64,000 bases of DNA. Source: Faecalibacter bovis (GTDB lineage Bacteria; Bacteroidota; Bacteroidia; Flavobacteriales; Weeksellaceae). Location of the stretch: the NCBI RefSeq assembly GCF_017948305.1, contig NZ_CP072842.1, forward strand, positions 2,610,501-2,674,500. Direction: 5' to 3'. A program made the translations under genes and the position numbers. The notes beneath the pieces were generated by a model. It searched no databases, was not told the DNA's origin, and worked only from the letters and a program-made list of their open reading frames with translations. Shown here in pieces: positions 1 to 64,000 of the stretch (position 1 is its first letter; every line of letters begins with the position of its first letter).

Positions 1-152
1 TCGTGTGGAAAATATCCTTTTTCGATTAAAAATGGCATCATATCCTTCGTTTTTACACGCTCTAAGTTATTTTCAATTAAATAAGCTTGAATATCAGCAC
101 TCATTTTTTTCACGATTTCACGATCGATTTGTTCGTATGTATTTTTCTTCAT
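1..152 (-). CDS. N-terminal fragment of an unrecognised protein
   Basis: An open frame starts at an ATG at 152 and runs leftward off the window edge, giving about 50 residues (begins MKKNTYEQIDREIVKKM, ends near KGYFPHD). It is rich in Lys and Glu and has no signal peptide or membrane segment. It starts 9 nt after the stop of the methionine aminopeptidase gene, so the two are probably cotranscribed. I do not recognise the family and the C-terminus is missing, so no function is proposed. Confidence 0.6.
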   Translation of the reverse strand, partial: MKKNTYEQIDREIVKKMSADIQAYLIENNLERVKTKDMMPFLIEKGYFPH

Positions 153-161
153 ATAATATTA

Positions 162-923
162 TTACCAATTCCCATTCATGTGCGTCAAGATCATTGGACC
201 TTCAGAAGTTACTAAAACAGTATGTTCATGTTGTGCAAAAACTCCTGGTTCATTTCCAATCATTGTCCAACCATCAGCCTGTTCTATTGCTTCGTATGAG
301 TTTTCTGAAATAAAAGTTTCTAATGCGATAACCGAATTTTTACGTAATCGACGTTTATCATCAGGATCACGAAAGTTTAATAAATCTAAGGGTTCTTCAT
401 GTAACGAACGACCAACGCCATGACCTGTTAAATTTTCTATTACACTAAATTTATGTTTTTTAGCTTCCTTTTCAATAATTCCACCAATATCAGCAATTTT
501 AACACCAGATTTTACTGCATTAATCGCTTTTTGTAAAGCTGAAATTGAAGCATCAACAATTTTTTGATACCCATTAATATCATCTCCAACAACAATAGAA
601 CCACCATTATCAGCCCAAAAACCATTTAATTCAGCTGAAACATCAATATTAATTACGTCACCTTCCATTATGATTTTATCCGCTTTTGGAATTCCGTGAC
701 AGATTTCTTCATTAACGCTCAAACAAGTAAAACCTGGAAATTTATATGTTTCATAAGGTGCAGATTTAGCTCCAAATTTTTCTAAAATTTTAGAACCATA
801 TATATCTAACTCCAAAGTTGACATTCCTGGTTTAACATAATCTTTCATTTCTTTAAGAGTAATTGCAACAGCTTCACTCACTGCTTTCATACCAATTAAC
901 TCTTCTTCAGTCTCTATAATCAT
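162..923 (-). CDS. map: Type I methionine aminopeptidase, atypical motif version
   Basis: This M24-family metalloprotease of 253 aa is predicted to remove N-terminal Met from nascent proteins in the cytoplasm. The expected metal ligands are visible: D94, D105, H168 (in GHGVGRSLHEEP), E202 and E233, plus H76 in CHGIP. The usual GDTS-type segment around the second Asp is replaced by WADNGGS, so this looks like a divergent paralogue rather than the copy normally found among ribosomal protein genes. The length fits type I enzymes. The partial gene at 152 follows after 9 nt. The family call is firm; its being a second copy is inference. Confidence 0.9.
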   Translation of the reverse strand: MIIETEEELIGMKAVSEAVAITLKEMKDYVKPGMSTLELDIYGSKILEKFGAKSAPYETYKFPGFTCLSVNEEICHGIPKADKIIMEGDVINIDVSAELNGFWADNGGSIVVGDDINGYQKIVDASISALQKAINAVKSGVKIADIGGIIEKEAKKHKFSVIENLTGHGVGRSLHEEPLDLLNFRDPDDKRRLRKNSVIALETFISENSYEAIEQADGWTMIGNEPGVFAQHEHTVLVTSEGPMILTHMNGNW

Positions 924-1083
924 TACTACAACTACTTTTTGATTTCAAATTCAGAAATCGAATGCAAAATTACGGTTATTCATTCAGTTTATCATTCATA
1001 ATTTTAGTTTTCCCTGAATTATATGATAATTAAAACAAGAAGGACAAAAAATTTCAAAATTTCTGTAACTTATATATAAACAA

Positions 1084-1115
1084 AAAACCTTCTGTATTTT
1101 CAGACAGAAGGTTTT
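1084..1115 (-). terminator. Intrinsic terminator after the lipoprotein gene
   Basis: A 12-bp perfect stem (AAAACCTTCTGT at 1084-1095 with ACAGAAGGTTTT at 1104-1115, 8-nt loop) lies 50 nt past the leftward gene ending at 1165. The leftward strand continues with a T run. Confidence 0.75.
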
Positions 1116-1164
1116 AACTTGAAAAATTATAAAAAACATTAATTATCATAAAAAGCAAAACAGA

Positions 1165-1620
1165 TTACAATTCGTTTTCTTCTACATTTTCGTAATCAAA
1201 AGCTTGTTTTTTATTGTCATTAACTATCATGAATCTATCTTCGATAATTTCAAATGGAATTATTTCTTTCTGAAATAATATTTCGCCAGATATTAATGAA
1301 ATTCCACCTTCATTTAAACTCTGACTCCAAACTTCGATAAATTTTTTATCCATATTATTAGATGTCCAATACCAAATTCCTAAAATTCGGTTAGTACTTT
1401 TATCGAAAGCTATCTGAAACCACTCACTATTAACGTCTTTTGAAAAACCATCAGATCTATATATATTTCCAAATGGTTTTCCTGTATTATTTTCGTTAAA
1501 TTTAATTTTATTATTAATACTTGATTCGTTTATAGTGTAATCTTTTATTGATTCATTTTCTGCTAATTGACAACTTGAAATAAAAATTACACAAAAAAAA
1601 ATTACAATATTTAAATACAT
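1165..1620 (-). CDS. Hypothetical lipoprotein, 151 aa
   Basis: The N-terminus is a short hydrophobic signal ending in a lipobox (IFISSC, Cys at about residue 17), so the mature protein should be lipid-anchored in the envelope. The rest is soluble and contains several aromatic and acidic stretches (WFQIAFD, GIWYWTSNN, FIEVWSQSL) that suggest a small beta-rich domain. I recognise no named family. It is monocistronic, followed by a hairpin terminator and preceded by about 260 bp with no other gene. Confidence 0.7.
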   Translation of the reverse strand: MYLNIVIFFCVIFISSCQLAENESIKDYTINESSINNKIKFNENNTGKPFGNIYRSDGFSKDVNSEWFQIAFDKSTNRILGIWYWTSNNMDKKFIEVWSQSLNEGGISLISGEILFQKEIIPFEIIEDRFMIVNDNKKQAFDYENVEENEL

Positions 1621-1861
1621 AAATCTACATTATAAGCTTTTAATTATAATTGAGATTACCTTGATAATCGCATCAAAATTAAATAACTTATAAAGAGATT
1701 TAATTAATGATACATAAAAGTTTAGTTAGTTAGGAAAATCTTATTTTCTTGAACAAATATAGCCACCCAATCCTTTCGTTTTTATATGAATTAATGAATC
1801 ATTGTTTTTAATTAACCAAATAGGTATTTTAGACAATTAAAAGTATTTAATCCTGAATCTT

Positions 1862-1869
1862 TAAATTTG
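1862..1869 (+). promoter_or_regulatory. Bacteroidota -7 box (TAAATTTG)
   Basis: It matches TAnnTTTG exactly and ends 13 nt before the ATG at 1883. No clear -33 TTG was found at the expected distance. Confidence 0.5.
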
Positions 1870-1882
1870 TTGAAAACAGATT

Positions 1883-2464
1883 ATGGATTTGAAATTATAT
1901 GATGAAGAATTTGATGACTTTAAAATATTTTGCCTCGAAGGCGTTAAAGACATTGAGGATGAAGAAAAATCAAAATTATATCCTTTTTTAGAACATTTAG
2001 CTCTAAATAAAGGAATTACGAATGTTTATCAGGCTTGTGATAGTTTTGAAGGTTTTGAAGAAAGCATCTCAAATTTATTGTTTCATGATCGATATTTTAG
2101 GGAATATCAAATCATTTATCTGGTTTTTAATGGACAAAATCACAACATCGAAATTGATGGATATTATTATTCTTTAGAGGAAATTTCTGAATTATTTCAG
2201 GGTCGATTGACTGACAAAATCATCCATTTTTCTAACACCAAATGTTTAGATCTTGAGGATGATACATTTCAATATTTTTTAGACGTTACAGGTGCAAAAG
2301 CTGTATCTGGTTATGTAAATGAAGCTCCGATATTAAGCACAATTTTGGATCAACATTTTTTTGAATTTGCGAAAGAATTTTATGATCCTGTAGAATTGGT
2401 TGAAAATTTATTCGAAAAACATTATAATTTGTGCGTTAAAATGGGTTTTAGACTATATTATTAA
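1883..2464 (+). CDS. DUF6642-like protein, possible degenerate caspase-fold
   Basis: This is a soluble 193-aa protein. The central part (FREYQIIYLVFNGQNHNIEI, then YYSLEEISELFQGRLTDKII, then HFSNTKCLDL and TGAKAVSGY) matches from memory the pattern of DUF6642 proteins: a core strand, a LEEl-ELL-G helix, an IHF strand, and TGA-AVSGY. In the relatives I recall, the first strand ends in a His-Gly pair and the IHF strand is followed directly by Cys. Here the first position is Asn and the Cys is displaced by two residues. It is monocistronic with its own promoter box. No function is established; the family assignment is moderate. Confidence 0.6.
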   Translation: MDLKLYDEEFDDFKIFCLEGVKDIEDEEKSKLYPFLEHLALNKGITNVYQACDSFEGFEESISNLLFHDRYFREYQIIYLVFNGQNHNIEIDGYYYSLEEISELFQGRLTDKIIHFSNTKCLDLEDDTFQYFLDVTGAKAVSGYVNEAPILSTILDQHFFEFAKEFYDPVELVENLFEKHYNLCVKMGFRLYY

Positions 2465-2534
2465 TTTAATAAAAATCATTTCATTACAATTTGTTAATTG
2501 ACATAAATCAATTAATCGTTGGTTTAATTTACCT

Positions 2535-2542
2535 TAAATTTG
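2535..2542 (+). promoter_or_regulatory. -7 box (TAAATTTG) for the nitroreductase gene
   Basis: An exact TAnnTTTG box ends 19 nt before the ATG at 2562, in an AT-rich spacer. No convincing -33 element at consensus spacing. Confidence 0.55.
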
Positions 2543-2561
2543 CAAACAAATTAGATTATAA

Positions 2562-3197
2562 ATGTCATTAATAGATAATTTACAGTGGAGATATGCCACA
2601 AAAAAATATGATTCATCTCTAAAAGTAAATGAAACTGATGTTCAAAAAATTGTAGAAGCTGCACGTTTAGCACCAACTTCTTCAGGTTTACAACAATTTC
2701 GTGTTCTTGTAATATCTAATCAGACAATTAAAGATAAATTAGTTGAAGTATCATTTGGACAAGAAATTGTAAAAGATTGCTCGCATTTGTTAGTCTTTGC
2801 TTCTTGGGAAAAATATACCGAAGATCTTATAGATAATGCCGCTGATTTTTCTACAGACGTTAGAGAATTACCTCGTGGACAATTTAGCTCTTATACAGAA
2901 AAATTAAAACGTGTATTATTATCACAATCAATAGAAGAAAATTTTTCACACACAGCTAAACAAGCTTACATTGGTATGGCAATGTCAATAGCGCAAGCTG
3001 CAGAGTTAAAAATAGATGCTACACCTATGGAAGGTTTTGAAAATGATAAAGTTGATGAAATTTTAGATTTAAAATCGAAAGGTTTAAAAAGCGTTTTGAT
3101 GTTACCTATAGGTTATAGAGATATGGAAAATGATTGGAATGCAAATTTGAAAAAAGTTCGTATTCCAATGGAAGAATTTGCAATAGAAATCAAATAA
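2562..3197 (+). CDS. NAD(P)H-dependent nitroreductase-family oxidoreductase
   Basis: This 211-aa protein has the nitroreductase fold signature: an N-terminal RYATKKYD (the R-S-RKF-type FMN phosphate contact), APTSSGLQQFRVLVI (flavin-binding segment), and a C-terminal GYRDMENDW region. Family members are FMN-dependent homodimers that reduce nitroaromatics, quinones or flavins with NAD(P)H; the closest named group is NfsB-like. The gene is single, with a -7 box upstream and a hairpin terminator shared with the convergent CoA-transferase gene. The physiological substrate cannot be read from the sequence. Confidence 0.88.
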   Translation: MSLIDNLQWRYATKKYDSSLKVNETDVQKIVEAARLAPTSSGLQQFRVLVISNQTIKDKLVEVSFGQEIVKDCSHLLVFASWEKYTEDLIDNAADFSTDVRELPRGQFSSYTEKLKRVLLSQSIEENFSHTAKQAYIGMAMSIAQAAELKIDATPMEGFENDKVDEILDLKSKGLKSVLMLPIGYRDMENDWNANLKKVRIPMEEFAIEIK

Positions 3198-3198
3198 A

Positions 3199-3226
3199 AA
3201 AAACCGATGAATAATCATCGGTTTTT
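3199..3226. terminator. Bidirectional terminator between convergent genes
   Basis: A 12-bp stem (AAAAACCGATGA / TCATCGGTTTTT, 4-nt loop at 3211-3214) with A and T tracts on both sides lies in the 31-bp gap between the genes ending at 3197 and 3229. Confidence 0.85.
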
Positions 3227-3228
3227 TA

Positions 3229-4515
3229 TTATTTAATAGATTCAAAATATTCTCTTTCAATTGATTCTCTAAAATCTGGGTGAGCAATTTCTACCATTGC
3301 CTTTACACGATCTCTGATATGTTTTCCCGACAGTTTTGCTACGCCGAATTCTGTTATAATATAATCGACATGAGCACGTGAAGTTACAACGCCTGCACCT
3401 TGCTTTAAGCTTGGTACAATTTTATTTACACCTTTATTCGTAGTTGAAGTTAATGCAAGAATTGACTTCCCTCCTTTACTCATAGATGCTCCAGTTATAA
3501 AATCAATTTGTCCTCCAACTCCTGAAAAAACATTTGTTCCGATAGAATCAGCACAGACTTGTCCAGTTACATCAACCTCAATTGCTGAATTGATAGAAAT
3601 TAAGCGATTATTTTTTGCAATTTTATAAGGATCATTAGAAAATGAAGTTGGTTTCATTTCAATCACAGGATTTTGATTAATAAAATCGTATAATTCCTGT
3701 GATCCATCGGCAAAGGTTGAAACAATTTTTCCTTTTAAAATACCTTTATGTTCACCTGTTATAACACCTGATTTTACCAAAGGAATAATACCGTCAGAAA
3801 ACATTTCAGTATGTATTCCTAAACCTTTATGATTCGTTAAATTTGCCAATACCGCATTCGGAATAGATCCAATTCCCATTTGCAAACAACTTTTATCTTC
3901 AATTAATTCTGCAATATAATTCCCAATTGTAATTTCATCTTTTGTAGAATCTGGCATTGCAAAAGCGTACAAAGGAGTGTGATTTTCAACAAAATAATTA
4001 ATTTTTGATGCATGGATATATGAATCACCAAAAGTACGAGGTACATATTTATTAACTTGAGCAATAATCACACGAGCAGTTTCTGCAGCTGCATGTATAT
4101 TTTCTATTGATGTTCCCAATGAACAATAACCGTGTTCATCTGGTTCGGTAACTTGGATTAATAATACATCAACTTTTAAATCACCGTTTAAAATTGCCTT
4201 TGGCATCGACCCCAAAAATATTGGAGTATAAGATCCATTTCCTTGTTTAATTGTGTGTCTTACATTTGCGCCCACAAACAACGAATTGACAAAAAACGAG
4301 TCTTTGTATTGGATATCAGCATATTTTGCCACACCATAAGTATGGATATGACACATTTCAACATTAGATAATTCAGAAGCACGATCAGTTAATGCATCTG
4401 TTAAAATAGTTGGCGTCATAGATGCAGCATGTACATAAACTCTATCGCCAGATTGTACAGCTTTTACAGCTTCTTGAGCAGTTATAAAAGTCATCTTTTC
4501 TTGAGTTGTTTTCAC
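3229..4515 (-). CDS. Acetyl-CoA hydrolase/transferase family, 4-hydroxybutyrate CoA-transferase-like
   Basis: This 428-aa protein has both halves of the CoA-transferase I fold. The motif GLGIHTEMFSDG places a Glu at residue 237, the position of the catalytic Glu (about 238) in clostridial 4-hydroxybutyrate CoA-transferase. QMGIGSIPNAV and GVGGQIDFITGASMSKGGKS are the other family landmarks. It should move CoA between acetyl-CoA and a short-chain acid, or hydrolyse acetyl-CoA. It diverges from a hotdog thioesterase with 43 bp between starts, which suggests linked acyl-CoA turnover. Substrate specificity is open. Confidence 0.87.
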   Translation of the reverse strand: MKTTQEKMTFITAQEAVKAVQSGDRVYVHAASMTPTILTDALTDRASELSNVEMCHIHTYGVAKYADIQYKDSFFVNSLFVGANVRHTIKQGNGSYTPIFLGSMPKAILNGDLKVDVLLIQVTEPDEHGYCSLGTSIENIHAAAETARVIIAQVNKYVPRTFGDSYIHASKINYFVENHTPLYAFAMPDSTKDEITIGNYIAELIEDKSCLQMGIGSIPNAVLANLTNHKGLGIHTEMFSDGIIPLVKSGVITGEHKGILKGKIVSTFADGSQELYDFINQNPVIEMKPTSFSNDPYKIAKNNRLISINSAIEVDVTGQVCADSIGTNVFSGVGGQIDFITGASMSKGGKSILALTSTTNKGVNKIVPSLKQGAGVVTSRAHVDYIITEFGVAKLSGKHIRDRVKAMVEIAHPDFRESIEREYFESIK

Positions 4516-4558
4516 AAAATTAATTTATTCTTGCAAAACAATTAGTATAAATCAAATT

Positions 4559-4981
4559 ATGACACCTGAAAAAAGAAAATTAATTGAAGAAAGTTTCAAC
4601 AGATCAGAAACATTAAAATTTTATAATGCTTCATTAATTGAATCTAAAACTGGATTTATTTCAATAAAAATTCCAAAACAATCGCTTATGACGCGTAAAC
4701 ACGGTATGTTTAACGGTGCTACAATATCGTCATTGGTCGATGTTTCTTCAGGCTATGCTGCAGTGAGTAATTACGAAGATGATTGTTATGTTGTTACGGT
4801 AGAATTAAAAGTAAATTTCCTAAACGCAGCTTTAGGCGATAATTTATTGTCTAAATCTTATGTTGTGAAAGGTGGAAAAAAAATATGTGTGATACGAACA
4901 GAAATTTTTACTGTAAATGATGATTTAACAAATGAAAAACATGTGGCAACTTCGTTAGTTACCATGATGCGAATTAAATAA
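4559..4981 (+). CDS. PaaI-type hotdog-fold thioesterase
   Basis: This 140-aa single hotdog domain has the core KHGMFNGATISSLVDVSSGYAA (the HG-x-x-NGA helix of the fold), then VTVELKVNFLNAALGD and a C-terminal VIRTEIF strand. It resembles the PaaI/YdiI-like acyl-CoA thioesterases, which act as tetramers on acyl-CoA thioesters in the cytoplasm. The start is an ATG 43 bp from the divergent CoA-transferase start, so the two may share a regulatory region. The acyl substrate is unknown. Confidence 0.82.
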   Translation: MTPEKRKLIEESFNRSETLKFYNASLIESKTGFISIKIPKQSLMTRKHGMFNGATISSLVDVSSGYAAVSNYEDDCYVVTVELKVNFLNAALGDNLLSKSYVVKGGKKICVIRTEIFTVNDDLTNEKHVATSLVTMMRIK

Positions 4982-5132
4982 ATCTTTATATGATTATAAA
5001 TTATTATAACACTAAAAATCAATACGTTTTAATCGTCATTCTTAATTTAGTCAAATATAAAAATGAATCATTGTTTCTAACTATTAATCATTAAAAACTG
5101 TTAGTTATTTTCTTCGGTGAATAATGTTTCTT

Positions 5133-5140
5133 TACTTTTG
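5133..5140 (+). promoter_or_regulatory. -7 box (TACTTTTG) that fixes the TrhA start
   Basis: It matches TAnnTTTG and ends 4 nt before the ATG at 5145; a TTCG at 5113-5116 could serve as the -33 element. Transcription would begin at or just before the ATG, so the upstream in-frame ATG at 5124 is not used. Confidence 0.5.
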
Positions 5141-5144
5141 TAAT

Positions 5145-5789
5145 ATGAAAAATGAAAGCCTAAATACATACAATCCAAACGAAGAAAAGTTAAATATTTA
5201 TAGCCATTTATTAGGCTTAATTTTAAGTGTTATAGGATTATATTTTTTAGTTAAAAAATCACTCGTAATCGAAAATAAATGGGCAACTATAAGCTTTATC
5301 ATATTTGGTTTAAGTATGATAACGTTATACCTTGCTTCTACCCTTTACCATTCTGCTACCAATCCTGAAAAAAGATTTAAACTAAAAATTTTTGATCACG
5401 TCGCTATTTATATATTAATTGCTGGTAGTTACACGCCATACACTTTAATTTCTTTGATAAATGATGGAGGTATTAATGTATTTGTAATCGTTTGGCTGTT
5501 CGCACTAATCGGAATTATAATCAAATTATTTTTTACCGGAAAATTAAAAATCATTTCTACATTGATGTATGTATTAATGGGCTGGATGATTGTTTTTTCG
5601 TTTACAGATTTGCAAAAAAACATTTCAGTTGAAGGTATTAACTGGCTAATTGCCGGAGGTATTTCCTATACTGTTGGAGCCGTTTTATATAGCATTAAAA
5701 AAATTCCATTCAACCATGCAATATTTCATATTTTTGTGTTGCTAGGCACTTTTTGCCACTATTATAGCATAATAAATTACGTTGAATAA
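5145..5789 (+). CDS. Hemolysin III / TrhA family membrane protein
   Basis: The protein is 214 aa from the ATG at 5145, which is preferred over 5124 because a promoter box lies between them. It has about seven membrane segments and the family's His/Asp/Ser pattern: LYHS in the second segment, FDHVAIYILIAGSYTPYTL in the third, and NHAIFHIFVLLGTFCHYY in the last. The family belongs to the CREST/PAQR-like superfamily of putative metal-dependent membrane hydrolases; the named function is in membrane lipid homeostasis, not proven haemolysis. The cyclophilin gene follows after 15 nt. Confidence 0.85.
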   Translation: MKNESLNTYNPNEEKLNIYSHLLGLILSVIGLYFLVKKSLVIENKWATISFIIFGLSMITLYLASTLYHSATNPEKRFKLKIFDHVAIYILIAGSYTPYTLISLINDGGINVFVIVWLFALIGIIIKLFFTGKLKIISTLMYVLMGWMIVFSFTDLQKNISVEGINWLIAGGISYTVGAVLYSIKKIPFNHAIFHIFVLLGTFCHYYSIINYVE

Positions 5790-5804
5790 ATTATTTGAAT
5801 CACA

Positions 5805-6512
5805 ATGAAATTCTCAATCACTTACTTCATTTCTGCAATATTAGTATTACTATTTGGTGTTCAAATACAAGCTCAAACCTACACGTTAAAGTTCAAAACT
5901 AATCAAGGAAAATTTAGCGTAATGCTATATGATTTCACTCCAAATCATCGAGATTTAATATTAACTGAAATAAAAAAAGGAACCTATAAAAACGCTCAAT
6001 TTAATCGTGTAATCAAAGATTTTGTAATTCAAGGTGGAGAATTAGATGATTCAATTTTATTAAAAGAAGCTAAAAATCCTAATGTAAAACCTATTAGATT
6101 AAATCCCGAATTTCATCCAAAGGCATTTCACAAAATTGGTGCTTTAGGTGCGGGTCGTGATGATAATTCTAGTAAAGGATCATATTTTAATCAAATTTAT
6201 TTTGTTGTCGGAAAAAAAATAAATCCAATTGATTTAGAACTTTTCGAAAAGAAAAAAGGTATAAAATACACCTCTCAACAACGAGAAGAATACTTAAAGA
6301 ATGGTGGTTTACCTCGATTGGATAATGATTACACAGTTTTTGGTGAAGTTGTGGAAGGTTTAGATCATGTCTTAAAAATAAGTCAGAAAGCTACAGATAA
6401 AAACGATGTTCCAATCGAACCAATTATATTTGACATCAAAATCAAGAAAAATTTACCTAAAAAAATCAAAAAAACTACTATTTCTGCTAGTGTCGGGCTT
6501 GGTCATCGTTAA
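5805..6512 (+). CDS. Secreted cyclophilin-type peptidyl-prolyl isomerase
   Basis: This 235-aa protein has a signal peptide (residues 1-24, ending IQAQ) and one cyclophilin domain. The motif FNRVIKDFVIQGGELDD carries the catalytic Arg region, and DNSSKGSYFNQIYFVVG and YTVFGEVVEGLDHV are the later signature strands. It should catalyse proline cis-trans isomerisation during folding in the periplasm. The usual NTNGSQFFI motif reads SSKGSYFNQIYFV, so activity may be reduced. It lies 15 nt after the TrhA-like gene and is one of several envelope isomerases in this window. Confidence 0.87.
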   Translation: MKFSITYFISAILVLLFGVQIQAQTYTLKFKTNQGKFSVMLYDFTPNHRDLILTEIKKGTYKNAQFNRVIKDFVIQGGELDDSILLKEAKNPNVKPIRLNPEFHPKAFHKIGALGAGRDDNSSKGSYFNQIYFVVGKKINPIDLELFEKKKGIKYTSQQREEYLKNGGLPRLDNDYTVFGEVVEGLDHVLKISQKATDKNDVPIEPIIFDIKIKKNLPKKIKKTTISASVGLGHR

Positions 6513-6529
6513 ATTAATTTAAATTATTA

Positions 6530-6537
6530 TAATTTTG
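6530..6537 (+). promoter_or_regulatory. -7 box (TAATTTTG) for the radical SAM gene
   Basis: An exact TAnnTTTG match ends 19 nt before the ATG at 6557 and separates this gene from the cyclophilin gene upstream. Confidence 0.5.
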
Positions 6538-6556
6538 CATCTTAAATTCAGAATTG

Positions 6557-8230
6557 ATGCAACCCTCAATATTATTAACAACTCTTAACGCAAAATATAT
6601 ACACATAAATCTTGCGATTAGAATTCTTTATGATCTTAACCACAAGCGTGGAAATATTGATTGGAAAGAATTTACGATTAAATTAGATTTTGATGAAATC
6701 GCAACGAAATGTGCAAAATATGATATTGTATGTTTTAGTTGTTATATCTGGAATATTTCTCAAACTTTAGAAGTTTGTAAACGAATCAAATCAATTTCTC
6801 CTAACACAAAAATACTTTTGGGTGGACCCGAAGTTAGTTACGAATACGATGATGTAATTGCACAAGATTGTGTAGATTATATAATTGTTGGTGAAGGTGA
6901 AATTCCGTTTGAAAAGTTCGTTGAGCATTATCCAACTGTTGAAAATGTTCCTAATTTAGTTTATAAAAAAGAGGGAAAAATTATCTTTAATAAAGAAAAT
7001 GTAACCTTCGATATTCAAAATCTAAAAGGCAGAAATCCTTATCAATACGATGATCCATCGACTTTAATAAATAGAGTTTGCTACATCGAAACTTCTCGTG
7101 GATGTCCTTATAAATGCGAATTTTGTTTAGCCAGTTTAGATAACAAAATGCGTTATTTACCAATGGATACCATTAAACAAAATTTGTTGTATTTAATGGA
7201 ACATGGGAAAACGATTAAATTTTTGGATCGAACTTTTAATATTAAACGTGATTTCACAATAGAATTATTCCAGTTTATTTTAGATCATCATAAACCTGGA
7301 AATGTATTCCAATTCGAAATTACCGCTGACATTGTGCATCCTGATATTATCAAATTTATCAACGAGAAAGTTCCTCCTGGATTATTTCGATTTGAAATTG
7401 GAATTCAAACTGTTAATCAAGAAAGTAATAGAGAAGTTAGTCGTAAACAGAATTTCGAGAAAACTTCTAACGTAATTCATCAATTAAAAGAGCGCATCGA
7501 AATGCATTTAGATTTGATTGTAGGATTACCTTTAGAATATATTTCAGATTTAAAATTTAGTTTTGAATCTACATTTAAATTGTATCCACCCGAATTACAA
7601 TTAGGTTTTTTAAAGTTTTTGAAAGGAACTCCTGTTCGTGAAAAATACGAAAACTATGGTTACAAATTTGATCCAGAACCACCGTATCAAATCATTGAAA
7701 GTAATTTTTTAAGCGCACAAGAATTACAGGATATTACAGATTTAGAAAATGCTTTAGAGATTTATTGGAACAAACCAAGAGCATTTAATACCTTAAAATA
7801 TGTTTCTGAAAATTATAGTATTTTCGATTATTTAATGGGATTAGGTAAATATTTTGGTGAAAGAAATCACGCATATAAATTTACAATCATTGAAATTTAT
7901 GAAACAATTTTAGAATATACTAAAGCCAATTTCAACGATGAATTATTGTTACAATTAATCGCGATCGACTATTATACCAATCAAAAGTCTAAACCAAAGG
8001 ATTTGTTTGAATTTGAATTGAATAAAAAAGCTACAGAGATTTTTAAAGAGGCAAACGAAATTGAAACAAAAGATCGTTTAGTATTATTGCCAATTTCATT
8101 TGATTGGAAAGTTTGGAATTCAGATTTAAAAATTATAGAATCAAACGAAATGTTTGCACTCTATTACCCTGGAAATACTTTACCAAAAATAGAATCAATA
8201 CAAAATTATAAAGTAGAAATCCCTACATAA
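6557..8230 (+). CDS. B12-binding-domain radical SAM protein (DUF4080 group)
   Basis: The protein is 557 aa from the ATG at 6557; a TTG one codon earlier extends the frame but is not needed. Residues 5-135 form a cobalamin-binding-like Rossmann domain (LLGGPEVSYEYDD, GEGEIPFEKF). The radical SAM cluster motif is C183-x3-C187-x2-C190 in SRGCPYKCEFC. A C-terminal DUF4080-like region follows. Such proteins cleave SAM with a [4Fe-4S] cluster; for this subgroup the substrate is not known. The canonical DxHxxG cobalamin motif is not evident, so B12 binding is uncertain. It is monocistronic. Confidence 0.85.
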   Translation: MQPSILLTTLNAKYIHINLAIRILYDLNHKRGNIDWKEFTIKLDFDEIATKCAKYDIVCFSCYIWNISQTLEVCKRIKSISPNTKILLGGPEVSYEYDDVIAQDCVDYIIVGEGEIPFEKFVEHYPTVENVPNLVYKKEGKIIFNKENVTFDIQNLKGRNPYQYDDPSTLINRVCYIETSRGCPYKCEFCLASLDNKMRYLPMDTIKQNLLYLMEHGKTIKFLDRTFNIKRDFTIELFQFILDHHKPGNVFQFEITADIVHPDIIKFINEKVPPGLFRFEIGIQTVNQESNREVSRKQNFEKTSNVIHQLKERIEMHLDLIVGLPLEYISDLKFSFESTFKLYPPELQLGFLKFLKGTPVREKYENYGYKFDPEPPYQIIESNFLSAQELQDITDLENALEIYWNKPRAFNTLKYVSENYSIFDYLMGLGKYFGERNHAYKFTIIEIYETILEYTKANFNDELLLQLIAIDYYTNQKSKPKDLFEFELNKKATEIFKEANEIETKDRLVLLPISFDWKVWNSDLKIIESNEMFALYYPGNTLPKIESIQNYKVEIPT

Positions 8231-8233
8231 AAC

Positions 8234-8263
8234 AAAAGCCAAAATCTATAGATTTTGGCTTTT
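8234..8263. terminator. Bidirectional terminator, 13-bp stem
   Basis: AAAAGCCAAAATC (8234-8246) pairs with GATTTTGGCTTTT (8251-8263) around a 4-nt loop, in the gap between the convergent genes ending at 8230 and 8267. Confidence 0.85.
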
Positions 8264-8266
8264 ATT

Positions 8267-8701
8267 TTATAATATAGCTAATAAATCAATTTCAAAAACC
8301 ATAGTTGAATATGGTCCTAATTCTTTTGAGATTTCGCGTTCTTTGTATCCAATTTCTGGTGGAATAACAAATTTAAATTTACTTCCAACAGGCATTAAAA
8401 GTACACCTTCTGCCCAACCTTTAATTACATTTTCTAATGGAAAAGATGCAGGAACTTTACGACGAACTGAACTATCAAATACTTCTCCATGAATATTTGT
8501 TCCGTGATAATGACACAAAACTTTATCTGCCATTGTTGGTTTTGGACCTTCACCCATTGTAATAACTTGGTACATCAAACCACTTGGCAACACAATAACG
8601 TTTTCTTCTTTGGCAAATTCTTCTCGAAAAGCAATTCCTTCTAATCTATTTTTTTCGATTAATTCTTGTTTTCGTTTAAATAACAATTCTGCAACACCCA
8701 T
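8267..8701 (-). CDS. FKBP-type peptidyl-prolyl isomerase, cytoplasmic
   Basis: The best start is the ATG at 8701 (MGVAELLFKRKQEL), giving 144 aa; an upstream in-frame ATG at 8746 lies in the leader and adds a non-homologous stretch. A charged helix (residues 1-35) precedes one FKBP domain: GLMYQVITMGEGPKP, VLCHYHGTNIHGEVFDSS, VIKGWAEGVLLMPVGSKFKFVIPPEIGY. The VIKGWAEG and Y/F/D pocket residues expected for activity are present. There is no signal peptide. A hairpin plus T-run stands about 50-105 nt upstream of the start and may attenuate this gene. Confidence 0.88.
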   Translation of the reverse strand: MGVAELLFKRKQELIEKNRLEGIAFREEFAKEENVIVLPSGLMYQVITMGEGPKPTMADKVLCHYHGTNIHGEVFDSSVRRKVPASFPLENVIKGWAEGVLLMPVGSKFKFVIPPEIGYKEREISKELGPYSTMVFEIDLLAIL

Positions 8702-8743
8702 TTTATAATTTTTTTCAAAGTTAGGAAACCAAACTATATGGCA

Positions 8744-8826
8744 CAAAAAAAGAGTTAAGGAATTCTAATGCTGTTAAAATAACAGATGAGGAGAAATCTT
8801 AACTCTAAGTTTTAGTTTTAAAAATG
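8744..8826 (-). ncRNA. Candidate short leftward RNA or leader ending in a nested hairpin terminator
   Basis: On the leftward strand a -7 match (TAATTTTG, complement of 8832-8839) is followed within about 75 nt by a stem of AGAGTTAAG / CTTAACTCT (8751-8759 with 8798-8806) enclosing a second stem CTGTTA / TAACAG (8771-8776 with 8780-8785), then seven T residues. This is a complete promoter-hairpin-T-run unit in the 320-bp gap between the serine-hydrolase gene and the FKBP gene. It could be a separate RNA, an attenuator for the FKBP gene, or the distal terminator of the hydrolase gene. Confidence 0.4.
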
Positions 8827-9021
8827 TTTTGCAAAATTATGAAGTATTATTTACTTTTAACCTATGTGTATTATTAATAAAACGTTAATAATATAGTTGA
8901 AAATATTCTTTAAAATGATTATAAACAGAATAAAATTAGGTTTAACGAGTAAGTTTGGTTAAAATTTTACTTAATCAGAAGTATTCATTTTCAGCATTTT
9001 AAAATGGATTTATATAGATAT

Positions 9022-10407
9022 TTATCTGTTAATTTTTTCCAATTTTTCAGCTAAATCATGAATATTTGATGCTCTTTCATCAGAAATTGGAACGTTAGAA
9101 AGTATAATAATTGCCGTTTGTTTATTAGCATTAAGAATTATGCTTGAAGAATTACCAGCAGTTCCAATATCATTTAAATACAGAATATCCCTACCTTTTT
9201 TCATAATATTCCATCCTAAACCAATGGACTTATTTTTATTTACTTCAAAAGTTGGGTGTTGTGTTAATGCTAAATCTTTGTTTGAAGAATTGAATTGAGC
9301 TTGAATAAATTTTTCTAAATCAACAACCGTTGACAAAATGCTAAAATCAGGAACTAAATCATTAGAATTTTTCGCCAACTCAGAATTTAATCCATTTTTA
9401 GATAAAATTGTTTTCGTCATATGATAACGAGATAAAATATTATCCTGAAATAATTTTTGAAACGCTGAATTTTGTGATAAGCCTAAACTAAGGCTTAATA
9501 ATTCTGTTCCAAAATCTGAATTAACATAAGATTTAGATGAAATATGATCAATCTTCAGATCATTTCTTAAATAATAATACAGCTTTTCTTGATGCAAGTT
9601 TGTAGGATTAATCGTATCATTTATAACTTTATTTTCTATTGATAATTTACCTAAACCTGAAGTGTGATTTGCTAATTCCTGAAAAGTAATTTTGTGATTA
9701 TCTTTAAATTCGAATGGGTAGAATTGATTAATTTCATCTGATAATTTCAATTTATTATTTGTTACTAATGAAGCTAATACGGAAGAAGTCAAAACTTGTG
9801 AAATAGAACCAATTTCAAAATTATTATTTTGATTTTCAATTGAATTTATGGTGTCATTTTCCTTTTTTACGCCAAAAAATTCAGTTTTATCTTTATTTAT
9901 TAAAGCGATGGATAATTGAGAATTATTTGGAAGATACTTTGTATGTGAATAAATTAAATCTACAATTGGATTTGATTTAGAAAAAATAGCTTCAATTACA
10001 TTGTTTTGTTTATGTGCAAGACTATTTACAACTGGCGCCTTTTTTGGACCATTATATGGATTAACAAATAAACCGTTTATCCTATCATTTTTATCAACTG
10101 AAATATCAATTTTGTACGAATTAATATTGAAATCACTTCGAAAAGAAGCTAATTTTTCATCTTCATATTTTATAAATTCATACGTTTCGATTGGTCCAGC
10201 TTTAAATCTTAAATCCATCAAAAATCTTTCTAATCCTTGGTATGCCATATGTTTTTGCATGGCAGGAGTAAAACTTTGATAAATTGCATTAAAATCTTTA
10301 GAATTAAAATCTTTTCTAAAATTTTGATATGCTTTAAGATGATTTTCTTTTTGTGCAAAAGAAAAAAATGGTAATACTATAAATAGTAATACAAAGATTG
10401 ATCTCAT
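9022..10407 (-). CDS. Beta-lactamase-family (serine hydrolase) protein with degenerate catalytic motifs
   Basis: The protein is 461 aa from the ATG at 10407, which begins a clear signal peptide (MRSIFVLLFIVLPFFSFAQ). Residues about 20-125 resemble a DUF3887-type NTF2-like domain, and the remainder is a class C beta-lactamase/penicillin-binding fold. HTSGLGKL and the YVN triad (SKSYVNSDFG) are present. However, the SxxK motif reads S-I-S-Q, and the HTG/KTG motif reads N-D-I before GTAG. The general base and the oxyanion-side triad are thus both altered, so it may bind peptidoglycan or peptides without hydrolysis. It is monocistronic. Confidence 0.83.
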   Translation of the reverse strand: MRSIFVLLFIVLPFFSFAQKENHLKAYQNFRKDFNSKDFNAIYQSFTPAMQKHMAYQGLERFLMDLRFKAGPIETYEFIKYEDEKLASFRSDFNINSYKIDISVDKNDRINGLFVNPYNGPKKAPVVNSLAHKQNNVIEAIFSKSNPIVDLIYSHTKYLPNNSQLSIALINKDKTEFFGVKKENDTINSIENQNNNFEIGSISQVLTSSVLASLVTNNKLKLSDEINQFYPFEFKDNHKITFQELANHTSGLGKLSIENKVINDTINPTNLHQEKLYYYLRNDLKIDHISSKSYVNSDFGTELLSLSLGLSQNSAFQKLFQDNILSRYHMTKTILSKNGLNSELAKNSNDLVPDFSILSTVVDLEKFIQAQFNSSNKDLALTQHPTFEVNKNKSIGLGWNIMKKGRDILYLNDIGTAGNSSSIILNANKQTAIIILSNVPISDERASNIHDLAEKLEKINR

Positions 10408-10586
10408 CAAATTATAATTTATAAATAATACTTGAATCAAATAAAATTTGAAAATCGTAATATTTCAACTTGTAAATTTATTCATTTTCAAATTTCAATT
10501 AAGGTAAAAATTTATAAAATAATTAAACGAATATAATTAATTAACTTGCTTTTTGAAGATCCAATTCGTACAAAATTAAGATAACG

Positions 10587-10594
10587 TATATTTG
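10587..10594 (+). promoter_or_regulatory. -7 box (TATATTTG) for the TPR gene
   Basis: An exact TAnnTTTG box lies 25 nt before the ATG at 10620; TTCG at 10565-10568 sits 18 nt upstream as a possible -33 element. Confidence 0.55.
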
Positions 10595-10619
10595 CAGTTC
10601 ATTTTAAAAACATTAGACC

Positions 10620-11393
10620 ATGTCTGAATTTGATATAACATCAGCTTTAAAAAAATTATTAAACGAATATTCGGAAGAATCAGCTTCTGAAGTTATCGAA
10701 ACTTTATTATATAATCCTTCTGATTTAACAGATGAAGATCATACGATAATCGATCAGTTACAATCACATTTTTTACGTACTGCAGCTCAAATTTTTGTTG
10801 AAGATTTATCTTATGATTTCAACACTTTAGTTAATTATTGGGAAGCATTTATCGGACAATTAACGGAAGAGCAATCTGCTAAAGTTTTAGAATATGCGCT
10901 AGAGCAAACAAATGTTGATTTTGTTGAAGATTTTATCATTGGCTACCGCAAATTTTATGTAAATCCTAAAGAATCTATTACTTTCTTTTCTAAGTTAGAT
11001 GCTAATGAATTTCATGAAATTAAGTTTTTCATTGGACGTTGTTACGAGGCATTAAATGAATATGATAAAGCTATTGAATCTTACAACCAATATTTAGATC
11101 ATCCCTATTTCAAAAACGAGGAAAATCAAGAACAAGCGAATATTAATCGTTTTTATATCAATCATACAATTGCGTCTTTATACTTTAAAATGAACGATAT
11201 GAAAAAGGTTATTGAAACTGTTGATGAAATTATCGAACCGATTGGTTTTAATCAATATTTAGAGAATTTTTCGAATCCAGAGGATGAAGAGATTAAGAAA
11301 TTTTTAGTTGAATATGCAGATGCTTTAGACGCTACAAATGAAACTATTAAAGCAAATAGTTTAAGAGAAAAAATTACTAATTTCTTTAATTAA
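10620..11393 (+). CDS. Tetratricopeptide-repeat protein
   Basis: This 257-aa, acidic, helical protein has no signal peptide. A clear TPR unit is IKFFIGRCYEALNEYDKAIESYNQYLD (quoted in part: FFIGRCYEALNEYDKAIESY), with a second around FYINHTIASLYFKMNDMKKV. The N-terminal 130 residues are also helical and probably form degenerate repeats. Such proteins act as scaffolds; no enzyme motif is seen and no partner can be named. The gene is transcribed alone from its own promoter and is followed by a candidate small-RNA gene. Confidence 0.75.
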   Translation: MSEFDITSALKKLLNEYSEESASEVIETLLYNPSDLTDEDHTIIDQLQSHFLRTAAQIFVEDLSYDFNTLVNYWEAFIGQLTEEQSAKVLEYALEQTNVDFVEDFIIGYRKFYVNPKESITFFSKLDANEFHEIKFFIGRCYEALNEYDKAIESYNQYLDHPYFKNEENQEQANINRFYINHTIASLYFKMNDMKKVIETVDEIIEPIGFNQYLENFSNPEDEEIKKFLVEYADALDATNETIKANSLREKITNFFN

Positions 11394-11491
11394 TCATTCT
11401 ACAACATTGATTAATAAAGGATTATAAATAAAATCACTACCATTATAAATAAATTCATTAAGGATTTATTTAAAACAATACTAATCAACTA

Positions 11492-11499
11492 TAAATTTG
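11492..11499 (+). promoter_or_regulatory. -7 box (TAAATTTG) of candidate small RNA A
   Basis: An exact TAnnTTTG match is followed by GCAG, with no coding gene downstream on this strand before a strong terminator at 11575-11604. Confidence 0.55.
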
Positions 11500-11504
11500 C
11501 AGTA

Positions 11505-11608
11505 CAATAATTCATTCAGATGTAAGGTTATTACAAGCTTTATTGAATTCATAGTATTTTAGGTTGGTTTATAAAAAAAGGGTTGAATAGCTTCAACCCT
11601 TTTTTATT
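11505..11608 (+). ncRNA. Candidate small RNA A of a three-member family
   Basis: About 100 nt run from just after the -7 box to the T-run. In order there is a stem-loop region (TGTAA/TTACA inside AATTCA/TGAATT), the linker ATTCATAGTATTTTAGGTTG (continuing GTTTA, 11547-11571), and a 13-bp terminator stem (11575-11587 with 11592-11604). The linker and layout recur at 36.0 and 36.4 kb. There is no conserved reading frame: the frame across the linker is preceded by a stop here. The terminator also closes the convergent brnQ gene. Confidence 0.55.
11575..11604. terminator. Bidirectional terminator, 13-bp stem
   Basis: AAAAAGGGTTGAA pairs with TTCAACCCTTTTT around loop TAGC. It ends candidate RNA A rightward and brnQ leftward. 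Confidence 0.8.
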
Positions 11609-11626
11609 TTTTAAATTGTATAATTA

Positions 11627-12910
11627 TTACTTTTTTCTGAATAAAAATCCTAAACCAAATCCAATTACTGATGGTAAAACCCACCCTAAGTCATATTCAA
11701 AAAATGGTATTTTATTTAAAGTTGTAATTGTTTCATCGCTAAAAAATCCTAATAATTTAAATAATCCTAAAGTTCCAATTATTGTAGATGCTATTAGTGC
11801 TCCTATATATGGTGCTTTGTCTTTAATTACTTTACCAAATAAAACAATATATAAAACTAGCGTTATGACAATTGGGTATATAAATGCTAATGGTGGATAT
11901 GCAAAATTGATAATTTCATCCACTCCTTTGATCGATAATCCGAATGAGATTACAGTACATGCGATAACTACTGTTGTATAACTAACTTTATTATTGAATA
12001 ATTCGCTAAAGAAAGAACCTACTGCAGATGTTAAAGAAATTGCTGTTGTTAAACACGCAAATGCCATACATACTGCTATTGCAATTAAACCATATTGACC
12101 TAGTAAGTTTGTAGAAATCTGAATCAATAAGTCAGATCTTTTGATTGTAGAATCAGAAACTCCCGAAGTTGCTCCTAAATAAATTAATCCACCGTAAACA
12201 AATAATAAGCATATCGCTGATAATGCTCCGGAAATAATAGTTACTTCAGTTTTACTTTTTGTATCGTTGTAGCCTTTCGCTTTTGCAGCTGAAATAATTA
12301 TACCAGCAAATATAACTGAAGCCAATACATCTAAGGTTTGGTATCCTTCAATAAATCCTAATGAAAACGAATCCATCATCGTTAATTTAGAAACTTCTAG
12401 TGTTTCCACTGGATTTACTATTCCAACAAAAATCAAAATTGCTAATAACAATAACAGAATCGGAGTTAAATAATTTCCGATTACATCAACAACTTTAGAT
12501 GGACGTATGGCTAAAACTAATGTTATAATAAAGAATGCTAAAGAACCCCAAAAAGGATTTAATTCTGGAAAAAAAGGTTTTAAACCAACCTCGAAAGTAG
12601 TTGCAGCAGTTCTTGGAATTGCAATTAATGGTCCAATACAAATCATAATAATTGTACCCAAAATTGCAGCAATATATTTATTAACTCTATTTCCTAAATC
12701 ATTGAAATTATCACCTGATTGAATGACAGATAAAATTCCTGTAAATGGCAATAAAATCCCTGTTAAACCAAAAGCGATCATTGCAATTAAAAAATTAGAA
12801 CCAACTTGAACCCCAATTAATGGTGGTAACAATAAATTTCCGGCTCCAAAAAACATTGCAAAAAGTGCAAAACCTAATGTTAAGATATTATTTAACTTCT
12901 TTTTCTCCAT
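11627..12910 (-). CDS. brnQ: Branched-chain amino acid transporter, BrnQ/LIVCS family
   Basis: This 427-aa integral membrane protein has about 12 hydrophobic segments. The N-terminal signature FALFAMFFGAGNLLLPPLIG is diagnostic of the LIVCS family, and GFIEGYQTLDVLASVIFAGII is the second conserved block. It imports Leu, Ile and Val with a cation (Na+ or H+) across the inner membrane. Length and topology match the family (about 430 aa). It is transcribed alone; the preceding 190 bp hold no other gene. Its terminator is shared with candidate RNA A. Confidence 0.92.
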   Translation of the reverse strand: MEKKKLNNILTLGFALFAMFFGAGNLLLPPLIGVQVGSNFLIAMIAFGLTGILLPFTGILSVIQSGDNFNDLGNRVNKYIAAILGTIIMICIGPLIAIPRTAATTFEVGLKPFFPELNPFWGSLAFFIITLVLAIRPSKVVDVIGNYLTPILLLLLAILIFVGIVNPVETLEVSKLTMMDSFSLGFIEGYQTLDVLASVIFAGIIISAAKAKGYNDTKSKTEVTIISGALSAICLLFVYGGLIYLGATSGVSDSTIKRSDLLIQISTNLLGQYGLIAIAVCMAFACLTTAISLTSAVGSFFSELFNNKVSYTTVVIACTVISFGLSIKGVDEIINFAYPPLAFIYPIVITLVLYIVLFGKVIKDKAPYIGALIASTIIGTLGLFKLLGFFSDETITTLNKIPFFEYDLGWVLPSVIGFGLGFLFRKK

Positions 12911-13100
12911 CCTCTATTCTACTTTGGATTATTATTTTTTCGTTATAATGCGGTCGCAAATTATAAATATTTCAATCTATAACTAAACTTAATAGCAAAA
13001 AGTTGCATAAGATTCTTAAAAAATTGCGTTTTTGTCATTATTTGATAAATACAGTAATATTATCACTAAATAAAACGTGAAGAATTTTAAATAATTAAAT

Positions 13101-13721
13101 CTAATAGGAACAATTTGATAGTAAATTGACTTTAATCAAACCAAAAATCATCATCGAAACTCCGATTAAGGGATAGCCTTCATAAACCAATACAAAAGTG
13201 AGAACGAAAAAAAGTAAACTCCAGAATAAATAATACAATAACCCGAAAGAATTTTCTAAAGTTATTTTTCCAATGGAAAAGAATTTTGGACTATTAAAAT
13301 TGATAAAAGCAACCGAAAAAACTGCGACTAAATTTCCAATTAAAAACGGTACAAGTGCTAATAAAATAAAAAATTCAATCGTATCTAACCAATTTTTGTT
13401 ATGCATAAAATTATCAAACACAAAGGCTATAACGAAAAATAAGATATTAATGTTTACCAATATTAAAACATGATAGGATGAATTAAAATTGATGATAAAT
13501 TGAAGTTCTTTTAAAGTATTTATTTTAAAATAATACAGAATTAATAATACAAAAATAGATGTTGTTAAAATAAAGGCACTTAAACTATACATTTGAAAAT
13601 CGAATGAAATATCATAATTTTCATTATAATATGGCGCTGAAAATGTCATCGTTACAAGTATAAAACCTATAACGATGACTGCAAATAAACACTCAGTTAG
13701 AGTTATTTTTTTGAAATCCAT
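13101..13721 (-). CDS. Hypothetical membrane protein at the end of the creD operon
   Basis: This 206-aa protein is very hydrophobic, with about six predicted membrane segments and few charged residues; no enzymatic motif was seen. It overlaps the 3' end of creD by 19 bp, so it is translationally coupled and belongs to that operon. It does not resemble the CreD domain. I do not recognise a family; a role in the same envelope process is inference from position only. Confidence 0.7.
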   Translation of the reverse strand: MDFKKITLTECLFAVIVIGFILVTMTFSAPYYNENYDISFDFQMYSLSAFILTTSIFVLLILYYFKINTLKELQFIINFNSSYHVLILVNINILFFVIAFVFDNFMHNKNWLDTIEFFILLALVPFLIGNLVAVFSVAFINFNSPKFFSIGKITLENSFGLLYYLFWSLLFFVLTFVLVYEGYPLIGVSMMIFGLIKVNLLSNCSY

Positions 13722-15085
13722 TCTATATTCTTAGAGTAATACATAATGATTGCTAGGATAATAAACAAACCTATACTTCCTACTAATAATGCATGTTCTT
13801 TTAATTGCAATACACTATAAATAAATAGATAAAGCAATAAAATAATCATTGTGATGCGAACGGTTAATTTCCAAGATTTTAGGAAACTATTGATAAAAAA
13901 CGTGATTAAACCTAAAGTTGCAAACGCAGAAATAAAATAAGCATAATCGAATCCTAAATATTCTGAAATTGAAAGTAATAAGACAAAATTGATACAGATT
14001 GCAAAACCAACCAATGCATATTGCACGATGTGAATATTGAATTTATTTCTATTTTCTATGAAGAAAAATGCCACAAAAGTAAGTCCGATAAACAATATTG
14101 CATATTTCGTTGAACGGTACGTTTTATCGTAATGATCGTTCATTTGTAAGAAATCGACACCAAATGCATACGTTTCAAAATCAATATTATTTTTCCAAAA
14201 TTGGCCATTCATCGGGTTTTGTTGATACACTTTCCACTGAGCCGTAGTTTTGTTATTTGTGGTAATTAATGAATCTGAAGGTAAAACATAACCATCAAAT
14301 TTTAGATCTTTCCAATTGGAAGATAAATTAACATTTGTATGTAACGCAGATGGTAAAAATTTTAAACTGTTAGATCCTTTAATATCAATATTTAAAATAA
14401 CTGAATTATAATCGAATGTTTTGGGATCGATTGAGCGACTCAAAAAGTTTAAATCTACATTATTAGATTCTGGCATTTCTAATTCATACCCGTTGTTTAC
14501 AACTACAACTTCACCAGATTTGAATTTAATTTGGTCATCAAAGTTTAAAGGATAACTTTTATTTCCGGCTTTTGCGATTATTTTATTATTAAATCCTTTT
14601 TCATCTTTTATTGCAAAAACCAATTTGGTATCAACTATATTTTCAGGTTTGATGTTCGCTTCAGCTACTATTTTATCAAAAGTAGGAAAGCTTGATTTTA
14701 AATTTAATTTGGAATTATAGACAACAACATCATATAAATTCCTTCTTTTAATCGTGTTATTTACATCTGCATCAATCCAATTTTCATTTGCAGAAACATA
14801 AATAATTTCTTGAGAAATGGTCTGTTTTCCTTTTTCATCTTTACCAACTATATTGTGTTTTATTTGTAAAAATGGCCCGTAAACAACCTGACTTCCACTC
14901 CACTTTGTAGATATTTCTTTAATTACATTCTCTTGCGATTCTTGCCTTTCTATAATTAAATTTAAAATGAAAGGAATCGGAATTAACATCAATAATGTTA
15001 ATCCTAAAATTATTAATCCTTTAGTCATTGTAGATTTTGAAGTTTCAACTTCTTGTTGAATTTCTTCTTCGAATTGATTTTCCAT
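13703..15085 (-). CDS. creD: CreD-family inner membrane protein
   Basis: This 460-aa protein has one N-terminal membrane segment (about residues 23-45, IILGLTLLMLIPIPFILNLI), a large extracytoplasmic beta-rich domain (50-310) and a C-terminal cluster of about five segments. That is the topology of CreD (E. coli inner membrane protein of the CreBC regulon, linked to envelope integrity and colicin/beta-lactam response). QVVYGPFLQIKH and GVDFLQMNDHYDKTYRSTKY match conserved stretches. In Bacteroidota it is usually preceded by a small winged-helix regulator, as here. Confidence 0.88.
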   Translation of the reverse strand: MENQFEEEIQQEVETSKSTMTKGLIILGLTLLMLIPIPFILNLIIERQESQENVIKEISTKWSGSQVVYGPFLQIKHNIVGKDEKGKQTISQEIIYVSANENWIDADVNNTIKRRNLYDVVVYNSKLNLKSSFPTFDKIVAEANIKPENIVDTKLVFAIKDEKGFNNKIIAKAGNKSYPLNFDDQIKFKSGEVVVVNNGYELEMPESNNVDLNFLSRSIDPKTFDYNSVILNIDIKGSNSLKFLPSALHTNVNLSSNWKDLKFDGYVLPSDSLITTNNKTTAQWKVYQQNPMNGQFWKNNIDFETYAFGVDFLQMNDHYDKTYRSTKYAILFIGLTFVAFFFIENRNKFNIHIVQYALVGFAICINFVLLLSISEYLGFDYAYFISAFATLGLITFFINSFLKSWKLTVRITMIILLLYLFIYSVLQLKEHALLVGSIGLFIILAIIMYYSKNIEWISKK

Positions 15086-15149
15086 AAGTTATGAATTACT
15101 TGTTTTTAAAAGTGCTTTGAATTCCAAAGTTTAAATACAAAAAAATATA

Positions 15150-15449
15150 CTATTTCATGTTTTTTATTAATTTTTCTAAATACGCCAAATGCTCCTGAAA
15201 AGCAAATTTTCCAAGTTCTGTTATGGCGTATGTCGTGTTGGTTTTACGACCAATAAAACCTTTATGTACAGTTATATACTCGTTTTCTTCTAAATTTTTT
15301 AGGTGCGAAGCCAAGTTCCCGTCAGTTAATTCTAAATACTCTTTTAGATCTTTGAATGAAATTTCTTCATTCATAATCAAAGCACTCATAATTCCGACAC
15401 GAATACGATTATCAAAGACTTTATTTAACTTATTTAAATCAAAATTCAT
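15150..15449 (-). CDS. Small winged-helix transcriptional regulator
   Basis: This 99-aa single winged-helix domain (PF13601/ArsR-like type) has MNEEISFKDLKEYLELTDGN as the HTH, the recognition-helix stretch LASHLKNLEENEYI, and the wing GFIGRKTNTTYAIT. It has no ligand domain or metal-binding Cys pair. It lies between a membrane protein gene (9 nt upstream) and creD (64 nt downstream), so it probably autoregulates the operon. The effector is unknown. Confidence 0.85.
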   Translation of the reverse strand: MNFDLNKLNKVFDNRIRVGIMSALIMNEEISFKDLKEYLELTDGNLASHLKNLEENEYITVHKGFIGRKTNTTYAITELGKFAFQEHLAYLEKLIKNMK

Positions 15450-15458
15450 ATTGCAAAT

Positions 15459-16073
15459 TTAAGATTTGTAATCGTATTTACGCACCATCCACGCACCAAA
15501 AATGATATGAACTAAACCAAAACCTACACTCCAAAATGCTAAACCGTTGGCAATAAATATAAAAGCCAATAAACCTAAAAAAATCTCTGTATAAGCCAAA
15601 TATCTAATTTCTGTCACAGTATCACGCTCTACATTCAACAAAGCCATACCGTAAAACAACAAAGTTGTTGGCGCTATATAGACAAAACTTAAGTGTTTAT
15701 AAAGAGCTAAACATAAGAAACCTCCAATTATCAATACAAACAAAAAACGTTTTAGAATTCTCTTCGTTGTAGGATTTATAAAAGTAATATTATCTTTTGA
15801 AGACTTTTTTATCATGAAATAAAAACCTCCAACCAAAGCTAAAATTAAAGTAATTAAAGCAAGTAAAACGAGATACAAATCTCTTTTATCATCTGGTTGT
15901 AACGAATACAATTGCATCTTACTTTCTAATATAATGAAATATGCTATGGCTGCAGATAGCAAACCTATAAATCCAACCCATACTCCACTCCATCCACTAA
16001 TACTTGTGAATTTTGAAGATTTTTGCATCATCGATTTGATTTCGTTTAAACTATCTAATGGATTTTCGTTCAT
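15459..16073 (-). CDS. Hypothetical membrane protein, first gene of the creD operon
   Basis: The start at the ATG at 16073 (MNENPLDSLNEIKSMMQ, 204 aa) is chosen because a full promoter lies over the upstream in-frame start at 16106. After a 35-residue soluble N-terminus there are six or so membrane segments, beginning with VWVGFIGLLSAAIAYFIIL. It has no known motif, but it is commonly the partner of the winged-helix regulator in Bacteroidota and could be its membrane-bound sensor or antagonist (inference). Confidence 0.75.
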   Translation of the reverse strand: MNENPLDSLNEIKSMMQKSSKFTSISGWSGVWVGFIGLLSAAIAYFIILESKMQLYSLQPDDKRDLYLVLLALITLILALVGGFYFMIKKSSKDNITFINPTTKRILKRFLFVLIIGGFLCLALYKHLSFVYIAPTTLLFYGMALLNVERDTVTEIRYLAYTEIFLGLLAFIFIANGLAFWSVGFGLVHIIFGAWMVRKYDYKS

Positions 16074-16093
16074 GATAAAAGTGCTTTGAAATT

Positions 16094-16123
16094 CAAAGTT
16101 AAACAAAAAATTGATAACACAAA
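16094..16123 (-). promoter_or_regulatory. Promoter of the creD operon (TTTG-N18-TAACTTTG)
   Basis: On the leftward strand, TTTG (complement of 16120-16123) and TAACTTTG (complement of 16094-16101) are separated by 18 nt, the consensus Bacteroidota arrangement, and lie 20 nt before the ATG at 16073. The -33 element sits in the T-run of the terminator just upstream. Confidence 0.65.
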
Positions 16124-16266
16124 AAAAAAGCTAGGATAAAATCATAGCTTTTTCAGTTGGTTGTAACTTATAATGTTACGATAGTAAGTTAATTAGAAAC
16201 ATAACATATTTCTCATAGTAGTTCTTCTATGGTTAGTAAAAAGAACGGTTGTTTTATTAATATTGT
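16121..16266 (-). ncRNA. Candidate small RNA D upstream of the creD operon
   Basis: On the leftward strand a -7 match TACATTTG (complement of 16272-16279) is followed after about 115 nt by a terminator stem AAAAAGCTA/TAGCTTTTT (16145-16153 with 16125-16133) and nine T residues. A separate consensus promoter for the next gene starts after it, so this is a self-contained unit in a 312-bp gap. It contains a possible 7-codon ORF (ATG at about 16213) and segments complementary to the linker of RNAs A-C (16214-16241). Confidence 0.45.
16125..16153 (-). terminator. Intrinsic terminator, 9-bp stem and T9
   Basis: TAGCTTTTT and AAAAAGCTA form the stem with an 11-nt loop; the leftward strand continues in a run of T. 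Confidence 0.7.
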
Positions 16267-16385
16267 TACTGCAAATGTAGAATAGTTTGTAATTGCATAA
16301 AAATGTTTTTAAACGCTTTTCGTTAAAGTGCATTTTCGTAAGGTGAATTACAATAAAACTTGGGTGAATTTATTCACAACAAGCA

Positions 16386-19300
16386 TTAATTAAACAATTT
16401 GAGAGCTAAAATTGCTTTTGTTCCATTCGAATTTGTTTCAAATTTTAAAAATTCGTCGTTCGATCCATTGAAAAGTTGTAGACGCTCTCTAATGATTCCT
16501 AAACCTTTCGATTCGTAAAATTTATCCTTGTTTTTATTTTGTTCCATTCCTTTTCCATTATCCTCGATTATAATTTCTAAGAAATTACTGCATTTCGTGA
16601 TGTAGATATTAATCTTATTAGTTGCGACAGATGGATTAAATGCGTGTACGAAACAATTTTCTACAAGTGGTTGCAACAGCATTGGTGGAATGTGAATGTT
16701 ATAAATATCAATATCAGGATTTATATCAATTTTAAAATCAATTTTATTTTTATACCTGAAATTTTCAATTTTAACATACAGTTCTAAGAAATTTATCTCT
16801 TGTTTTAAAGTAATTTCATTTTTACTTGATAATTCAAGCATTTTTCGGATCAATTTTGCAAATTGACTTAATGATTCCAAAGCATTATTCACATCATTAT
16901 CAATGATATAATATTGAATTGAGTTTAAAATATTAAATATAAAATGTGGATTCATTTGCCCTTGAAGAGCCATTAATCTTACTTCTGAAAACTTTTTTTC
17001 TAAGGTAATACGTTTATTTTCCTCGTCTTTTATTTCTTGTATATTTTTAATTTTCAGTTGGTTAATTTCATTTATACTTCGAATCTTGTTGCGATAATAT
17101 TTTAAAAATAACAAAATGATAAGTATACTTAAACCACTTAAAAAAAATGGATTGAAATAAAATGGTGGATAAATTTTTAAATCAATCAACGGAATTATCG
17201 ATTTATTACCATCGCTTAAATTTGTAATCTCCAACTCTATTGCATACGAACCAGCTTTTAAAGAATTAAAACGAATTACTTCATCAGTAAAATATTCGCT
17301 CCACTCTTCTTTATTAAACCTGTATCTGTATTTATATTTTGTAGAATATTTAGGATTTAGAATCGTAAAATCAATAAAAATATTATTCTGATCATGAGTT
17401 AAACTTAAATTTTTATTCTTTAAATCAAACCAATAAAATTGATCTCGATCCAACTTATGATTATTAATCTGTAAACCTGTTATTGAAATTTTAGGTTGCG
17501 TGGGCTGTATGTTTGCAACACTTTCTAAATTGATAAGATAATAACCATTATCAGTTCCAACTAAAATATTTCCTTGATTAACAGCTGAAGCAGAAAGTGT
17601 TTTATAATTAACTCCTTGCGCTTTGTCTATATAATAAAATTTATCGCCGTTTACTACAACGATATTTGAAAATGAACCGATTATTAATTTTCCATCAACT
17701 TCTTCAACAAAATTGATATTAACCGAATCAATCGATTTGCTTGAAATTTTTCTTATGATGTGAAGTTTATCCTTATTAATTTTAATAATATAAACATCTC
17801 CAAATTGTGTTGCGACTGCTAATTTATCTTCTCCCAGAGCTTTAACCAATTTAATTTTCTTTTCATTAAACTGATTATTTCTAAAATATGAAGTAAAAAC
17901 ACCATTCTCGTATTTATAAAGCCCACCAAATTCAGATCCGATAAAAATCGCTTTTGAGTTTCTTGATATTGAAACAACATTATCAGGAATGTTATTTCCA
18001 CCATCTGAAATATAATCGTAATCGATTTGATCTAAATTTCGATAAATTTTCATCCCACCACTCGGTTGAGCTTCGATTAACTGATTATTATTAAAAGAAA
18101 AATACTGAGTGTAAATAGGATAATAAGACAAGATTTTACCAAAAGTATTAATCTTAAATAAACCAATATTTGAGTTTACCCAAAGATTTCCATTTTCGAC
18201 TTCTAAACGGTAAAATTTCATATCAAATTCTCTTAGATTTTCATTTACTCTAAAGAATTTTGGTTTAGAACTTAATATTTTCTTAAACTTCTCTTTATTA
18301 TTCTGATAACTTTTCCAAAATTCATTTTTAGAAGTTATGATTCTTGGTTTATCACCATCGTTTACATATAAACCGTTAGAAGTAATTAAATACTCTTTCG
18401 ACTGAAACTCTTTGATACTTTCGACTGAAGAATGATCTGTAGGATAATATTTATAAGGGGTATTAAATACAAAACGCATCAAACCTTGGTTTAATGTAGA
18501 AATATAAGCCACATTATTAAACTTATCGTAAACTATACGATTAGGAACAATGTCAGCTAAATTTAATTCTGACGTGATACTTTTCATCGAAGTACCATCA
18601 AATTCAAGGATTCCACCCGCTGAAGAAACAATATCGTGTGTAACCATCCAAATCTTATTATTGGCAACTTTTTCATAGTCCCAAATAATTGGAAGTTCAA
18701 CACTATTTTCTTTCGGAACATTATTTAAAAATTCAGTATTCGATAAAATTTTAATTCCCTTTATCGAAGAAAAAATTACGTTATTTCTGTATGAATAAGA
18801 GTTTAAAATTTCGCCAGAATCATAAACAAATTTTAGCTCATTATCTGTTACTTCAAAAACACCATGATATTTGGTACATGCATATAATTTTTTACCAAGT
18901 TCGAAAAAGGTAATAACATGAAAATTTCTTTTAGTTGTAGATTTTTGTTCTATTTTTTTGATGGAAAAATCATCCATATTTATGATCGAAATTCCATTAA
19001 CACCAGCAGCATAAATTTTTCCATCGTGTGTTATTATTTTAGAAACTAAATCAGATACTAAACCATTTTTTTCGGTTAAATGCACAACTTTAGATCCATC
19101 AAAACGAGCCACTCCATGACCATAACTTGCGAACCAAATATTATTATTTTTATCCTCGAAAATGTCATAAACATTATTAAATTTAATCTCTTTAAATCTC
19201 TTTAAGAGTTTAAATTTTCCCATGTCTTTTATATAAATTCCATACTTTGTAGTTACCCACAAAAACTGTCTGGAATCCATATACATATCTAAAATCTCGT

Positions 19301-19412
19301 TAGAATCTAAACTATTTCCATCCATGTATTTCTCAGATACAATGTATTGAGCTTTAACATTTATTCCTGTTAAAATGAAAATAGATAATATAAAAAGTCT
19401 AAGAAATTGCAT
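16386..19412 (-). CDS. Sensor histidine kinase with Reg_prop beta-propeller and Y_Y_Y domains
   Basis: This 1008-aa protein has a signal peptide (ending NVKAQ), then repeated propeller blades through about residue 640 (NNIWFASYGHGVARFDG-type Reg_prop repeats), a Y_Y_Y domain (about 670-755, YRYRFNKEEWSEYF), one membrane segment (FFLSGLSILIILLFLKYY), and a LytS-type kinase. The phospho-acceptor is His near residue 819 in QMNPHFIFNILNSIQ; the N box LVENCFVHAF and the G boxes DNGKGM and KGLGI are intact. It should sense a periplasmic ligand, often a glycan in this architecture, and phosphorylate the LytTR regulator whose gene overlaps its start by 14 bp. Confidence 0.9.
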   Translation of the reverse strand: MQFLRLFILSIFILTGINVKAQYIVSEKYMDGNSLDSNEILDMYMDSRQFLWVTTKYGIYIKDMGKFKLLKRFKEIKFNNVYDIFEDKNNNIWFASYGHGVARFDGSKVVHLTEKNGLVSDLVSKIITHDGKIYAAGVNGISIINMDDFSIKKIEQKSTTKRNFHVITFFELGKKLYACTKYHGVFEVTDNELKFVYDSGEILNSYSYRNNVIFSSIKGIKILSNTEFLNNVPKENSVELPIIWDYEKVANNKIWMVTHDIVSSAGGILEFDGTSMKSITSELNLADIVPNRIVYDKFNNVAYISTLNQGLMRFVFNTPYKYYPTDHSSVESIKEFQSKEYLITSNGLYVNDGDKPRIITSKNEFWKSYQNNKEKFKKILSSKPKFFRVNENLREFDMKFYRLEVENGNLWVNSNIGLFKINTFGKILSYYPIYTQYFSFNNNQLIEAQPSGGMKIYRNLDQIDYDYISDGGNNIPDNVVSISRNSKAIFIGSEFGGLYKYENGVFTSYFRNNQFNEKKIKLVKALGEDKLAVATQFGDVYIIKINKDKLHIIRKISSKSIDSVNINFVEEVDGKLIIGSFSNIVVVNGDKFYYIDKAQGVNYKTLSASAVNQGNILVGTDNGYYLINLESVANIQPTQPKISITGLQINNHKLDRDQFYWFDLKNKNLSLTHDQNNIFIDFTILNPKYSTKYKYRYRFNKEEWSEYFTDEVIRFNSLKAGSYAIELEITNLSDGNKSIIPLIDLKIYPPFYFNPFFLSGLSILIILLFLKYYRNKIRSINEINQLKIKNIQEIKDEENKRITLEKKFSEVRLMALQGQMNPHFIFNILNSIQYYIIDNDVNNALESLSQFAKLIRKMLELSSKNEITLKQEINFLELYVKIENFRYKNKIDFKIDINPDIDIYNIHIPPMLLQPLVENCFVHAFNPSVATNKINIYITKCSNFLEIIIEDNGKGMEQNKNKDKFYESKGLGIIRERLQLFNGSNDEFLKFETNSNGTKAILALKLFN

Positions 19413-20193
19413 TGACTAAAATCTTTAAACCTGAAGCAGTTACAGGAACTAAAATTTCACTTGCTGTATCTAATTTTGGATTTTGAACAATTAAGATATT
19501 ATTGCGTTTATCCAATCGAACAGCATAATCCAGATTAACTAAATAGGAACGATGAACTCGGACAAATACATTTCTATTGATTGATTTTTCAATTTCCTTA
19601 AGTGGCTTTGAAATTGTAAAAGACTTTGAAATGGTATAAATTTCACAATAATTATCTGAAGCTTTACAATAAATAATCTCGTCTATTTTAATGAAATTCA
19701 ATTCATTAACAGAAGAAAAAAGTAAAATTCCATTTTCTTGATTTAAAGTTGTTTTAATTTCATTGACAACTTCAAATTCTTCAGAATTAGGATTTAAAGA
19801 ATCAGAATTTTCTTTTGATTTCTTTTGATTTAACACGTTTTTGAATCGATCTAATACAAATTCTAAATCGCTGATTGAAATTGGTTTCATTAAATAACCT
19901 AAACAACCCCATTGATTTACAGCTTCTAAAACATAATTAGAATGTGCGGTTGTAAATATTATCTCAAAGTTGATTTCATCAAAATAATCAAATAGTTTAA
20001 AACCATATTCATTAGGTAAATGAATATCCAAAAACACTAAATCAGGCTTAAATTCTCGTATCAACTCTACCCCATGATTCACAGAATCTGCCACCAAAAT
20101 ATTAGAAAAAAAATTGGGAGCTGTATGAGCAATCAATTTTTTTAAACCTTCTTGTGCATGATATTCATCGTCGATTATAATTGCTTTGTACAT
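19399..20193 (-). CDS. LytTR-family response regulator
   Basis: This 264-aa protein has an N-terminal receiver domain (acid pair DD at 8-9, phospho-acceptor D56 in LVFLDIHLPN, conserved Lys in GYLMKPIS), a linker of about 35 residues, and a C-terminal LytTR DNA-binding domain (INRNVFVRVHRSYLVNLDYA). It is the upstream gene of the pair and overlaps the kinase gene. The regulated genes are unknown; no adjacent carbohydrate-use locus is obvious, though the nearby MFS-VOC-OYE run is possible. Confidence 0.92.
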   Translation of the reverse strand: MYKAIIIDDEYHAQEGLKKLIAHTAPNFFSNILVADSVNHGVELIREFKPDLVFLDIHLPNEYGFKLFDYFDEINFEIIFTTAHSNYVLEAVNQWGCLGYLMKPISISDLEFVLDRFKNVLNQKKSKENSDSLNPNSEEFEVVNEIKTTLNQENGILLFSSVNELNFIKIDEIIYCKASDNYCEIYTISKSFTISKPLKEIEKSINRNVFVRVHRSYLVNLDYAVRLDKRNNILIVQNPKLDTASEILVPVTASGLKILVNAIS

Positions 20194-20234
20194 GGTAATA
20201 GTTTGATTGATTATATATTTAATTTAAATGTAAA

Positions 20235-20258
20235 AAGTTGTGCAAATTTGCACAACTT
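20235..20258 (-). terminator. 24-nt perfect palindrome acting as terminator
   Basis: AAGTTGTGCAAA and TTTGCACAACTT are perfectly self-complementary and are followed on the leftward strand by a T-run, 17 nt past the MFS gene end. A perfect palindrome could also bind a dimeric regulator of the LytTR gene start at 20193. Confidence 0.65.
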
Positions 20259-20274
20259 CAATATTTTAACTTTG

Positions 20275-21441
20275 CTAAAATTTAATTTTTTGCTTTGTCG
20301 GATTCAATTTCAAAAATGCGAAAGCTATTAAAGCTCCTATCAAAGCCATAACAACACCAACCCATAATTGAGAATTAAAACCTAACTTCATCGCGATAGG
20401 AATTCCTCCAAAATAAGCACCTAATGCATTTCCGATGTTAAAACTTGCCTGACCAGCTGCTGCTGCTAACGTTTCGGAACCTCTCGCATTATTAATTAAC
20501 ATCATTTGAATTGGAGAACCAATTGTAAATGCAATTAAACCTGTAATAAACGACATGATGTAAGCCATAATTTGAATTTCGGAAGTGAAATAAACCACAA
20601 CTAAACAAATTGACATTGCAGCAAATGAAATAATCGTTGCTTTATTTGGCGATAATGAATCTGCTACTTTTCCACCAATTAAATTACCTACAAACATTCC
20701 TAATCCGATTAAAATCATGATGACAGGAACGGTTTCTTTACTCAATTTAGCAACTTCAGTTACTAAAGGAGAAATATAACTAATCCAAGCAAAAAGACCG
20801 GCAGTACCAATTGAAATCATTGCGATTAACATCCAAGCTTGCCATTTCTTAAAGAAAGATAATTGATCTAAAATGCTTCCTTTATTTGAATTTTTAACAT
20901 TCGGTACCCAAAGTTGAACAACTAAAACAGTTACCAATCCTAAAGCTGCAATAATTGCAAAAGTATAGCGCCATGACATTGCTTGTCCTAACCATGTTCC
21001 CAACGGAACTCCTACTAAGTTTGCAACTGTTAATCCCATAAACATAAAAGCTATGGCTTGCGCTTCTTTACCTTTTGTTGCTAATTGACTTGCAATTACA
21101 GATCCTACACCGAAAAAGGCTCCGTGTGGTAAACCAGATAAAAATCGAGCAATTAACAAAGTGTAATAACTTGGGGCAATGACAAATAGTGCATTAAAAA
21201 TAGCAAAAAGTACCATGAAGAACATCAGTACTTTTTTAGGTGAATATTTACTCGTCGCCATAATCAATGTTGGTGCACCGACCATAACTCCTAATGCATA
21301 CATCGAAATAAAATTCCCTGCTTGCGGTATTGTAATATTTAAATCTTTTGCAAAATCCTCCAACACACCCATCATAGTGAATTCTGTCATCCCGATGGCT
21401 AATCCTCCTAACGCTAATGCAACTAAACTTTTTTGTATCAT
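20275..21441 (-). CDS. MFS transporter, DHA1 drug/metabolite exporter type
   Basis: This 388-aa protein has 12 membrane segments. The N-terminal GGLAIGMTEFTMMGVLEDFA and the segment-4/5 block ARFLSGLPHGAFFGVGSVIA are typical of the DHA1 exporters related to AraJ/YdhP. It should use the proton gradient to export small molecules through the inner membrane; the substrate cannot be deduced. It is the last gene of a three-gene leftward set after an old yellow enzyme and a VOC protein (6-nt and 4-nt gaps), so all three may act on one electrophilic or toxic compound. Confidence 0.88.
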   Translation of the reverse strand: MIQKSLVALALGGLAIGMTEFTMMGVLEDFAKDLNITIPQAGNFISMYALGVMVGAPTLIMATSKYSPKKVLMFFMVLFAIFNALFVIAPSYYTLLIARFLSGLPHGAFFGVGSVIASQLATKGKEAQAIAFMFMGLTVANLVGVPLGTWLGQAMSWRYTFAIIAALGLVTVLVVQLWVPNVKNSNKGSILDQLSFFKKWQAWMLIAMISIGTAGLFAWISYISPLVTEVAKLSKETVPVIMILIGLGMFVGNLIGGKVADSLSPNKATIISFAAMSICLVVVYFTSEIQIMAYIMSFITGLIAFTIGSPIQMMLINNARGSETLAAAAGQASFNIGNALGAYFGGIPIAMKLGFNSQLWVGVVMALIGALIAFAFLKLNPTKQKIKF

Positions 21442-21446
21442 TTCTC

Positions 21447-21836
21447 TTATAATTCGTACAGCTCTAATGGTAAACCGTCTGGATCTTCAAAAAAAGTAAA
21501 TCTTTTACCTGTAAATTCGTCCACCCGAATAGGTTCTACCATTATATTTTTAGATTGTAAGAATTCAACATTTTCTTCTAAATTATCAACCGAAAAAGCC
21601 AAATGCCTTAAACCTCTTGCTTCAGGTCGAGAAACTCTTTCGGGTGTATTGGGAAAAGAAAATAATTCTATACAATATTTATTCTGCAAAGCTAAATCTA
21701 ATTTATAAGAATCCCTTGCTTCTCTGTAAACTTCTTGAATTATTGAGAACCCTAAAATATCGACGTAAAATTTTTTGGACTTTTCATAATCAGAACAAAT
21801 TATTGCAATATGATGAATGTCTTTTAATTGTAACAT
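21447..21836 (-). CDS. VOC-superfamily (glyoxalase-like) protein
   Basis: This 129-aa protein is made of two betaalphabetabetabeta modules. The metal-binding pattern is visible: HHIAIIC at the N-terminus, ARGLRHLAFSVD in the middle and a terminal Glu in LPLELYEL. It resembles the GloA2/SMU1112c-type glyoxalase or bleomycin-resistance-like proteins; the reaction is unknown. It lies 3 nt downstream of the old yellow enzyme gene and 5 nt upstream of the MFS gene, so it is cotranscribed with both. Confidence 0.85.
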   Translation of the reverse strand: MLQLKDIHHIAIICSDYEKSKKFYVDILGFSIIQEVYREARDSYKLDLALQNKYCIELFSFPNTPERVSRPEARGLRHLAFSVDNLEENVEFLQSKNIMVEPIRVDEFTGKRFTFFEDPDGLPLELYEL

Positions 21837-21839
21837 TAT

Positions 21840-22913
21840 TTAATGTTTTGGTTTCGCACGTTCGTATTGATTGGGCCATTTTACTTCAGCTCCTATTTCT
21901 AGTGAAGCAAAAAGTGGAAAATATGGATTTCGTAATAATTCGCGACCAACGAAAATTAAATCTGCTTTATCATCTTGAAGTATAGCTTCTGCTTCTGTTC
22001 CAGATTCTATTAATCCAACAGCTCCGATATTAATTGATGCAACTTCTTTAATCGCTTTGGCAAATGAAACTTGATATTCTTTTTCAACTTTTATTTGTTG
22101 ATGTGATACTGCGCCTCCAGTAGAAACATCAATTACATCAACACCTTTTTCTTGTAAAATTAGAGCTAACTTTTTAGAATCCTCGATATTCCAACCACCT
22201 TCAGCCCAATCTGTAGCTGAGATTCTGATCCATAATGATTCTGATGTGATTTCAGTTTTAATTGCTTCTACAATTTCTATAATCAAGCGAATTCTGTTTT
22301 CAAAACTTCCACCATATTCATCAGTTCTATTATTAATTAAAGGTGAAAAGAATTGATGTATTAAATATCCGTGGGCCGCGTGAATTTCTAAGATTTGAAA
22401 TCCAGCTTTGATTGCTCTTTTAGCAGCTTTTCTGAAATCATTAATAACCTTATCAATTCTTTCTTTAGTTAAAGCTATTGGAGCATGATCACTTAAATGA
22501 AATGGAATTTCTGAAGATGAAAAAGTTTGCCATCCATGCACTTCATTAGGTTTTATTTGATGATAATCTAACCATGGTTTACCGCAACTCGCTTTTCGGC
22601 CAGCATGTGCAAGTTGAATACCAGGAACACAATTATATTTTTTAATTTCTTCCACCATATCAATGTATGCCTCGATATGATCATCTTTCCAAATTCCTAA
22701 ATCACCGTAAGAAATTCTTCCTTCTGGGCTAACCGCTGTTGCTTCTTGTATTATTGTACCGACACCTCCTATTGCACGAGTTACATAATGTGTATAATGC
22801 CAACTATTTGGAAATCCATCTATAGCAGAATATTGACACATCGGAGACATGACAAGACGATTCTTTAAAATTAGATTTTCATTTATTTCTATTGGCTCAA
22901 AAAGTAATGACAT
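21840..22913 (-). CDS. namA: NADH:flavin oxidoreductase, YqjM-type old yellow enzyme
   Basis: This 357-aa TIM-barrel flavoenzyme has SPMCQYSA at the N-terminus (the Cys is the redox-tuning residue of the YqjM class), HAGRK, and the family signature EIHAAHGYLIHQFFSPLINN followed by RTDEYGGSFENR. VGRELLRNPYF is the C-terminal FMN phosphate site. It should reduce the C=C bond of alpha,beta-unsaturated carbonyls and nitro compounds with NAD(P)H. It heads the OYE-VOC-MFS operon, a layout consistent with detoxification. Confidence 0.9.
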   Translation of the reverse strand: MSLLFEPIEINENLILKNRLVMSPMCQYSAIDGFPNSWHYTHYVTRAIGGVGTIIQEATAVSPEGRISYGDLGIWKDDHIEAYIDMVEEIKKYNCVPGIQLAHAGRKASCGKPWLDYHQIKPNEVHGWQTFSSSEIPFHLSDHAPIALTKERIDKVINDFRKAAKRAIKAGFQILEIHAAHGYLIHQFFSPLINNRTDEYGGSFENRIRLIIEIVEAIKTEITSESLWIRISATDWAEGGWNIEDSKKLALILQEKGVDVIDVSTGGAVSHQQIKVEKEYQVSFAKAIKEVASINIGAVGLIESGTEAEAILQDDKADLIFVGRELLRNPYFPLFASLEIGAEVKWPNQYERAKPKH

Positions 22914-23051
22914 TTTTTTTATTGTTTAGTAAACTAAAATATAAATAAAAATTCACGTAAAAAACACGAAATATAGGCGATCTACAACTCATTATCAATC
23001 AAAGTAGTAGTATAAACGATTTAAAATGTTTGTAAAAATTAACCTATTTTG

Positions 23052-23083
23052 TTGCATTATACTTCATAAACTTCGTAATTTTA
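23052..23083 (+). promoter_or_regulatory. Probable ndh promoter (TTG-N21-TAATTTTA)
   Basis: TTG at 23052-23054 and TAATTTTA at 23076-23083 (last base off consensus) are spaced by 21 nt and precede the TTG start at 23099 by 15 nt. Confidence 0.45.
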
Positions 23084-23098
23084 CAAAAAAAGTGAATT

Positions 23099-24427
23099 TT
23101 GGAAAAGAAAAAGATTGTCATCGTAGGTGCTGGATTTGCAGGCCTTAGATTAGCTAGAGAATTAAAAAACAACCCAAACTTTTCTATTACACTTATAGAC
23201 CGTTATAACTTTCATCAATTTCAACCTTTGTTTTATCAGGTTGCCACTGCAAGGATTGAACCTAGTAACATCTCTTTCCCATTACGTAAAGTATTTCAGG
23301 GAAGTAATAATGTTCAAGTTCGTTTAGCTGACGTAACAGGAATTAATAAAGATAAAAACGAAATTGAAACAACAATCGGAGATTTTTCTTACGATTACCT
23401 TGTTTTAGCCAATGGATGTACCACAAATTTCTTTGGTAATAAACAAATTGAGGAATTAGCCTTCCCAATGAAATCTACAGACGAAGCAATTACGCTTAAG
23501 AATAGATTAATAACAAACTTTGAGAGCGCTTATTCTGCATCACCGGAAGAATTAGAAGAAATCATGAATATCGTGGTTGTAGGTGGTGGCCCAACTGGTG
23601 TTGAGCTTTCAGGTGCAATTGCGGAGATGAAAACTAAGATTCTTCCAAAAGATTATCCTGATTTTGATTTTTCAGGATTAAACATCTTCTTAATTGAAGG
23701 TGGACCAAATTTATTAGGACCAATGTCTTCTGCGTCTCACCAAAAATCTCGTCAATATTTAGAGGAATTAGGTGTACAAGTATGGACAGAAGGACGTGTA
23801 ACTGGTTACGATGGTAAAGTAATTTCTTTAGCTGATGGTCGTAGCATCAAAACTAAAACTGTAATCTGGGGAGCTGGTGTTACAGGAAATGTTTTAGATG
23901 GAATTGATCAATCTGCTATTCAAAGAGGTAACCGTATTACTGTAAACAGACACAACAAAGTTGTTGGGACTGATAATATTTTTGCTATCGGTGATATCTC
24001 TTACATGGAGACTCCTAATTATCCAAACGGGCACCCTCAATTAGCAAACGTAGCAATTAACCAAGGTTTAAATTTAGCTAAAAACTTTATAGCCTTAGGA
24101 CATGGAACTGAAGAAAAAAACTGGGTGGATTTTGAATATAACGATCCAGGATCTATGGCAACTGTAGGAAAATACAGAGCTGTTGTAGATTTACCTCAAT
24201 TCTCATTCCAAGGACGTTTAGCTTGGTTTACTTGGATGTTCTTACACTTAATGTTAATTTTAAGCGTTCGTAACAAATTATTTATTTTTATGAACTGGAT
24301 GCAGTCTTTCTTTACTGACGATACTTCTTTAAGAATTATCACAAGACCTACAAAGAAAGATTACAAACACAACATTAAGGATTATAGAAAATTCCCTAAG
24401 AATCGTAAAAAACATGAAGAAGCCTAA
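23099..24427 (+). CDS. ndh: Type II NADH:quinone oxidoreductase
   Basis: This 442-aa protein has two dinucleotide-binding folds: FAD site VIVGAGFAGLRLA at residues 7-19, and NADH site VVVGGGPTGVELSGAIAEM at about 160-180. GTDNIFAIGDIS is the second FAD contact, and the C-terminal WFTWMFLHLMLILSVRNK is the amphipathic membrane anchor of NDH-2. It should oxidise NADH and reduce menaquinone without proton pumping. The start is a TTG: an in-frame TGA lies at 23093 and no ATG exists before the first Rossmann strand. Confidence 0.92.
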   Translation: MEKKKIVIVGAGFAGLRLARELKNNPNFSITLIDRYNFHQFQPLFYQVATARIEPSNISFPLRKVFQGSNNVQVRLADVTGINKDKNEIETTIGDFSYDYLVLANGCTTNFFGNKQIEELAFPMKSTDEAITLKNRLITNFESAYSASPEELEEIMNIVVVGGGPTGVELSGAIAEMKTKILPKDYPDFDFSGLNIFLIEGGPNLLGPMSSASHQKSRQYLEELGVQVWTEGRVTGYDGKVISLADGRSIKTKTVIWGAGVTGNVLDGIDQSAIQRGNRITVNRHNKVVGTDNIFAIGDISYMETPNYPNGHPQLANVAINQGLNLAKNFIALGHGTEEKNWVDFEYNDPGSMATVGKYRAVVDLPQFSFQGRLAWFTWMFLHLMLILSVRNKLFIFMNWMQSFFTDDTSLRIITRPTKKDYKHNIKDYRKFPKNRKKHEEA

Positions 24428-24436
24428 AGCTTCTTC
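24416..24436 (+). terminator. Terminator whose 5' arm lies inside the ndh coding end
   Basis: GAAGAAGC (24416-24423) pairs with GCTTCTTC (24429-24436), followed by a run of T; the TAA stop at 24425-24427 is in the loop. Confidence 0.8.
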
Positions 24437-24483
24437 TTTTTTTTTATATCTACTTATGCAATGTGATAATTACTAAAAACAAA

Positions 24484-24514
24484 AAACTCCTTAAAATTTT
24501 ACTTTAAGGAGTTT
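24484..24514 (-). terminator. Terminator of the long leftward operon
   Basis: AAACTCCTTAAA (24484-24495) pairs with TTTAAGGAGTTT (24503-24514) around a 7-nt loop, 24 nt past the gene ending at 24538. Confidence 0.75.
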
Positions 24515-24537
24515 ATATTTTGTAAGAGTTTTAAGGA

Positions 24538-25323
24538 TTACCCTTTAAGGATAACTTCCATTTTTGCTCTTTCTTCTTCAGCTAATTCTAAGTCAACTAA
24601 AATACGTCCTGAATGCTCATCAGTAATAATTTTTTTACGTTGAGCGATATCCATTTGACGCTGTGGTGGAATAGTAAAGAATGAACCTGCAGAAGCTCCA
24701 CGCTCTACTGGAACAACAGCTAAACCATTTTTAACAGATCCGCGAATTCTATTGTAAGCTTGAATTAAACGATTTTCGATATTTGCAGAATACTCAGCAG
24801 ATAATTTAATTAATAAATTTTCTTCTTTCTCAGTATCTTTTACAATAGTTTCTAACTCAGCTTGTTTATGAGATAAATGTTCTCTTTTTTCAGCTAATTT
24901 AATTTCTGCTTCACTGATTTGGTGATTCTTTTGTTCAATTTTAATAGTGAACTCACGAATTCTCTTCTCAGCTAATTCAATTTCCAATCCTTGGTACTCA
25001 ACCTCTTTAGCTAAGGCATCATACTCACGGTTGTTACGTACATTATCTTGTTGCTTAGTATATTTTTTTATTAAAGCTTCAGCATTTTTAATTGCTTCTT
25101 TCTTTAATTTGATTTCTTCTTCCAAACCTTTAGCTTCCTCAACGACTTTTTGAATTCTCGTTTCCATTTGAATCACGTCATCTTTTAAATCTTCAACTTC
25201 TAAAGGTAATTCACCTCTTGTGTTTCTGATTTCATCTAAACGTGAGTCAATTAATTGTAAATCAAATAATGCGCGTAGTTTTTCTTCAACGCTCATTTCC
25301 TTAATATTTTTTGTTTCAGACAT
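24538..25323 (-). CDS. Coiled-coil protein of the C4 zinc-ribbon (CT398-like) family, cysteines absent
   Basis: This 261-aa protein is mostly a long charged coiled coil (residues 10-190). The C-terminus aligns with the zinc-ribbon module of the family, recognised by FFTIPPQRQMDI and SGRILVD, but all four Cys of the two CxxC knuckles are missing: the first region reads PVERGASAGS and the second ITDEHSGRI. Zinc binding through this module is therefore unlikely. The Nif3-like gene ends 2 nt upstream; this pairing is common in Bacteroidota. No biochemical function is established. Confidence 0.82.
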   Translation of the reverse strand: MSETKNIKEMSVEEKLRALFDLQLIDSRLDEIRNTRGELPLEVEDLKDDVIQMETRIQKVVEEAKGLEEEIKLKKEAIKNAEALIKKYTKQQDNVRNNREYDALAKEVEYQGLEIELAEKRIREFTIKIEQKNHQISEAEIKLAEKREHLSHKQAELETIVKDTEKEENLLIKLSAEYSANIENRLIQAYNRIRGSVKNGLAVVPVERGASAGSFFTIPPQRQMDIAQRKKIITDEHSGRILVDLELAEEERAKMEVILKG

Positions 25324-25325
25324 AG

Positions 25326-26420
25326 TTAACTATAATTAACAGGATTGGTAATAATTCCAGAATTAAAGATGACAAAATTACTAAATTTTTCTTTAAGATA
25401 CGAAGAAATTAAATTAATTGTAAATTGTTCTGACTCATAATGCCCAATATCCATCAAAACTATTTGGTTTTCAGCCGAGAAAAACTCATGATATTTTAAA
25501 TCTGATGTAATATAAGCGTCAGCACCTGCTGCTAAAGCATTTATTATTGCAAAAGCACCCGAACCACCCAATACGGCAACTTTCTTAATTGGCTTATTTA
25601 ACAAATTAGAATGACGTACAACTGGAGTGTTCATTTTTTCCTTTACAAAAGATATAAATGATTTTTCGTCCATTTCAGATTCTAGTTCACCAATCATACC
25701 TAAACCGATGTACTGATTTTTATTGACTAAATTGATAAGACTATAAGCCACTTCTTCGTATGGATGGTTATCAAACAAAGCTTTCATAATTGTAGCTTCA
25801 CAATGTTGTGGAACTACAATTTCTATTCTTGTTTCTGGAACTTCCGTTAACGATCCGATATTTCCTATCGTAGGATCAGAACCTTCCAATGGTCTGAAAT
25901 TTCCAATTCCATCAACTAAAAATCCACATGAATCATAATTACCAATTTTCCCCGCTCCTGCTTCATATAAAGCTAATTTTAATTTTTCTGCAGAATCAGT
26001 TGGCACATAAGTAACTAATTGTTTTAATACTTCATTTTTTGGTATCAAAACTTTTGCATTAGATAAACCTAATTGATTTACAATTCCACGATTTACACCA
26101 TCGAAAGAATTATCTAAAGCTGTATGAGTTGCATATATATTTATTCCGTATTTTATTGCGTTAATAACGGCACGTTCAACGTAGGTTTTCCCATTCAATT
26201 TCTTTAATCCTGAAAAAACTATTGGATGGAAACTAATAATCAAATTCGCACCTTCTCTCCTAGCTTCTTCAACAACTTCTGGAGTTGTATCTAAACAAAC
26301 TAAAACTTTTGTTACCTCATCGTTATAATCACCAACTAATAAACCAACATTATCAAAATCTTCCGCATAATTTAGCGGAGCAATTTCTTCTAAAGCTGAT
26401 GTAAAATCTTTTACTTTCAT
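25326..26420 (-). CDS. Nif3-like dinuclear metal centre hexameric protein
   Basis: This 364-aa, two-part protein begins MKVKDFTSALEEIAPLNYAE with DNVGLLVGD, followed by the metal-site motif SFHPIVF, THTALDN, and the C-terminal SDLKYHEFF and DIGHYESE. A PII/CutA-like insert lies between about residues 130 and 230, as in other long NIF3 members. Family structures are hexameric rings with two metal ions per subunit; the enzymatic activity (possibly GTP cyclohydrolase I-like, or a hydrolase) is not settled. It sits between a GNAT gene and the coiled-coil gene in a leftward operon. Confidence 0.9.
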   Translation of the reverse strand: MKVKDFTSALEEIAPLNYAEDFDNVGLLVGDYNDEVTKVLVCLDTTPEVVEEARREGANLIISFHPIVFSGLKKLNGKTYVERAVINAIKYGINIYATHTALDNSFDGVNRGIVNQLGLSNAKVLIPKNEVLKQLVTYVPTDSAEKLKLALYEAGAGKIGNYDSCGFLVDGIGNFRPLEGSDPTIGNIGSLTEVPETRIEIVVPQHCEATIMKALFDNHPYEEVAYSLINLVNKNQYIGLGMIGELESEMDEKSFISFVKEKMNTPVVRHSNLLNKPIKKVAVLGGSGAFAIINALAAGADAYITSDLKYHEFFSAENQIVLMDIGHYESEQFTINLISSYLKEKFSNFVIFNSGIITNPVNYS

Positions 26421-26430
26421 AAATACGAAA

Positions 26431-26913
26431 TTATAATTTTAATCTTAATTTTTCTGTAGGTAAATTATTATCTTCTCCTATATAATAACTTTCTAAACCT
26501 GCATTCATCAATATTTTTTTAGATGCTATATTTTCGGGATCTATAATACCAATGATAAATTTAGCCAACTCATGCTGACGGGCGAATGATACTAAATCTT
26601 GACAAATAGTTGTTCCATAACCCATTCCCCAAAAATCTTCCATCAAAATATATCCAACTTCAATAGTATCTTCCTCATGTATGTAATTTTCTAATTTAGC
26701 TAAACCAATTATTTGATTGCGATCATAGACTTTAAAATATCCACCCAATTGATGAGATTCATTCGTTTCCATAATTGATTTGAAACGCTCAGTACTACGT
26801 TCTAAAGTAGAAGCAGAACCTGTAATATATTTCATAACATTATCTGAATTCACAATTTTATGATAGCTATCGAAATCTACTTCTTCAAATTTGATGTAAC
26901 TTAATTTATACAT
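26431..26913 (-). CDS. GNAT-family N-acetyltransferase (RimJ/RimL type)
   Basis: This 160-aa protein has the GNAT core: VGYILMEDFWGMGYGTTICQ is the acetyl-CoA pyrophosphate loop (here WGMGYGT), followed by IIGIIDPENIASKKILMNAG, the usual N-x-x-S-x-x-I-L-x-x-x-G signature. It should transfer an acetyl group from acetyl-CoA to an amine; the acceptor is unknown. Its start overlaps the 3' end of the kinase gene by 13 bp, so translation is probably coupled to the amino-sugar genes upstream. Confidence 0.88.
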   Translation of the reverse strand: MYKLSYIKFEEVDFDSYHKIVNSDNVMKYITGSASTLERSTERFKSIMETNESHQLGGYFKVYDRNQIIGLAKLENYIHEEDTIEVGYILMEDFWGMGYGTTICQDLVSFARQHELAKFIIGIIDPENIASKKILMNAGLESYYIGEDNNLPTEKLRLKL

Positions 26914-27916
26914 ATATGCTGATTTATAGATTTTAAAAGATTGATTTGATTTAACGTTCTATCCAAATTTTGATTTTCCTTTGAAGTGTGATAATACACA
27001 TCGTCTGAAATAAAATCAGTTAAAAAACGAATGGCTTGAATCAAAATAACAACAAATGCCGTTAAATCAATAGATTTTAACTCTTCTTCTGTTAAAATAT
27101 CTTTTAAATTCGAAATAAAACCATCCTTTACAGCCTGATAATTTTCCAATGAGAAATTATTGATTGGATCTGGATCATCTTCAGATTTTAAATTTGAATA
27201 GGTACGAATCATATCGCCAAAATCGCATAAAATATTTCCTGGTAAAATCGTGTCCCAATCTATAAGTCCTGCAACTTTGGTTTCGTTCTCAGAATCAAAT
27301 AAAAAATTACTGATTTTAGCATCCGCATGAACAACTCTTTTAGGAAACTCAATTTCTAAATATTTATCTATTAAAAATATATGATCTTGAATAAAATTAA
27401 TCTCATTCTGAGCACGTTCAATTCTATTTTTATTTCCGTTGATTAAGGCAAGTTTATAATCTGAAACACGTTTCTTATAATCTAAAAAACCTGGAATACT
27501 TTCAGAAATTCGATTAATTGACAAATCATTTAAAACATTATGAAACTCGCTTATAGCACTTGCTGCAGCAAAAGCTTGTTCTTTTGAAAGCACTTTATCG
27601 TAGCAAACAGAATTCGGAACAAAACTCGTCATACGCCAAGTTTCACCATTTAAAAAAGTTAAATAATTTCCATTTTTATTCGGAATAACATCAAGAATCG
27701 CTTTGGTATAATTTTTCGATTTTAGATGATTTGCAACCGTCAACATGTTGGAAACTATAATTTCGGGCTGTAAAAAAATCGAAGTATTTATCTTTTGTAA
27801 AATATAATTGTTATAACCTAACGATAATTTATACGTAGAATTTATATATCCTTGATTTATTGGAAAAACGTTAACATCTTCAGGTCTTTCGAAATAATTT
27901 GATAATACGTTTTCCA

Positions 27917-27917
<1 letters not shown>
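26901..27917 (-). CDS. APH-fold sugar kinase, N-acetylhexosamine 1-kinase-like
   Basis: This 338-aa protein has a kinase fold of the aminoglycoside phosphotransferase type. The N-terminus has INQGYINSTYKLS (nucleotide loop) and NNYILQKINTSIF (ATP Lys). The catalytic loop is VVHADAKISNFLFD and the Mg-binding site is GLIDWDTILPG. Relatives without antibiotic neighbours include NahK, which phosphorylates GalNAc/GlcNAc at C1. The ATG at 27917 overlaps the stop of the nucleotidyltransferase gene (TAATG), so a longer GTG start is not needed. With GH109 and a nucleotidyltransferase upstream, a sugar substrate is more likely than an antibiotic. Confidence 0.8.
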
Positions 27918-30200
<2,283 letters not shown>

Positions 30201-30214
30201 TTATGTATATTTAA

Positions 30215-31099
30215 TTAATAGGTTTTTGTAATATCTTCTGGTAAAACTAAAGTAAAATCAGTTAAAATGAAATTTTCATTTTCAGGTATTTCTAGTTTAA
30301 GCGAAATATTTTTTGATTCTAAAATTTGAATCACTGCTACTTTTAAACTTCGTTTATATAACTTTAAATACCAATAAATCCCTCCATATTGTTTAGAATG
30401 ATAATCACCATTATAATGTAAAAACAATTTATTTTGATTAAGATTCAATATAATAGACTCTGCCATTGTAGCATCTTTTATAGCTTGTGCAGCAACAAAT
30501 TGTTTCGCTTTAGTTCCCGCATGATCGCCCATCATTTTTATCATTTCTGGATAACCTGGCGCATTATAATCAATTGTATAAGGTAATTTTACCATCCATT
30601 TTTTTTCATAATCTGGTAAATCAGTTAAAGAATCTACCCCATTTTTTGATACAGCAGATGCATATCTACGAGGAACATTAGTTGCTATAAATGGTAATTG
30701 ATTATTTTTTGCAAAATCCAACAAAGGTTTATAATCCGTATTAAAATTATTCCATAATCTAACCTGATCCTTTAAATCTTTATCTAGAATTTTCCCTGCT
30801 AAATAATGATTTAAACCTTCTTGATTATCTCGTTCAAACATTTCAGCACCTAAAACTAAATTGTTGCCTTTATTTTGATATATTGCCTCGGTTAATTTTA
30901 GTTGCAACCAATGATTAATCGAATTATTATGATGTTCACCAAATAATACGACATCATAATTTACTAACTCTTTGACCATTTTATCAAACACAACAGGTTT
31001 TCCTTTTTGATTGTAAAATTGAAAAGCTTTTAAATCTTGTCCTGATACAGAAATAAGGGTAAAGAGTAATATAAATAGGTTAAATAATTTATTTCTCAT
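30215..31099 (-). CDS. ChaN-family (DUF399) exported protein
   Basis: The protein is 294 aa from the ATG at 31099, which begins a signal peptide (MRNKLFNLFILLFTLISVSG); the longer frame upstream adds an unlikely leader and overlaps the divergent ABC gene. Conserved blocks are VVLFGEHHNNSINHWLQLKL, LGAEMFERDNQEGL, MMGDHAGTKAKQFVAAQA and HYNGDYHSKQYGG. ChaN proteins bind haem in pairs and are associated with iron uptake; the two-His FGEHH motif is intact. It is the first gene of the leftward run that ends at 24538, 20 nt before GH109. Confidence 0.83.
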   Translation of the reverse strand: MRNKLFNLFILLFTLISVSGQDLKAFQFYNQKGKPVVFDKMVKELVNYDVVLFGEHHNNSINHWLQLKLTEAIYQNKGNNLVLGAEMFERDNQEGLNHYLAGKILDKDLKDQVRLWNNFNTDYKPLLDFAKNNQLPFIATNVPRRYASAVSKNGVDSLTDLPDYEKKWMVKLPYTIDYNAPGYPEMIKMMGDHAGTKAKQFVAAQAIKDATMAESIILNLNQNKLFLHYNGDYHSKQYGGIYWYLKLYKRSLKVAVIQILESKNISLKLEIPENENFILTDFTLVLPEDITKTY

Positions 31100-31171
31100 A
31101 ATTATAAAATAGTGTTGATGTAACAAATTAAAGAAATCATCTACTAAATTGATAAAGAATCTGAATTTAAT

Positions 31172-32068
31172 ATGCAAAAAGTACTTGAAATTAATAATCT
31201 GACTAAAAAATTCGGAACATTTACGGCTGTAAATGATATAAGTTTTTCAGTTGAAAAAGGAAACGTTTATGGATTGTTAGGACCTAATGGAAGTGGGAAA
31301 TCTACAACGTTAGGAATGATCTTAAATGTTTTAAACCCAACGAACGGTAGTTGGAAATGGTTTGGAAAATCTTCTGATAATAATTCTTTAAAGAAAATTG
31401 GAGCAATTATAGAAAGTCCAAAATTCTATCCCTATTTAACAGCCGAAAAAAATTTACAAATCGTAGCTGATATCAAAGAAGTTCCTTATTCTAAAATTGA
31501 TGAAAAACTTGAATTAGTTGGTTTATTAGATCGAAAAAAAAATAAATTTGAACAATATTCTTTAGGAATGAAACAACGCTTAGCCATTGCTGGTGCTTTG
31601 TTAAATGATCCTGAGGTTTTGATTTTAGATGAACCAACGAATGGATTAGATCCTCAAGGAATTATTCAGATACGAGAATTGATTCAGAAAATTGCTAAAA
31701 TGGGAACTACAATTATTTTAGCTTCTCATTTATTAGATGAAGTAGAAAAAGTATGTTCTCACGTTGTAGTTTTAAAACAGGGAAAAATGCTTTATGCTGG
31801 TGAAGTTGATAATATGAATAATAGCTTTGGTATCTTCATTTTACAAGCAGAAAATCAGCAATTATTAACGAATGCATTAAATCAATTACCCTATTTTGAT
31901 TCAGTTATCGAGAAAAACAAATTCATTGAAGCTAAACTTAATCAAGCAATTTCTTCTGCAGAATTAAATAAAATCTTATTTGAAAAAGGTGTTGTGTTAT
32001 CACACTTAGTTCAAAGAAAAGAAAGTTTAGAAAATCAATTCTTCCAATTAATCCAAGAAAATAAATAA
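31172..32068 (+). CDS. ABC transporter ATP-binding protein
   Basis: This 298-aa ABC ATPase has Walker A GPNGSGKST at 37-45, signature SLGMKQRLAIAGAL, and Walker B VLILDEPTNGLDP followed by the switch His in ASHLLDEVE. The C-terminal 80 residues are the accessory region of the CcmA/YhbX-type exporters. It forms a pair with the permease encoded 1 nt downstream and should energise export from the cytoplasm. The start diverges from the ChaN-type gene with about 70 bp between them. The substrate is not identifiable. Confidence 0.92.
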   Translation: MQKVLEINNLTKKFGTFTAVNDISFSVEKGNVYGLLGPNGSGKSTTLGMILNVLNPTNGSWKWFGKSSDNNSLKKIGAIIESPKFYPYLTAEKNLQIVADIKEVPYSKIDEKLELVGLLDRKKNKFEQYSLGMKQRLAIAGALLNDPEVLILDEPTNGLDPQGIIQIRELIQKIAKMGTTIILASHLLDEVEKVCSHVVVLKQGKMLYAGEVDNMNNSFGIFILQAENQQLLTNALNQLPYFDSVIEKNKFIEAKLNQAISSAELNKILFEKGVVLSHLVQRKESLENQFFQLIQENK

Positions 32069-32069
32069 A

Positions 32070-32897
32070 ATGAATAGATTATTACGTATCGAATGGAACA
32101 AAATGTTCTATAACAAAGGAACAAGAATTTTTTTAATCTTGTATTTTATTTTAATTGCGATTATGGGTGCGGTTTTACCTAACATAAAACCAAATTTAAA
32201 CGGGATTGAAGTTGATTTTATAAAACTTGGAGCTTTAGAATTTCCTGTAATTTGGCACAATATTGCTTGGGTTGTAGGATTTGGTAAATTCTTTTTAGCT
32301 ATTATTGTAATTAATAATATTTCCAATGAATATTCTTTCGGAACTTTTAAACAAAATACAATTGATGGATTAACGAAGTTAGAATTTTTCAGTAGTAAAT
32401 TAATAATGAATATTTTATTTGCTATAGCTTCATCTTTATTAGTACTATTTATTGTTTTAGGTTTGGGGTTAAATTTTTCAAAAGAATTTAATTTGACTAA
32501 TGGAATCGAATTTTTAGCTGGATTTTTAGTAGAAATTATAACATTCATTTCATTTGCTATGTTTTTAGCGTTTCTTCTTAAGAAAAGCACGTTTGCAACA
32601 TTATCAATCTTCGTTCTTTTTATTATCGAATCTATTTTTAGAGGATCTGAAGCTTTTATTAGATTAAAAAATAATCAGATAAATGATGAAGAACTAACAT
32701 TCATAACATCTTATTTACCAATTACATCTAATGGTAAAATTATAGGATTTCCTCCAGGAAGTATTTCACAATACATGATGAACGGTAAGTTCTTTACAGA
32801 ATCTCATGTTCAATGGGATCATTTCGGGATGAATATTTTCTATACGATTCTGTTTTTAGGCTTATCATACCTATTAATTAAAAAGAGAGATTTATAA
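32070..32897 (+). CDS. ABC-2 type transporter permease
   Basis: This 275-aa protein has six membrane segments. It begins MNRLLRIEWNKMFYNKGTR, the common start of ABC-2 permeases that follow CcmA-type ATPases, and has a long extracytoplasmic loop (about 195-240) before the last segment. It is probably a homodimer with two copies of the upstream ATPase. A strong terminator follows at 32923. No accessory gene suggests the cargo; lipid, peptide or antibiotic export are all possible. Confidence 0.85.
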   Translation: MNRLLRIEWNKMFYNKGTRIFLILYFILIAIMGAVLPNIKPNLNGIEVDFIKLGALEFPVIWHNIAWVVGFGKFFLAIIVINNISNEYSFGTFKQNTIDGLTKLEFFSSKLIMNILFAIASSLLVLFIVLGLGLNFSKEFNLTNGIEFLAGFLVEIITFISFAMFLAFLLKKSTFATLSIFVLFIIESIFRGSEAFIRLKNNQINDEELTFITSYLPITSNGKIIGFPPGSISQYMMNGKFFTESHVQWDHFGMNIFYTILFLGLSYLLIKKRDL

Positions 32898-32922
32898 TAA
32901 ATTTTTCAAAATATCATAAAAC

Positions 32923-32955
32923 AAAGCATGTTAAAAAAAGATTTTAACATGCTTT
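32923..32955 (+). terminator. Terminator of the ABC operon, 14-bp stem
   Basis: AAAGCATGTTAAAA (32923-32936) pairs with TTTTAACATGCTTT (32942-32955), followed by T residues. Confidence 0.88.
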
Positions 32956-32995
32956 TTTATTCCGTAAAACAACAGAAGTTTTTAATTCGTTTTAT

Positions 32996-33003
32996 TATCT
33001 TTG
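32996..33003 (+). promoter_or_regulatory. -7 box (TATCTTTG) for the nrnA-gldI operon
   Basis: An exact TAnnTTTG box ends 4 nt before the ATG at 33008 and 10 nt before an in-frame ATG at 33014, so the transcript has almost no leader. Confidence 0.5.
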
Positions 33004-33007
33004 CTCA

Positions 33008-34030
33008 ATGCAAATGACAAATTTTGACACGTTAAAAGAATTGCTTTCTACTCCAAAGAAGATTGCAATTTTACCTCATAAAAATCCAGATGGAGATGCC
33101 ATAGGTTCAACCTTAGCCATGTACCATTTTTTAAAGAAATTTAACCACACGTGTAACGTTGTAGCTCCTAACGATTTTCCTAAATTTTTAAAATGGATGC
33201 CAGCTGCAAAAGAAATTGTAATTGCAGATTATCAGGCAAAACGTGCTGAAGCTATTATTCATCAAGCTGATATTATTTTTATTTTAGATTTTAATACGGT
33301 AACACGTATTGATGATTTAGGAGATTGGGTACAAAAATCAAAAGCCCCTAAAGTTTTAATAGATCATCACAGAGAACCAGATACATTTGATTTTATGTAT
33401 TCTGATATTGAAATGCCAGCAACTTGCCAAATGGTTTACAATTTTATTGAGGCTATGGGAGAAGTTGACAAAATTGATAAAGATATCGCCGACTGTATTT
33501 ATACAGGAATGATGACCGATACCGGTGGATTTAGATTTAGAAATACTTCTGCCTCTACTCACCGTATAGTTGCCAATTTAATTGATCGTGGAGTTGAAGT
33601 TGATAAAGTCACTTCATACGTAAACGATTCACAATCAGAAGCGCGATTAAAACTTTTATCCTTAACGTTAAATAATCTTTCCTTTATTCCAGAATCTCGC
33701 ACAGCTTTTATGTACATAAAGCGTGAAGATTTATTTGCAAATGGATTTCAGAAAGGAGATACAGAAGGTTTTGTAAACTACGGTTTAAGCGTTGAGAATT
33801 ATGTATTTTCAGTTATTTTTATCGAAGATACCGTTCATAATTTTATTAAAATATCTTTACGTTCAAAAGGTGATTTTGACGTAAACGATTTTTCGCGTAA
33901 ACACTTCAACGGAGGTGGCCATATGAATGCTGCAGGCGGAAGAAGTGATTTATCAATGGAAGATACTATAACTTATTTCAAATCGTTGTTACCTCAATAT
34001 CAAGATAATCTTACAAAAGTAACTATCTAA
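33008..34030 (+). CDS. nrnA: DHH/DHHA1 phosphoesterase, NrnA type
   Basis: This 340-aa enzyme is predicted to degrade short RNA oligonucleotides (nanoRNA) and 3'-phosphoadenosine 5'-phosphate in the cytoplasm. The metal site is clear: LPHKNPDGDAIGS, FILDFNTV, the DHH motif in LIDHHREP, and MTDTGGFRF. The DHHA1 substrate motif is FNGGGHMNAAGG. The start may be 33014 rather than 33008 because of the promoter box just upstream. Its stop overlaps the gldI start by 1 bp, an order seen in many flavobacteria. Confidence 0.92.
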   Translation: MQMTNFDTLKELLSTPKKIAILPHKNPDGDAIGSTLAMYHFLKKFNHTCNVVAPNDFPKFLKWMPAAKEIVIADYQAKRAEAIIHQADIIFILDFNTVTRIDDLGDWVQKSKAPKVLIDHHREPDTFDFMYSDIEMPATCQMVYNFIEAMGEVDKIDKDIADCIYTGMMTDTGGFRFRNTSASTHRIVANLIDRGVEVDKVTSYVNDSQSEARLKLLSLTLNNLSFIPESRTAFMYIKREDLFANGFQKGDTEGFVNYGLSVENYVFSVIFIEDTVHNFIKISLRSKGDFDVNDFSRKHFNGGGHMNAAGGRSDLSMEDTITYFKSLLPQYQDNLTKVTI

Positions 34031-34557
34031 TGAATAAATTTGCCTTATTAATAATTGCAAGTATTGGATTTGTAAGTTGTGATAATCAAATTGTACAATA
34101 TCCAGTAAGCTATAGTAACGACGATTTTATGCAACGTTCACAAGAACGAGGTAAAATGTTATTACAAGAAGAAATACAATGGTTTGAAGAATACAAAAAA
34201 ACTTCAGATTTAACTTTTAATAAAACTGAAAGTGGTTTATGGATTTCTAACAGTGGTCAAAAAACAGAAACTATGGCAAATGTTGGAAATTATGTTAATT
34301 TCACTTACCAAGTTTATGATGTAAAAGGAAACTTAATCTATCCGTATAGTGAAATCGGAACTCAAAAAATTATTTTAGGAAAAGCCGATATTGCACGTGG
34401 ATTACATGCTGCTTTACAATTAATAGAACCAGGTCAGGAAGCGCGTGTTTTACTCCCTTCATTTCTTGGTTATGCTGGTTATGGTGATGATAATAAAATC
34501 GAACCAAATCAGCCACTTATACTTGATGTAAAAGTTAACGAAATTAAAAAACACTAA
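34030..34557 (+). CDS. gldI: Gliding-motility lipoprotein GldI, FKBP-type
   Basis: This 175-aa protein has a lipoprotein signal ending FVSC (Cys at about residue 17). A helical linker (QRSQERGKMLLQEEIQWFEE) leads into one FKBP domain (GNYVNFTYQVYDVKGNLIY, LGKADIARGLHAALQLIEPG, LPSFLGYAGYGDDNKIEPNQ). GldI is required for gliding and type IX secretion-linked functions in Flavobacterium, where it is thought to help fold envelope components. It overlaps nrnA by 1 bp and a second isomerase gene follows after 34 nt. Gliding itself cannot be concluded from one gene. Confidence 0.87.
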   Translation: MNKFALLIIASIGFVSCDNQIVQYPVSYSNDDFMQRSQERGKMLLQEEIQWFEEYKKTSDLTFNKTESGLWISNSGQKTETMANVGNYVNFTYQVYDVKGNLIYPYSEIGTQKIILGKADIARGLHAALQLIEPGQEARVLLPSFLGYAGYGDDNKIEPNQPLILDVKVNEIKKH

Positions 34558-34591
34558 ACGAATATAATTAAAACACCTGTGAATTATTTAA

Positions 34592-35668
34592 ATGAAAAAA
34601 TTAGTATTAATCTTAACAGTCATAACTACTCTTGTTAGTTGTGGCGTTAAAATACCAAAGACGATGAGTAAAGAAGAATTTAAAAATTTAGAAGATGGAT
34701 TGTACGCTAAAATGACTACTAGTCATGGAGCAATGACAATCAAATTTTACGAAGAACAAGCTCCTATGACTGTAGCTAACTTTGTTGGATTAGCAGAAGG
34801 AACAATCGAAAATAAAGCAAAAGCAAAAGGAGTTCCATTTTATGACGGAATTGTTTTCCACCGTGTGATTAAAGATTTTATGATTCAAGGTGGTGATCCT
34901 GATGGTATTGGTACAGGTGGTCCAGGTTACGATTTTGAAGATGAGTTTGATGCTGATTTAAAACACGATTCAAAAGGTATTTTATCAATGGCAAATTCAG
35001 GACCTGCAACTAATGGTTCTCAATTCTTCATTACTGAAGTTCCTACTCCATGGTTAGACGGTCGTCATACTATTTTCGGGAAAGTTATCGAAGGATTAGA
35101 AGTTATTGATTCTATTGCGAATGTTGAAAAAACACCAAGCGACAAACCAGTTGTTCCTGTAACAATTGAGAAAGTTGAAATTGCTCGTAAAGGTGATAAA
35201 TACGCTAAATATGACGGTGCTGAAGCATTTGTTGCTGCAAAAGAAAATCACGCTAAAAAACAAGCTGAAGCTGCTACTAAAAAACAAGCTGAATTAGATG
35301 CTGAAATTGCACGTCAAAAAGATTTAGAATCTAAAGCTACTTCAACAGCTTCTGGATTAAAATATGTAATTTTAGAAGAAGGTAATGGTGAAGTTCCTGC
35401 ACATGGAGAACCAATCAAAACTCACTACACTTTACGTTTAGCAGATGGTGAAAAATTAGATTCATCATACGATCGTAATCAACCATTAGACGTAACAGTT
35501 GGTGTAACTGGTTTAATTCAAGGATGGATGGAAGCTTTAACTTTATTCAAAAAAGGTACTAAAGTATTTTTAATCATTCCGGCTGAATTAGGTTATGGAT
35601 CAAGAGGTGCTGGAGGTGTTGTTCCACCAAATGCAACTTTATACTTCGATATGGAAGTTTTAAACTAA
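34592..35668 (+). CDS. Lipoprotein with fused cyclophilin and FKBP domains
   Basis: The 358-aa protein starts with a lipobox (TTLVSC). Residues about 36-205 are a cyclophilin with an intact active site (FHRVIKDFMIQGGDPDGIG, NGSQFFITEVPTPWLDGRHT). A charged helical linker rich in Lys/Ala/Glu (205-255) leads into a C-terminal FKBP domain (255-358; SGLKYVILEEGNGEV, LIQGWMEALTLFKKGTKVF, PAELGYGSRGAGGVVPPN). Both isomerase classes are thus on one tethered chain facing the periplasm or cell surface. It is cotranscribed with gldI, which supports a role in folding exported proteins. Confidence 0.92.
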   Translation: MKKLVLILTVITTLVSCGVKIPKTMSKEEFKNLEDGLYAKMTTSHGAMTIKFYEEQAPMTVANFVGLAEGTIENKAKAKGVPFYDGIVFHRVIKDFMIQGGDPDGIGTGGPGYDFEDEFDADLKHDSKGILSMANSGPATNGSQFFITEVPTPWLDGRHTIFGKVIEGLEVIDSIANVEKTPSDKPVVPVTIEKVEIARKGDKYAKYDGAEAFVAAKENHAKKQAEAATKKQAELDAEIARQKDLESKATSTASGLKYVILEEGNGEVPAHGEPIKTHYTLRLADGEKLDSSYDRNQPLDVTVGVTGLIQGWMEALTLFKKGTKVFLIIPAELGYGSRGAGGVVPPNATLYFDMEVLN

Positions 35669-35695
35669 TAATTATTTATAATTCAATAAAAAAAG

Positions 35696-35720
35696 CTACA
35701 GAAATCTGTAGTTTTTTTTT
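35696..35720 (+). terminator. Terminator of the nrnA-gldI operon
   Basis: CTACAGA (35696-35702) and TCTGTAG (35705-35711) with flanking A and T runs; nine T residues follow. Confidence 0.8.
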
Positions 35721-35923
35721 ATTTGAAAATGTAATATCATTAAAACAATATGTTAAAATTGTTAAATCTTCAAAATTTGAATTTAATTTATTCAAAATAA
35801 AATCTGCTTTCAACACTCATGAATAGGAACTTTACACAAAACATGATTAAAATTATAAATTAAATCTATTTGTTAATAGATAAATTTCCTTAATTTTATT
35901 CGTTTCGGCTAAAAAATTTAAAC

Positions 35924-35931
35924 AATCTTTG
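35924..35931 (+). promoter_or_regulatory. Near-consensus -7 box (AATCTTTG) of candidate RNA B
   Basis: It differs from TAnnTTTG only in its first base and is followed by GCAATA. TTCG at 35899-35902 lies 21 nt upstream as a possible -33 element. Confidence 0.4.
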
Positions 35932-35936
35932 CAATA

Positions 35937-36084
35937 GAAAATTAAAGTTTTCGACATGTAAAGGGGTAATCAAATGAAGTTGATTATTAAGATTGAAAAA
36001 TTATCCCTTTGTATTCATAGTGTTTTTTTATAGTAGTTTAGGTTGGTTAAAAAGGTTTTGCATTTGCAAAACCTTTTTTTTATA
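35937..36084 (+). ncRNA. Candidate small RNA B of a three-member family
   Basis: About 145 nt. An 11-bp stem (AAAGGGGTAAT with ATTATCCCTTT, one G-U) encloses an inner inverted repeat TAATCAA/TTGATTA. The conserved linker follows (36013-36050, ATTCATAGTGTTTTTTTATA then GTAGTTTAGGTTGGTTAA), and then a 13-bp terminator stem (36050-36062 with 36065-36077). A 19-codon ORF (35974-36033) crosses the linker, but it is not conserved in the other copies. The 758-bp gap between 35668 and 36428 is otherwise gene-free. Confidence 0.6.
36050..36081 (+). terminator. Strong intrinsic terminator of RNA B
   Basis: AAAAGGTTTTGCA pairs with TGCAAAACCTTTT, followed by four more T. Confidence 0.85.
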
Positions 36085-36300
36085 TAATTTATTAATTCAA
36101 AAGGAGTTATAAAATTGATTTGTGTTAAATTTTCAATTATTGAATAAACCTTTAACCATTGTTTTACATATAAAAACTCCTAGTGTTTATCGAGATAAAA
36201 CTCATTTATAACGAACACAATAGTTTCTAACTATTTCTTAATAGAATAATTTGTATATATTTTTATTAAAACTGAATAAATATTCTACAACTTTGCAATA

Positions 36301-36432
36301 TAAAATTAATTTTTTCATATTCATTCTAAAACGAAATTTTAAAGAAGATTGAGCTTTAAAATTAGTTTTAATTCATAGTGTTTTTTTATAGTAATTTAGG
36401 TTAGTAAAAGGTTCGATTTCGAACCTTTTATT
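36301..36432 (+). ncRNA. Candidate small RNA C, tandem with B
   Basis: About 130 nt start just after TTTGCAATA (weak -7 CAACTTTG at 36288-36295). A hairpin has outer TAAAAC/GTTTTA and inner AATTTTAAAG/CTTTAAAATT around AAGATTGAG. The linker (36371-36409, ATTCATAGTGTTTTTTTATA then GTAATTTAGGTTAGTAAAA) is nearly identical to that of RNA B over its first 22 nt. An 11-bp terminator stem follows. Its primary sequence upstream of the linker differs from B, so the stem-loop is variable while the linker is kept. Confidence 0.58.
36406..36429. terminator. Terminator of RNA C, overlapping the end of the ArsC gene
   Basis: AAAAGGTTCGA (36406-36416) pairs with TCGAACCTTTT (36419-36429). It reaches 2 nt into the stop of the convergent leftward gene and can serve both strands. 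Confidence 0.75.
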
Positions 36433-36775
36433 TTTTTATAAATTCTGTTATATTTTCCGCAGGTCGCCCTATTACTCCTTCTCCATCTCGTAAAACGATT
36501 GGTCGCTGAATTAATTTAGGATTTTCTACCATAATTTTAATTAATTCATCATCAGAGAAATCTTTTCCTTTAAATTGTTCTTTCCAAATCAATTCGTTTG
36601 TTCTAACTATATCAATTGGGGAAACTTTTAATTGTGTTATCACATTTTTTAACTCATCAAAAGACAATTCATCTTTTAAATATTCTCTCACTTCAAATTC
36701 TACAGCAGCTTCTTCCATCATTTTAATGGCATCTCTACTTTTTCCACATCTTGAATTATGTAAAACGGTGTACAT
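36428..36775 (-). CDS. arsC: ArsC-family arsenate reductase (thiol-dependent)
   Basis: This 115-aa thioredoxin-fold protein has catalytic C10 in HNSRCGKSR and the C-terminal oxyanion-site residues NPKLIQRPIVLRDGEGVIGRP. It is predicted to reduce arsenate to arsenite with a glutaredoxin or similar thiol donor. The single Cys and the RP motif separate it from the Spx regulators. No arsenite exporter or ArsR lies beside it, so a general redox role (as for the related YffB) is possible. It runs opposite to, and ends against, candidate RNA C. Confidence 0.85.
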   Translation of the reverse strand: MYTVLHNSRCGKSRDAIKMMEEAAVEFEVREYLKDELSFDELKNVITQLKVSPIDIVRTNELIWKEQFKGKDFSDDELIKIMVENPKLIQRPIVLRDGEGVIGRPAENITEFIKK

Positions 36776-36814
36776 TTTGCTATTTTTTTGATAAATTTAA
36801 TAAATTTCAATCCA

Positions 36815-37216
36815 ATGATAAGATTCTTTTCTATTTTAATACTTTCAATTTTTATAACCTCTTGTACAACAAATTCAGTTTCAAATAACAATGCTACAAC
36901 TGGTAATAAATTAACTTTTGAACCAAATGATAATGGAGAATATGACATTATTGTTTTTGATCCTCAGTATGATATATTTTTAAAATCTATCGCTCGTCCT
37001 AAAACATATAACACGTACGAATTTTATAAATCAAAAAATAGAATGTATACTTCAATTTGGAATCAAAGACACATGATGCCATCAGTTTATGATCAAAATT
37101 TATATGCCGTGAGCATTGATTTAGATTCTAATGTAGATTACGGTTTAGATTTTGAGTATAAATTATTTAACTTTTTCCAATTTATTGAATGGAAATATAA
37201 AGTCCGTTTAATGTAA
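36815..37216 (+). CDS. DUF6146-type lipoprotein
   Basis: The protein is 133 aa from the ATG at 36815 (MIRFFSILILSIFITSC), which gives a clean lipoprotein signal; the frame can be extended to a TTG at 36788 but not usefully. The mature part has EYDIIVFDPQYDIFLKS, RPKTYNTYEFYKSKNRMYTS and LDSNVDYGLDFEYKLFNFFQ, a pattern I recall from DUF6146 proteins of flavobacteria. It is a small, aromatic-rich envelope lipoprotein of unknown function. It stands back to back with arsC (start to start 39 bp). Confidence 0.7.
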   Translation: MIRFFSILILSIFITSCTTNSVSNNNATTGNKLTFEPNDNGEYDIIVFDPQYDIFLKSIARPKTYNTYEFYKSKNRMYTSIWNQRHMMPSVYDQNLYAVSIDLDSNVDYGLDFEYKLFNFFQFIEWKYKVRLM

Positions 37217-37233
37217 AATTGAGCAAAATGCAA

Positions 37234-37241
37234 TACATTTG
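37234..37241 (+). promoter_or_regulatory. -7 box (TACATTTG) before the 37262 gene
   Basis: An exact TAnnTTTG box ends 20 nt before the ATG at 37262, so this gene and probably prfB have a promoter separate from the lipoprotein gene. Confidence 0.5.
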
Positions 37242-37261
37242 CCACCTTATTTTAAGAATTT

Positions 37262-37660
37262 ATGAATTCATTTTCTACAGAAGTTTACAACGAAATAATT
37301 ACTTTATTTCCTCAGTTAGAGGGACTAAATAAACAAGATACAGATTTATTAGAGTTTACATTCGAAAACGATCAAAAAACTCCAATGGGAAGCATTTATA
37401 TTCAAACATCAGATGATGATCAAATTTGGATTCGTGCTGATCATCCCTTTACTACTTATGCTGTTGATTCTGTAGAAGAGCTTATCTATATTATAGGTGG
37501 AATTATCTCAAACGAAATGTTTTGGGTAGTTGCTTACGATGAAGGTGAATGGGACGATTCTTTCTTTGCCCTGAAAGGTCACGAGATGGAAATGGAACAA
37601 GGTATTGAATATAAAATTTTATCTTGGGACGGATCAGAAGATCAATTAATTAAAGGTTAA
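37262..37660 (+). CDS. Hypothetical acidic protein, 132 aa
   Basis: This soluble, strongly acidic protein has no signal peptide. Visible features are an alternating strand region (GSIYIQTSDDDQIWIRADHP), then VEELIYIIGGIISNEMFWVV and ending YKILSWDGSEDQL. I do not recognise the family; size and acidity are like small immunity or adaptor proteins, but no toxin gene is adjacent. It is 24 nt upstream of the RF2 gene and probably cotranscribed with it. Confidence 0.65.
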   Translation: MNSFSTEVYNEIITLFPQLEGLNKQDTDLLEFTFENDQKTPMGSIYIQTSDDDQIWIRADHPFTTYAVDSVEELIYIIGGIISNEMFWVVAYDEGEWDDSFFALKGHEMEMEQGIEYKILSWDGSEDQLIKG

Positions 37661-37684
37661 AATCTAATCTATTAAATCAAAACT

Positions 37685-38785
37685 ATGTTTAATACAGAGT
37701 TACTTAAAAATTTACAACAGCGAACTGCTGATTTATATACGTATTTAGAAATCGAACAAAAAGAAATCGAAATACAAAACGAAGAAGAAACTGCAGCTTC
37801 TCCAGAATTTTGGAATAATCCAAAAGAAGCAGAACTTTTTATGAAAACTCTTCGTGGTAAGAAAAAATGGGTTGACGAATATAAAGCTATCGAAACTGCT
37901 GTTAATGATTTAGAAGTTTTAACTGAATTCAATCGTGAAGGCGATGTAACTGATGAAGAAGTTGAGGAACAATACCAAACAACTTTAAAAATCATAGAAG
38001 ACATCGAATTCAAAAACATGCTTTCTGAAGAAGGTGATAATTTAGGAGCCGTTTTACAAATAACTGCTGGAGCTGGTGGAACAGAATCTTGTGACTGGGC
38101 TAGTATGTTAATGCGTATGTATTTAATGTGGGCTGATAAACACGGTTACAAAGTAAAAGAACTGAACTACCAAGATGGTGACGTTGCTGGTGTAAAAACA
38201 GTTACTTTAGAAATTGATGGTGAGTTTGCTTTTGGATATTTAAAAGGAGAAAATGGTGTACATCGTTTAGTTCGTATTTCGCCTTTCGATTCTAATGCAA
38301 AACGTCACACATCATTCGTTTCGGTTTACGTCTCTCCTATCGTAGATGATACGATTGATATCCAAATTAATCCAGCCGATATCGAATTACAAACTTCTCG
38401 TTCTGGTGGTGCTGGAGGTCAAAATGTAAATAAAGTTGAAACAAAAGTTCAATTAACTCACAAACCAACAGGTATTGTTGTAGTTTGTCAAGTAGAACGT
38501 TCACAGTTAGCCAACCGTGAACGTGCAATGGAGATGTTAAAATCTGAGTTATATAAAATTGAATTAGAAAAGAAAATGGCTGCTCGTAACGAAATTGAAG
38601 CGAATAAGATGAAAATCGAATGGGGTTCTCAGATTCGTAATTACGTTATGCATCCATATAAATTAGTAAAAGACGTTCGTACAGGTACTGAAACAGGAAA
38701 TGTTGATGCTGTAATGAATGGTGATATTGATGAATTCTTAAAGTCTTTCCTAATGTTAATGGGACAAAAAGAAACATCTAATTAA
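37685..38785 (+). CDS. prfB: Peptide chain release factor 2, no programmed frameshift
   Basis: This 366-aa RF2 has the stop-codon recognition motif SPF ([16 protein letters not shown]) and the catalytic GGQ at about residue 243 ([16 protein letters not shown]). It releases peptides at UGA and UAA codons. In most bacteria, prfB contains an in-frame UGA near codon 25 and a +1 shift; here the frame reads straight through [18 protein letters not shown] with no stop and no CUU-UGA slippery site. RF2 levels are therefore not autoregulated that way in this organism. Confidence 0.95.
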
Positions 38786-38808
38786 TAGTGTAATTTCACA
38801 CTGCTATT

Positions 38809-40176
38809 ATGAAAATTATTATTGGTGGCGCTGGAGAAGTTGGTTTCCATCTGGCTAAATTATTATCCAATGAGTTAAACGATATTATTATCGTTGATAT
38901 GGATAAAGATAAACTTGCTTTTATCGAGAACAACTTAGATGTAATGGCGTTTCGAGGCGATATTACTTCTTTTAAAGCTTTACGCGAAATAAAAGCAGAC
39001 GAAGCTGATATGTTTATCACGGTAACTCATCTTCAGAACACAAACTTGACTAGCGCCATGATTGCGAAGAAAATGGGTGCAAAAAAAACTATTGCGCGTA
39101 TTTCTAACCCCGAATTTTTACATCCAGATAATCAACTTTGGGTTAAAAGTTTAGGAATTGATATTATTATTTCGCCAGAACAATTAGCTGCTAGTGAAAT
39201 ATATTCTTTAATTCAGCAATCAGCATTTAATACCATGCATTCATTCGCAAATGGGCAATTATTCTTAGCTGGAACAATTTTAGACAAAGACGCTAAAATT
39301 CTGAATAAAAAGTTTAAAGATATGTATTTAACATCCAAAGGAGGTGTTGAAAATCTTTTTATGCCTATCGCTATTATTCGTAGCAACGAGCGTGGTGAAT
39401 ATTATACGATCATACCTGAAAACGATACCGAATTCCAAATCGGAGATCAAATATACTTTATTGTAAAAAAATCTGGAATTATCGAGATTTATAAGATTTT
39501 AGGTAAAAAACAAGAATATTTCAAAAACATTATCATTCTTGGAGGTGGCAGTATCGGAATTAAAACTTCTAAAATTCTTTCTGAAAATAAGCATAATGTA
39601 AAACTAATCGAGATCAATCGTCATAAAGCTTTTGATTTAGCTGATGAAATGAGTAGTACGCTTATCATCAACGGTGATGGTCGTGATGGTGAACTTTTAG
39701 TTGAAGAAGGAATTTCTGATTCTGATGCTTTTATTGCGGTAACAGGTAGTTCAGAAACTAATATAATGTCTTGTCTTTTAGCAAAATCAAAAGGTGTTAA
39801 AAAGACAATTGCATTGGTTGAAAATATCGATTACATTCATTTGGCTCAAGAAGTTGGGATTAATGCATTTATTAATAAAAAATTATTAACCGCAGATAGT
39901 ATCTTCAGATATATTCGTCCAGGTGAAGTAATGGATGTAACAGGAATTTCTGATTTAGATGCAGAAGTTTTAGAGTTTAAAATTCAGGAAAACTCAACTG
40001 CAGCTTACAAAAAAATTAGCGATTTTCCTTATCAACAAGATGCAATCATCGCCGGAATTGTGCGTCGAAACGAAGGTTGGATTCCTACTCAAGATTTTAT
40101 TTTAGAACCTTTAGATCGTGTTGTTGTATTTAGTCAAGCCAATATCATTTCTAAAGTGACAAAATATTTTAAGTAA
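38809..40176 (+). CDS. trkA: Trk system potassium uptake regulatory protein TrkA
   Basis: This 455-aa protein consists of two RCK_N/RCK_C units. NAD-binding motifs are GGAGEVGFHLAKLL at residue 5 and GGGSIGIKTSKIL at about 245, each followed by an acidic residue at the end of the second strand (IIVDMD, KLIEIN). It binds the cytoplasmic face of TrkH and gates potassium flow in response to NAD(H)/ATP. It follows prfB by 23 nt and overlaps trkH by 1 bp, so the subunits are translationally coupled. Confidence 0.93.
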   Translation: MKIIIGGAGEVGFHLAKLLSNELNDIIIVDMDKDKLAFIENNLDVMAFRGDITSFKALREIKADEADMFITVTHLQNTNLTSAMIAKKMGAKKTIARISNPEFLHPDNQLWVKSLGIDIIISPEQLAASEIYSLIQQSAFNTMHSFANGQLFLAGTILDKDAKILNKKFKDMYLTSKGGVENLFMPIAIIRSNERGEYYTIIPENDTEFQIGDQIYFIVKKSGIIEIYKILGKKQEYFKNIIILGGGSIGIKTSKILSENKHNVKLIEINRHKAFDLADEMSSTLIINGDGRDGELLVEEGISDSDAFIAVTGSSETNIMSCLLAKSKGVKKTIALVENIDYIHLAQEVGINAFINKKLLTADSIFRYIRPGEVMDVTGISDLDAEVLEFKIQENSTAAYKKISDFPYQQDAIIAGIVRRNEGWIPTQDFILEPLDRVVVFSQANIISKVTKYFK

Positions 40177-41717
40177 TGAAATCCATAAATTATAAAGTAA
40201 TCCTTAATCTTTCTGGAGTTTTATTACTTTTAAATGCATTATTTATGTTTGTAAGCATGTTTGTAAGCATTTATTTTGGTGACGCTTTAACATATTCATT
40301 TTTATTTTCAGGTTCGATAATCGGAATTTTAGGAGGATTAATGGTTTATTCAACAAAAGATAGTCGGAAACACGTTTCAAAACGAGAAGGTTACCTCGTT
40401 GTGTTTATAGGCTGGTTATTTTTAATCTTAACTGGCTGTATACCCTATTTTTTAGCATATTTCTATTTACCTGATGATGATTTAGTTCATAATCAGTTTC
40501 ATATTATCAATATCCTTTACGAAACTGTATCTGGATATACAGCAACTGGATCTTCCATTTTTAATGATCCTCAAAATCTACCAAAGAGTATTTTGTTTTG
40601 GAGAACCACAACCAATTGGATTGGAGGAATGGGAATTATTGTTTTAACAATTGCCATATTACCATTTTTAGGTATTGGAGGTCGACAATTATTTTTAGCT
40701 GAAGCTCCAGGAATTTATACAGATAAAATACACCCAAGAATTACTGATACTGCTAAGAATCTTTGGATTTTATACGTTGCTTTAACGCTAATATTTTCTA
40801 TTTTCCTGTATTTCTCTGGTATGAATTTGTTTGATGCAACCAATCATGCAATGAGTGCTATTTCAACGGGTGGATTTTCAACCAAAAATCAAGGAATTGC
40901 TTTTTGGAGCGACAATATTCCTGTACAATATTTATTAATGATATTGATGTTTATTGGCGGAACTAATTTCTCTTTGATTTATCTGATGACCAAAGGACAA
41001 TTTAAAAGAATCTGGAAAAATGAAGAATTTAGATGGTATATTGCATTGATTAGCCTTACGACATTAGTCGTTTTCTCAGGATTATTTTTTGTGGTTTTTC
41101 CTAGTATTGGAAGTGATATTTATAGTCTGGCTAGCATCGAACATTCTTTCAGAACTTCTTTATTTCATGTAATTTCTATTGTTTCTACAACTGCATTTTA
41201 TATTGAAGATTACACCAATTGGTTAAGCATAATTACACTAATATTTTTTGCATTATTTTTTATTGGTGGATCTGCGGGGTCTACTTCTGGAGGTGTAACT
41301 GTAATAAGACAAGTAATTTTATTAAAAAACTGTTTTGTAGAATTTAAACGAATTTTACACCCAAACGCGATTGTACCTGTACGTTACAATAACAAATCTT
41401 TACCTGAAGCTGTTGTTTTCCATGTAATGGCATTTTTTGTTATGTTCATGTTTACATGGATCATTAGTTCAATATTATTTGGATTATTAAACTTTGGAAT
41501 AACGATGAATATGGAAGATGTTTTAACTTCATTAACCATTACTGCTTCTACTCTAGGTAATGTAGGGCCTGGTATTGGCGATTTTGGACCAGGACAAACT
41601 ATGAATAATCTAACTGATTCTGCGAAATTATTATGCTCAGGTTTAATGGTTCTAGGTCGATTAGAATTATTTACTATTTTGATTCTATTTACTCCAGCAT
41701 TTTGGAAAAATAATTAA
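40176..41717 (+). CDS. trkH: TrkH-family potassium channel subunit
   Basis: This 513-aa membrane protein has four repeated M1-P-M2 units. Selectivity-filter loops are seen at YTATGSSIF, AISTGGFST, GGSAGSTSGG and ASTLGNVGPGIG, with FWRTTTNWIGGMGIIVLTI as the family hallmark. It conducts K+ into the cell together with TrkA. Length is normal for TrkH/KtrB-type proteins (about 480-515 aa). The hairpin after it lies in the gap to the convergent msrA gene. Confidence 0.93.
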   Translation: MKSINYKVILNLSGVLLLLNALFMFVSMFVSIYFGDALTYSFLFSGSIIGILGGLMVYSTKDSRKHVSKREGYLVVFIGWLFLILTGCIPYFLAYFYLPDDDLVHNQFHIINILYETVSGYTATGSSIFNDPQNLPKSILFWRTTTNWIGGMGIIVLTIAILPFLGIGGRQLFLAEAPGIYTDKIHPRITDTAKNLWILYVALTLIFSIFLYFSGMNLFDATNHAMSAISTGGFSTKNQGIAFWSDNIPVQYLLMILMFIGGTNFSLIYLMTKGQFKRIWKNEEFRWYIALISLTTLVVFSGLFFVVFPSIGSDIYSLASIEHSFRTSLFHVISIVSTTAFYIEDYTNWLSIITLIFFALFFIGGSAGSTSGGVTVIRQVILLKNCFVEFKRILHPNAIVPVRYNNKSLPEAVVFHVMAFFVMFMFTWIISSILFGLLNFGITMNMEDVLTSLTITASTLGNVGPGIGDFGPGQTMNNLTDSAKLLCSGLMVLGRLELFTILILFTPAFWKNN

Positions 41718-41718
41718 T

Positions 41719-41824
41719 AAAAAAGGCGAAAGCAGTTCTTATTTAATTAAGCCCTTCTTTCGCCTACGGTTGGTTTGGTTGGTTTTTATTGATTTAGATT
41801 GGTTATTTAAACTTAATCAATGAC
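41719..41824 (-). ncRNA. Candidate small RNA F or msrA 3' region with ACCAACC repeats
   Basis: Leftward, a -7 match TAATTTTG (complement of 41830-41837) precedes about 100 nt containing AACCAATC and two AACCAACC repeats (complement of 41768-41804), then a stem GGCGAAAG/CTTTCGCC (41757-41764 with 41725-41732) with a 24-nt loop and a T-run. It may be only the msrA terminator with an unusual 3' region; no -33 element was found. Confidence 0.3.
41725..41764. terminator. Hairpin between convergent trkH and msrA
   Basis: An 8-bp GC-rich stem has an inner CTTA/TAAG pair and a T-run on the leftward side. Confidence 0.65.
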
Positions 41825-41852
41825 TATGCCAAAATTATCTTAAAATTTAAAA

Positions 41853-42386
41853 TTATTTTAACTTATCACTGAACTTTGCTCTGAATTTTTGAATTTTTGG
41901 TCCAACAACTGCTGAACAATATGGTTGGGTTGGATTCTCATTATAATACCCTTGATGATAATCTTCTGCCGCATAAAAAACATCAAAAGGTTCTATCGTT
42001 GTTACAATTGGTTTATCATAATAACCCGACGCATCCAATTTTACCTTAGATTCTTCAGCTTTCAATTTCTGTTCTTCATTTAAATAATAAATCACAGATC
42101 TGTATTGAGTTCCTACATCTTCACCCTGTTTATTTAAACTAGTTGGATCATGAACTGCCCAAAATGCTTCTAATAATTCTTCGTAAGAAATTATAGAAGA
42201 ATCAAAATCAATTTTAACAACTTCGGCATGGTTTGTTTCTCCTGTACAAACTTCTTTGTATGTTGGATTAACTATATCACCTCCCGAATATCCAGAAGTA
42301 GCAAGCTCTACTCCTTTTAATAAATTATAAACTCCTTCAACACACCAAAAACATCCAGCTCCAAAAATTGCTGTTTCAATCGCCAT
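41853..42386 (-). CDS. msrA: Peptide-methionine (S)-S-oxide reductase
   Basis: This 177-aa protein has the catalytic motif GAGCFWCVEGVY with nucleophile C12, followed by the substrate-pocket block GYSGGDIVNPTYKEVCTGET, NHAEVV, and a C-terminal HQGYYNENP. It repairs oxidised methionine using thioredoxin; the second Cys in QPYCSAV may act as a resolving residue. It is 30 nt downstream of an Lrp-type regulator and near metK, giving a methionine-related neighbourhood. Confidence 0.93.
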   Translation of the reverse strand: MAIETAIFGAGCFWCVEGVYNLLKGVELATSGYSGGDIVNPTYKEVCTGETNHAEVVKIDFDSSIISYEELLEAFWAVHDPTSLNKQGEDVGTQYRSVIYYLNEEQKLKAEESKVKLDASGYYDKPIVTTIEPFDVFYAAEDYHQGYYNENPTQPYCSAVVGPKIQKFRAKFSDKLK

Positions 42387-42416
42387 AAATAATTAAGTTA
42401 TATAAATTAAAAAAAA

Positions 42417-42878
42417 TTAAATTAACTGATAAGATGTATCATCTTTTATATCACCAATCACAAAAGTACTATGTGTACTTCCGATAGATTTGATTGTTGT
42501 TAGTTTATTAACCATAAAATCACGGTACTCGTCCATACTTTCAAAAGCCATTTTTACAATATAATCATAATCGCCACTTACGTGGAAACATGATTGTACT
42601 TCTTTCAAATTCTTAATTTCAGATTCAAATACTGAAATATTTTCTTGAGAATGCTGACTTAATTTTACATGACTAAAAACTAATAACTCTTTATTAATAA
42701 ACCTTCTATTAATTAAAGCTACATATTTGTTAATTACTCCTGCTTTTTCAAGCTTTTTTATTCTTTCATGAATTGCTGTTGATGATAAATTCAATTTATC
42801 TGACAATTCTTTATAAGTTATTTTACTATTCTCTTGCAAATGCATTAATAGTTGCTGATCTAATTCGTCTATTTTCAT
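42417..42878 (-). CDS. Lrp/AsnC-family transcriptional regulator
   Basis: This 153-aa protein has an N-terminal winged HTH (LDQQLLMHLQENSKITYKEL, LSSTAIHERIKKLEKAGVIN) and a C-terminal RAM ligand-binding domain (VSGDYDYIVKMAFESMDEY). Family members form octamers that sense amino acids. Location next to msrA and opposite the metK leader suggests control of methionine or sulfur genes, which is inference. The length matches the family. Confidence 0.9.
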   Translation of the reverse strand: MKIDELDQQLLMHLQENSKITYKELSDKLNLSSTAIHERIKKLEKAGVINKYVALINRRFINKELLVFSHVKLSQHSQENISVFESEIKNLKEVQSCFHVSGDYDYIVKMAFESMDEYRDFMVNKLTTIKSIGSTHSTFVIGDIKDDTSYQLI

Positions 42879-43171
42879 AATAGGTGTAGAAAAAATTTTA
42901 TTCTAAATTACATATAATATAACAAAAAACAACTTGATTAATTTCTTATTTAACCATTATTAATAGAATAATTTTCATAAATTATCGTCAAACACTTATT
43001 ATTATACAAAACTTAAGTTTATTGGTTTCAGATAGACTGAAAAATTTTCTAAAGAATTGAAATAAACAAATAATTATTTTGTCTATGAAGTAAGTAGAAT
43101 ATAGATTCTGAAATATTTTTAAAATAAAGAAAATCTAACATCAAAAAATTTTTAGATTCATAAACAGATTG

Positions 43172-43179
43172 TATATTTG
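43172..43179 (+). promoter_or_regulatory. -7 box (TATATTTG) of metK
   Basis: An exact TAnnTTTG match lies 18 nt before the riboswitch P1 stem. The 290 bp between the lrp start and this box are AT-rich, with no other feature seen. Confidence 0.6.
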
Positions 43180-43194
43180 CCCTACAAATTTAGG

Positions 43195-43247
43195 TAGAGG
43201 AATGATTTGACTGCTTGCAACCTCATTAAACAAATGCTAAACCAGGA
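43195..43247 (+). promoter_or_regulatory. SAM-II-like riboswitch upstream of metK
   Basis: The segment has the SAM-II core. P1 is GAGG (43197-43200) with CCTC (43221-43224). Its loop contains GATTTGAC and CTTGCAA. The loop stretch ATTTG (43205-43209) pairs with CAAAT (43231-43235) to form the H-type pseudoknot, followed by GCTAAA (43236-43241) and AGGA. Order, spacing and conserved bases agree with SAM-II; the related SAM-V class is an alternative. Placement before SAM synthetase is biologically consistent. Binding has not been tested. Confidence 0.78.
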
Positions 43248-43298
43248 TACTTCAGTTATCGCATTTCCTCTCGACTTATATATTTAAATTTATACAAA

Positions 43299-44558
43299 AT
43301 GTCATATTTATTTACATCTGAGTCAGTATCAGAGGGACATCCAGATAAAATCGCTGATCAAATTTCAGACGCATTATTAGATCACTTTATTGCTTTTGAT
43401 GCTAAAAGTAAAGTTGCTTGTGAAACCTTAGTTACAACAGGACAAGTAGTTTTAGCTGGTGAAGTAAAATCTAAAGCATATATAGATTTACAAAGAGTAG
43501 CACGTGAAACAATTAAAGAAATTGGTTACACGAAAAGCGAATACATGTTTGATGCTAACTCTTGTGGTATATTATCTGCAATCCACGAACAATCTCCTGA
43601 TATTAATCAAGGTGTTGACCGTACTTCTGATGAAGAACAAGGAGCTGGTGACCAAGGTATGATGTTTGGTTACGCAACAAACGAAACAGATAACTATATG
43701 CCTTTAGCATTAGATTTATCTCACCGTATTTTAAAAGAATTAGCTCATATTCGTAAATACGAAAATGATTTATTACCATATTTACGCCCTGACGCAAAGT
43801 CTCAAGTAACTATTGAATATGATGACGATAATAATCCTGTTCGTATAGATACTATTGTAATTTCTACTCAACATGATGATTTTGCTAATGAACAAGCGAT
43901 GCGTGATAAAATCCAAAACGATTTAATCAACATCTTAATTCCAAGAGTTAAATCGCAATTACCTGTTCATATTCGTGAATTATTTAACGAAAACATTACG
44001 TATCACATCAACCCAACAGGGAAATTCGTAATTGGAGGACCTCACGGAGATACTGGTTTAACAGGTCGTAAAATTATCGTTGATACTTATGGTGGTAAAG
44101 GTGCTCACGGTGGTGGTGCGTTTTCTGGAAAAGATCCATCAAAAGTAGACCGTTCAGCTGCTTATGCTGCTCGTCATATTGCTAAAAACTTAGTTGCAGC
44201 TGGTGTTGCTGACGAAGTTTTAGTACAAGTTTCTTATGCTATCGGTGTAGTTGCTCCAGTTTCTTTATTAGTTGATACTAAAGGTACTGCAAAAGTTAAC
44301 TTAACTGACGGTGAAATTTCTAAAATAGTATCTGAAATTTTTGATATGCGTCCTTACGCAATTGAAACTAGATTAAAATTAAGAAATCCTATTTACAAAG
44401 AAACTGCATCTTACGGACACTTAGGACGTCAACCGGAAACTGTTACAAAACGTTTTGAATCAGCTAACGGAATCGATGTTGTTGAAGTTGAAGTTGAATT
44501 ATTTACTTGGGAGAAATTAGATTTCGTTGATCAAGTTAAATCAGCATTTAATATTTAA
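43299..44558 (+). CDS. metK: S-adenosylmethionine synthetase
   Basis: This 419-aa enzyme makes SAM from methionine and ATP in the cytoplasm. Signatures are [20 protein letters not shown] at the N-terminus, [16 protein letters not shown], and the P-loop-like [19 protein letters not shown]. It is slightly longer than E. coli MetK (384 aa) because of small insertions, as usual in Bacteroidota. It is preceded by a 120-nt leader carrying the SAM-II-like riboswitch, so it should be repressed when SAM is abundant. A strong terminator follows. Confidence 0.96.
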
Positions 44559-44578
44559 TTCAAAATATAATTCATAAA

Positions 44579-44604
44579 AAAACTCGGTCAAATGACCGAG
44601 TTTT
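44579..44604. terminator. Terminator between metK and a convergent gene
   Basis: AAAACTCGGTCA (44579-44590) pairs with TGACCGAGTTTT (44593-44604), with further T residues. Confidence 0.88.
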
Positions 44605-44611
44605 TTTTATT

Positions 44612-44989
44612 TTACCTTGTAGCGTCTGCTCTCCAAGTTTTACCATCTACTACATACAATATTTTTAATGTATTTGCATTAATTCTGATATAAGACAAAT
44701 CAGAACCACCTACATTAATACTGTAATTCGCATCTTCTTTAATAAATTCTACTCCAGTGATGTTTGGAATATTATTAGAAAAAATAAAATTGTACTTGTT
44801 TCCAACTTTTACTACTCTAACATTCCCTACGTTACTGTTTATATTTGTATCACCAGAAATATAACTCACAGCACCATTATAAGTCCCTACAAATAAATCA
44901 TTATCAGCAGGATCATCATCATTAGAACATGCTGTAAAAACGAATAAAGCAAAGATTGACAGTAAAAATAACTTTAATAGATTTTTCAT
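44612..44989 (-). CDS. Hypothetical lipoprotein with flavobacterial SNDDDP tether
   Basis: This 125-aa protein begins MKNLLKLFLLSIFALFVFTAC, a lipoprotein signal, followed by SNDDDPADND, the acidic tether typical of Bacteroidota surface-exposed lipoproteins. The remainder is one small beta-rich domain (FVGTYNGAVSYISGD, VRVVKVGNKYNFIFS, SYIRINANTLKILYV), like lipocalin-type barrels of this phylum. Function unknown. It is transcribed alone, convergent with metK. Confidence 0.75.
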   Translation of the reverse strand: MKNLLKLFLLSIFALFVFTACSNDDDPADNDLFVGTYNGAVSYISGDTNINSNVGNVRVVKVGNKYNFIFSNNIPNITGVEFIKEDANYSINVGGSDLSYIRINANTLKILYVVDGKTWRADATR

Positions 44990-45113
44990 AATAAGATTGT
45001 TTTTAAATAATTATCACAATCTGAAATACAACCATAATACCAAAAATCATCATTCTTTATAATCTGAGCATAAAAATTTAAATTTTAACATTTTTAAGTC
45101 TCACAAAAAAGTG

Positions 45114-45121
45114 TAATTTTG
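45114..45121 (+). promoter_or_regulatory. -7 box (TAATTTTG) for fabG
   Basis: An exact TAnnTTTG box overlaps a possible TTG start at 45119 and ends 21 nt before the ATG at 45143, which supports the ATG as the true start. Confidence 0.6.
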
Positions 45122-45142
45122 GTGAAAATAAACATCAATAAA

Positions 45143-45886
45143 ATGAATTTATTACAAGGAAAAACTGCAATTATTACTGGTGCTACTCGTGGTATTGGAA
45201 AAAGTATTGCTGAAGTTTTTGTAAAAAACGGTGCCAATGTAGTTTTTACATATGCATCTTCTGTTGAAAAAGCACAAGCATTAGAAGCAGAATTATCTCA
45301 ATTTGGAAAAGTAAAAGGATATCAATCAGACGCTTCAGATTATGAGGCAGCTCAAAAATTAGTTGATGATGTTTTAACTGAATTTGGACAAATTGATATT
45401 GTTATTAATAACGCAGGTATTACAAAAGATGGATTATTAATGAGAATGTCTTCTGATGATTTCGAAAAAGTAATTCAAACAAACTTAAATTCTGCATTCA
45501 ATTTAACAAAAGCTGTTATCAAACCTATGATGAAACAACGTTCAGGATCTATCGTGAATATGTCTTCTATTGTAGGAATTACAGGTAACGCTGGTCAAGC
45601 AAATTATGCCGCTTCTAAAGCTGGTTTAATTGGTTTTACTAAATCTGTCGCTTTAGAGTTAGGTTCTCGTAACATCCGTTGTAATGCAATTGCACCAGGA
45701 TTCATCGAAACTGAAATGACTGAAGTTTTAGACCCTAAAGTGGTTGAAGAATGGAGAGCTGGAATTCCATTAAAACGTGGTGGCCAACCAGAAGATGTAG
45801 CTAACGCATGTTTATACTTAGCATCAGATTTATCAAGCTATGTAACAGGACAAGTATTAAGTGTTGACGGAGGTATGCACACATAA
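45143..45886 (+). CDS. fabG: 3-oxoacyl-[ACP] reductase
   Basis: This 247-aa SDR enzyme (from the ATG at 45143, MNLLQGKTAIITGATRG) has cofactor motif TGATRGIGKS, NNAG at about residue 87, the catalytic Ser in NMSSIVG, YAASK, and APGFIETEM. It carries out the NADPH-dependent reduction of 3-oxoacyl-ACP in fatty acid elongation. The length and all motifs match FabG (about 244-248 aa). It is transcribed alone from its own promoter; menD follows but has a separate promoter. Confidence 0.92.
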   Translation: MNLLQGKTAIITGATRGIGKSIAEVFVKNGANVVFTYASSVEKAQALEAELSQFGKVKGYQSDASDYEAAQKLVDDVLTEFGQIDIVINNAGITKDGLLMRMSSDDFEKVIQTNLNSAFNLTKAVIKPMMKQRSGSIVNMSSIVGITGNAGQANYAASKAGLIGFTKSVALELGSRNIRCNAIAPGFIETEMTEVLDPKVVEEWRAGIPLKRGGQPEDVANACLYLASDLSSYVTGQVLSVDGGMHT

Positions 45887-45910
45887 TATCTTAAAAATAT
45901 CATATCTTTT

Positions 45911-45950
45911 CAAAGGTTTTGTTTAGTACATTTGCTATTCAAAACCTTTG
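45911..45950 (+). repeat. Perfect 11-bp inverted repeat around the menD promoter box
   Basis: CAAAGGTTTTG (45911-45921) and CAAAACCTTTG (45940-45950) are exact reverse complements, separated by 18 nt that contain the -7 box TACATTTG. As RNA it is a stem without a long T-run, so it is either a weak fabG terminator or an operator. Confidence 0.7.
45927..45934 (+). promoter_or_regulatory. -7 box (TACATTTG) of menD
   Basis: An exact TAnnTTTG box inside the inverted repeat at 45911-45950, 36 nt before the TTG start. Confidence 0.5.
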
Positions 45951-45970
45951 TATTTTAAAGACAATTTATC

Positions 45971-47641
45971 TTGAGAAAAATATCAAAAAAACTGAATGTA
46001 CAATTAATTGCCGAAACTTTAATAGCTTTTGGAATTGATCATATTGTACTTTCTCCAGGATCTCGTAATGGTGCTCTAACCATGCAATTTGCAAATGATA
46101 AACGATTCAAAACATATAGCGTTGTAGACGAACGTTCGGCTGGATTTGTTGCACTTGGTGTGGCGCAACAAATCAAAAAACCTGTTGTAGTCTGCTGTAC
46201 TTCCGGCTCTGCAACTGCAAACTACTACCCTGCTATTACTGAAGCGTTTTTTCAGAATGTTCCATTAATTGTTCTTTCAGCAGATCGTCCCGAACATTTG
46301 GTAGATAATTTTGATGGACAAACAATCCGACAAAAAAATATATTCGAAACGCATAGTGTACATAACGTTCAATTATCTGAAAGTGAAGAAACAGACGATT
46401 TGACTCGCAATATGTTACTTACAAAATATGCTTTAACAGATTGTATCCACAAATCTGCACCAATTCATATCAACATGCCGTTTTCGGAACCTTTGTACGA
46501 ATTTGTAACAGAACCTGATATTGTGATTGATAATATTACAATAGACGAAAAAGAATTTCCAGAAATTGACGTATTTGATTATATGCGTAGATGGAATTCT
46601 GCTGCTAAAAAATTGGTATTAGTCGGAATGCATTCCCCAAATGAAGCTTTAAATAATTTATTAGGCCAATTGGCTCAAGATGATTCTGTTGTAATTTTAA
46701 ACGAAGTAACTTCAAATATTCATCATCCAAAATTTTTTAATAAAATTGATCAAGTAATATTTCCTTATCCTGAAGAAGAATTGGAAGATTTGAAACCTGA
46801 AATTTTATTGACAATTGGTCAGAATATTGTTTCTAAAAAAGTAAAACGTTTTTTACGTGAACATAAAGCTGAACAACATTGGCATTTAGATGAATTTTGG
46901 CAACCTGATACTTATCAAATTTTAACGGATAAAATTGAAACTAAACCAGAGTTCTTTTTAGAACAATTAATTGGTTTTGTTAATCCAAAAACATCTGATT
47001 ATTACGATAAATGGAATGCAATTCGTTTAAATAATGAGAAAAAGCACCAAGAATATATTCAAATGATTCCATTTTCGGATTTAAAAGCTTTTGATTCAAT
47101 CATCAGAAATTACCCTGAAAATTGGCAAATTCAATACGGAAATTCTACCGTAATTCGTTATGGATTATTGTTTGATCACAACGCTTCAAATCCTGTTTTC
47201 TGTAATCGAGGGACAAGCGGTATTGATGGCTCTACTTCTACAGCAGTTGGTGCATGTATTGCTTCAGGCGAAAATACAGTTTTGATTACTGGCGACATTT
47301 CGTTTTTCTATGATTCTAATGCGCTATGGAATGTAAATATGCCGAAGAATTTTAGAATTATTTTAATCAATAACGGAGGTGGAAATATTTTTAAATTTAT
47401 TCCTGGACCTTCCGAAACAGATGTTGTTGAAGATTATTTTGAAACAAAACATCATTTAACGGCTGAACATTTAGCTAAAATGTTCAATTTTGAATATCAA
47501 TCAGTTTCAAATTTAAGTGATTTAGAAAATCAATATGCTGATTTTTATGCTGAAAGTGATCGTCCAAAAATTTTAGAAATTGATACTAAAAACGCTGCAA
47601 ACGATTCAATTTTAAGAGCCTATTTTTCAAATATTAAATAA
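45971..47641 (+). CDS. menD: SEPHCHC synthase of menaquinone synthesis
   Basis: This 556-aa thiamine-diphosphate enzyme adds 2-oxoglutarate to isochorismate. HIVLSPGSRNGALTMQF and VVCCTSGSATANYYPAITEA are MenD signatures; the ThDP site is GTSGIDGSTSTAVGAC, then LITGDISFFYDSNALW and NNGGGNIF. The start is a TTG: an in-frame TAA lies at 45956 and no ATG occurs before the conserved region. Menaquinone is the quinone used by the NDH-2 encoded at 23.1 kb. No other men gene is adjacent; a GNAT gene follows after 6 nt. Confidence 0.93.
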   Translation: MRKISKKLNVQLIAETLIAFGIDHIVLSPGSRNGALTMQFANDKRFKTYSVVDERSAGFVALGVAQQIKKPVVVCCTSGSATANYYPAITEAFFQNVPLIVLSADRPEHLVDNFDGQTIRQKNIFETHSVHNVQLSESEETDDLTRNMLLTKYALTDCIHKSAPIHINMPFSEPLYEFVTEPDIVIDNITIDEKEFPEIDVFDYMRRWNSAAKKLVLVGMHSPNEALNNLLGQLAQDDSVVILNEVTSNIHHPKFFNKIDQVIFPYPEEELEDLKPEILLTIGQNIVSKKVKRFLREHKAEQHWHLDEFWQPDTYQILTDKIETKPEFFLEQLIGFVNPKTSDYYDKWNAIRLNNEKKHQEYIQMIPFSDLKAFDSIIRNYPENWQIQYGNSTVIRYGLLFDHNASNPVFCNRGTSGIDGSTSTAVGACIASGENTVLITGDISFFYDSNALWNVNMPKNFRIILINNGGGNIFKFIPGPSETDVVEDYFETKHHLTAEHLAKMFNFEYQSVSNLSDLENQYADFYAESDRPKILEIDTKNAANDSILRAYFSNIK

Positions 47642-47647
47642 AATACT

Positions 47648-48196
47648 TTGTATATAAATCCATTTGAAATTAAACCAATTGAAACGGAAAGATTAACCCT
47701 AATTCCTTATACAAAAGAAATTGCGCAAGAAATTTTAGACTCAAATTTTAAATCAATTGAAGCTTTAAATCTAACATGTGGTAAAAATTGGCCTGATCAA
47801 GAAATTATTGAAACATTACCGAAAATAGTATTCAATTTATCTAAAGTAATCGCTCCTACAGGTTTCGAATCTTGGATGATTGTAAAAAAAGATACAAAAG
47901 AAATTATCGGCGATGTTGGTTTTAAAGGATATAACACCATTTTTAACAAAGCTGACATTGGATATGGTATTATCGAAGCCGAAAGAAAAAAAGGATTTGC
48001 AATCGAAGCTGTAAAAGGTTTAATCAATTGGGCTTATAAGAATGAATCATTATCTTTAATAACAGCTACAACTCTAATTGATAATAAAGCTTCTATACAG
48101 TTATTAGAACGTTTACATTTCATTAAAATAGATCAAGAAAATGATTTTTTTTATTGGGAATTGAATAGACAAGATTATTTAACAAATTTTATATAA
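47648..48196 (+). CDS. GNAT-family N-acetyltransferase
   Basis: The 182-aa protein starts at a TTG 6 nt after menD; no ATG is available before the conserved region. KPIETERLTLIPYTKE is the common N-terminal strand of the RimJ/RimL group, and ADIGYGIIEAERKKGFAIEA is the acetyl-CoA loop, followed by LITATTLIDNKASIQLLERL. The acceptor is unknown. It is probably cotranslated with menD, although no link to menaquinone is known. Confidence 0.85.
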   Translation: MYINPFEIKPIETERLTLIPYTKEIAQEILDSNFKSIEALNLTCGKNWPDQEIIETLPKIVFNLSKVIAPTGFESWMIVKKDTKEIIGDVGFKGYNTIFNKADIGYGIIEAERKKGFAIEAVKGLINWAYKNESLSLITATTLIDNKASIQLLERLHFIKIDQENDFFYWELNRQDYLTNFI

Positions 48197-48197
48197 C

Positions 48198-48230
48198 AAA
48201 AAGACTTGGAACATTAATCCAAGTCTTTTT
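48198..48230. terminator. Terminator of the menD operon
   Basis: AAAAAGACTTGG (48198-48209) pairs with CCAAGTCTTTTT (48219-48230) around a 9-nt loop; it also lies just beyond the convergent gene ending at 48260. Confidence 0.85.
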
Positions 48231-48259
48231 TATATAGATTTAATAACTTTATTAATATT

Positions 48260-48811
48260 TTATTTACCAACCTTTGGTATACGATACAAAAAAATAATTG
48301 CTAGGAATTGTAAAATTGATTGAATTAAGAATATAATCGCTTCAATAGGATAAAAAACAATAAGTACAGGAAGGAATTTTAATGAAAGTAAAATTCCTAA
48401 CAGAAAAAAGACTAATAATACATGTTTCATAACAGAAATTCCTTTTCTGATAAGATATCCAATTAAAAAAACTGAACCTAAAGAAATAGCTCCACCTATT
48501 ACTTCTCCTATATCTCTTACAAATAATGAGAAAGAAAAACTAATAATTCCTAATCCAGCAGAAATAAAAACAAAATTAGATGCTGTTATGTATTTTGGAT
48601 GAATAAATTTATTTTGTTCAATTTCATCAGTCTTTTTAATTTTTAATTCAGTGAGATAATTCTGTTCTAATTCTGAGAATTTATAATTTCTTTCTATTAA
48701 TATTTGAAAAGCAATAATTTTTGCATCATTTGTAAATTGACTTTCTGGCTGGATGTATTTTAAAAGAGTTTTCTGATCTAATTTTTCGAGAGTAGTTTTC
48801 TGAGCAGTCAT
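48260..48811 (-). CDS. Hypothetical membrane protein, 183 aa
   Basis: The N-terminal 75 residues are soluble and charged (LDQKTLLKYIQPESQFTNDA, AFQILIERNYKFSELEQNYL), resembling the short helical pre-domain seen in several flavobacterial DUF membrane proteins. Four hydrophobic segments follow (from FVFISAGLGIISFSF onward). There is no catalytic motif and no recognised family. It is transcribed alone and lies next to a dispersed repeat element. Confidence 0.65.
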   Translation of the reverse strand: MTAQKTTLEKLDQKTLLKYIQPESQFTNDAKIIAFQILIERNYKFSELEQNYLTELKIKKTDEIEQNKFIHPKYITASNFVFISAGLGIISFSFSLFVRDIGEVIGGAISLGSVFLIGYLIRKGISVMKHVLLVFFLLGILLSLKFLPVLIVFYPIEAIIFLIQSILQFLAIIFLYRIPKVGK

Positions 48812-48930
48812 TCAAATAGTTTTAGCTAAAATAGTGAAATTTTTTAGGTGAATAATTTTAAGAAAACTTATCTACAAAATTCTTTGACAACTAAGATTAA
48901 TAAGTTTAAAAAAGTTAGACTAATGCAAAA

Positions 48931-49037
48931 ACGCGTTAGGGATTGTAATGGAAATCCTTTTGTTTTTTTGGATTACATTATTTTTTAGAAAAAACAAAAG
49001 ATTGCAATGAAAAACCCGACCGAAGGGAACGCCCTAA
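48931..49037. repeat. Flavobacterial dispersed intergenic repeat (hairpin-forming)
   Basis: The core is ACGCGTTAGGGATTGTAATG then GAAATCC, and CCCGACCGAAGGGAACGCCC then TAA. Ends TTAGGG and CCCTAA are inverted; CTTTTGTTTTTT (48957-48968) and AAAAAACAAAAG (48989-49000) form a 12-bp stem; GATTGTAATGGAAA and GATTGCAATGAAAA are imperfect direct repeats. The GCGTTAGGGATTG...GACCGAAGGGAACGCCC consensus is one I recall between genes of many Flavobacteriia. It contains no ORF. Its other copies are not in this window. Confidence 0.65.
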
Positions 49038-49042
49038 ATAAA

Positions 49043-49069
49043 AAAAGCCATCAAAAAATGATGGCTTTT
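49043..49069 (-). terminator. Terminator of the lpx-efp operon
   Basis: AAAAGCCATCA (49043-49053) pairs with TGATGGCTTTT (49059-49069); T residues follow leftward. It is 22 nt past the efp stop. Confidence 0.85.
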
Positions 49070-49091
49070 GTATGTTAAATTGATTATTCAA

Positions 49092-49658
49092 TTATTCTTT
49101 CACACGCTCTACGTAAGAACCGTCTTCAGTGTTGATTTTTACTTTATCACCTTCGTTGATAAATAAAGGAACACGAATTTCAGCACCCGTTTCAGTCGTT
49201 GCAGGTTTAGTTGCATTTGTTGCAGTATCACCTTTTAATCCTGGTTCAGTGTAAGTAATTTCTAAAACAACTGTGTTTGGTAACTCAGCTGCTAAAGCAA
49301 CTTCATCAGAAGCACGGAAGATAATCTTAACCTCATCACCAGCTTTCATAAATTGAGAATTCTCAATTAAGTCTTTGTTTAAATATACTTGTGCAAAGTC
49401 TTCATTGTTCATAAAGTGGAAACCATTATCATCTTCGTATAAGTATTGGTAATTACGAGTTTCTACACGTACTTCATCAATTTTATGACCAGCAGAGAAT
49501 GTATTATCTAAAACTTTACCTGTTGTTAATGATTTTAATTTCGTTCTTACGAAAGCAGGACCTTTACCTGGTTTTACGTGTAAGAATTCGATAATTTTGT
49601 ATGTATCGTTATTAAAAATGATACATAAACCTTTTCTGATATCAGAAGTTGTTGCCAT
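49092..49658 (-). CDS. efp: Translation elongation factor P
   Basis: This 188-aa protein has the three-barrel EF-P structure. The tip of domain I is HVKPGKGPAFVRTKLKS with the modifiable Lys at 32, and the C-terminus has ETGAEIRVPLFINEGDKVKI. It relieves ribosome stalling at consecutive prolines. No EpmA/EpmB genes are nearby, so the form of Lys modification is unknown. It is the last gene of the leftward lipid A operon, 24 nt after lpxA, a linkage common in Bacteroidota. Confidence 0.95.
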   Translation of the reverse strand: MATTSDIRKGLCIIFNNDTYKIIEFLHVKPGKGPAFVRTKLKSLTTGKVLDNTFSAGHKIDEVRVETRNYQYLYEDDNGFHFMNNEDFAQVYLNKDLIENSQFMKAGDEVKIIFRASDEVALAAELPNTVVLEITYTEPGLKGDTATNATKPATTETGAEIRVPLFINEGDKVKINTEDGSYVERVKE

Positions 49659-49682
49659 TTATGCTTTATATTTTATTTATGT

Positions 49683-50477
49683 TTATGATCCTGAACCATA
49701 TCCTTTCATGACACCACGTTCACTTGAAGTGATAAAATCAATAATTTTATCTCGATGAACTGAAGGTTGAAAGTTATTTAGGATTTGTTCTGTTGCTTGT
49801 GATACATTATTCTTTTGTTGAAATAATATACGGTACATCCCTTGAATTTCGTATATATCTTCAGAAGAAAAACCTTTACGACGTAATCCGATTGCGTTAA
49901 CACCAGCGTAAGCTACTGGATTTTTAGCTGCCTTTACGTAAGGTGGAACATCTTTACGAACTTGTGTTGCACCAGCGATAAATGCGTGCTCTCCAATTTT
50001 AGTAAATTGATGAACTGCGCTCATACCTCCGATAAAAGCATTATCTCCAATTTCTATATGTCCAGCTAAACCACATCCATTTACAACAACAACATTATCA
50101 CCTAAGATACAATCATGTGCAATATGTGCAGTTGCCATTATAAGACAATTGTTTCCAATTTTTGTATAGCCTAAAGCTTTCGTACCTTTATTTACTGTAA
50201 CACACTCACGTATTGTTGTATTGTCTCCAATAAAAGTTAAGGTTTTTTCACCTTCGTATTTTAAATCTTGTGGTTCTCCTGAAATTACAGTACCTGGATA
50301 AATTTTGCAATTTTTCCCAATTCTCGATCCCTCCATAATCGTTACGTTTGGACCAATCCAAGTTCCGTCACCGATTTCGACATCGTTCATAATAGTCGAG
50401 AAAGGACTTATTGTTACATTTTCCCCAATTACAGCTGTTGGATGTACATAAGCCATCGGATAATTCATAACTTCCAT
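49683..50477 (-). CDS. lpxA: UDP-GlcNAc O-acyltransferase LpxA
   Basis: This 264-aa left-handed beta-helix protein has hexapeptide repeats from residue 10 to 190 and the catalytic His in MATAHIAHDCILGD. It transfers the 3-hydroxyacyl chain from ACP to UDP-GlcNAc, the first step of lipid A synthesis. The C-terminal helical region (LRRKGFSSEDIYEIQGMYRI) is present. Two starts are close (50477 and 50468); the second begins MNYPMAYVHP and fits relatives better. It sits 7 nt after lpxC-fabZ. Confidence 0.94.
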   Translation of the reverse strand: MEVMNYPMAYVHPTAVIGENVTISPFSTIMNDVEIGDGTWIGPNVTIMEGSRIGKNCKIYPGTVISGEPQDLKYEGEKTLTFIGDNTTIRECVTVNKGTKALGYTKIGNNCLIMATAHIAHDCILGDNVVVVNGCGLAGHIEIGDNAFIGGMSAVHQFTKIGEHAFIAGATQVRKDVPPYVKAAKNPVAYAGVNAIGLRRKGFSSEDIYEIQGMYRILFQQKNNVSQATEQILNNFQPSVHRDKIIDFITSSERGVMKGYGSGS

Positions 50478-50484
50478 TTGTTTA

Positions 50485-51873
50485 TTATTCTTTAGTAATA
50501 ACGGCCATCATTTCTGCTTCTACAGCAATTTGATTCCCTACATATCCGTAACCTTGCATATGTACGATACCACGTCTAATTGGCTCTAATAATTCTAATT
50601 TAAAAACTAAAGTGTCCCCAGGAACAACTTTTCTTTTAAACTTAGCATTTTCAATCTTCATGAAGTAAGTTGAATATTCTTGCGGATTTTCCAACTCACC
50701 TAAAATTAATAAACCACCTAATTGAGCCATCGCTTCAATTTGTAAAACTCCTGGCATAACTGGCTCTTTGGGAAAATGTCCAACAAAGAAAGGCTCGTTC
50801 ATTGTTACATTCTTCACACCAATTAATTCAGTATCAGTTTTAGAGATTACTTTGTCAATTAATAAAAATGGTGGTCTATGAGGTAATAATTTGATGATAT
50901 CATTGATATCGTATACCGGTTCAGCAGTTAAATCAAACTCAGGTATTTTGTTACGTTGAGCTAATTTGATTTGCTTGCTTAATTTTTTTGCAAAATTTGT
51001 ATTAATCTGGTGACCTGGTTTAGTCGCAATAATTTTTGCTTTTAACTTAGTACCGATTAACGCTAAATCTCCTACAACATCTAATAATTTGTGTCGAGCT
51101 GCTTCGTTTGGATGATGTAATGTTAAATGATCTAAAATGCCGTTTGGACGTATTGCAACATCTTCTCGGTTAAATGCTTTACATAATCTTTCCTTAGTTT
51201 CTGGAGTAATTTCTTTATCAACGTAAACAATTGCGTTGTCTAAATCACCTCCTTTTACTAAACCTGCAGCTAAAAGTTGTTCTAATTCGTGTAAGAAACA
51301 GAAAGTTCTTGAATCAGAAATATCTTTTTTGAAGTTTTTTATTGATGTTAATGTCGCGTTCTGAGTTCCTAAAACTTTAGTACCAAAATCTACCATAGTA
51401 GTTACTTGATACTCATCTGCTGGGATAGCTGTGATTTCAGAACCAGTTTCAGGATCAACATAAGTTACGATTTCTTTAATTTTGTAATACTCTCGTTCTT
51501 TATCTTGTTCTACGATACCAGCTTGCTCAATTGCTTCAACGAAAAATTTAGAAGAACCATCCATAATTGGAGGTTCTGCGTTGTCAATTTCAATAATACA
51601 GTTATCTATATCCATACCAACTAAAGCTGCTAAAACGTGCTCTGTTGTATGTACTTTTACACCTTTCTTTTCTAAAGTTGTTCCACGAGCTGTGCTAACC
51701 ACATATTGTGCGTCGGCTTCTACTAATGGAGTTCCTTCTAAATCTGTTCTAACAAATACAAATCCTGTATCTACGTTTGCAGGCTTAAAAGTCATTGTTA
51801 CATGATTTCCTGTATGTAACCCAACTCCTGAAAGGACAGCTTCTTTCGCTAAAGTTTTTTGCTTATCAGACAT
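50485..51873 (-). CDS. lpxC-fabZ: Fused LpxC deacetylase and FabZ dehydratase
   Basis: The 462-aa bifunctional protein has residues 1-305 as LpxC with zinc ligands in VHTTEHVLAAL and in ARHKLLDVVGDLALIG. Residues about 315-462 are FabZ with LLPHRPPFLLIDKV, catalytic His in FFVGHFPKEPVMPG and Glu in LQIEAMAQLGG. It commits UDP-acyl-GlcNAc to lipid A and also dehydrates 3-hydroxyacyl-ACP, linking lipid A and phospholipid acyl supply. The fusion is characteristic of Bacteroidota. It is 6 nt after lpxD. Confidence 0.95.
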   Translation of the reverse strand: MSDKQKTLAKEAVLSGVGLHTGNHVTMTFKPANVDTGFVFVRTDLEGTPLVEADAQYVVSTARGTTLEKKGVKVHTTEHVLAALVGMDIDNCIIEIDNAEPPIMDGSSKFFVEAIEQAGIVEQDKEREYYKIKEIVTYVDPETGSEITAIPADEYQVTTMVDFGTKVLGTQNATLTSIKNFKKDISDSRTFCFLHELEQLLAAGLVKGGDLDNAIVYVDKEITPETKERLCKAFNREDVAIRPNGILDHLTLHHPNEAARHKLLDVVGDLALIGTKLKAKIIATKPGHQINTNFAKKLSKQIKLAQRNKIPEFDLTAEPVYDINDIIKLLPHRPPFLLIDKVISKTDTELIGVKNVTMNEPFFVGHFPKEPVMPGVLQIEAMAQLGGLLILGELENPQEYSTYFMKIENAKFKRKVVPGDTLVFKLELLEPIRRGIVHMQGYGYVGNQIAVEAEMMAVITKE

Positions 51874-51879
51874 TAACTT

Positions 51880-52905
51880 TTACTTTTGTTTGTTTTCTTT
51901 TTCTAATTGATCTAATCTCTTCACAATTTCTGGAAACTTACGGAAATATACGTAAGACTTTTTATAATCTATCGCATTGATTGCCGGAGATCCATACATT
52001 TGTTGTGCATCTTTCACATCAGCATTGATCCCAGATTGAGCTTGTACTTGTACAAAATCACCAATCTTAATATGACCTACTATACCAACTTGCCCACCAA
52101 TCATACAGTTACGACCTACTTTTGTAGAACCTGCGATTCCAGACTGTGACGCTATTACAGTATTTTCACCAATTTCTACATTATGTGCCACCTGGATTTG
52201 ATTATCTAACTTAGCTCCTTTTCGGATATAAGTTGAACCCATAGTTGCACGATCAATAGTTGAACCTGATCCAATTTCTACATTATCTTCAATAACAACG
52301 TTACCGATTTGAGGAATTTTCTCAAAAGTACCATCAGGATTTGGTGCAAAACCAAAACCATCAGAACCTACTACAACATTTGCATGAATAATACAGTTTT
52401 TACCTATTTCGCACCCTTCGTAAACTTGAGTTCCGGAATAAATAATCGTATTATCACCAATAACAACATTATCACTAATTGTTGAATTAGGATAAATTTT
52501 TACATTGTTTCCTAATTTTACATTAGAACCAATATACGAAAAACTTCCCACATAAATATCTTCTCCTAATATGGCAGTTTCAGATACACGTGCAAATTCT
52601 TCGATACCAGTTTTGTTATTTTTTATTTTGTTGTAATGATTTAATAACACTGTGAAAGCAGAATAAGCATCTTCAACAACAATTAAATTTGTATTAATTG
52701 GTTGAGATGGTTCAAAGCTTTTATTTACAATTACAACCGTAGAACCAGTTGTATAAATATATTCTTCGTATTTAGGATTTGCTAAAAATGAAATACTTCC
52801 ATCCGCACCTTCTTCGATCTTAGACAATGTCCAAATCTCCGCATCAGGATTACCTTTAACCTCTCCGTTTAATAAGTTTGCAATTTCTGCAGCTTTAAAT
52901 TTCAT
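51880..52905 (-). CDS. lpxD: UDP-3-O-acylglucosamine N-acyltransferase LpxD
   Basis: The protein is 341 aa from the ATG at 52905 ([16 protein letters not shown]); an ATG at 52914 lies inside the -7 box and is unlikely to be used. An N-terminal uridine-binding domain (1-95) is followed by a long left-handed beta-helix of hexapeptide repeats with the catalytic His in [17 protein letters not shown]. It adds the N-linked acyl chain in lipid A synthesis. It is first in the order lpxD, lpxC-fabZ, lpxA, efp. Confidence 0.94.
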
Positions 52906-52911
52906 AGTCTG

Positions 52912-52919
52912 CAAAACTA
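52912..52919 (-). promoter_or_regulatory. -7 box (TAGTTTTG) of the lpx operon
   Basis: On the leftward strand it matches TAnnTTTG and ends 6 nt before the ATG at 52905, giving an almost leaderless transcript. Confidence 0.5.
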
Positions 52920-52977
52920 AGAATTTTAATTAAATTTTTATACGATTTCTTTCAAAACTTAACAAATTTGTCAAATC

Positions 52978-54189
52978 TTATTTTACTTTTAACGTATGAT
53001 AATGATATTTAACAACGTCTTGTTTTAAAACTTCTCTCAATAAACTTTGTTCAGAATGAATAATTTCTTCAACATTTCCATTTTTAAACATTAGTTTAAT
53101 TGGATATTTATTTACCTGATATGGAGTTATTTTAATTTCAGACTGTTGCACAAAATAGCTAGCATCATCAATATTCAAAGCATTTTTAATTCTATCCTGT
53201 TCCATCTCGATTTCTTGTTCAGAGAATGGTTGTAATAGAATTATTGATTTTGGTAATTTCCTTTCAACTATAGCTTTTGCTAGTTTGCTTAAAATAATAT
53301 CGTCGTGATTTTGCCATTCTTTAATTGCTGACATTACATCGCTATCATCTAAATTGGTAAACAATTCTAAACCATAATCCGATAATTTTCCCTTTTCATG
53401 TCCTTCTAAAAAATAACTAAATGCTGATGTTGCAAATAATTTTTCGCCAGAAGCAATTAATTCCTTCGCTCTTCTTAAAACCTGAATTAAATAATTTTCA
53501 GCTGAAAAAGACGTTTTGTGCAAGTACACATTGTTATACATAAATATACGGGCCATCAAAAATTTTTCTACTGATGCAATTGCTTTAGCATCAAGAACAA
53601 GCTCGTTTTCATAGACATTTAAACTTGAAAGAATACGTTCCGGATTGATATTTCCTTCTACTACTCCGGTAAAAAAACTATCTCTTTTTAAATAATCCAG
53701 TCGATCAACATCTAATTGACTCGATACTAATTGAGATAAAAATTTCTTAGGATGTTGTCCTTTAAAAATTTGAATCGCTTCGTTTAACTGACCGTCAAAT
53801 TCAACATTTAATTTCTCCATTAATTGTAAAGAAACTTCTTCATGATGAGAACCATCAATTATAGAGTATTCTAATGAATGTGAGAATGGACCATGTCCTA
53901 AATCGTGTAATAAAATTGCAATATATGCAGCCTTTTCCTCATCTTCCGATATTTCAACACCTTTTTCCTTTAATACTTGTATTGCAACTTGCATTAAATG
54001 CATACAACCTAACGCATGATTAAAACGTGAATGTTGAGCACCTGGATAAACTAATTCTGTTAAACCGTTTTGAGAAATTCTACGAAGTCTTTGAAAATAT
54101 CGATGCTGAATAATATCATAAACTAATGCGTTTGGGATCGTAATAATCCCGTGAACTGGATCGTTTATGATTTTAAATTTATTCTTCAT
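52978..54189 (-). CDS. HD-domain phosphohydrolase, dNTPase-like
   Basis: This 403-aa protein has the HD metal site split as RFNHALGCMHLM (His), ILLHDLGHGPFSHSLE (His-Asp) and VSSQLDVDRLDYLKRDSFFT (Asp), matching the SAMHD1/dGTPase-related superfamily. The N-terminal NDPVHGIITIPNALVYDIIQ is typical of the YwfO-like bacterial group. It probably hydrolyses dNTPs or other nucleotides; the specificity is not known. A -7 box lies 30 nt upstream. It is separated from lpxD by 73 bp with its own promoter. Confidence 0.88.
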   Translation of the reverse strand: MKNKFKIINDPVHGIITIPNALVYDIIQHRYFQRLRRISQNGLTELVYPGAQHSRFNHALGCMHLMQVAIQVLKEKGVEISEDEEKAAYIAILLHDLGHGPFSHSLEYSIIDGSHHEEVSLQLMEKLNVEFDGQLNEAIQIFKGQHPKKFLSQLVSSQLDVDRLDYLKRDSFFTGVVEGNINPERILSSLNVYENELVLDAKAIASVEKFLMARIFMYNNVYLHKTSFSAENYLIQVLRRAKELIASGEKLFATSAFSYFLEGHEKGKLSDYGLELFTNLDDSDVMSAIKEWQNHDDIILSKLAKAIVERKLPKSIILLQPFSEQEIEMEQDRIKNALNIDDASYFVQQSEIKITPYQVNKYPIKLMFKNGNVEEIIHSEQSLLREVLKQDVVKYHYHTLKVK

Positions 54190-54218
54190 TTATTGTAATA
54201 AATTACCAATTTATACAA

Positions 54219-54226
54219 CAAAGATA
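54219..54226 (-). promoter_or_regulatory. -7 box (TATCTTTG) of the HD-domain gene
   Basis: On the leftward strand it matches TAnnTTTG exactly and ends 29 nt before the ATG at 54189. Confidence 0.5.
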
Positions 54227-54283
54227 ATCATATTATAACTAAGTATAAATTTGATTTTTTGTAGGGAAAATCTTAACAAAGAA

Positions 54284-54319
54284 TTTGGATAATTAATGCT
54301 TATAAAATCTTTATATTTG
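54284..54319 (+). promoter_or_regulatory. porX promoter (TTTG-N24-TATATTTG)
   Basis: TTTG at 54284-54287 and TATATTTG at 54312-54319 lie 41 nt before the ATG at 54361; the spacing is slightly longer than consensus. Confidence 0.5.
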
Positions 54320-54360
54320 AAAGAATTGTGACAAAATATAATGCGTAAATCAAAAACAAT

Positions 54361-55914
54361 ATGCCAATTAAAATACTATGGGTTGATGATGAAATTGACT
54401 TTTTAAAGCCTCATTTATTATTTCTAGAAAAAAAAGGATACGAAACAACCACTTGCAACAATGCAACTGATGCGTTAGAAATTTTAGAAAATGAGAATTA
54501 TGATGCGGTTTTAATTGATGAAAACATGCCCGGATTAACTGGTCTTGAAGCTTTGCCTAAAATTAAAGAATTAAGACCTAATTTACCTGTTATTATGGTG
54601 ACTAAATCTGAAGAAGAGCATATAATGGAAGACGCAATTGGTAAGCATATTGCAGATTATTTAATTAAACCCGTTAATCCTAATCAGATTTTATTAAGTC
54701 TGAAAAAGCTGTTAGATAGTTCTAAAATTATATCTGAAAAAACAGTTATCAATTACCAACAAGAATTTAGAAACATTGCCATGGATATGATGAATGCTCG
54801 CGATTACGAAGATTGGCAAGAAATTTATAAAAAACTTGTTTATTGGGAATTAGAATTAGAAAACATCGAAGATACAGGCTTAGTTGATATTATTGAAAAT
54901 CAAAAAAAGGATGCAAACGCAGCTTTTTTTAAATTTATCGAGCGTAATTACCAAGATTGGTTATTCGACGAAGATGATGCGCCTGTACTTTCATACAATG
55001 TTTTTAAGAAATTAGTAAAACCTCATATTTCTAGAGATGAAAAAGTTTTATTGATCGTAATTGATAATTTACGTTACGACCAATGGAAAACGATTGAACC
55101 TATTTTTAATAAATATTACAATCAAGAAAAAGAAAATCTTTATTACAGTATCTTACCTTCGGCTACACAATACGCGCGTAACGCACTTTTTTCTGGATTG
55201 ATGCCTTTAGACATCGAAAAGAAATATCCAGAAATTTGGTTAAATGACACTGAAGAAGGTAATAAGAATATGCACGAAAAAGAATTCCTGGCTGATCAAT
55301 TAAAAAAACTTGGTTTAGGAAATATCTCAATGAATTATTTTAAAATTTTAAATTCAGATTTTGAAAAGAAAATTGCAGATGAGTTTAACAATTATAAAAA
55401 CAATGATTTAAATGTAATCGTCTATAATTTTATTGATATTCTTTCGCACGCTAAAACAGACAACCGAATTGTAGGTGAAATAATTCGTGACGACAAAACT
55501 TATCGATCAATCACAAAACATTGGTTCGAAAATTCATATTTAATGGATATCGTGAAGAAATCTGCACAAGAAGGAATTAAAATTGTTGTAACGACAGATC
55601 ACGGAACTATTTTCGTAAAAGAACCAACAAAAGTTATTGGTGATAAAGAATCTAGTACAAACCTACGCTACAAACTAGGTAAACAATTACAATATGATCC
55701 TAAAGATGTTTTTGCCATCGATCAACCAGAAAAATTTATGTTACCTAAGGTTAATGTTACTTCTAAATATATCTTTGCAAAAGAAAACTTATTTTTAACG
55801 TACCCTAAAAATTACAATCATTTTGTAAATTATTACAAGGACACGTACCAACACGGTGGAATTTCTTTAGAAGAAATTATAATTCCTCTTGTTGTTTTAA
55901 CGCCAAAAAAATAA
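54361..55914 (+). CDS. porX: PorX-type response regulator with PglZ domain
   Basis: The 517-aa protein has a receiver domain at residues 1-120 with phospho-acceptor D53 (LIDENMPGLTG) and Lys in ADYLIKPVN, a helical connector (130-200), and a PglZ/alkaline phosphatase-like domain (210-517) with LLIVIDNLRYDQW, PSATQYARNALFSGL, NFIDILSHAK and VVTTDHGTIF. In Porphyromonas, PorX works with PorY to control type IX secretion genes, and its PglZ domain is a metal-dependent phosphodiesterase. PorY is not in the window. tsaE follows by 1 nt. Confidence 0.93.
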   Translation: MPIKILWVDDEIDFLKPHLLFLEKKGYETTTCNNATDALEILENENYDAVLIDENMPGLTGLEALPKIKELRPNLPVIMVTKSEEEHIMEDAIGKHIADYLIKPVNPNQILLSLKKLLDSSKIISEKTVINYQQEFRNIAMDMMNARDYEDWQEIYKKLVYWELELENIEDTGLVDIIENQKKDANAAFFKFIERNYQDWLFDEDDAPVLSYNVFKKLVKPHISRDEKVLLIVIDNLRYDQWKTIEPIFNKYYNQEKENLYYSILPSATQYARNALFSGLMPLDIEKKYPEIWLNDTEEGNKNMHEKEFLADQLKKLGLGNISMNYFKILNSDFEKKIADEFNNYKNNDLNVIVYNFIDILSHAKTDNRIVGEIIRDDKTYRSITKHWFENSYLMDIVKKSAQEGIKIVVTTDHGTIFVKEPTKVIGDKESSTNLRYKLGKQLQYDPKDVFAIDQPEKFMLPKVNVTSKYIFAKENLFLTYPKNYNHFVNYYKDTYQHGGISLEEIIIPLVVLTPKK

Positions 55915-55915
55915 A

Positions 55916-56320
55916 ATGGAATATACAATTAATGGTTTAGAGGAAATCTCTGCGGTTGCACAACAAATTATAAATCAATTGCAGTACAAATTAATTTGTT
56001 TTGAAGGTGAAATGGGCGCTGGAAAAACAACTTTTATCAAGGAATTTGTACATCTTTTGGGAACAAATGACGAAATTTCTAGCCCAACTTTCTCGATCGT
56101 AAATGAATATGATACGAATAATGGAAAAGTATATCATTTTGATTTTTATAGATTAAATGATGAAGAAGAAGCTTTAGATTTTGGGATTGAAGATTATTTT
56201 TATTCAAACGCTTATTGTTTGATGGAATGGCCTTCTCGTGTAGAAAATTTAATTCCAGAAGAGCATCACGTCATCACAATAGAAAACCGTGATGGAATTC
56301 GTTATTTAACATTAATCTAA
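55916..56320 (+). CDS. tsaE: tRNA t6A synthesis ATPase TsaE
   Basis: This 134-aa P-loop ATPase has Walker A GEMGAGKTT at residues 31-39, SSPTFSIVNEY, and YHFDFYRL as the Walker B-like strand, then LMEWPSRVENLIP. It energises the TsaB-TsaD complex that makes N6-threonylcarbamoyladenosine on ANN-decoding tRNAs. Length is normal. It lies between porX (1 nt) and alanine dehydrogenase (13 nt), an order conserved in flavobacteria. Confidence 0.93.
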   Translation: MEYTINGLEEISAVAQQIINQLQYKLICFEGEMGAGKTTFIKEFVHLLGTNDEISSPTFSIVNEYDTNNGKVYHFDFYRLNDEEEALDFGIEDYFYSNAYCLMEWPSRVENLIPEEHHVITIENRDGIRYLTLI

Positions 56321-56333
56321 TAGTAAATTTTAC

Positions 56334-57539
56334 ATGGAAGATCAACCAATTTTTACGCCATTTTCACATGAAGAATTAATTCCTCAACCTGAATGTTTAG
56401 AAATTCCACGCCGTAGAGAAAGTTTTAGTATCGGAATTCCAAAAGAAACAAATAACCAAGAAAAACGCATTTGTTTAACGCCTGATGCTGTTGAAGTTTT
56501 AGTTAATAATGGTCATAAAATTTCGATAGAAACTGGTGCTGGTGAAGGTGCAAATTATAGTGATCGAGAATATTCTGAAGCTGGTGCTGAAATCCTTTAC
56601 AGTGCTAAAGCTATTTTTGAAAAACCTGTTATTTTAAAAGTTGGTCCTTTATCTCCAGAAGAAATTGAATGGATTAAACCTAACACATTCCTAGTTTCAA
56701 GTGTTCCATCAAATTCTTTGACGAGAGAATATTTTACTGAATTATCTAAAAAAAGAATTACATCTGTTGGTTTTGAGTTTATCAAAGATGAACAAAATCA
56801 ATTACCTGTACTTAGACTTTTAAGTGAAATTGCAGGAACAACAGCTATTTTAGTTGGATCTGAATTGATGTCTTCAGTCAACGGTGGAAATGGTATATTG
56901 ATGGGAGGTGTTACAGGTGTACGACCAACAGAAGTTGTTATACTTGGTGCAGGAACAGTTTCTGAAAACGCAACAAGAACAGCTATCGGTTTAGGCGCTT
57001 CAGTTCGTGTATTTGATAATTCATTATCCAGATTAAGAAGATTACAACAAAACATAGGACAACGCGTTCCTACTTCTACAATAGACCCAAAAGAACTAAG
57101 TAAAGCATTGATGCGATGCGATTTAGCCATTGGCTGCTTGCGTGGAGATTCAAGAACACCTTGTGTTGTTACAGAATCTATGGTAGAAAAAATGAAACCA
57201 GGAGCAGTAATTATTGATATAAGTATTGATCAAGGTGGATGTTTCGAAACATCTGAAATAACAACCCACGATCATCCTACTTTTACAAAACATGATGTAA
57301 TACATTATGCGGTTTCGAATATAACCTCACGTGTTTCAAGAACCTCATCAAAGGCATTAAGTAACTTTTTCTTATCCTATTTATTGATGATTGCAAATGA
57401 AGGTGGATTTTCTACTGTAGTAAAAACAGACAAAACTGTAAGAAATGGTGTATATTTGTACCACGGAAGGGTTGTAAAAAAGAGTTTAAGTGATTGGTTC
57501 GATCTACCCTTTCATGATATAAATTTATTGATAGTATGA
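56334..57539 (+). CDS. ald: Alanine dehydrogenase
   Basis: This 401-aa NAD-dependent enzyme of the AlaDH/PNT family has IGIPKETNNQEKRICLTPDA at the N-terminus, SVPSNSLTREYF, and the nucleotide-binding loop VVILGAGTVSENATRTAIGL at about 200-220. It interconverts alanine and pyruvate plus ammonia. An N-terminal extension of about 30 residues and the sequence of the catalytic region match the Bacteroidota subgroup, which is longer than the B. subtilis enzyme. The stop overlaps the next gene by 4 bp. Confidence 0.88.
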   Translation: MEDQPIFTPFSHEELIPQPECLEIPRRRESFSIGIPKETNNQEKRICLTPDAVEVLVNNGHKISIETGAGEGANYSDREYSEAGAEILYSAKAIFEKPVILKVGPLSPEEIEWIKPNTFLVSSVPSNSLTREYFTELSKKRITSVGFEFIKDEQNQLPVLRLLSEIAGTTAILVGSELMSSVNGGNGILMGGVTGVRPTEVVILGAGTVSENATRTAIGLGASVRVFDNSLSRLRRLQQNIGQRVPTSTIDPKELSKALMRCDLAIGCLRGDSRTPCVVTESMVEKMKPGAVIIDISIDQGGCFETSEITTHDHPTFTKHDVIHYAVSNITSRVSRTSSKALSNFFLSYLLMIANEGGFSTVVKTDKTVRNGVYLYHGRVVKKSLSDWFDLPFHDINLLIV

Positions 57540-57910
57540 CGTTTACACAACGATTAATTAAGTATTTGATGGGTGTTTCTATTGGATTAGTTTTTGTCGC
57601 AATGGCATTTGGTCCTAGAGCATTTTCATGTAATTATTTCCCTAATGCACGTGTATTAGAAGAAGCTACAGCTAAGAATTTAAAACTTTCTAATGAAGCG
57701 GCTACTTTTTTTGAGAATGAAAAATTAGATTCAAATTTTTTACAAAAGAAATTATTTAAGAAGAGTAAAATTGATTTCGACAAATCAAATAAAGATGGTG
57801 TTCCATGCCGTACTTATATAGCAGATTACAAAGATGATGCTAAAGATTATCAAATGATATTCGAGGTTTGTAGAGAAACATCAAAATTAATATCGATTAC
57901 AAAAAAATAA
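57536..57910 (+). CDS. Hypothetical exported or anchored protein after ald (DUF4258-like)
   Basis: The 124-aa protein has one N-terminal hydrophobic segment (YLMGVSIGLVFVAMAFGP) and a small periplasmic domain with two Cys (FSCNYFPNARVLEE, GVPCRTYIADYK) plus one near the C-terminus (FEVCRETS). The NARVLxx start is shared with proteins that follow alanine dehydrogenase in other flavobacteria, where DUF4258 is the usual label; I give that with caution. It overlaps ald by 4 bp, so it is translationally coupled. Function unknown. Confidence 0.7.
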   Translation: MTFTQRLIKYLMGVSIGLVFVAMAFGPRAFSCNYFPNARVLEEATAKNLKLSNEAATFFENEKLDSNFLQKKLFKKSKIDFDKSNKDGVPCRTYIADYKDDAKDYQMIFEVCRETSKLISITKK

Positions 57911-57914
57911 TAGT

Positions 57915-57946
57915 AAGCGTTACTTCATAAGAAGTAACGCTTTTTT
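57915..57946 (+). terminator. Terminator of the porX-tsaE-ald operon
   Basis: AAGCGTTACTTC (57915-57926) pairs with GAAGTAACGCTT (57931-57942), followed by T residues. Confidence 0.9.
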
Positions 57947-58150
57947 AATATTGTATTAATTCTGATCTATTTGTAGTACATACATAATCGTAAATTCTAA
58001 ATTAATTTAATAAATACTCCTTTGAATTTAGGAATAATCGTTTAATATTTACTTTCTCACTTTTAAAATATTAGATTATATTTAAATATAAAATCTCAAA
58101 ATCAATTTAATTTGTCCTTTTATTATAGTAGCTAAGAATTAAAATACTTG

Positions 58151-58158
58151 TAGTTTTG
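58151..58158 (+). promoter_or_regulatory. -7 box (TAGTTTTG) for the lipocalin gene
   Basis: An exact TAnnTTTG box, 40 nt before the ATG at 58199. The preceding 200 bp are AT-rich without other visible features. Confidence 0.5.
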
Positions 58159-58198
58159 GAAAGATAATTGATAATATAATCTGTAAATCTATTACGAT

Positions 58199-58735
58199 AT
58201 GAAATATAAAAATATGGCACTTGCAGGTATAGCATTAGGCGCTGCAGCTTATTTTGTAAAAAGTCGCACAAATAAAAATTTAGCTTTTGAAGTTGTACCT
58301 AATTTTGATATTGAAAAATACTTAGGTCTATGGTACGAAATAGCTCGTATGGATTTTTATTGGGAAAAAGATAAATCAAATACTACAGCAAGATATTTAT
58401 TAAACGAAGACGGAACTATTCAAGTTATTAATCGTGGATACGATGAAAAGAAGAAAGAGTGGAAAAAATCTAAAGGCGTTGCTACACAAGTAAAGCAAGG
58501 TTATGGAAAATTAAAGGTTTCTTTCTTTGGTCCATTAAGTTCTCCATATAATATCATTGATTTGGATGATGATTATAAATATGCTATGATAGCAGGAAAA
58601 AATACAGATTATCTTTGGATATTGTCAAGAGAGAAGCAGATTCCAGATGATATAAAAACTCGTTTTTTAAATAAAGCTGAATCATTAGGATACGAAATTG
58701 ATCAATTGGTTTGGCCAAGCCATGATAAAATATAA
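58199..58735 (+). CDS. blc: Blc-type bacterial lipocalin
   Basis: The 178-aa protein starts with a hydrophobic segment (MALAGIALGAAAYFVKS, no lipobox Cys), followed by a lipocalin barrel: VVPNFDIEKYLGLWYEIARM contains the GxW motif, and YAMIAGKNTDYLWILSREKQ is the third conserved region. Bacterial lipocalins bind lysophospholipids or fatty acids in the outer membrane region. Unlike E. coli Blc, it appears anchored by an uncleaved helix rather than by lipid. It is monocistronic. Confidence 0.88.
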   Translation: MKYKNMALAGIALGAAAYFVKSRTNKNLAFEVVPNFDIEKYLGLWYEIARMDFYWEKDKSNTTARYLLNEDGTIQVINRGYDEKKKEWKKSKGVATQVKQGYGKLKVSFFGPLSSPYNIIDLDDDYKYAMIAGKNTDYLWILSREKQIPDDIKTRFLNKAESLGYEIDQLVWPSHDKI

Positions 58736-58779
58736 TTTAAATAATCATTCATAAGATGTGATTATTTCTCAAAAAAAAA

Positions 58780-58798
58780 GCCACTCTAATTGAGTGGC
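58780..58798. terminator. Bidirectional terminator
   Basis: GCCACTC pairs with GAGTGGC around a 5-nt loop, flanked by nine A and seven T, between convergent genes ending at 58735 and 58819. Confidence 0.88.
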
Positions 58799-58818
58799 TT
58801 TTTTTAATATCTAAAATA

Positions 58819-60180
58819 TTATTTATTTTCCCAGTTAATTGGAAACTTACAACTTTTGTAATCTTCTCCAATCTTAATGAAAGAATCTGGAACTTGTTTC
58901 TTCACCCAATTAACTAATACATCTTGCTCTTTGTAACGAATTGCAAATTGCTTAATTCTGTAATAATCGTCTTCGTAATTTACTTTATGCTCTGGATAAA
59001 TACGATTTACACGCATTAAACGAACAACTTTTTTATTTTGGTAATCATCAACAAAAACATTTGTTAATTCTCCTTCCGCAACACCTGTAATAGCTGAAAA
59101 CTCATTTAGAGGTAAATTAATTTTCTCGAAACGATCTTCACCTGTTTGAGGGCTCATTAAATTTCCTTCGTTGTATTTAGTAAATTTATCTTCAGAAAAA
59201 CGAATTGCTGCATCTTTAAAAGTCATTTTACCTTCGTTGATTAAAACACGAATTGAATCTAACTTTTCAGTTGTTTTAGCCATTTCATCTTCCGTTGGTT
59301 TCAACGTAATTAAAATATGACGTAAATCCAATTCTTGTCCACGACGTTTGTCTAATTTAATAATATGGTAACCAAATTCTGTTTTAAATGGATCAGAAAT
59401 TTCACCTTCTTCTAAGTTAAATGCAACAGCATCAAACTCTTTAACCATTTTTCCACGAGTTACTTTTAAATATTGACCACCGTTATTTGCAGAACCTGGA
59501 TCTTCTGAATATAAAATTGCTTTGGTTGCAAAAGATGCTCCTTCTTCAATTTCTTGTTTGATTCCTTTTAATTCATCAATAATTTTTTGTTCATTTTCTT
59601 CGGAAACTTCAGGATATAAAATGATATGACTTAAAGTAATTTCTTCTTTTACATCAGGTAATTCATTTTTATTTTTCTCGAAAAATACACGAACTTCTTC
59701 AGGAGTTGCATCTAAGCCTGTAACTAACATTTCTCTTTTACGTCGCGAAAATATATTATCTTCTACAATATATTTCATTTCGTTTTTCATTTCAGCCATC
59801 GTGCGAAAACCAAAGAATTTTAATACATTTTCTTCGCCTCCACCTCTTTGCTTGAAATCTTCAATCTGAGCGTTTAAAGAACGAGTTACCTCGTCTTGAC
59901 TTACAGCAATTAAAGTATCCTGTTTCGCACGATCAATTAACATTTTCTCCATTAAGATGTCATTCAAAAATTCACATTTATCAGCAACTTGTAAACCTTG
60001 TTGCTTTGATAAAATGTAATCTCTTTCTACATCTGATTCTAATACAATTTGATCACCAATTACAGCGGCAATTCCATCCAATTTCGTAGATTTCGCTGAT
60101 TGTGCGAAAGTATTAACAGTAATACATGTTGTTAGAAACAACATCATACATGCTTTAAAGTTCATATACTTTGATTTCAT
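58819..60180 (-). CDS. SurA-like periplasmic chaperone/isomerase with parvulin domains
   Basis: This 453-aa protein has a signal peptide (ending VNTFAQ; a second ATG at 60165 is possible) and an N-terminal chaperone domain (IAAVIGDQIVLESDVERDY, LMEKMLIDRAKQD). Two parvulin-type domains follow, one with ITLSHIILYPEVSEEN, NNGGQYLKVTRGKM and FGYHIIKLDKRRG, the next starting LDLRHILITLKPTEDEM. It should guard outer membrane proteins in the periplasm. This domain order matches SurA, though the C-terminal part is longer. A -7 box (TAAATTTG) lies at 60218-60225 on the same strand. Confidence 0.88.
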   Translation of the reverse strand: MKSKYMNFKACMMLFLTTCITVNTFAQSAKSTKLDGIAAVIGDQIVLESDVERDYILSKQQGLQVADKCEFLNDILMEKMLIDRAKQDTLIAVSQDEVTRSLNAQIEDFKQRGGGEENVLKFFGFRTMAEMKNEMKYIVEDNIFSRRKREMLVTGLDATPEEVRVFFEKNKNELPDVKEEITLSHIILYPEVSEENEQKIIDELKGIKQEIEEGASFATKAILYSEDPGSANNGGQYLKVTRGKMVKEFDAVAFNLEEGEISDPFKTEFGYHIIKLDKRRGQELDLRHILITLKPTEDEMAKTTEKLDSIRVLINEGKMTFKDAAIRFSEDKFTKYNEGNLMSPQTGEDRFEKINLPLNEFSAITGVAEGELTNVFVDDYQNKKVVRLMRVNRIYPEHKVNYEDDYYRIKQFAIRYKEQDVLVNWVKKQVPDSFIKIGEDYKSCKFPINWENK

Positions 60181-60299
60181 TAATTTTATAACTATGTATA
60201 CGTTGGTTAACGCATAGCAAATTTAACTTTTTTTGTTAAAGTCTTAGCTATTTATACATCCTTTAACAAAAGAATAAAGTTTTATTTTGAAATATGGAT

Positions 60300-61166
60300 C
60301 TAAATTAGACCAAAAGTTTTCAAAGAAACGTTCCAAGACGCTTCAAAATCGAAAAGATTTAATCCATGTTTTTCTTTGTGTTGATTTGCAAAACTGATCA
60401 ATTTTTCAGTTGGCATATTTCCTACCATATCACTTTTAGACATCGGACAACCACCCAAACCTTTTATAGCTCCATCAAATCTTCTACAACCGTATTCGTA
60501 GGCAGTATCCACTTTCACATTCCAAGTATCATATTCGGTATGAAAATGCGCACCAAATTCAATTTCATTGTATTGCGGAATTAAAGTTTCATATAAATCT
60601 TTAATCACTTCTTTTTCAGCAACACCAATTGTATCAGAAAGATTGATCATTTTAATTCCAATATCAGCAAATCTTTTAGTCCAATCTTTTACTAAATCTG
60701 TAGAAAATTCTTCACCGTACGGATTTCCAAAAGCCATTGAAAAATAGATTAGTAATTCTTTATTATTCGCCTCAGCAATCGCTTTTATTTCTTTTGCTAA
60801 TGTGTATGCTTCTTCTCTACTTTTATTTGTGTTATAATTCTGAAATTTTTCTGAAATTGAAAAAGGAAAACCTAAAATATCAACTTTTTCATGCTCAGCT
60901 CCTTTTTTAGCTCCACTCGAATTTGCAACAATTACAGATAATTTAGATTTTGTATCACCTAATTCGATATTATCTAACACTTCTTGTGTATCGGCTAATT
61001 GCGGAATACTTTTCGGTGAGACGAAACTCCCACAATCTAAAGCTTCAAATCCAACTGTCAATAAACGATTAATATAATCGATTTTTTGAGTCGTTGGGAT
61101 AAATTCTTTTCGCCCTTGCATCGCATCACGAGGGCATTCTATTATTTTAAAAGTTCGTTCGCTCAT
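60300..61166 (-). CDS. mvaB: Hydroxymethylglutaryl-CoA lyase
   Basis: This 288-aa DRE-TIM metallolyase begins IIECPRDAMQGRKEFIPTTQ (the R-D metal and catalytic positions), with EALDCGSFVSPKSIPQLADT, NLSDTIGVA, FGAHFHTEYDTW (metal His) and GLGGCPMSKSDMVGN holding the catalytic Cys. It splits HMG-CoA into acetoacetate and acetyl-CoA in leucine degradation. The loop after GGCP is unlike the usual GGCPYAPGASGN, so a related aldol-type lyase remains possible. It is monocistronic and diverges from pepT. Confidence 0.88.
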   Translation of the reverse strand: MSERTFKIIECPRDAMQGRKEFIPTTQKIDYINRLLTVGFEALDCGSFVSPKSIPQLADTQEVLDNIELGDTKSKLSVIVANSSGAKKGAEHEKVDILGFPFSISEKFQNYNTNKSREEAYTLAKEIKAIAEANNKELLIYFSMAFGNPYGEEFSTDLVKDWTKRFADIGIKMINLSDTIGVAEKEVIKDLYETLIPQYNEIEFGAHFHTEYDTWNVKVDTAYEYGCRRFDGAIKGLGGCPMSKSDMVGNMPTEKLISFANQHKEKHGLNLFDFEASWNVSLKTFGLI

Positions 61167-61178
61167 TTTTATGGTTTA

Positions 61179-61213
61179 TTTGCGCATTAAAGGTATATAA
61201 TTTACTAATTTTG
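61179..61213 (+). promoter_or_regulatory. pepT promoter (TTTG-N23-TAATTTTG)
   Basis: TTTG at 61179-61182 and TAATTTTG at 61206-61213, 17 nt before the ATG at 61231. Confidence 0.55.
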
Positions 61214-61230
61214 ACAAAAATTAAAACGCA

Positions 61231-62472
61231 ATGCAAACAGAATGGAGAGAAAAGCTTGTGAATCGCTTTTTAAAATATGTTAGTATTTATACAGAAAGTG
61301 AAGCTTTTGTAGAAAAATTCCCAAGTACAGATCGCCAATGGGATTTAGCTAAATACTTAGTTGAAGAATTAAAATTAATTGGATTAGAAGACGTTTCAAT
61401 TGACGAAAACGGATATGTTTTCGGATATGTACCTTCTACAGTAGACCACGAAGTACCTACTATTGGTTTTGTATCTCATATGGATACTTCTCCTGATTTT
61501 ACTGCTGAAAATGTAAAACCTCAGATATGGAAAAATTACGATGGTGGAGATATCAAGTTAAATGAAAACATGGTTTTATCACCTTCTGAATTTCCTGAAA
61601 TATTACAATACAAAGGTCAAACTATCATTACAACTGATGGGACTACTTTATTAGGTGCTGATGATAAAGCAGGGATTGCTGAAATCGTAACTGCTGCTGA
61701 ATATTTAGTTGCTCATCCAGAAATTAAACATGGTCGCATCGCTGTAGGATTTACTCCTGACGAAGAAGTTGGTCGTGGTGCAGATTTCTTTAATGTTGAG
61801 AAATTTGGTGCTGAATGGGGTTACACAATGGATGGTTCTGAAATTGGAGAATTAGAGTATGAAAACTTTAATGCTGCATCTGCTATCGTTACATTTAAAG
61901 GTAAATCTGTACACCCAGGTTACGCTAAAAATAAAATGATTAATGCTGCAAATTTAGCAATGGAGTTTGCATCTCAATTACCAAACGACGAAGTTCCAGA
62001 ATTAACGGATAAGCGTGAAGGTTTCTTCCACTTAGCTAAAATGTCAGGTTCTGTTACTGAAGCTAAATTAGTTTACATTATCCGTGATCACGATATGGAG
62101 CAATATGAAGCGCGTAAAGCATTATTCTTACAAATTGCTGAAGATATCCAAGAGCGTTTTAACCATGAAGTTGTTGTAGCAACGGTTGAAGATCAATATT
62201 TCAATATGATTGAAAAAGTTCAGGAAAAATTCCAATCTGTTGAAATCGCAGAACAAGCTTTAAAAGATTGTGGAATCACTCCAAATATCAAACCTATTCG
62301 TGGTGGAACTGATGGTGCACGTTTGTCTTTCATGGGATTGCCTTGTCCTAACATCTTTGCTGGTGGACACAATTTCCACGGACCTTACGAGTACGTTCCA
62401 GTAGAATCAATGTTAAAAGCTACTGAAGTTATTGTAAGAATTGCTGAATTAACTGCTGAGTCTAGTAAATAA
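61231..62472 (+). CDS. pepT: Peptidase T, tripeptide aminopeptidase
   Basis: This 413-aa M20 metallopeptidase has two-zinc-site residues in VSHMDTSPDF, LLGADDKAGIAEIV, FTPDEEVGRGADFF and the C-terminal GGHNFHGPYE; the central dimerisation lid has SVHPGYAKNKMINA. It releases N-terminal residues from tripeptides in the cytoplasm. The length matches PepT (about 409 aa). The gene is alone; the hairpin after it stands directly in front of the next start codon. Confidence 0.94.
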   Translation: MQTEWREKLVNRFLKYVSIYTESEAFVEKFPSTDRQWDLAKYLVEELKLIGLEDVSIDENGYVFGYVPSTVDHEVPTIGFVSHMDTSPDFTAENVKPQIWKNYDGGDIKLNENMVLSPSEFPEILQYKGQTIITTDGTTLLGADDKAGIAEIVTAAEYLVAHPEIKHGRIAVGFTPDEEVGRGADFFNVEKFGAEWGYTMDGSEIGELEYENFNAASAIVTFKGKSVHPGYAKNKMINAANLAMEFASQLPNDEVPELTDKREGFFHLAKMSGSVTEAKLVYIIRDHDMEQYEARKALFLQIAEDIQERFNHEVVVATVEDQYFNMIEKVQEKFQSVEIAEQALKDCGITPNIKPIRGGTDGARLSFMGLPCPNIFAGGHNFHGPYEYVPVESMLKATEVIVRIAELTAESSK

Positions 62473-62500
62473 GCATTCACAAATAATTATAAAAAAATAG

Positions 62501-62559
62501 ATAGTTTTCTTATTTTGGATTGAAATTTGTAATCAATCAATCCAAAATTTGAAAACTAT
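62501..62559 (+). terminator. 23-position hairpin plus T-run ending 4 nt before the head-GIN start
   Basis: ATAGTTTTC (62501-62509) pairs with GAAAACTAT (62551-62559), and ATTTTGGATTGA (62512-62523) with TCAATCCAAAAT (62537-62548). Only a TT/TT mismatch separates the two helices, and T residues follow to the ATG at 62564. It can terminate pepT or hold the next ribosome site. Confidence 0.6.
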
Positions 62560-62563
62560 TTTT

Positions 62564-63235
62564 ATGAAAAACATATTCATTACTGCCTTAACTTTACTTT
62601 CAGCTAATATTGCATTTGGTCAAATCGAAAAAAACGTAGGAGATTATAACTCATTAAAAATTTACGATCGTATTCCTGTTGAGTTAGTTAAATCAAATAC
62701 GAATAAAGTTGAAGTTTCTGGAGAACTTGAAAATGAAGTTGAAGTTGTAAATAAAAACGGTGATTTAAAGATTAGAATGAATCCTGTTAATATTTTACAA
62801 GGATCTAAGGTAAAAGTTAAAGTTTACTTCAAAAATCTTTACGATATACAAGCAAGCCAAGGCTCATCAATCTTTTCGGAGGATAAATTAAAGTCTAGTA
62901 TTTTAAAATTATCATCGAACGAAGGTTCGTCTATAAAATTAGATGTTGATGCTAAGAAAATTGATGCTAAAATAAATTCTGGTTCAGAATTAATTTTGAA
63001 AGGAAATGTTGATGCATTAACTATTAATGCAAATTCAGGAGGTAAATTTTATGGTAAAACTTTAGATGCTGAAAATGCTTCATTAACTACTAATGCTGGT
63101 GGAATAATTGAAGCTAATGTTTCTGAATCAGTAGATGCAAAAACAAGAGCTGGTGGTTCAATCGATATATACGGAAATCCAAAAGTTAAAAACAAGAAAA
63201 ATATTGTGGGAGGTACTATAAATTTCAAAGACTAA
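62564..63235 (+). CDS. Head-GIN domain (DUF2807) exported protein
   Basis: The protein is 223 aa from the ATG at 62564 (MKNIFITALTLLSANIAFGQ, a signal peptide); a TTG 15 nt upstream is inside the hairpin and is discounted. The mature part is a repetitive right-handed beta-structure with LKIYDRIPVELVKSNTNKVE, VKVYFKNLYDIQASQGSSIF and ISSGSELIL-like rungs rich in Gly, Ser and Asn. This is the DUF2807 fold common in Bacteroidota envelope proteins of unknown function. It is monocistronic, with a clear terminator after it. Confidence 0.85.
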   Translation: MKNIFITALTLLSANIAFGQIEKNVGDYNSLKIYDRIPVELVKSNTNKVEVSGELENEVEVVNKNGDLKIRMNPVNILQGSKVKVKVYFKNLYDIQASQGSSIFSEDKLKSSILKLSSNEGSSIKLDVDAKKIDAKINSGSELILKGNVDALTINANSGGKFYGKTLDAENASLTTNAGGIIEANVSESVDAKTRAGGSIDIYGNPKVKNKKNIVGGTINFKD

Positions 63236-63256
63236 CACATTTTAAAATATTTTTTT

Positions 63257-63289
63257 AAAGTTCAAACAATGTTAAATTGTTTGAACTTT
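63257..63289 (+). terminator. Terminator of the head-GIN gene, 14-bp stem
   Basis: AAAGTTCAAACAAT (63257-63270) pairs with ATTGTTTGAACTTT (63276-63289), followed by T residues. Confidence 0.9.
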
Positions 63290-63390
63290 TTTTATGCCTA
63301 AAATTAATAAAACATTAATCCTTTTTAGCTTGTTGTATTATGGCTTAGTTTTTGATTTACGTCGTTACCTAATTAAAAACAATACATTAT

Positions 63391-64000
63391 ATGATTAAAC
63401 ACTTATTTTATATTACACTATTTGCTAGCATAACTTCGTATGCGCAAGTAGGGATTGGAACCGATTTACCTTTGGGCACCTTACATGTTAAAGAGAATCG
63501 AGACGCCACTAACAACAAAAATGATGTTAATTCGAATGATGGAATATTGATTCCAAAAATAAGCAAAAGTGAATTAGCCCTAAAACAAACTACTGCATTC
63601 AATACAACTTCAAAATGAAGGTTTAATTGTATATGTGAATAATATCAGTGGAACTATTACTGGACCTAGTACAGAAATGGTTGATCAAATTAATTCAATT
63701 GGATTTTATTATTTATCAAGTGATAATAAATGGATACCAATTGCTAAAAAAGGATTAGATAAATCTAATGACGCTTGGATTAATAATCCTACAATGAAAC
63801 GTGTTGAATTAGCAACAACTTCTAAAGGCATTACACGTCCTAATGGATCTGAAGTTGTGATTACTGATAATGGAAATGTTGGTATTAACATTACAAATCC
63901 TACTAAACGGTTAGAAGTAAATTTAGCTAATGGAGAAAATGAATCCGATGCCTTACGAGTATCTAATTTAAAAACAGAAAATTTCACAAATCGCTCTCTA
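63391..64000 (+). pseudogene. Frameshifted, window-truncated surface/fibre-type protein gene
   Basis: The first frame encodes a signal peptide and VGIGTDLPLGTLHVKENRDA, then NSNDGILIPKISKSELAL, and stops at a TGA at 63616-63618. Coding continues in another frame from about 63610 (QNEGLIVYVNNISGTITG...GNVGINITNPTKRLEV) to the window end. VGIGT-NP-LhV and GILIPRI-K repeats with VYVN and NGNVGI are the usual pattern of Bacteroidota fibre-like or trimeric surface proteins. One base is gained or two lost between codons 72 and 76. It could be a true pseudogene or an assembly error. Confidence 0.75.

Follow-up and report, generated by a model that had tools for sequence, protein, structure and literature searches.

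Results

Three loci in the window share a linker

The window, which is the whole stretch of 64,000 nucleotides analysed here (Faecalibacter bovis contig NZ_CP072842.1, positions 2,610,501 to 2,674,500 of the forward strand), contains three loci with a common linker, referred to as copies A, B, and C. Copy A is flanked by a TPR-protein gene on one side and a convergent Branch_AA_trans gene on the other, and copies B and C are flanked by a peptidyl-prolyl isomerase gene and a convergent ArsC-family gene. The exact linker pattern, ATTCATAGT...AGGTTRGT, was observed three times in the window, at 11547-11568, 36013-36047, and 36371-36405, all on the plus strand, whereas it was found in none of 100 dinucleotide-preserving shuffles of the window. 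These results indicate that the three shared-linker loci picked out by a sequence-only reading of this DNA are real, and the layout which that reading had described, a TTTG box followed by a variable hairpin, the linker, and a terminator stem, is present at all three (Table 1).

Table 1. Features of copies A, B, and C in the window
Feature	Positions	Strand	Basis and remarks
Copy A, -7-like box TAAATTTG	11492..11499	+	Read in the sequence; compare TAnnTTTG
Copy A, variable hairpin	11514..11548	+	Folding
Copy A, conserved linker TTCATAGTA...TTTAGGTTGGTT	11547..11572	+	R1, 60.4 bits; model-building sequence
Copy A, terminator stem-loop	11574..11605	+	Converges on Branch_AA_trans gene 11627-12910 (-)
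Copy B, -7-like box AATCTTTG	35924..35931	+	Read in the sequence; TTTGCA near 35928
Copy B, small 5' hairpin and main variable hairpin	35937..36016	+	Compensatory changes among relatives in the main helix
Copy B, linker with two TTYATAG motifs and TTTAGGTTGGTTA	36013..36050	+	R1, 81.2 bits; model-building sequence
Copy B, terminator	36049..36079	+	R1 match, folding
Copy C, TTTGCA box	36292..36297	+	Read in the sequence
Copy C, variable hairpin	36327..36370	+	Minimum-energy fold; centroid fold differs
Copy C, linker, TTTAGGTTAGTA form	36371..36407	+	R1, 62.1 bits; model-building sequence
Copy C, terminator	36403..36432	+	Converges on ArsC-family gene 36428-36775 (-)

Folding calculations gave the same arrangement for all three copies, with a hairpin first, then a linker that is mostly unpaired, and finally a terminator stem. 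The z-scores were -3.28, -2.93, and -3.00 for A, B, and C, respectively, and in each case 1 of 200 shuffles was as stable, with the terminator contributing to the stability. The upstream parts and the terminators are dissimilar between the copies. Alignment with relatives showed that TTCATAGTA of copy A is the counterpart of TTTATAGTA in B and C, and that B and C have the motif twice, ATTCATAGT being the additional, upstream copy.

Further copies in the genome, the genus, and the order

R1, a model based on 19 A/B/C-type sequences from four genomes, among them A, B, and C themselves, gave 11 matches in the F. bovis genome, namely A-C, copy D (C1:234395-234456, minus strand, 40.4 bits), copy E (C1:105323-105382, plus strand, 56.9 bits), and six weaker ones; the match at 2782939, the sole one of the six inspected, was rejected as a terminator after an ORF. 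A second model, R2, is sequence-only and was built from 19 flavobacterial copies with no Bacteroides sequence among them; it matched a further copy, H (C1:2730816-2730882, plus strand), at 27.6 bits. Copy G, near C1:832,690 on the minus strand, was found via its complement in a pattern search; it carries the D linker, has counterparts in three relatives, and is absent from the R2 matches in this genome. The presence of six copies, A-E and H, in the F. bovis genome is well supported, and G is likely a seventh, so that the family, proposed from the window to have three copies, has six or, with the weaker G, seven.

Related genomes, which it had been suggested to search, also contain copies: the best R1 match had an E-value of 3.1e-7 or lower in all 14 genomes of the genus, four of which had supplied sequences to R1. 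The B-type copies have been amplified locally, with four B/C-type copies in the relative G001 and at least six in G004. In another relative, G013, the site of copy A is occupied by two copies of other forms, located between what by eye appear to be the same TPR and Branch_AA_trans genes.

A scan of named genomes for the D-type pattern gave 15 stretches. The pattern was observed in Empedobacter brevis, E. falsenii, E. stercoris, E. tilapiae, and E. sedimenti, in Faecalibacter macacae and F. rhinopitheci, in Chishuiella, in Moheibacter sediminis (five places) and Moheibacter lacus, and also in one MAG and a further Weeksellaceae strain. R1 gave eight matches in three genomes of a different family of the order (f2, genus g7). 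TTTTTCATAGTAAGATTTTGGGTTAGTT is present in all of these matches except the divergent L130, in one case with an additional T. Among 346 genomes of the order, nine, including F. bovis, were matched by R1 at E<=3e-4, and the other 337 had no match at this threshold under strict filters, indicating that the distribution is patchy or the detection incomplete.

The R1 matches in genomes G385 and G548 appeared doubtful by eye. Those in f11/g16 are located at ORF ends; at L120, L122, and L123, a TTTCATAGTTTTTTAGGTTG-like sequence and a terminator directly follow the apparent end of an ORF, and this element may be a 3' UTR-derived form. At positions 1501-1531 of L013, in genome G026 from another family of the order, a stem and a T-run follow TTCATAGTTATAGTTTTGAGTTTAGGTTAGT; the R2 score was only 4.2 bits.

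Conservation of the linker, structure, and promoters

For the orthologues of copy E, the invariant columns were 34 of 34 in the linker, 22 of 24 in the 5' TTCATAG segment, and 24 of 71 in the hairpin (n = 11 of the 12 extracted sequences, the shorter L092 being left out). These results support selection on the linker, and the difference between the linker and the hairpin bears out the earlier claim that the linker is not conserved merely by recent duplication. A fixed linker combined with exchangeable stems is the pattern that had been proposed.

For the B group, the hairpin and terminator cells of the alignment were paired in 87.2% of cases, compared to 78.5% in shuffles, and five pairs were changed on both sides, compared to a shuffle mean of 2.0, with 2 of 500 shuffles reaching five; these values are for 8 of the 12 extracted sequences, and the structure was taken from the same alignment, which favours the result. 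For E, the pairs of the structure are mostly invariant and thus lend little covariation support.

The hairpin loop of copy B contains ATGAAG (35974-35979), a possible pairing partner for the RNA's own TTCAT motif (36014-36018), and similar arrangements are seen in several relatives. A self-inhibiting fold is possible.

Of 56 distinct copies with a terminator, 41 had the promoter-like box AnnTTTGy at 15-125 bp upstream, whereas it was present in 6 of 56 control regions taken from farther upstream. The stricter box TRnnTTTG was found for 28 of 77 copies, compared to 8 of 77 controls. TAnnTTTG is the -7 consensus quoted in PMC7366714.

Relation to FopS

FopS (RF04319) was the top Rfam family at copies B and C and the fourth at A, behind three unrelated families. 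The scores for A, B, C, and D were 21.9, 27.6, 27.9, and 27.0 bits, respectively, below the gathering score of 56; the best score in the F. bovis genome, 27.9 bits, corresponds to an E-value of 0.05. The gathering score was reached in none of the 14 genus genomes, and a search of 296 genomes of the phylum at E<=0.001 matched three, F. bovis not among them. At E<=0.1, 8 of the 14 genus genomes were matched, with several of the matches not family-like by eye. At E<=10, the F. bovis genome gave ten matches, of which C and D were accepted by their sequence and the remainder, including L004, were rejected as chance-like by eye.

In the reciprocal direction, a 125 kb set containing 18 RF04319 loci was searched with R2, which matched 12 of them at E<=0.0034; many of the 12 are paralogues with the same linker, and the best unrelated match had an E-value of 0.014. 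Over 395 genomes of the phylum at E<=0.01, R2 matched 23, namely F. bovis, four with FopS, and 18 with one match each. In the four, which are Bacteroidaceae-like (G259, G267, G667, and G707), all ten R2 matches are FopS sequences; in G259 and G267, six R2 matches coincide with places where RF04319 is over its cut-off, out of 17 RF04319 matches there. R1 matched 15 of the 18 RF04319 loci at E<=0.17, but the 19-24 bits reached there do not exceed the score of a bare terminator (24.6 bits), and another site in the window scored 32.1 bits.

The linkers can be arranged in a chain from FopS (GTTTTTCATAGTATTAGATTTAAGGTTAA) through the f2 form (GTTTTTCATAGTAAGATTTTGGGTTAG) and the B3 copy of G001 (GTGTTTTTCATAGTAGTTTAGGTTG) to D (CTTTTTCATAGGTTTAGGTTGG). 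In pairwise alignments, the FopS linker was equalled by 0 of 3000 shuffles against the f2 form and by 1 of 3000 against B3; the corresponding numbers, again of 3000, were 97 for B, 50 for E, 56 for A, and 14 for D. The conserved seed of FopS, GUGUUUUUCAU.GUAUUAGAUUUAAGGUUA, thus has a related, shorter-spaced form in these RNAs, for which the shuffle support is strong for f2 and B3 only. These comparisons, which are of sequence, suggest that the flavobacterial RNAs and FopS likely share descent. The sequence-only reading, by which the RNAs resembled nothing recognised, is revised in this respect, since FopS is the top family at B and C, although sub-threshold, and the reciprocal search and the intermediate forms agree with it.

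Alternatively, the flavobacterial sRNAs could be unrelated to FopS, an AT-rich anti-start-codon sequence and terminators having converged. The RF04319 scores under the cut-off, the weak direct alignments, and the patchy census (9 of 346 order genomes) would be expected in such a case, and an anti-ATG sequence could arise repeatedly, as the other R2 matches suggest. However, convergence would leave unexplained why the reciprocal R2 matches in the four Bacteroidaceae-like genomes are solely FopS and why the f2 and B3 forms are intermediate, and we consider it unlikely, while giving it more weight than any other alternative to common descent or function discussed below.

The flavobacterial RNAs are similar to FopS in being multicopy and dispersed in one genome (here A-E, H, and the weaker G), in having a TTTG-type box upstream, an intrinsic terminator, and a linker complementary to a start codon, and in that this linker contains GTTTTTCATAGTA...GGTTA or a close form. 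They differ in the shorter spacing within the linker, in scores under the RF04319 gathering score, and in architecture: FopS is a single-stranded 5' stretch followed directly by an intrinsic terminator, and the flavobacterial linker and terminator correspond to this, but A, B, C, and E have an extra hairpin before the linker. FopS is approximately 65-70 nt long, whereas the flavobacterial RNAs are predicted to reach about 165 nt. Another difference is the RRM protein RbpB, which was not found in the F. bovis genome: RRM_1 (PF00076, the RbpB domain) had no match there at E<=0.001, with a positive control in Bacteroides ihuae.

FopS is reported to be highly conserved within the Bacteroidaceae, based on BLAST with a word size of 28 (PMC11697453), and forms as distant as the present ones would therefore be out of reach of that search. 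The same report describes the FopS sequence in a Bacteroides phage, the binding of FopS by RbpB with the conserved part of FopS at the binding footprint, and, for Bacteroides thetaiotaomicron, an extended seed that pairs with the start region of susC mRNAs and blocks translation, a block that RbpB relieves (PMC11697453). In the available text of a paper on P. gingivalis, FopS is mentioned once, in the discussion of RbpB. No report of a FopS-like family outside the Bacteroidaceae was found in the titles and the starts of abstracts of open-access papers.

In G124, a genome of another genus in the family of F. bovis, L028 scored 43.9 bits with RF04319 (under the cut-off; E-value 6e-5) and had no R1 or R2 match; it is possibly FopS in that genus.

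Pairing of the linker and candidate targets

The complement of the linker reads AACCAACCTAAA...CTATGAA, and TTCATAG constitutes an anti-start-codon motif. TTCAT was read in A-E, G, and H, and is absent from the f2 copy L130.

For the 18 other Bacteroidota genomes matched by R2, 17 matches were examined, and 13 of these have an ATG on the complement. Ten of the 13 ATGs are the first ATG of an ORF of at least 100 codons, compared to 10 of 228 background ATGs, in a count that includes orthologous loci, leaves out the incomplete locus L154, and has a background not matched for A-rich leaders. Three of the ten, L155, L161, and L165, correspond to a single gene start, apparently that of the same membrane-protein gene, in three genomes of one genus of the order (g8), and without them the count is 7 of 10. 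Their leader resembles AACCAACCCAATACTATGAAAA, a sequence similar to the complement of the sRNA linker. On the linker strand, a stem with an energy of -17 to -19.5 kcal/mol and 5-8 consecutive T are present 67-70 nt downstream; because of this terminator-like stem, the three may be family members of a cis-antisense type. In L150 and L153 a stem precedes four T, and the other 12 of the 17 are without a stem of such strength.

When four linkers were paired with 413 start regions (464 kb), the duplex energies were better than those of all 12 shuffled linkers for B and for E, of 11 for D, and of 7 for A. Internal coding regions paired with the linkers about as well as the starts, and better for D and A, indicating that the duplex-energy signal is not start-specific. 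The top predicted target is a protein which we take to be an M48-type protease from its HEIGH motif. Its energy with the D linker was -24.5 in F. bovis and -22.8 in G001, compared to between -7.9 and -18.6 in 11 further relatives, and the pairing of this best candidate is thus not conserved among relatives. For AACCTAAA-N-ATGAA, sites lay at ORF starts at 10 of 26 loci (26 of 30, four sRNA loci being dropped), compared to 19 of 361. AACCTAAA itself was present in 0 of 460 sampled start regions, its permutations averaging 1.07, and the excess was therefore treated as composition. A single candidate target, the gene at L200/L234, has AACCAACCTAAA and CTATGAAAAA before its start. The F. bovis genome contains seven SusC genes over the cut-off, and their starts showed by eye no clear complement of the linker. 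Since there is no preference for starts, the best candidate is unconserved, and AACCTAAA is absent from the sampled starts, the proposed start-codon pairing is argued from analogy and from the shape of the linker.

The lack of targets from the searches in the F. bovis genome is also what would be expected if the linker of these real, conserved RNAs bound a protein, as a sponge or decoy, and did not pair with mRNA at all, the likeness to FopS then being a shared protein-binding motif. The extreme conservation of the linker (34 of 34 columns in 11 E orthologues) would fit such a role, as would the binding of FopS by RbpB, with its conserved part at the footprint (PMC11697453). However, the F. 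bovis genome has no RRM_1 match at E<=0.001, whereas the Bacteroides ihuae control was positive, and the anti-start TTCAT recurs in A-E, G, and H, though it is missing in L130. We regard a purely protein-binding linker as improbable, and slightly more so than convergence.

Proposed identity and mechanism

The conserved loci, their layout, the conservation of the linker, the number of copies, and the likeness in sequence are observed, and on this basis A, B, and C are probably a flavobacterial FopS-like branch of trans-acting sRNAs with a linker antisense to translation starts. A trans-acting RNA, as the sequence-only reading had proposed, is the best reading, within which we infer transcription, common descent with FopS, pairing, repression, and every target. 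The RNAs would be multicopy, independently transcribed, and intrinsically terminated sRNAs of about 75-165 nt, conserved in the genus and in Moheibacter. A Bacteroidota-type promoter would drive each copy, and in each RNA a mostly single-stranded linker would separate a variable hairpin from a terminator. This linker, ending in TTTAGGTTGGTT or a close form, would be the active part, and most forms have the putative anti-start-codon motif TTCATAG (complement CTATGAA) in the linker or in a 5' segment. By analogy with FopS, the linker would pair with a few mRNAs at their start regions and block their translation.

It is very improbable that the loci are ordinary terminators, 3' UTRs, or cis-leaders of neighbouring genes instead of independent sRNAs: they are intergenic and near gene ends, but the genes following A and C are convergent, so that the RNAs of A and C are not leaders of those genes, and the copies have their own upstream boxes and a linker that recurs beside different genes. 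Least probable of all are short coding genes, since a plus-strand scan found a short ATG ORF in B but none in A or C, in agreement with the claim that no reading frame is shared, and the authors of the FopS study ruled out sORFs in FopS (PMC11697453).

A wider reading of the FopS-like branch, which may well hold but which we put forward only tentatively, is that start-codon-antisense sRNAs are an ancient, Bacteroidota-wide class, of which FopS is the branch in the Bacteroidaceae, and that the flavobacterial family is multicopy, mixed in architecture, and works without RbpB. The mixed architecture would comprise one or two anti-start motifs, the extra hairpin, and possibly the cis-antisense L155, L161, and L165.

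FopS has been described as a family of the Bacteroidaceae, and distant cousins in the Weeksellaceae and in another family of the order would, if true, widen it and justify a wider Rfam model or a clan. The origin of FopS-type regulation and its need for RbpB would then become testable in genera such as Empedobacter, with no RRM protein found in the F. bovis genome.

Other RNAs

Flavo-1 and 6S-Flavo, the two families that the sequence-only reading had wished to see excluded, gave no match at A, B, or C at E<=10 with their covariance models. In the window as a whole, 6S-Flavo had no match at its gathering score, and Flavo-1 (RF01705), an RNA family thus present in the same window, had a single match at 48930-49025 with 57.2 bits. 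The sub-threshold matches to psm_mec, RefA9, the L20 leader, and other families were rejected, as they formed no consistent pattern across A, B, and C.

Two other described sRNAs are among the nearest known counterparts. GibS of Bacteroides thetaiotaomicron has one seed, there called R1, in common with FopS according to PMC11697453, and differs by a second seed, there called R2. Rfp18 of Flavobacterium psychrophilum is, like the RNAs described here, a conserved flavobacterial sRNA with predicted mRNA pairing, and is set apart by its description as strongly structured and pairing via its third stem-loop (PMC9723704).

The window also contains a SAM-II riboswitch at 43191-43250 (63.2 bits), just upstream of the S-adenosylmethionine synthetase gene at 43299-44558.
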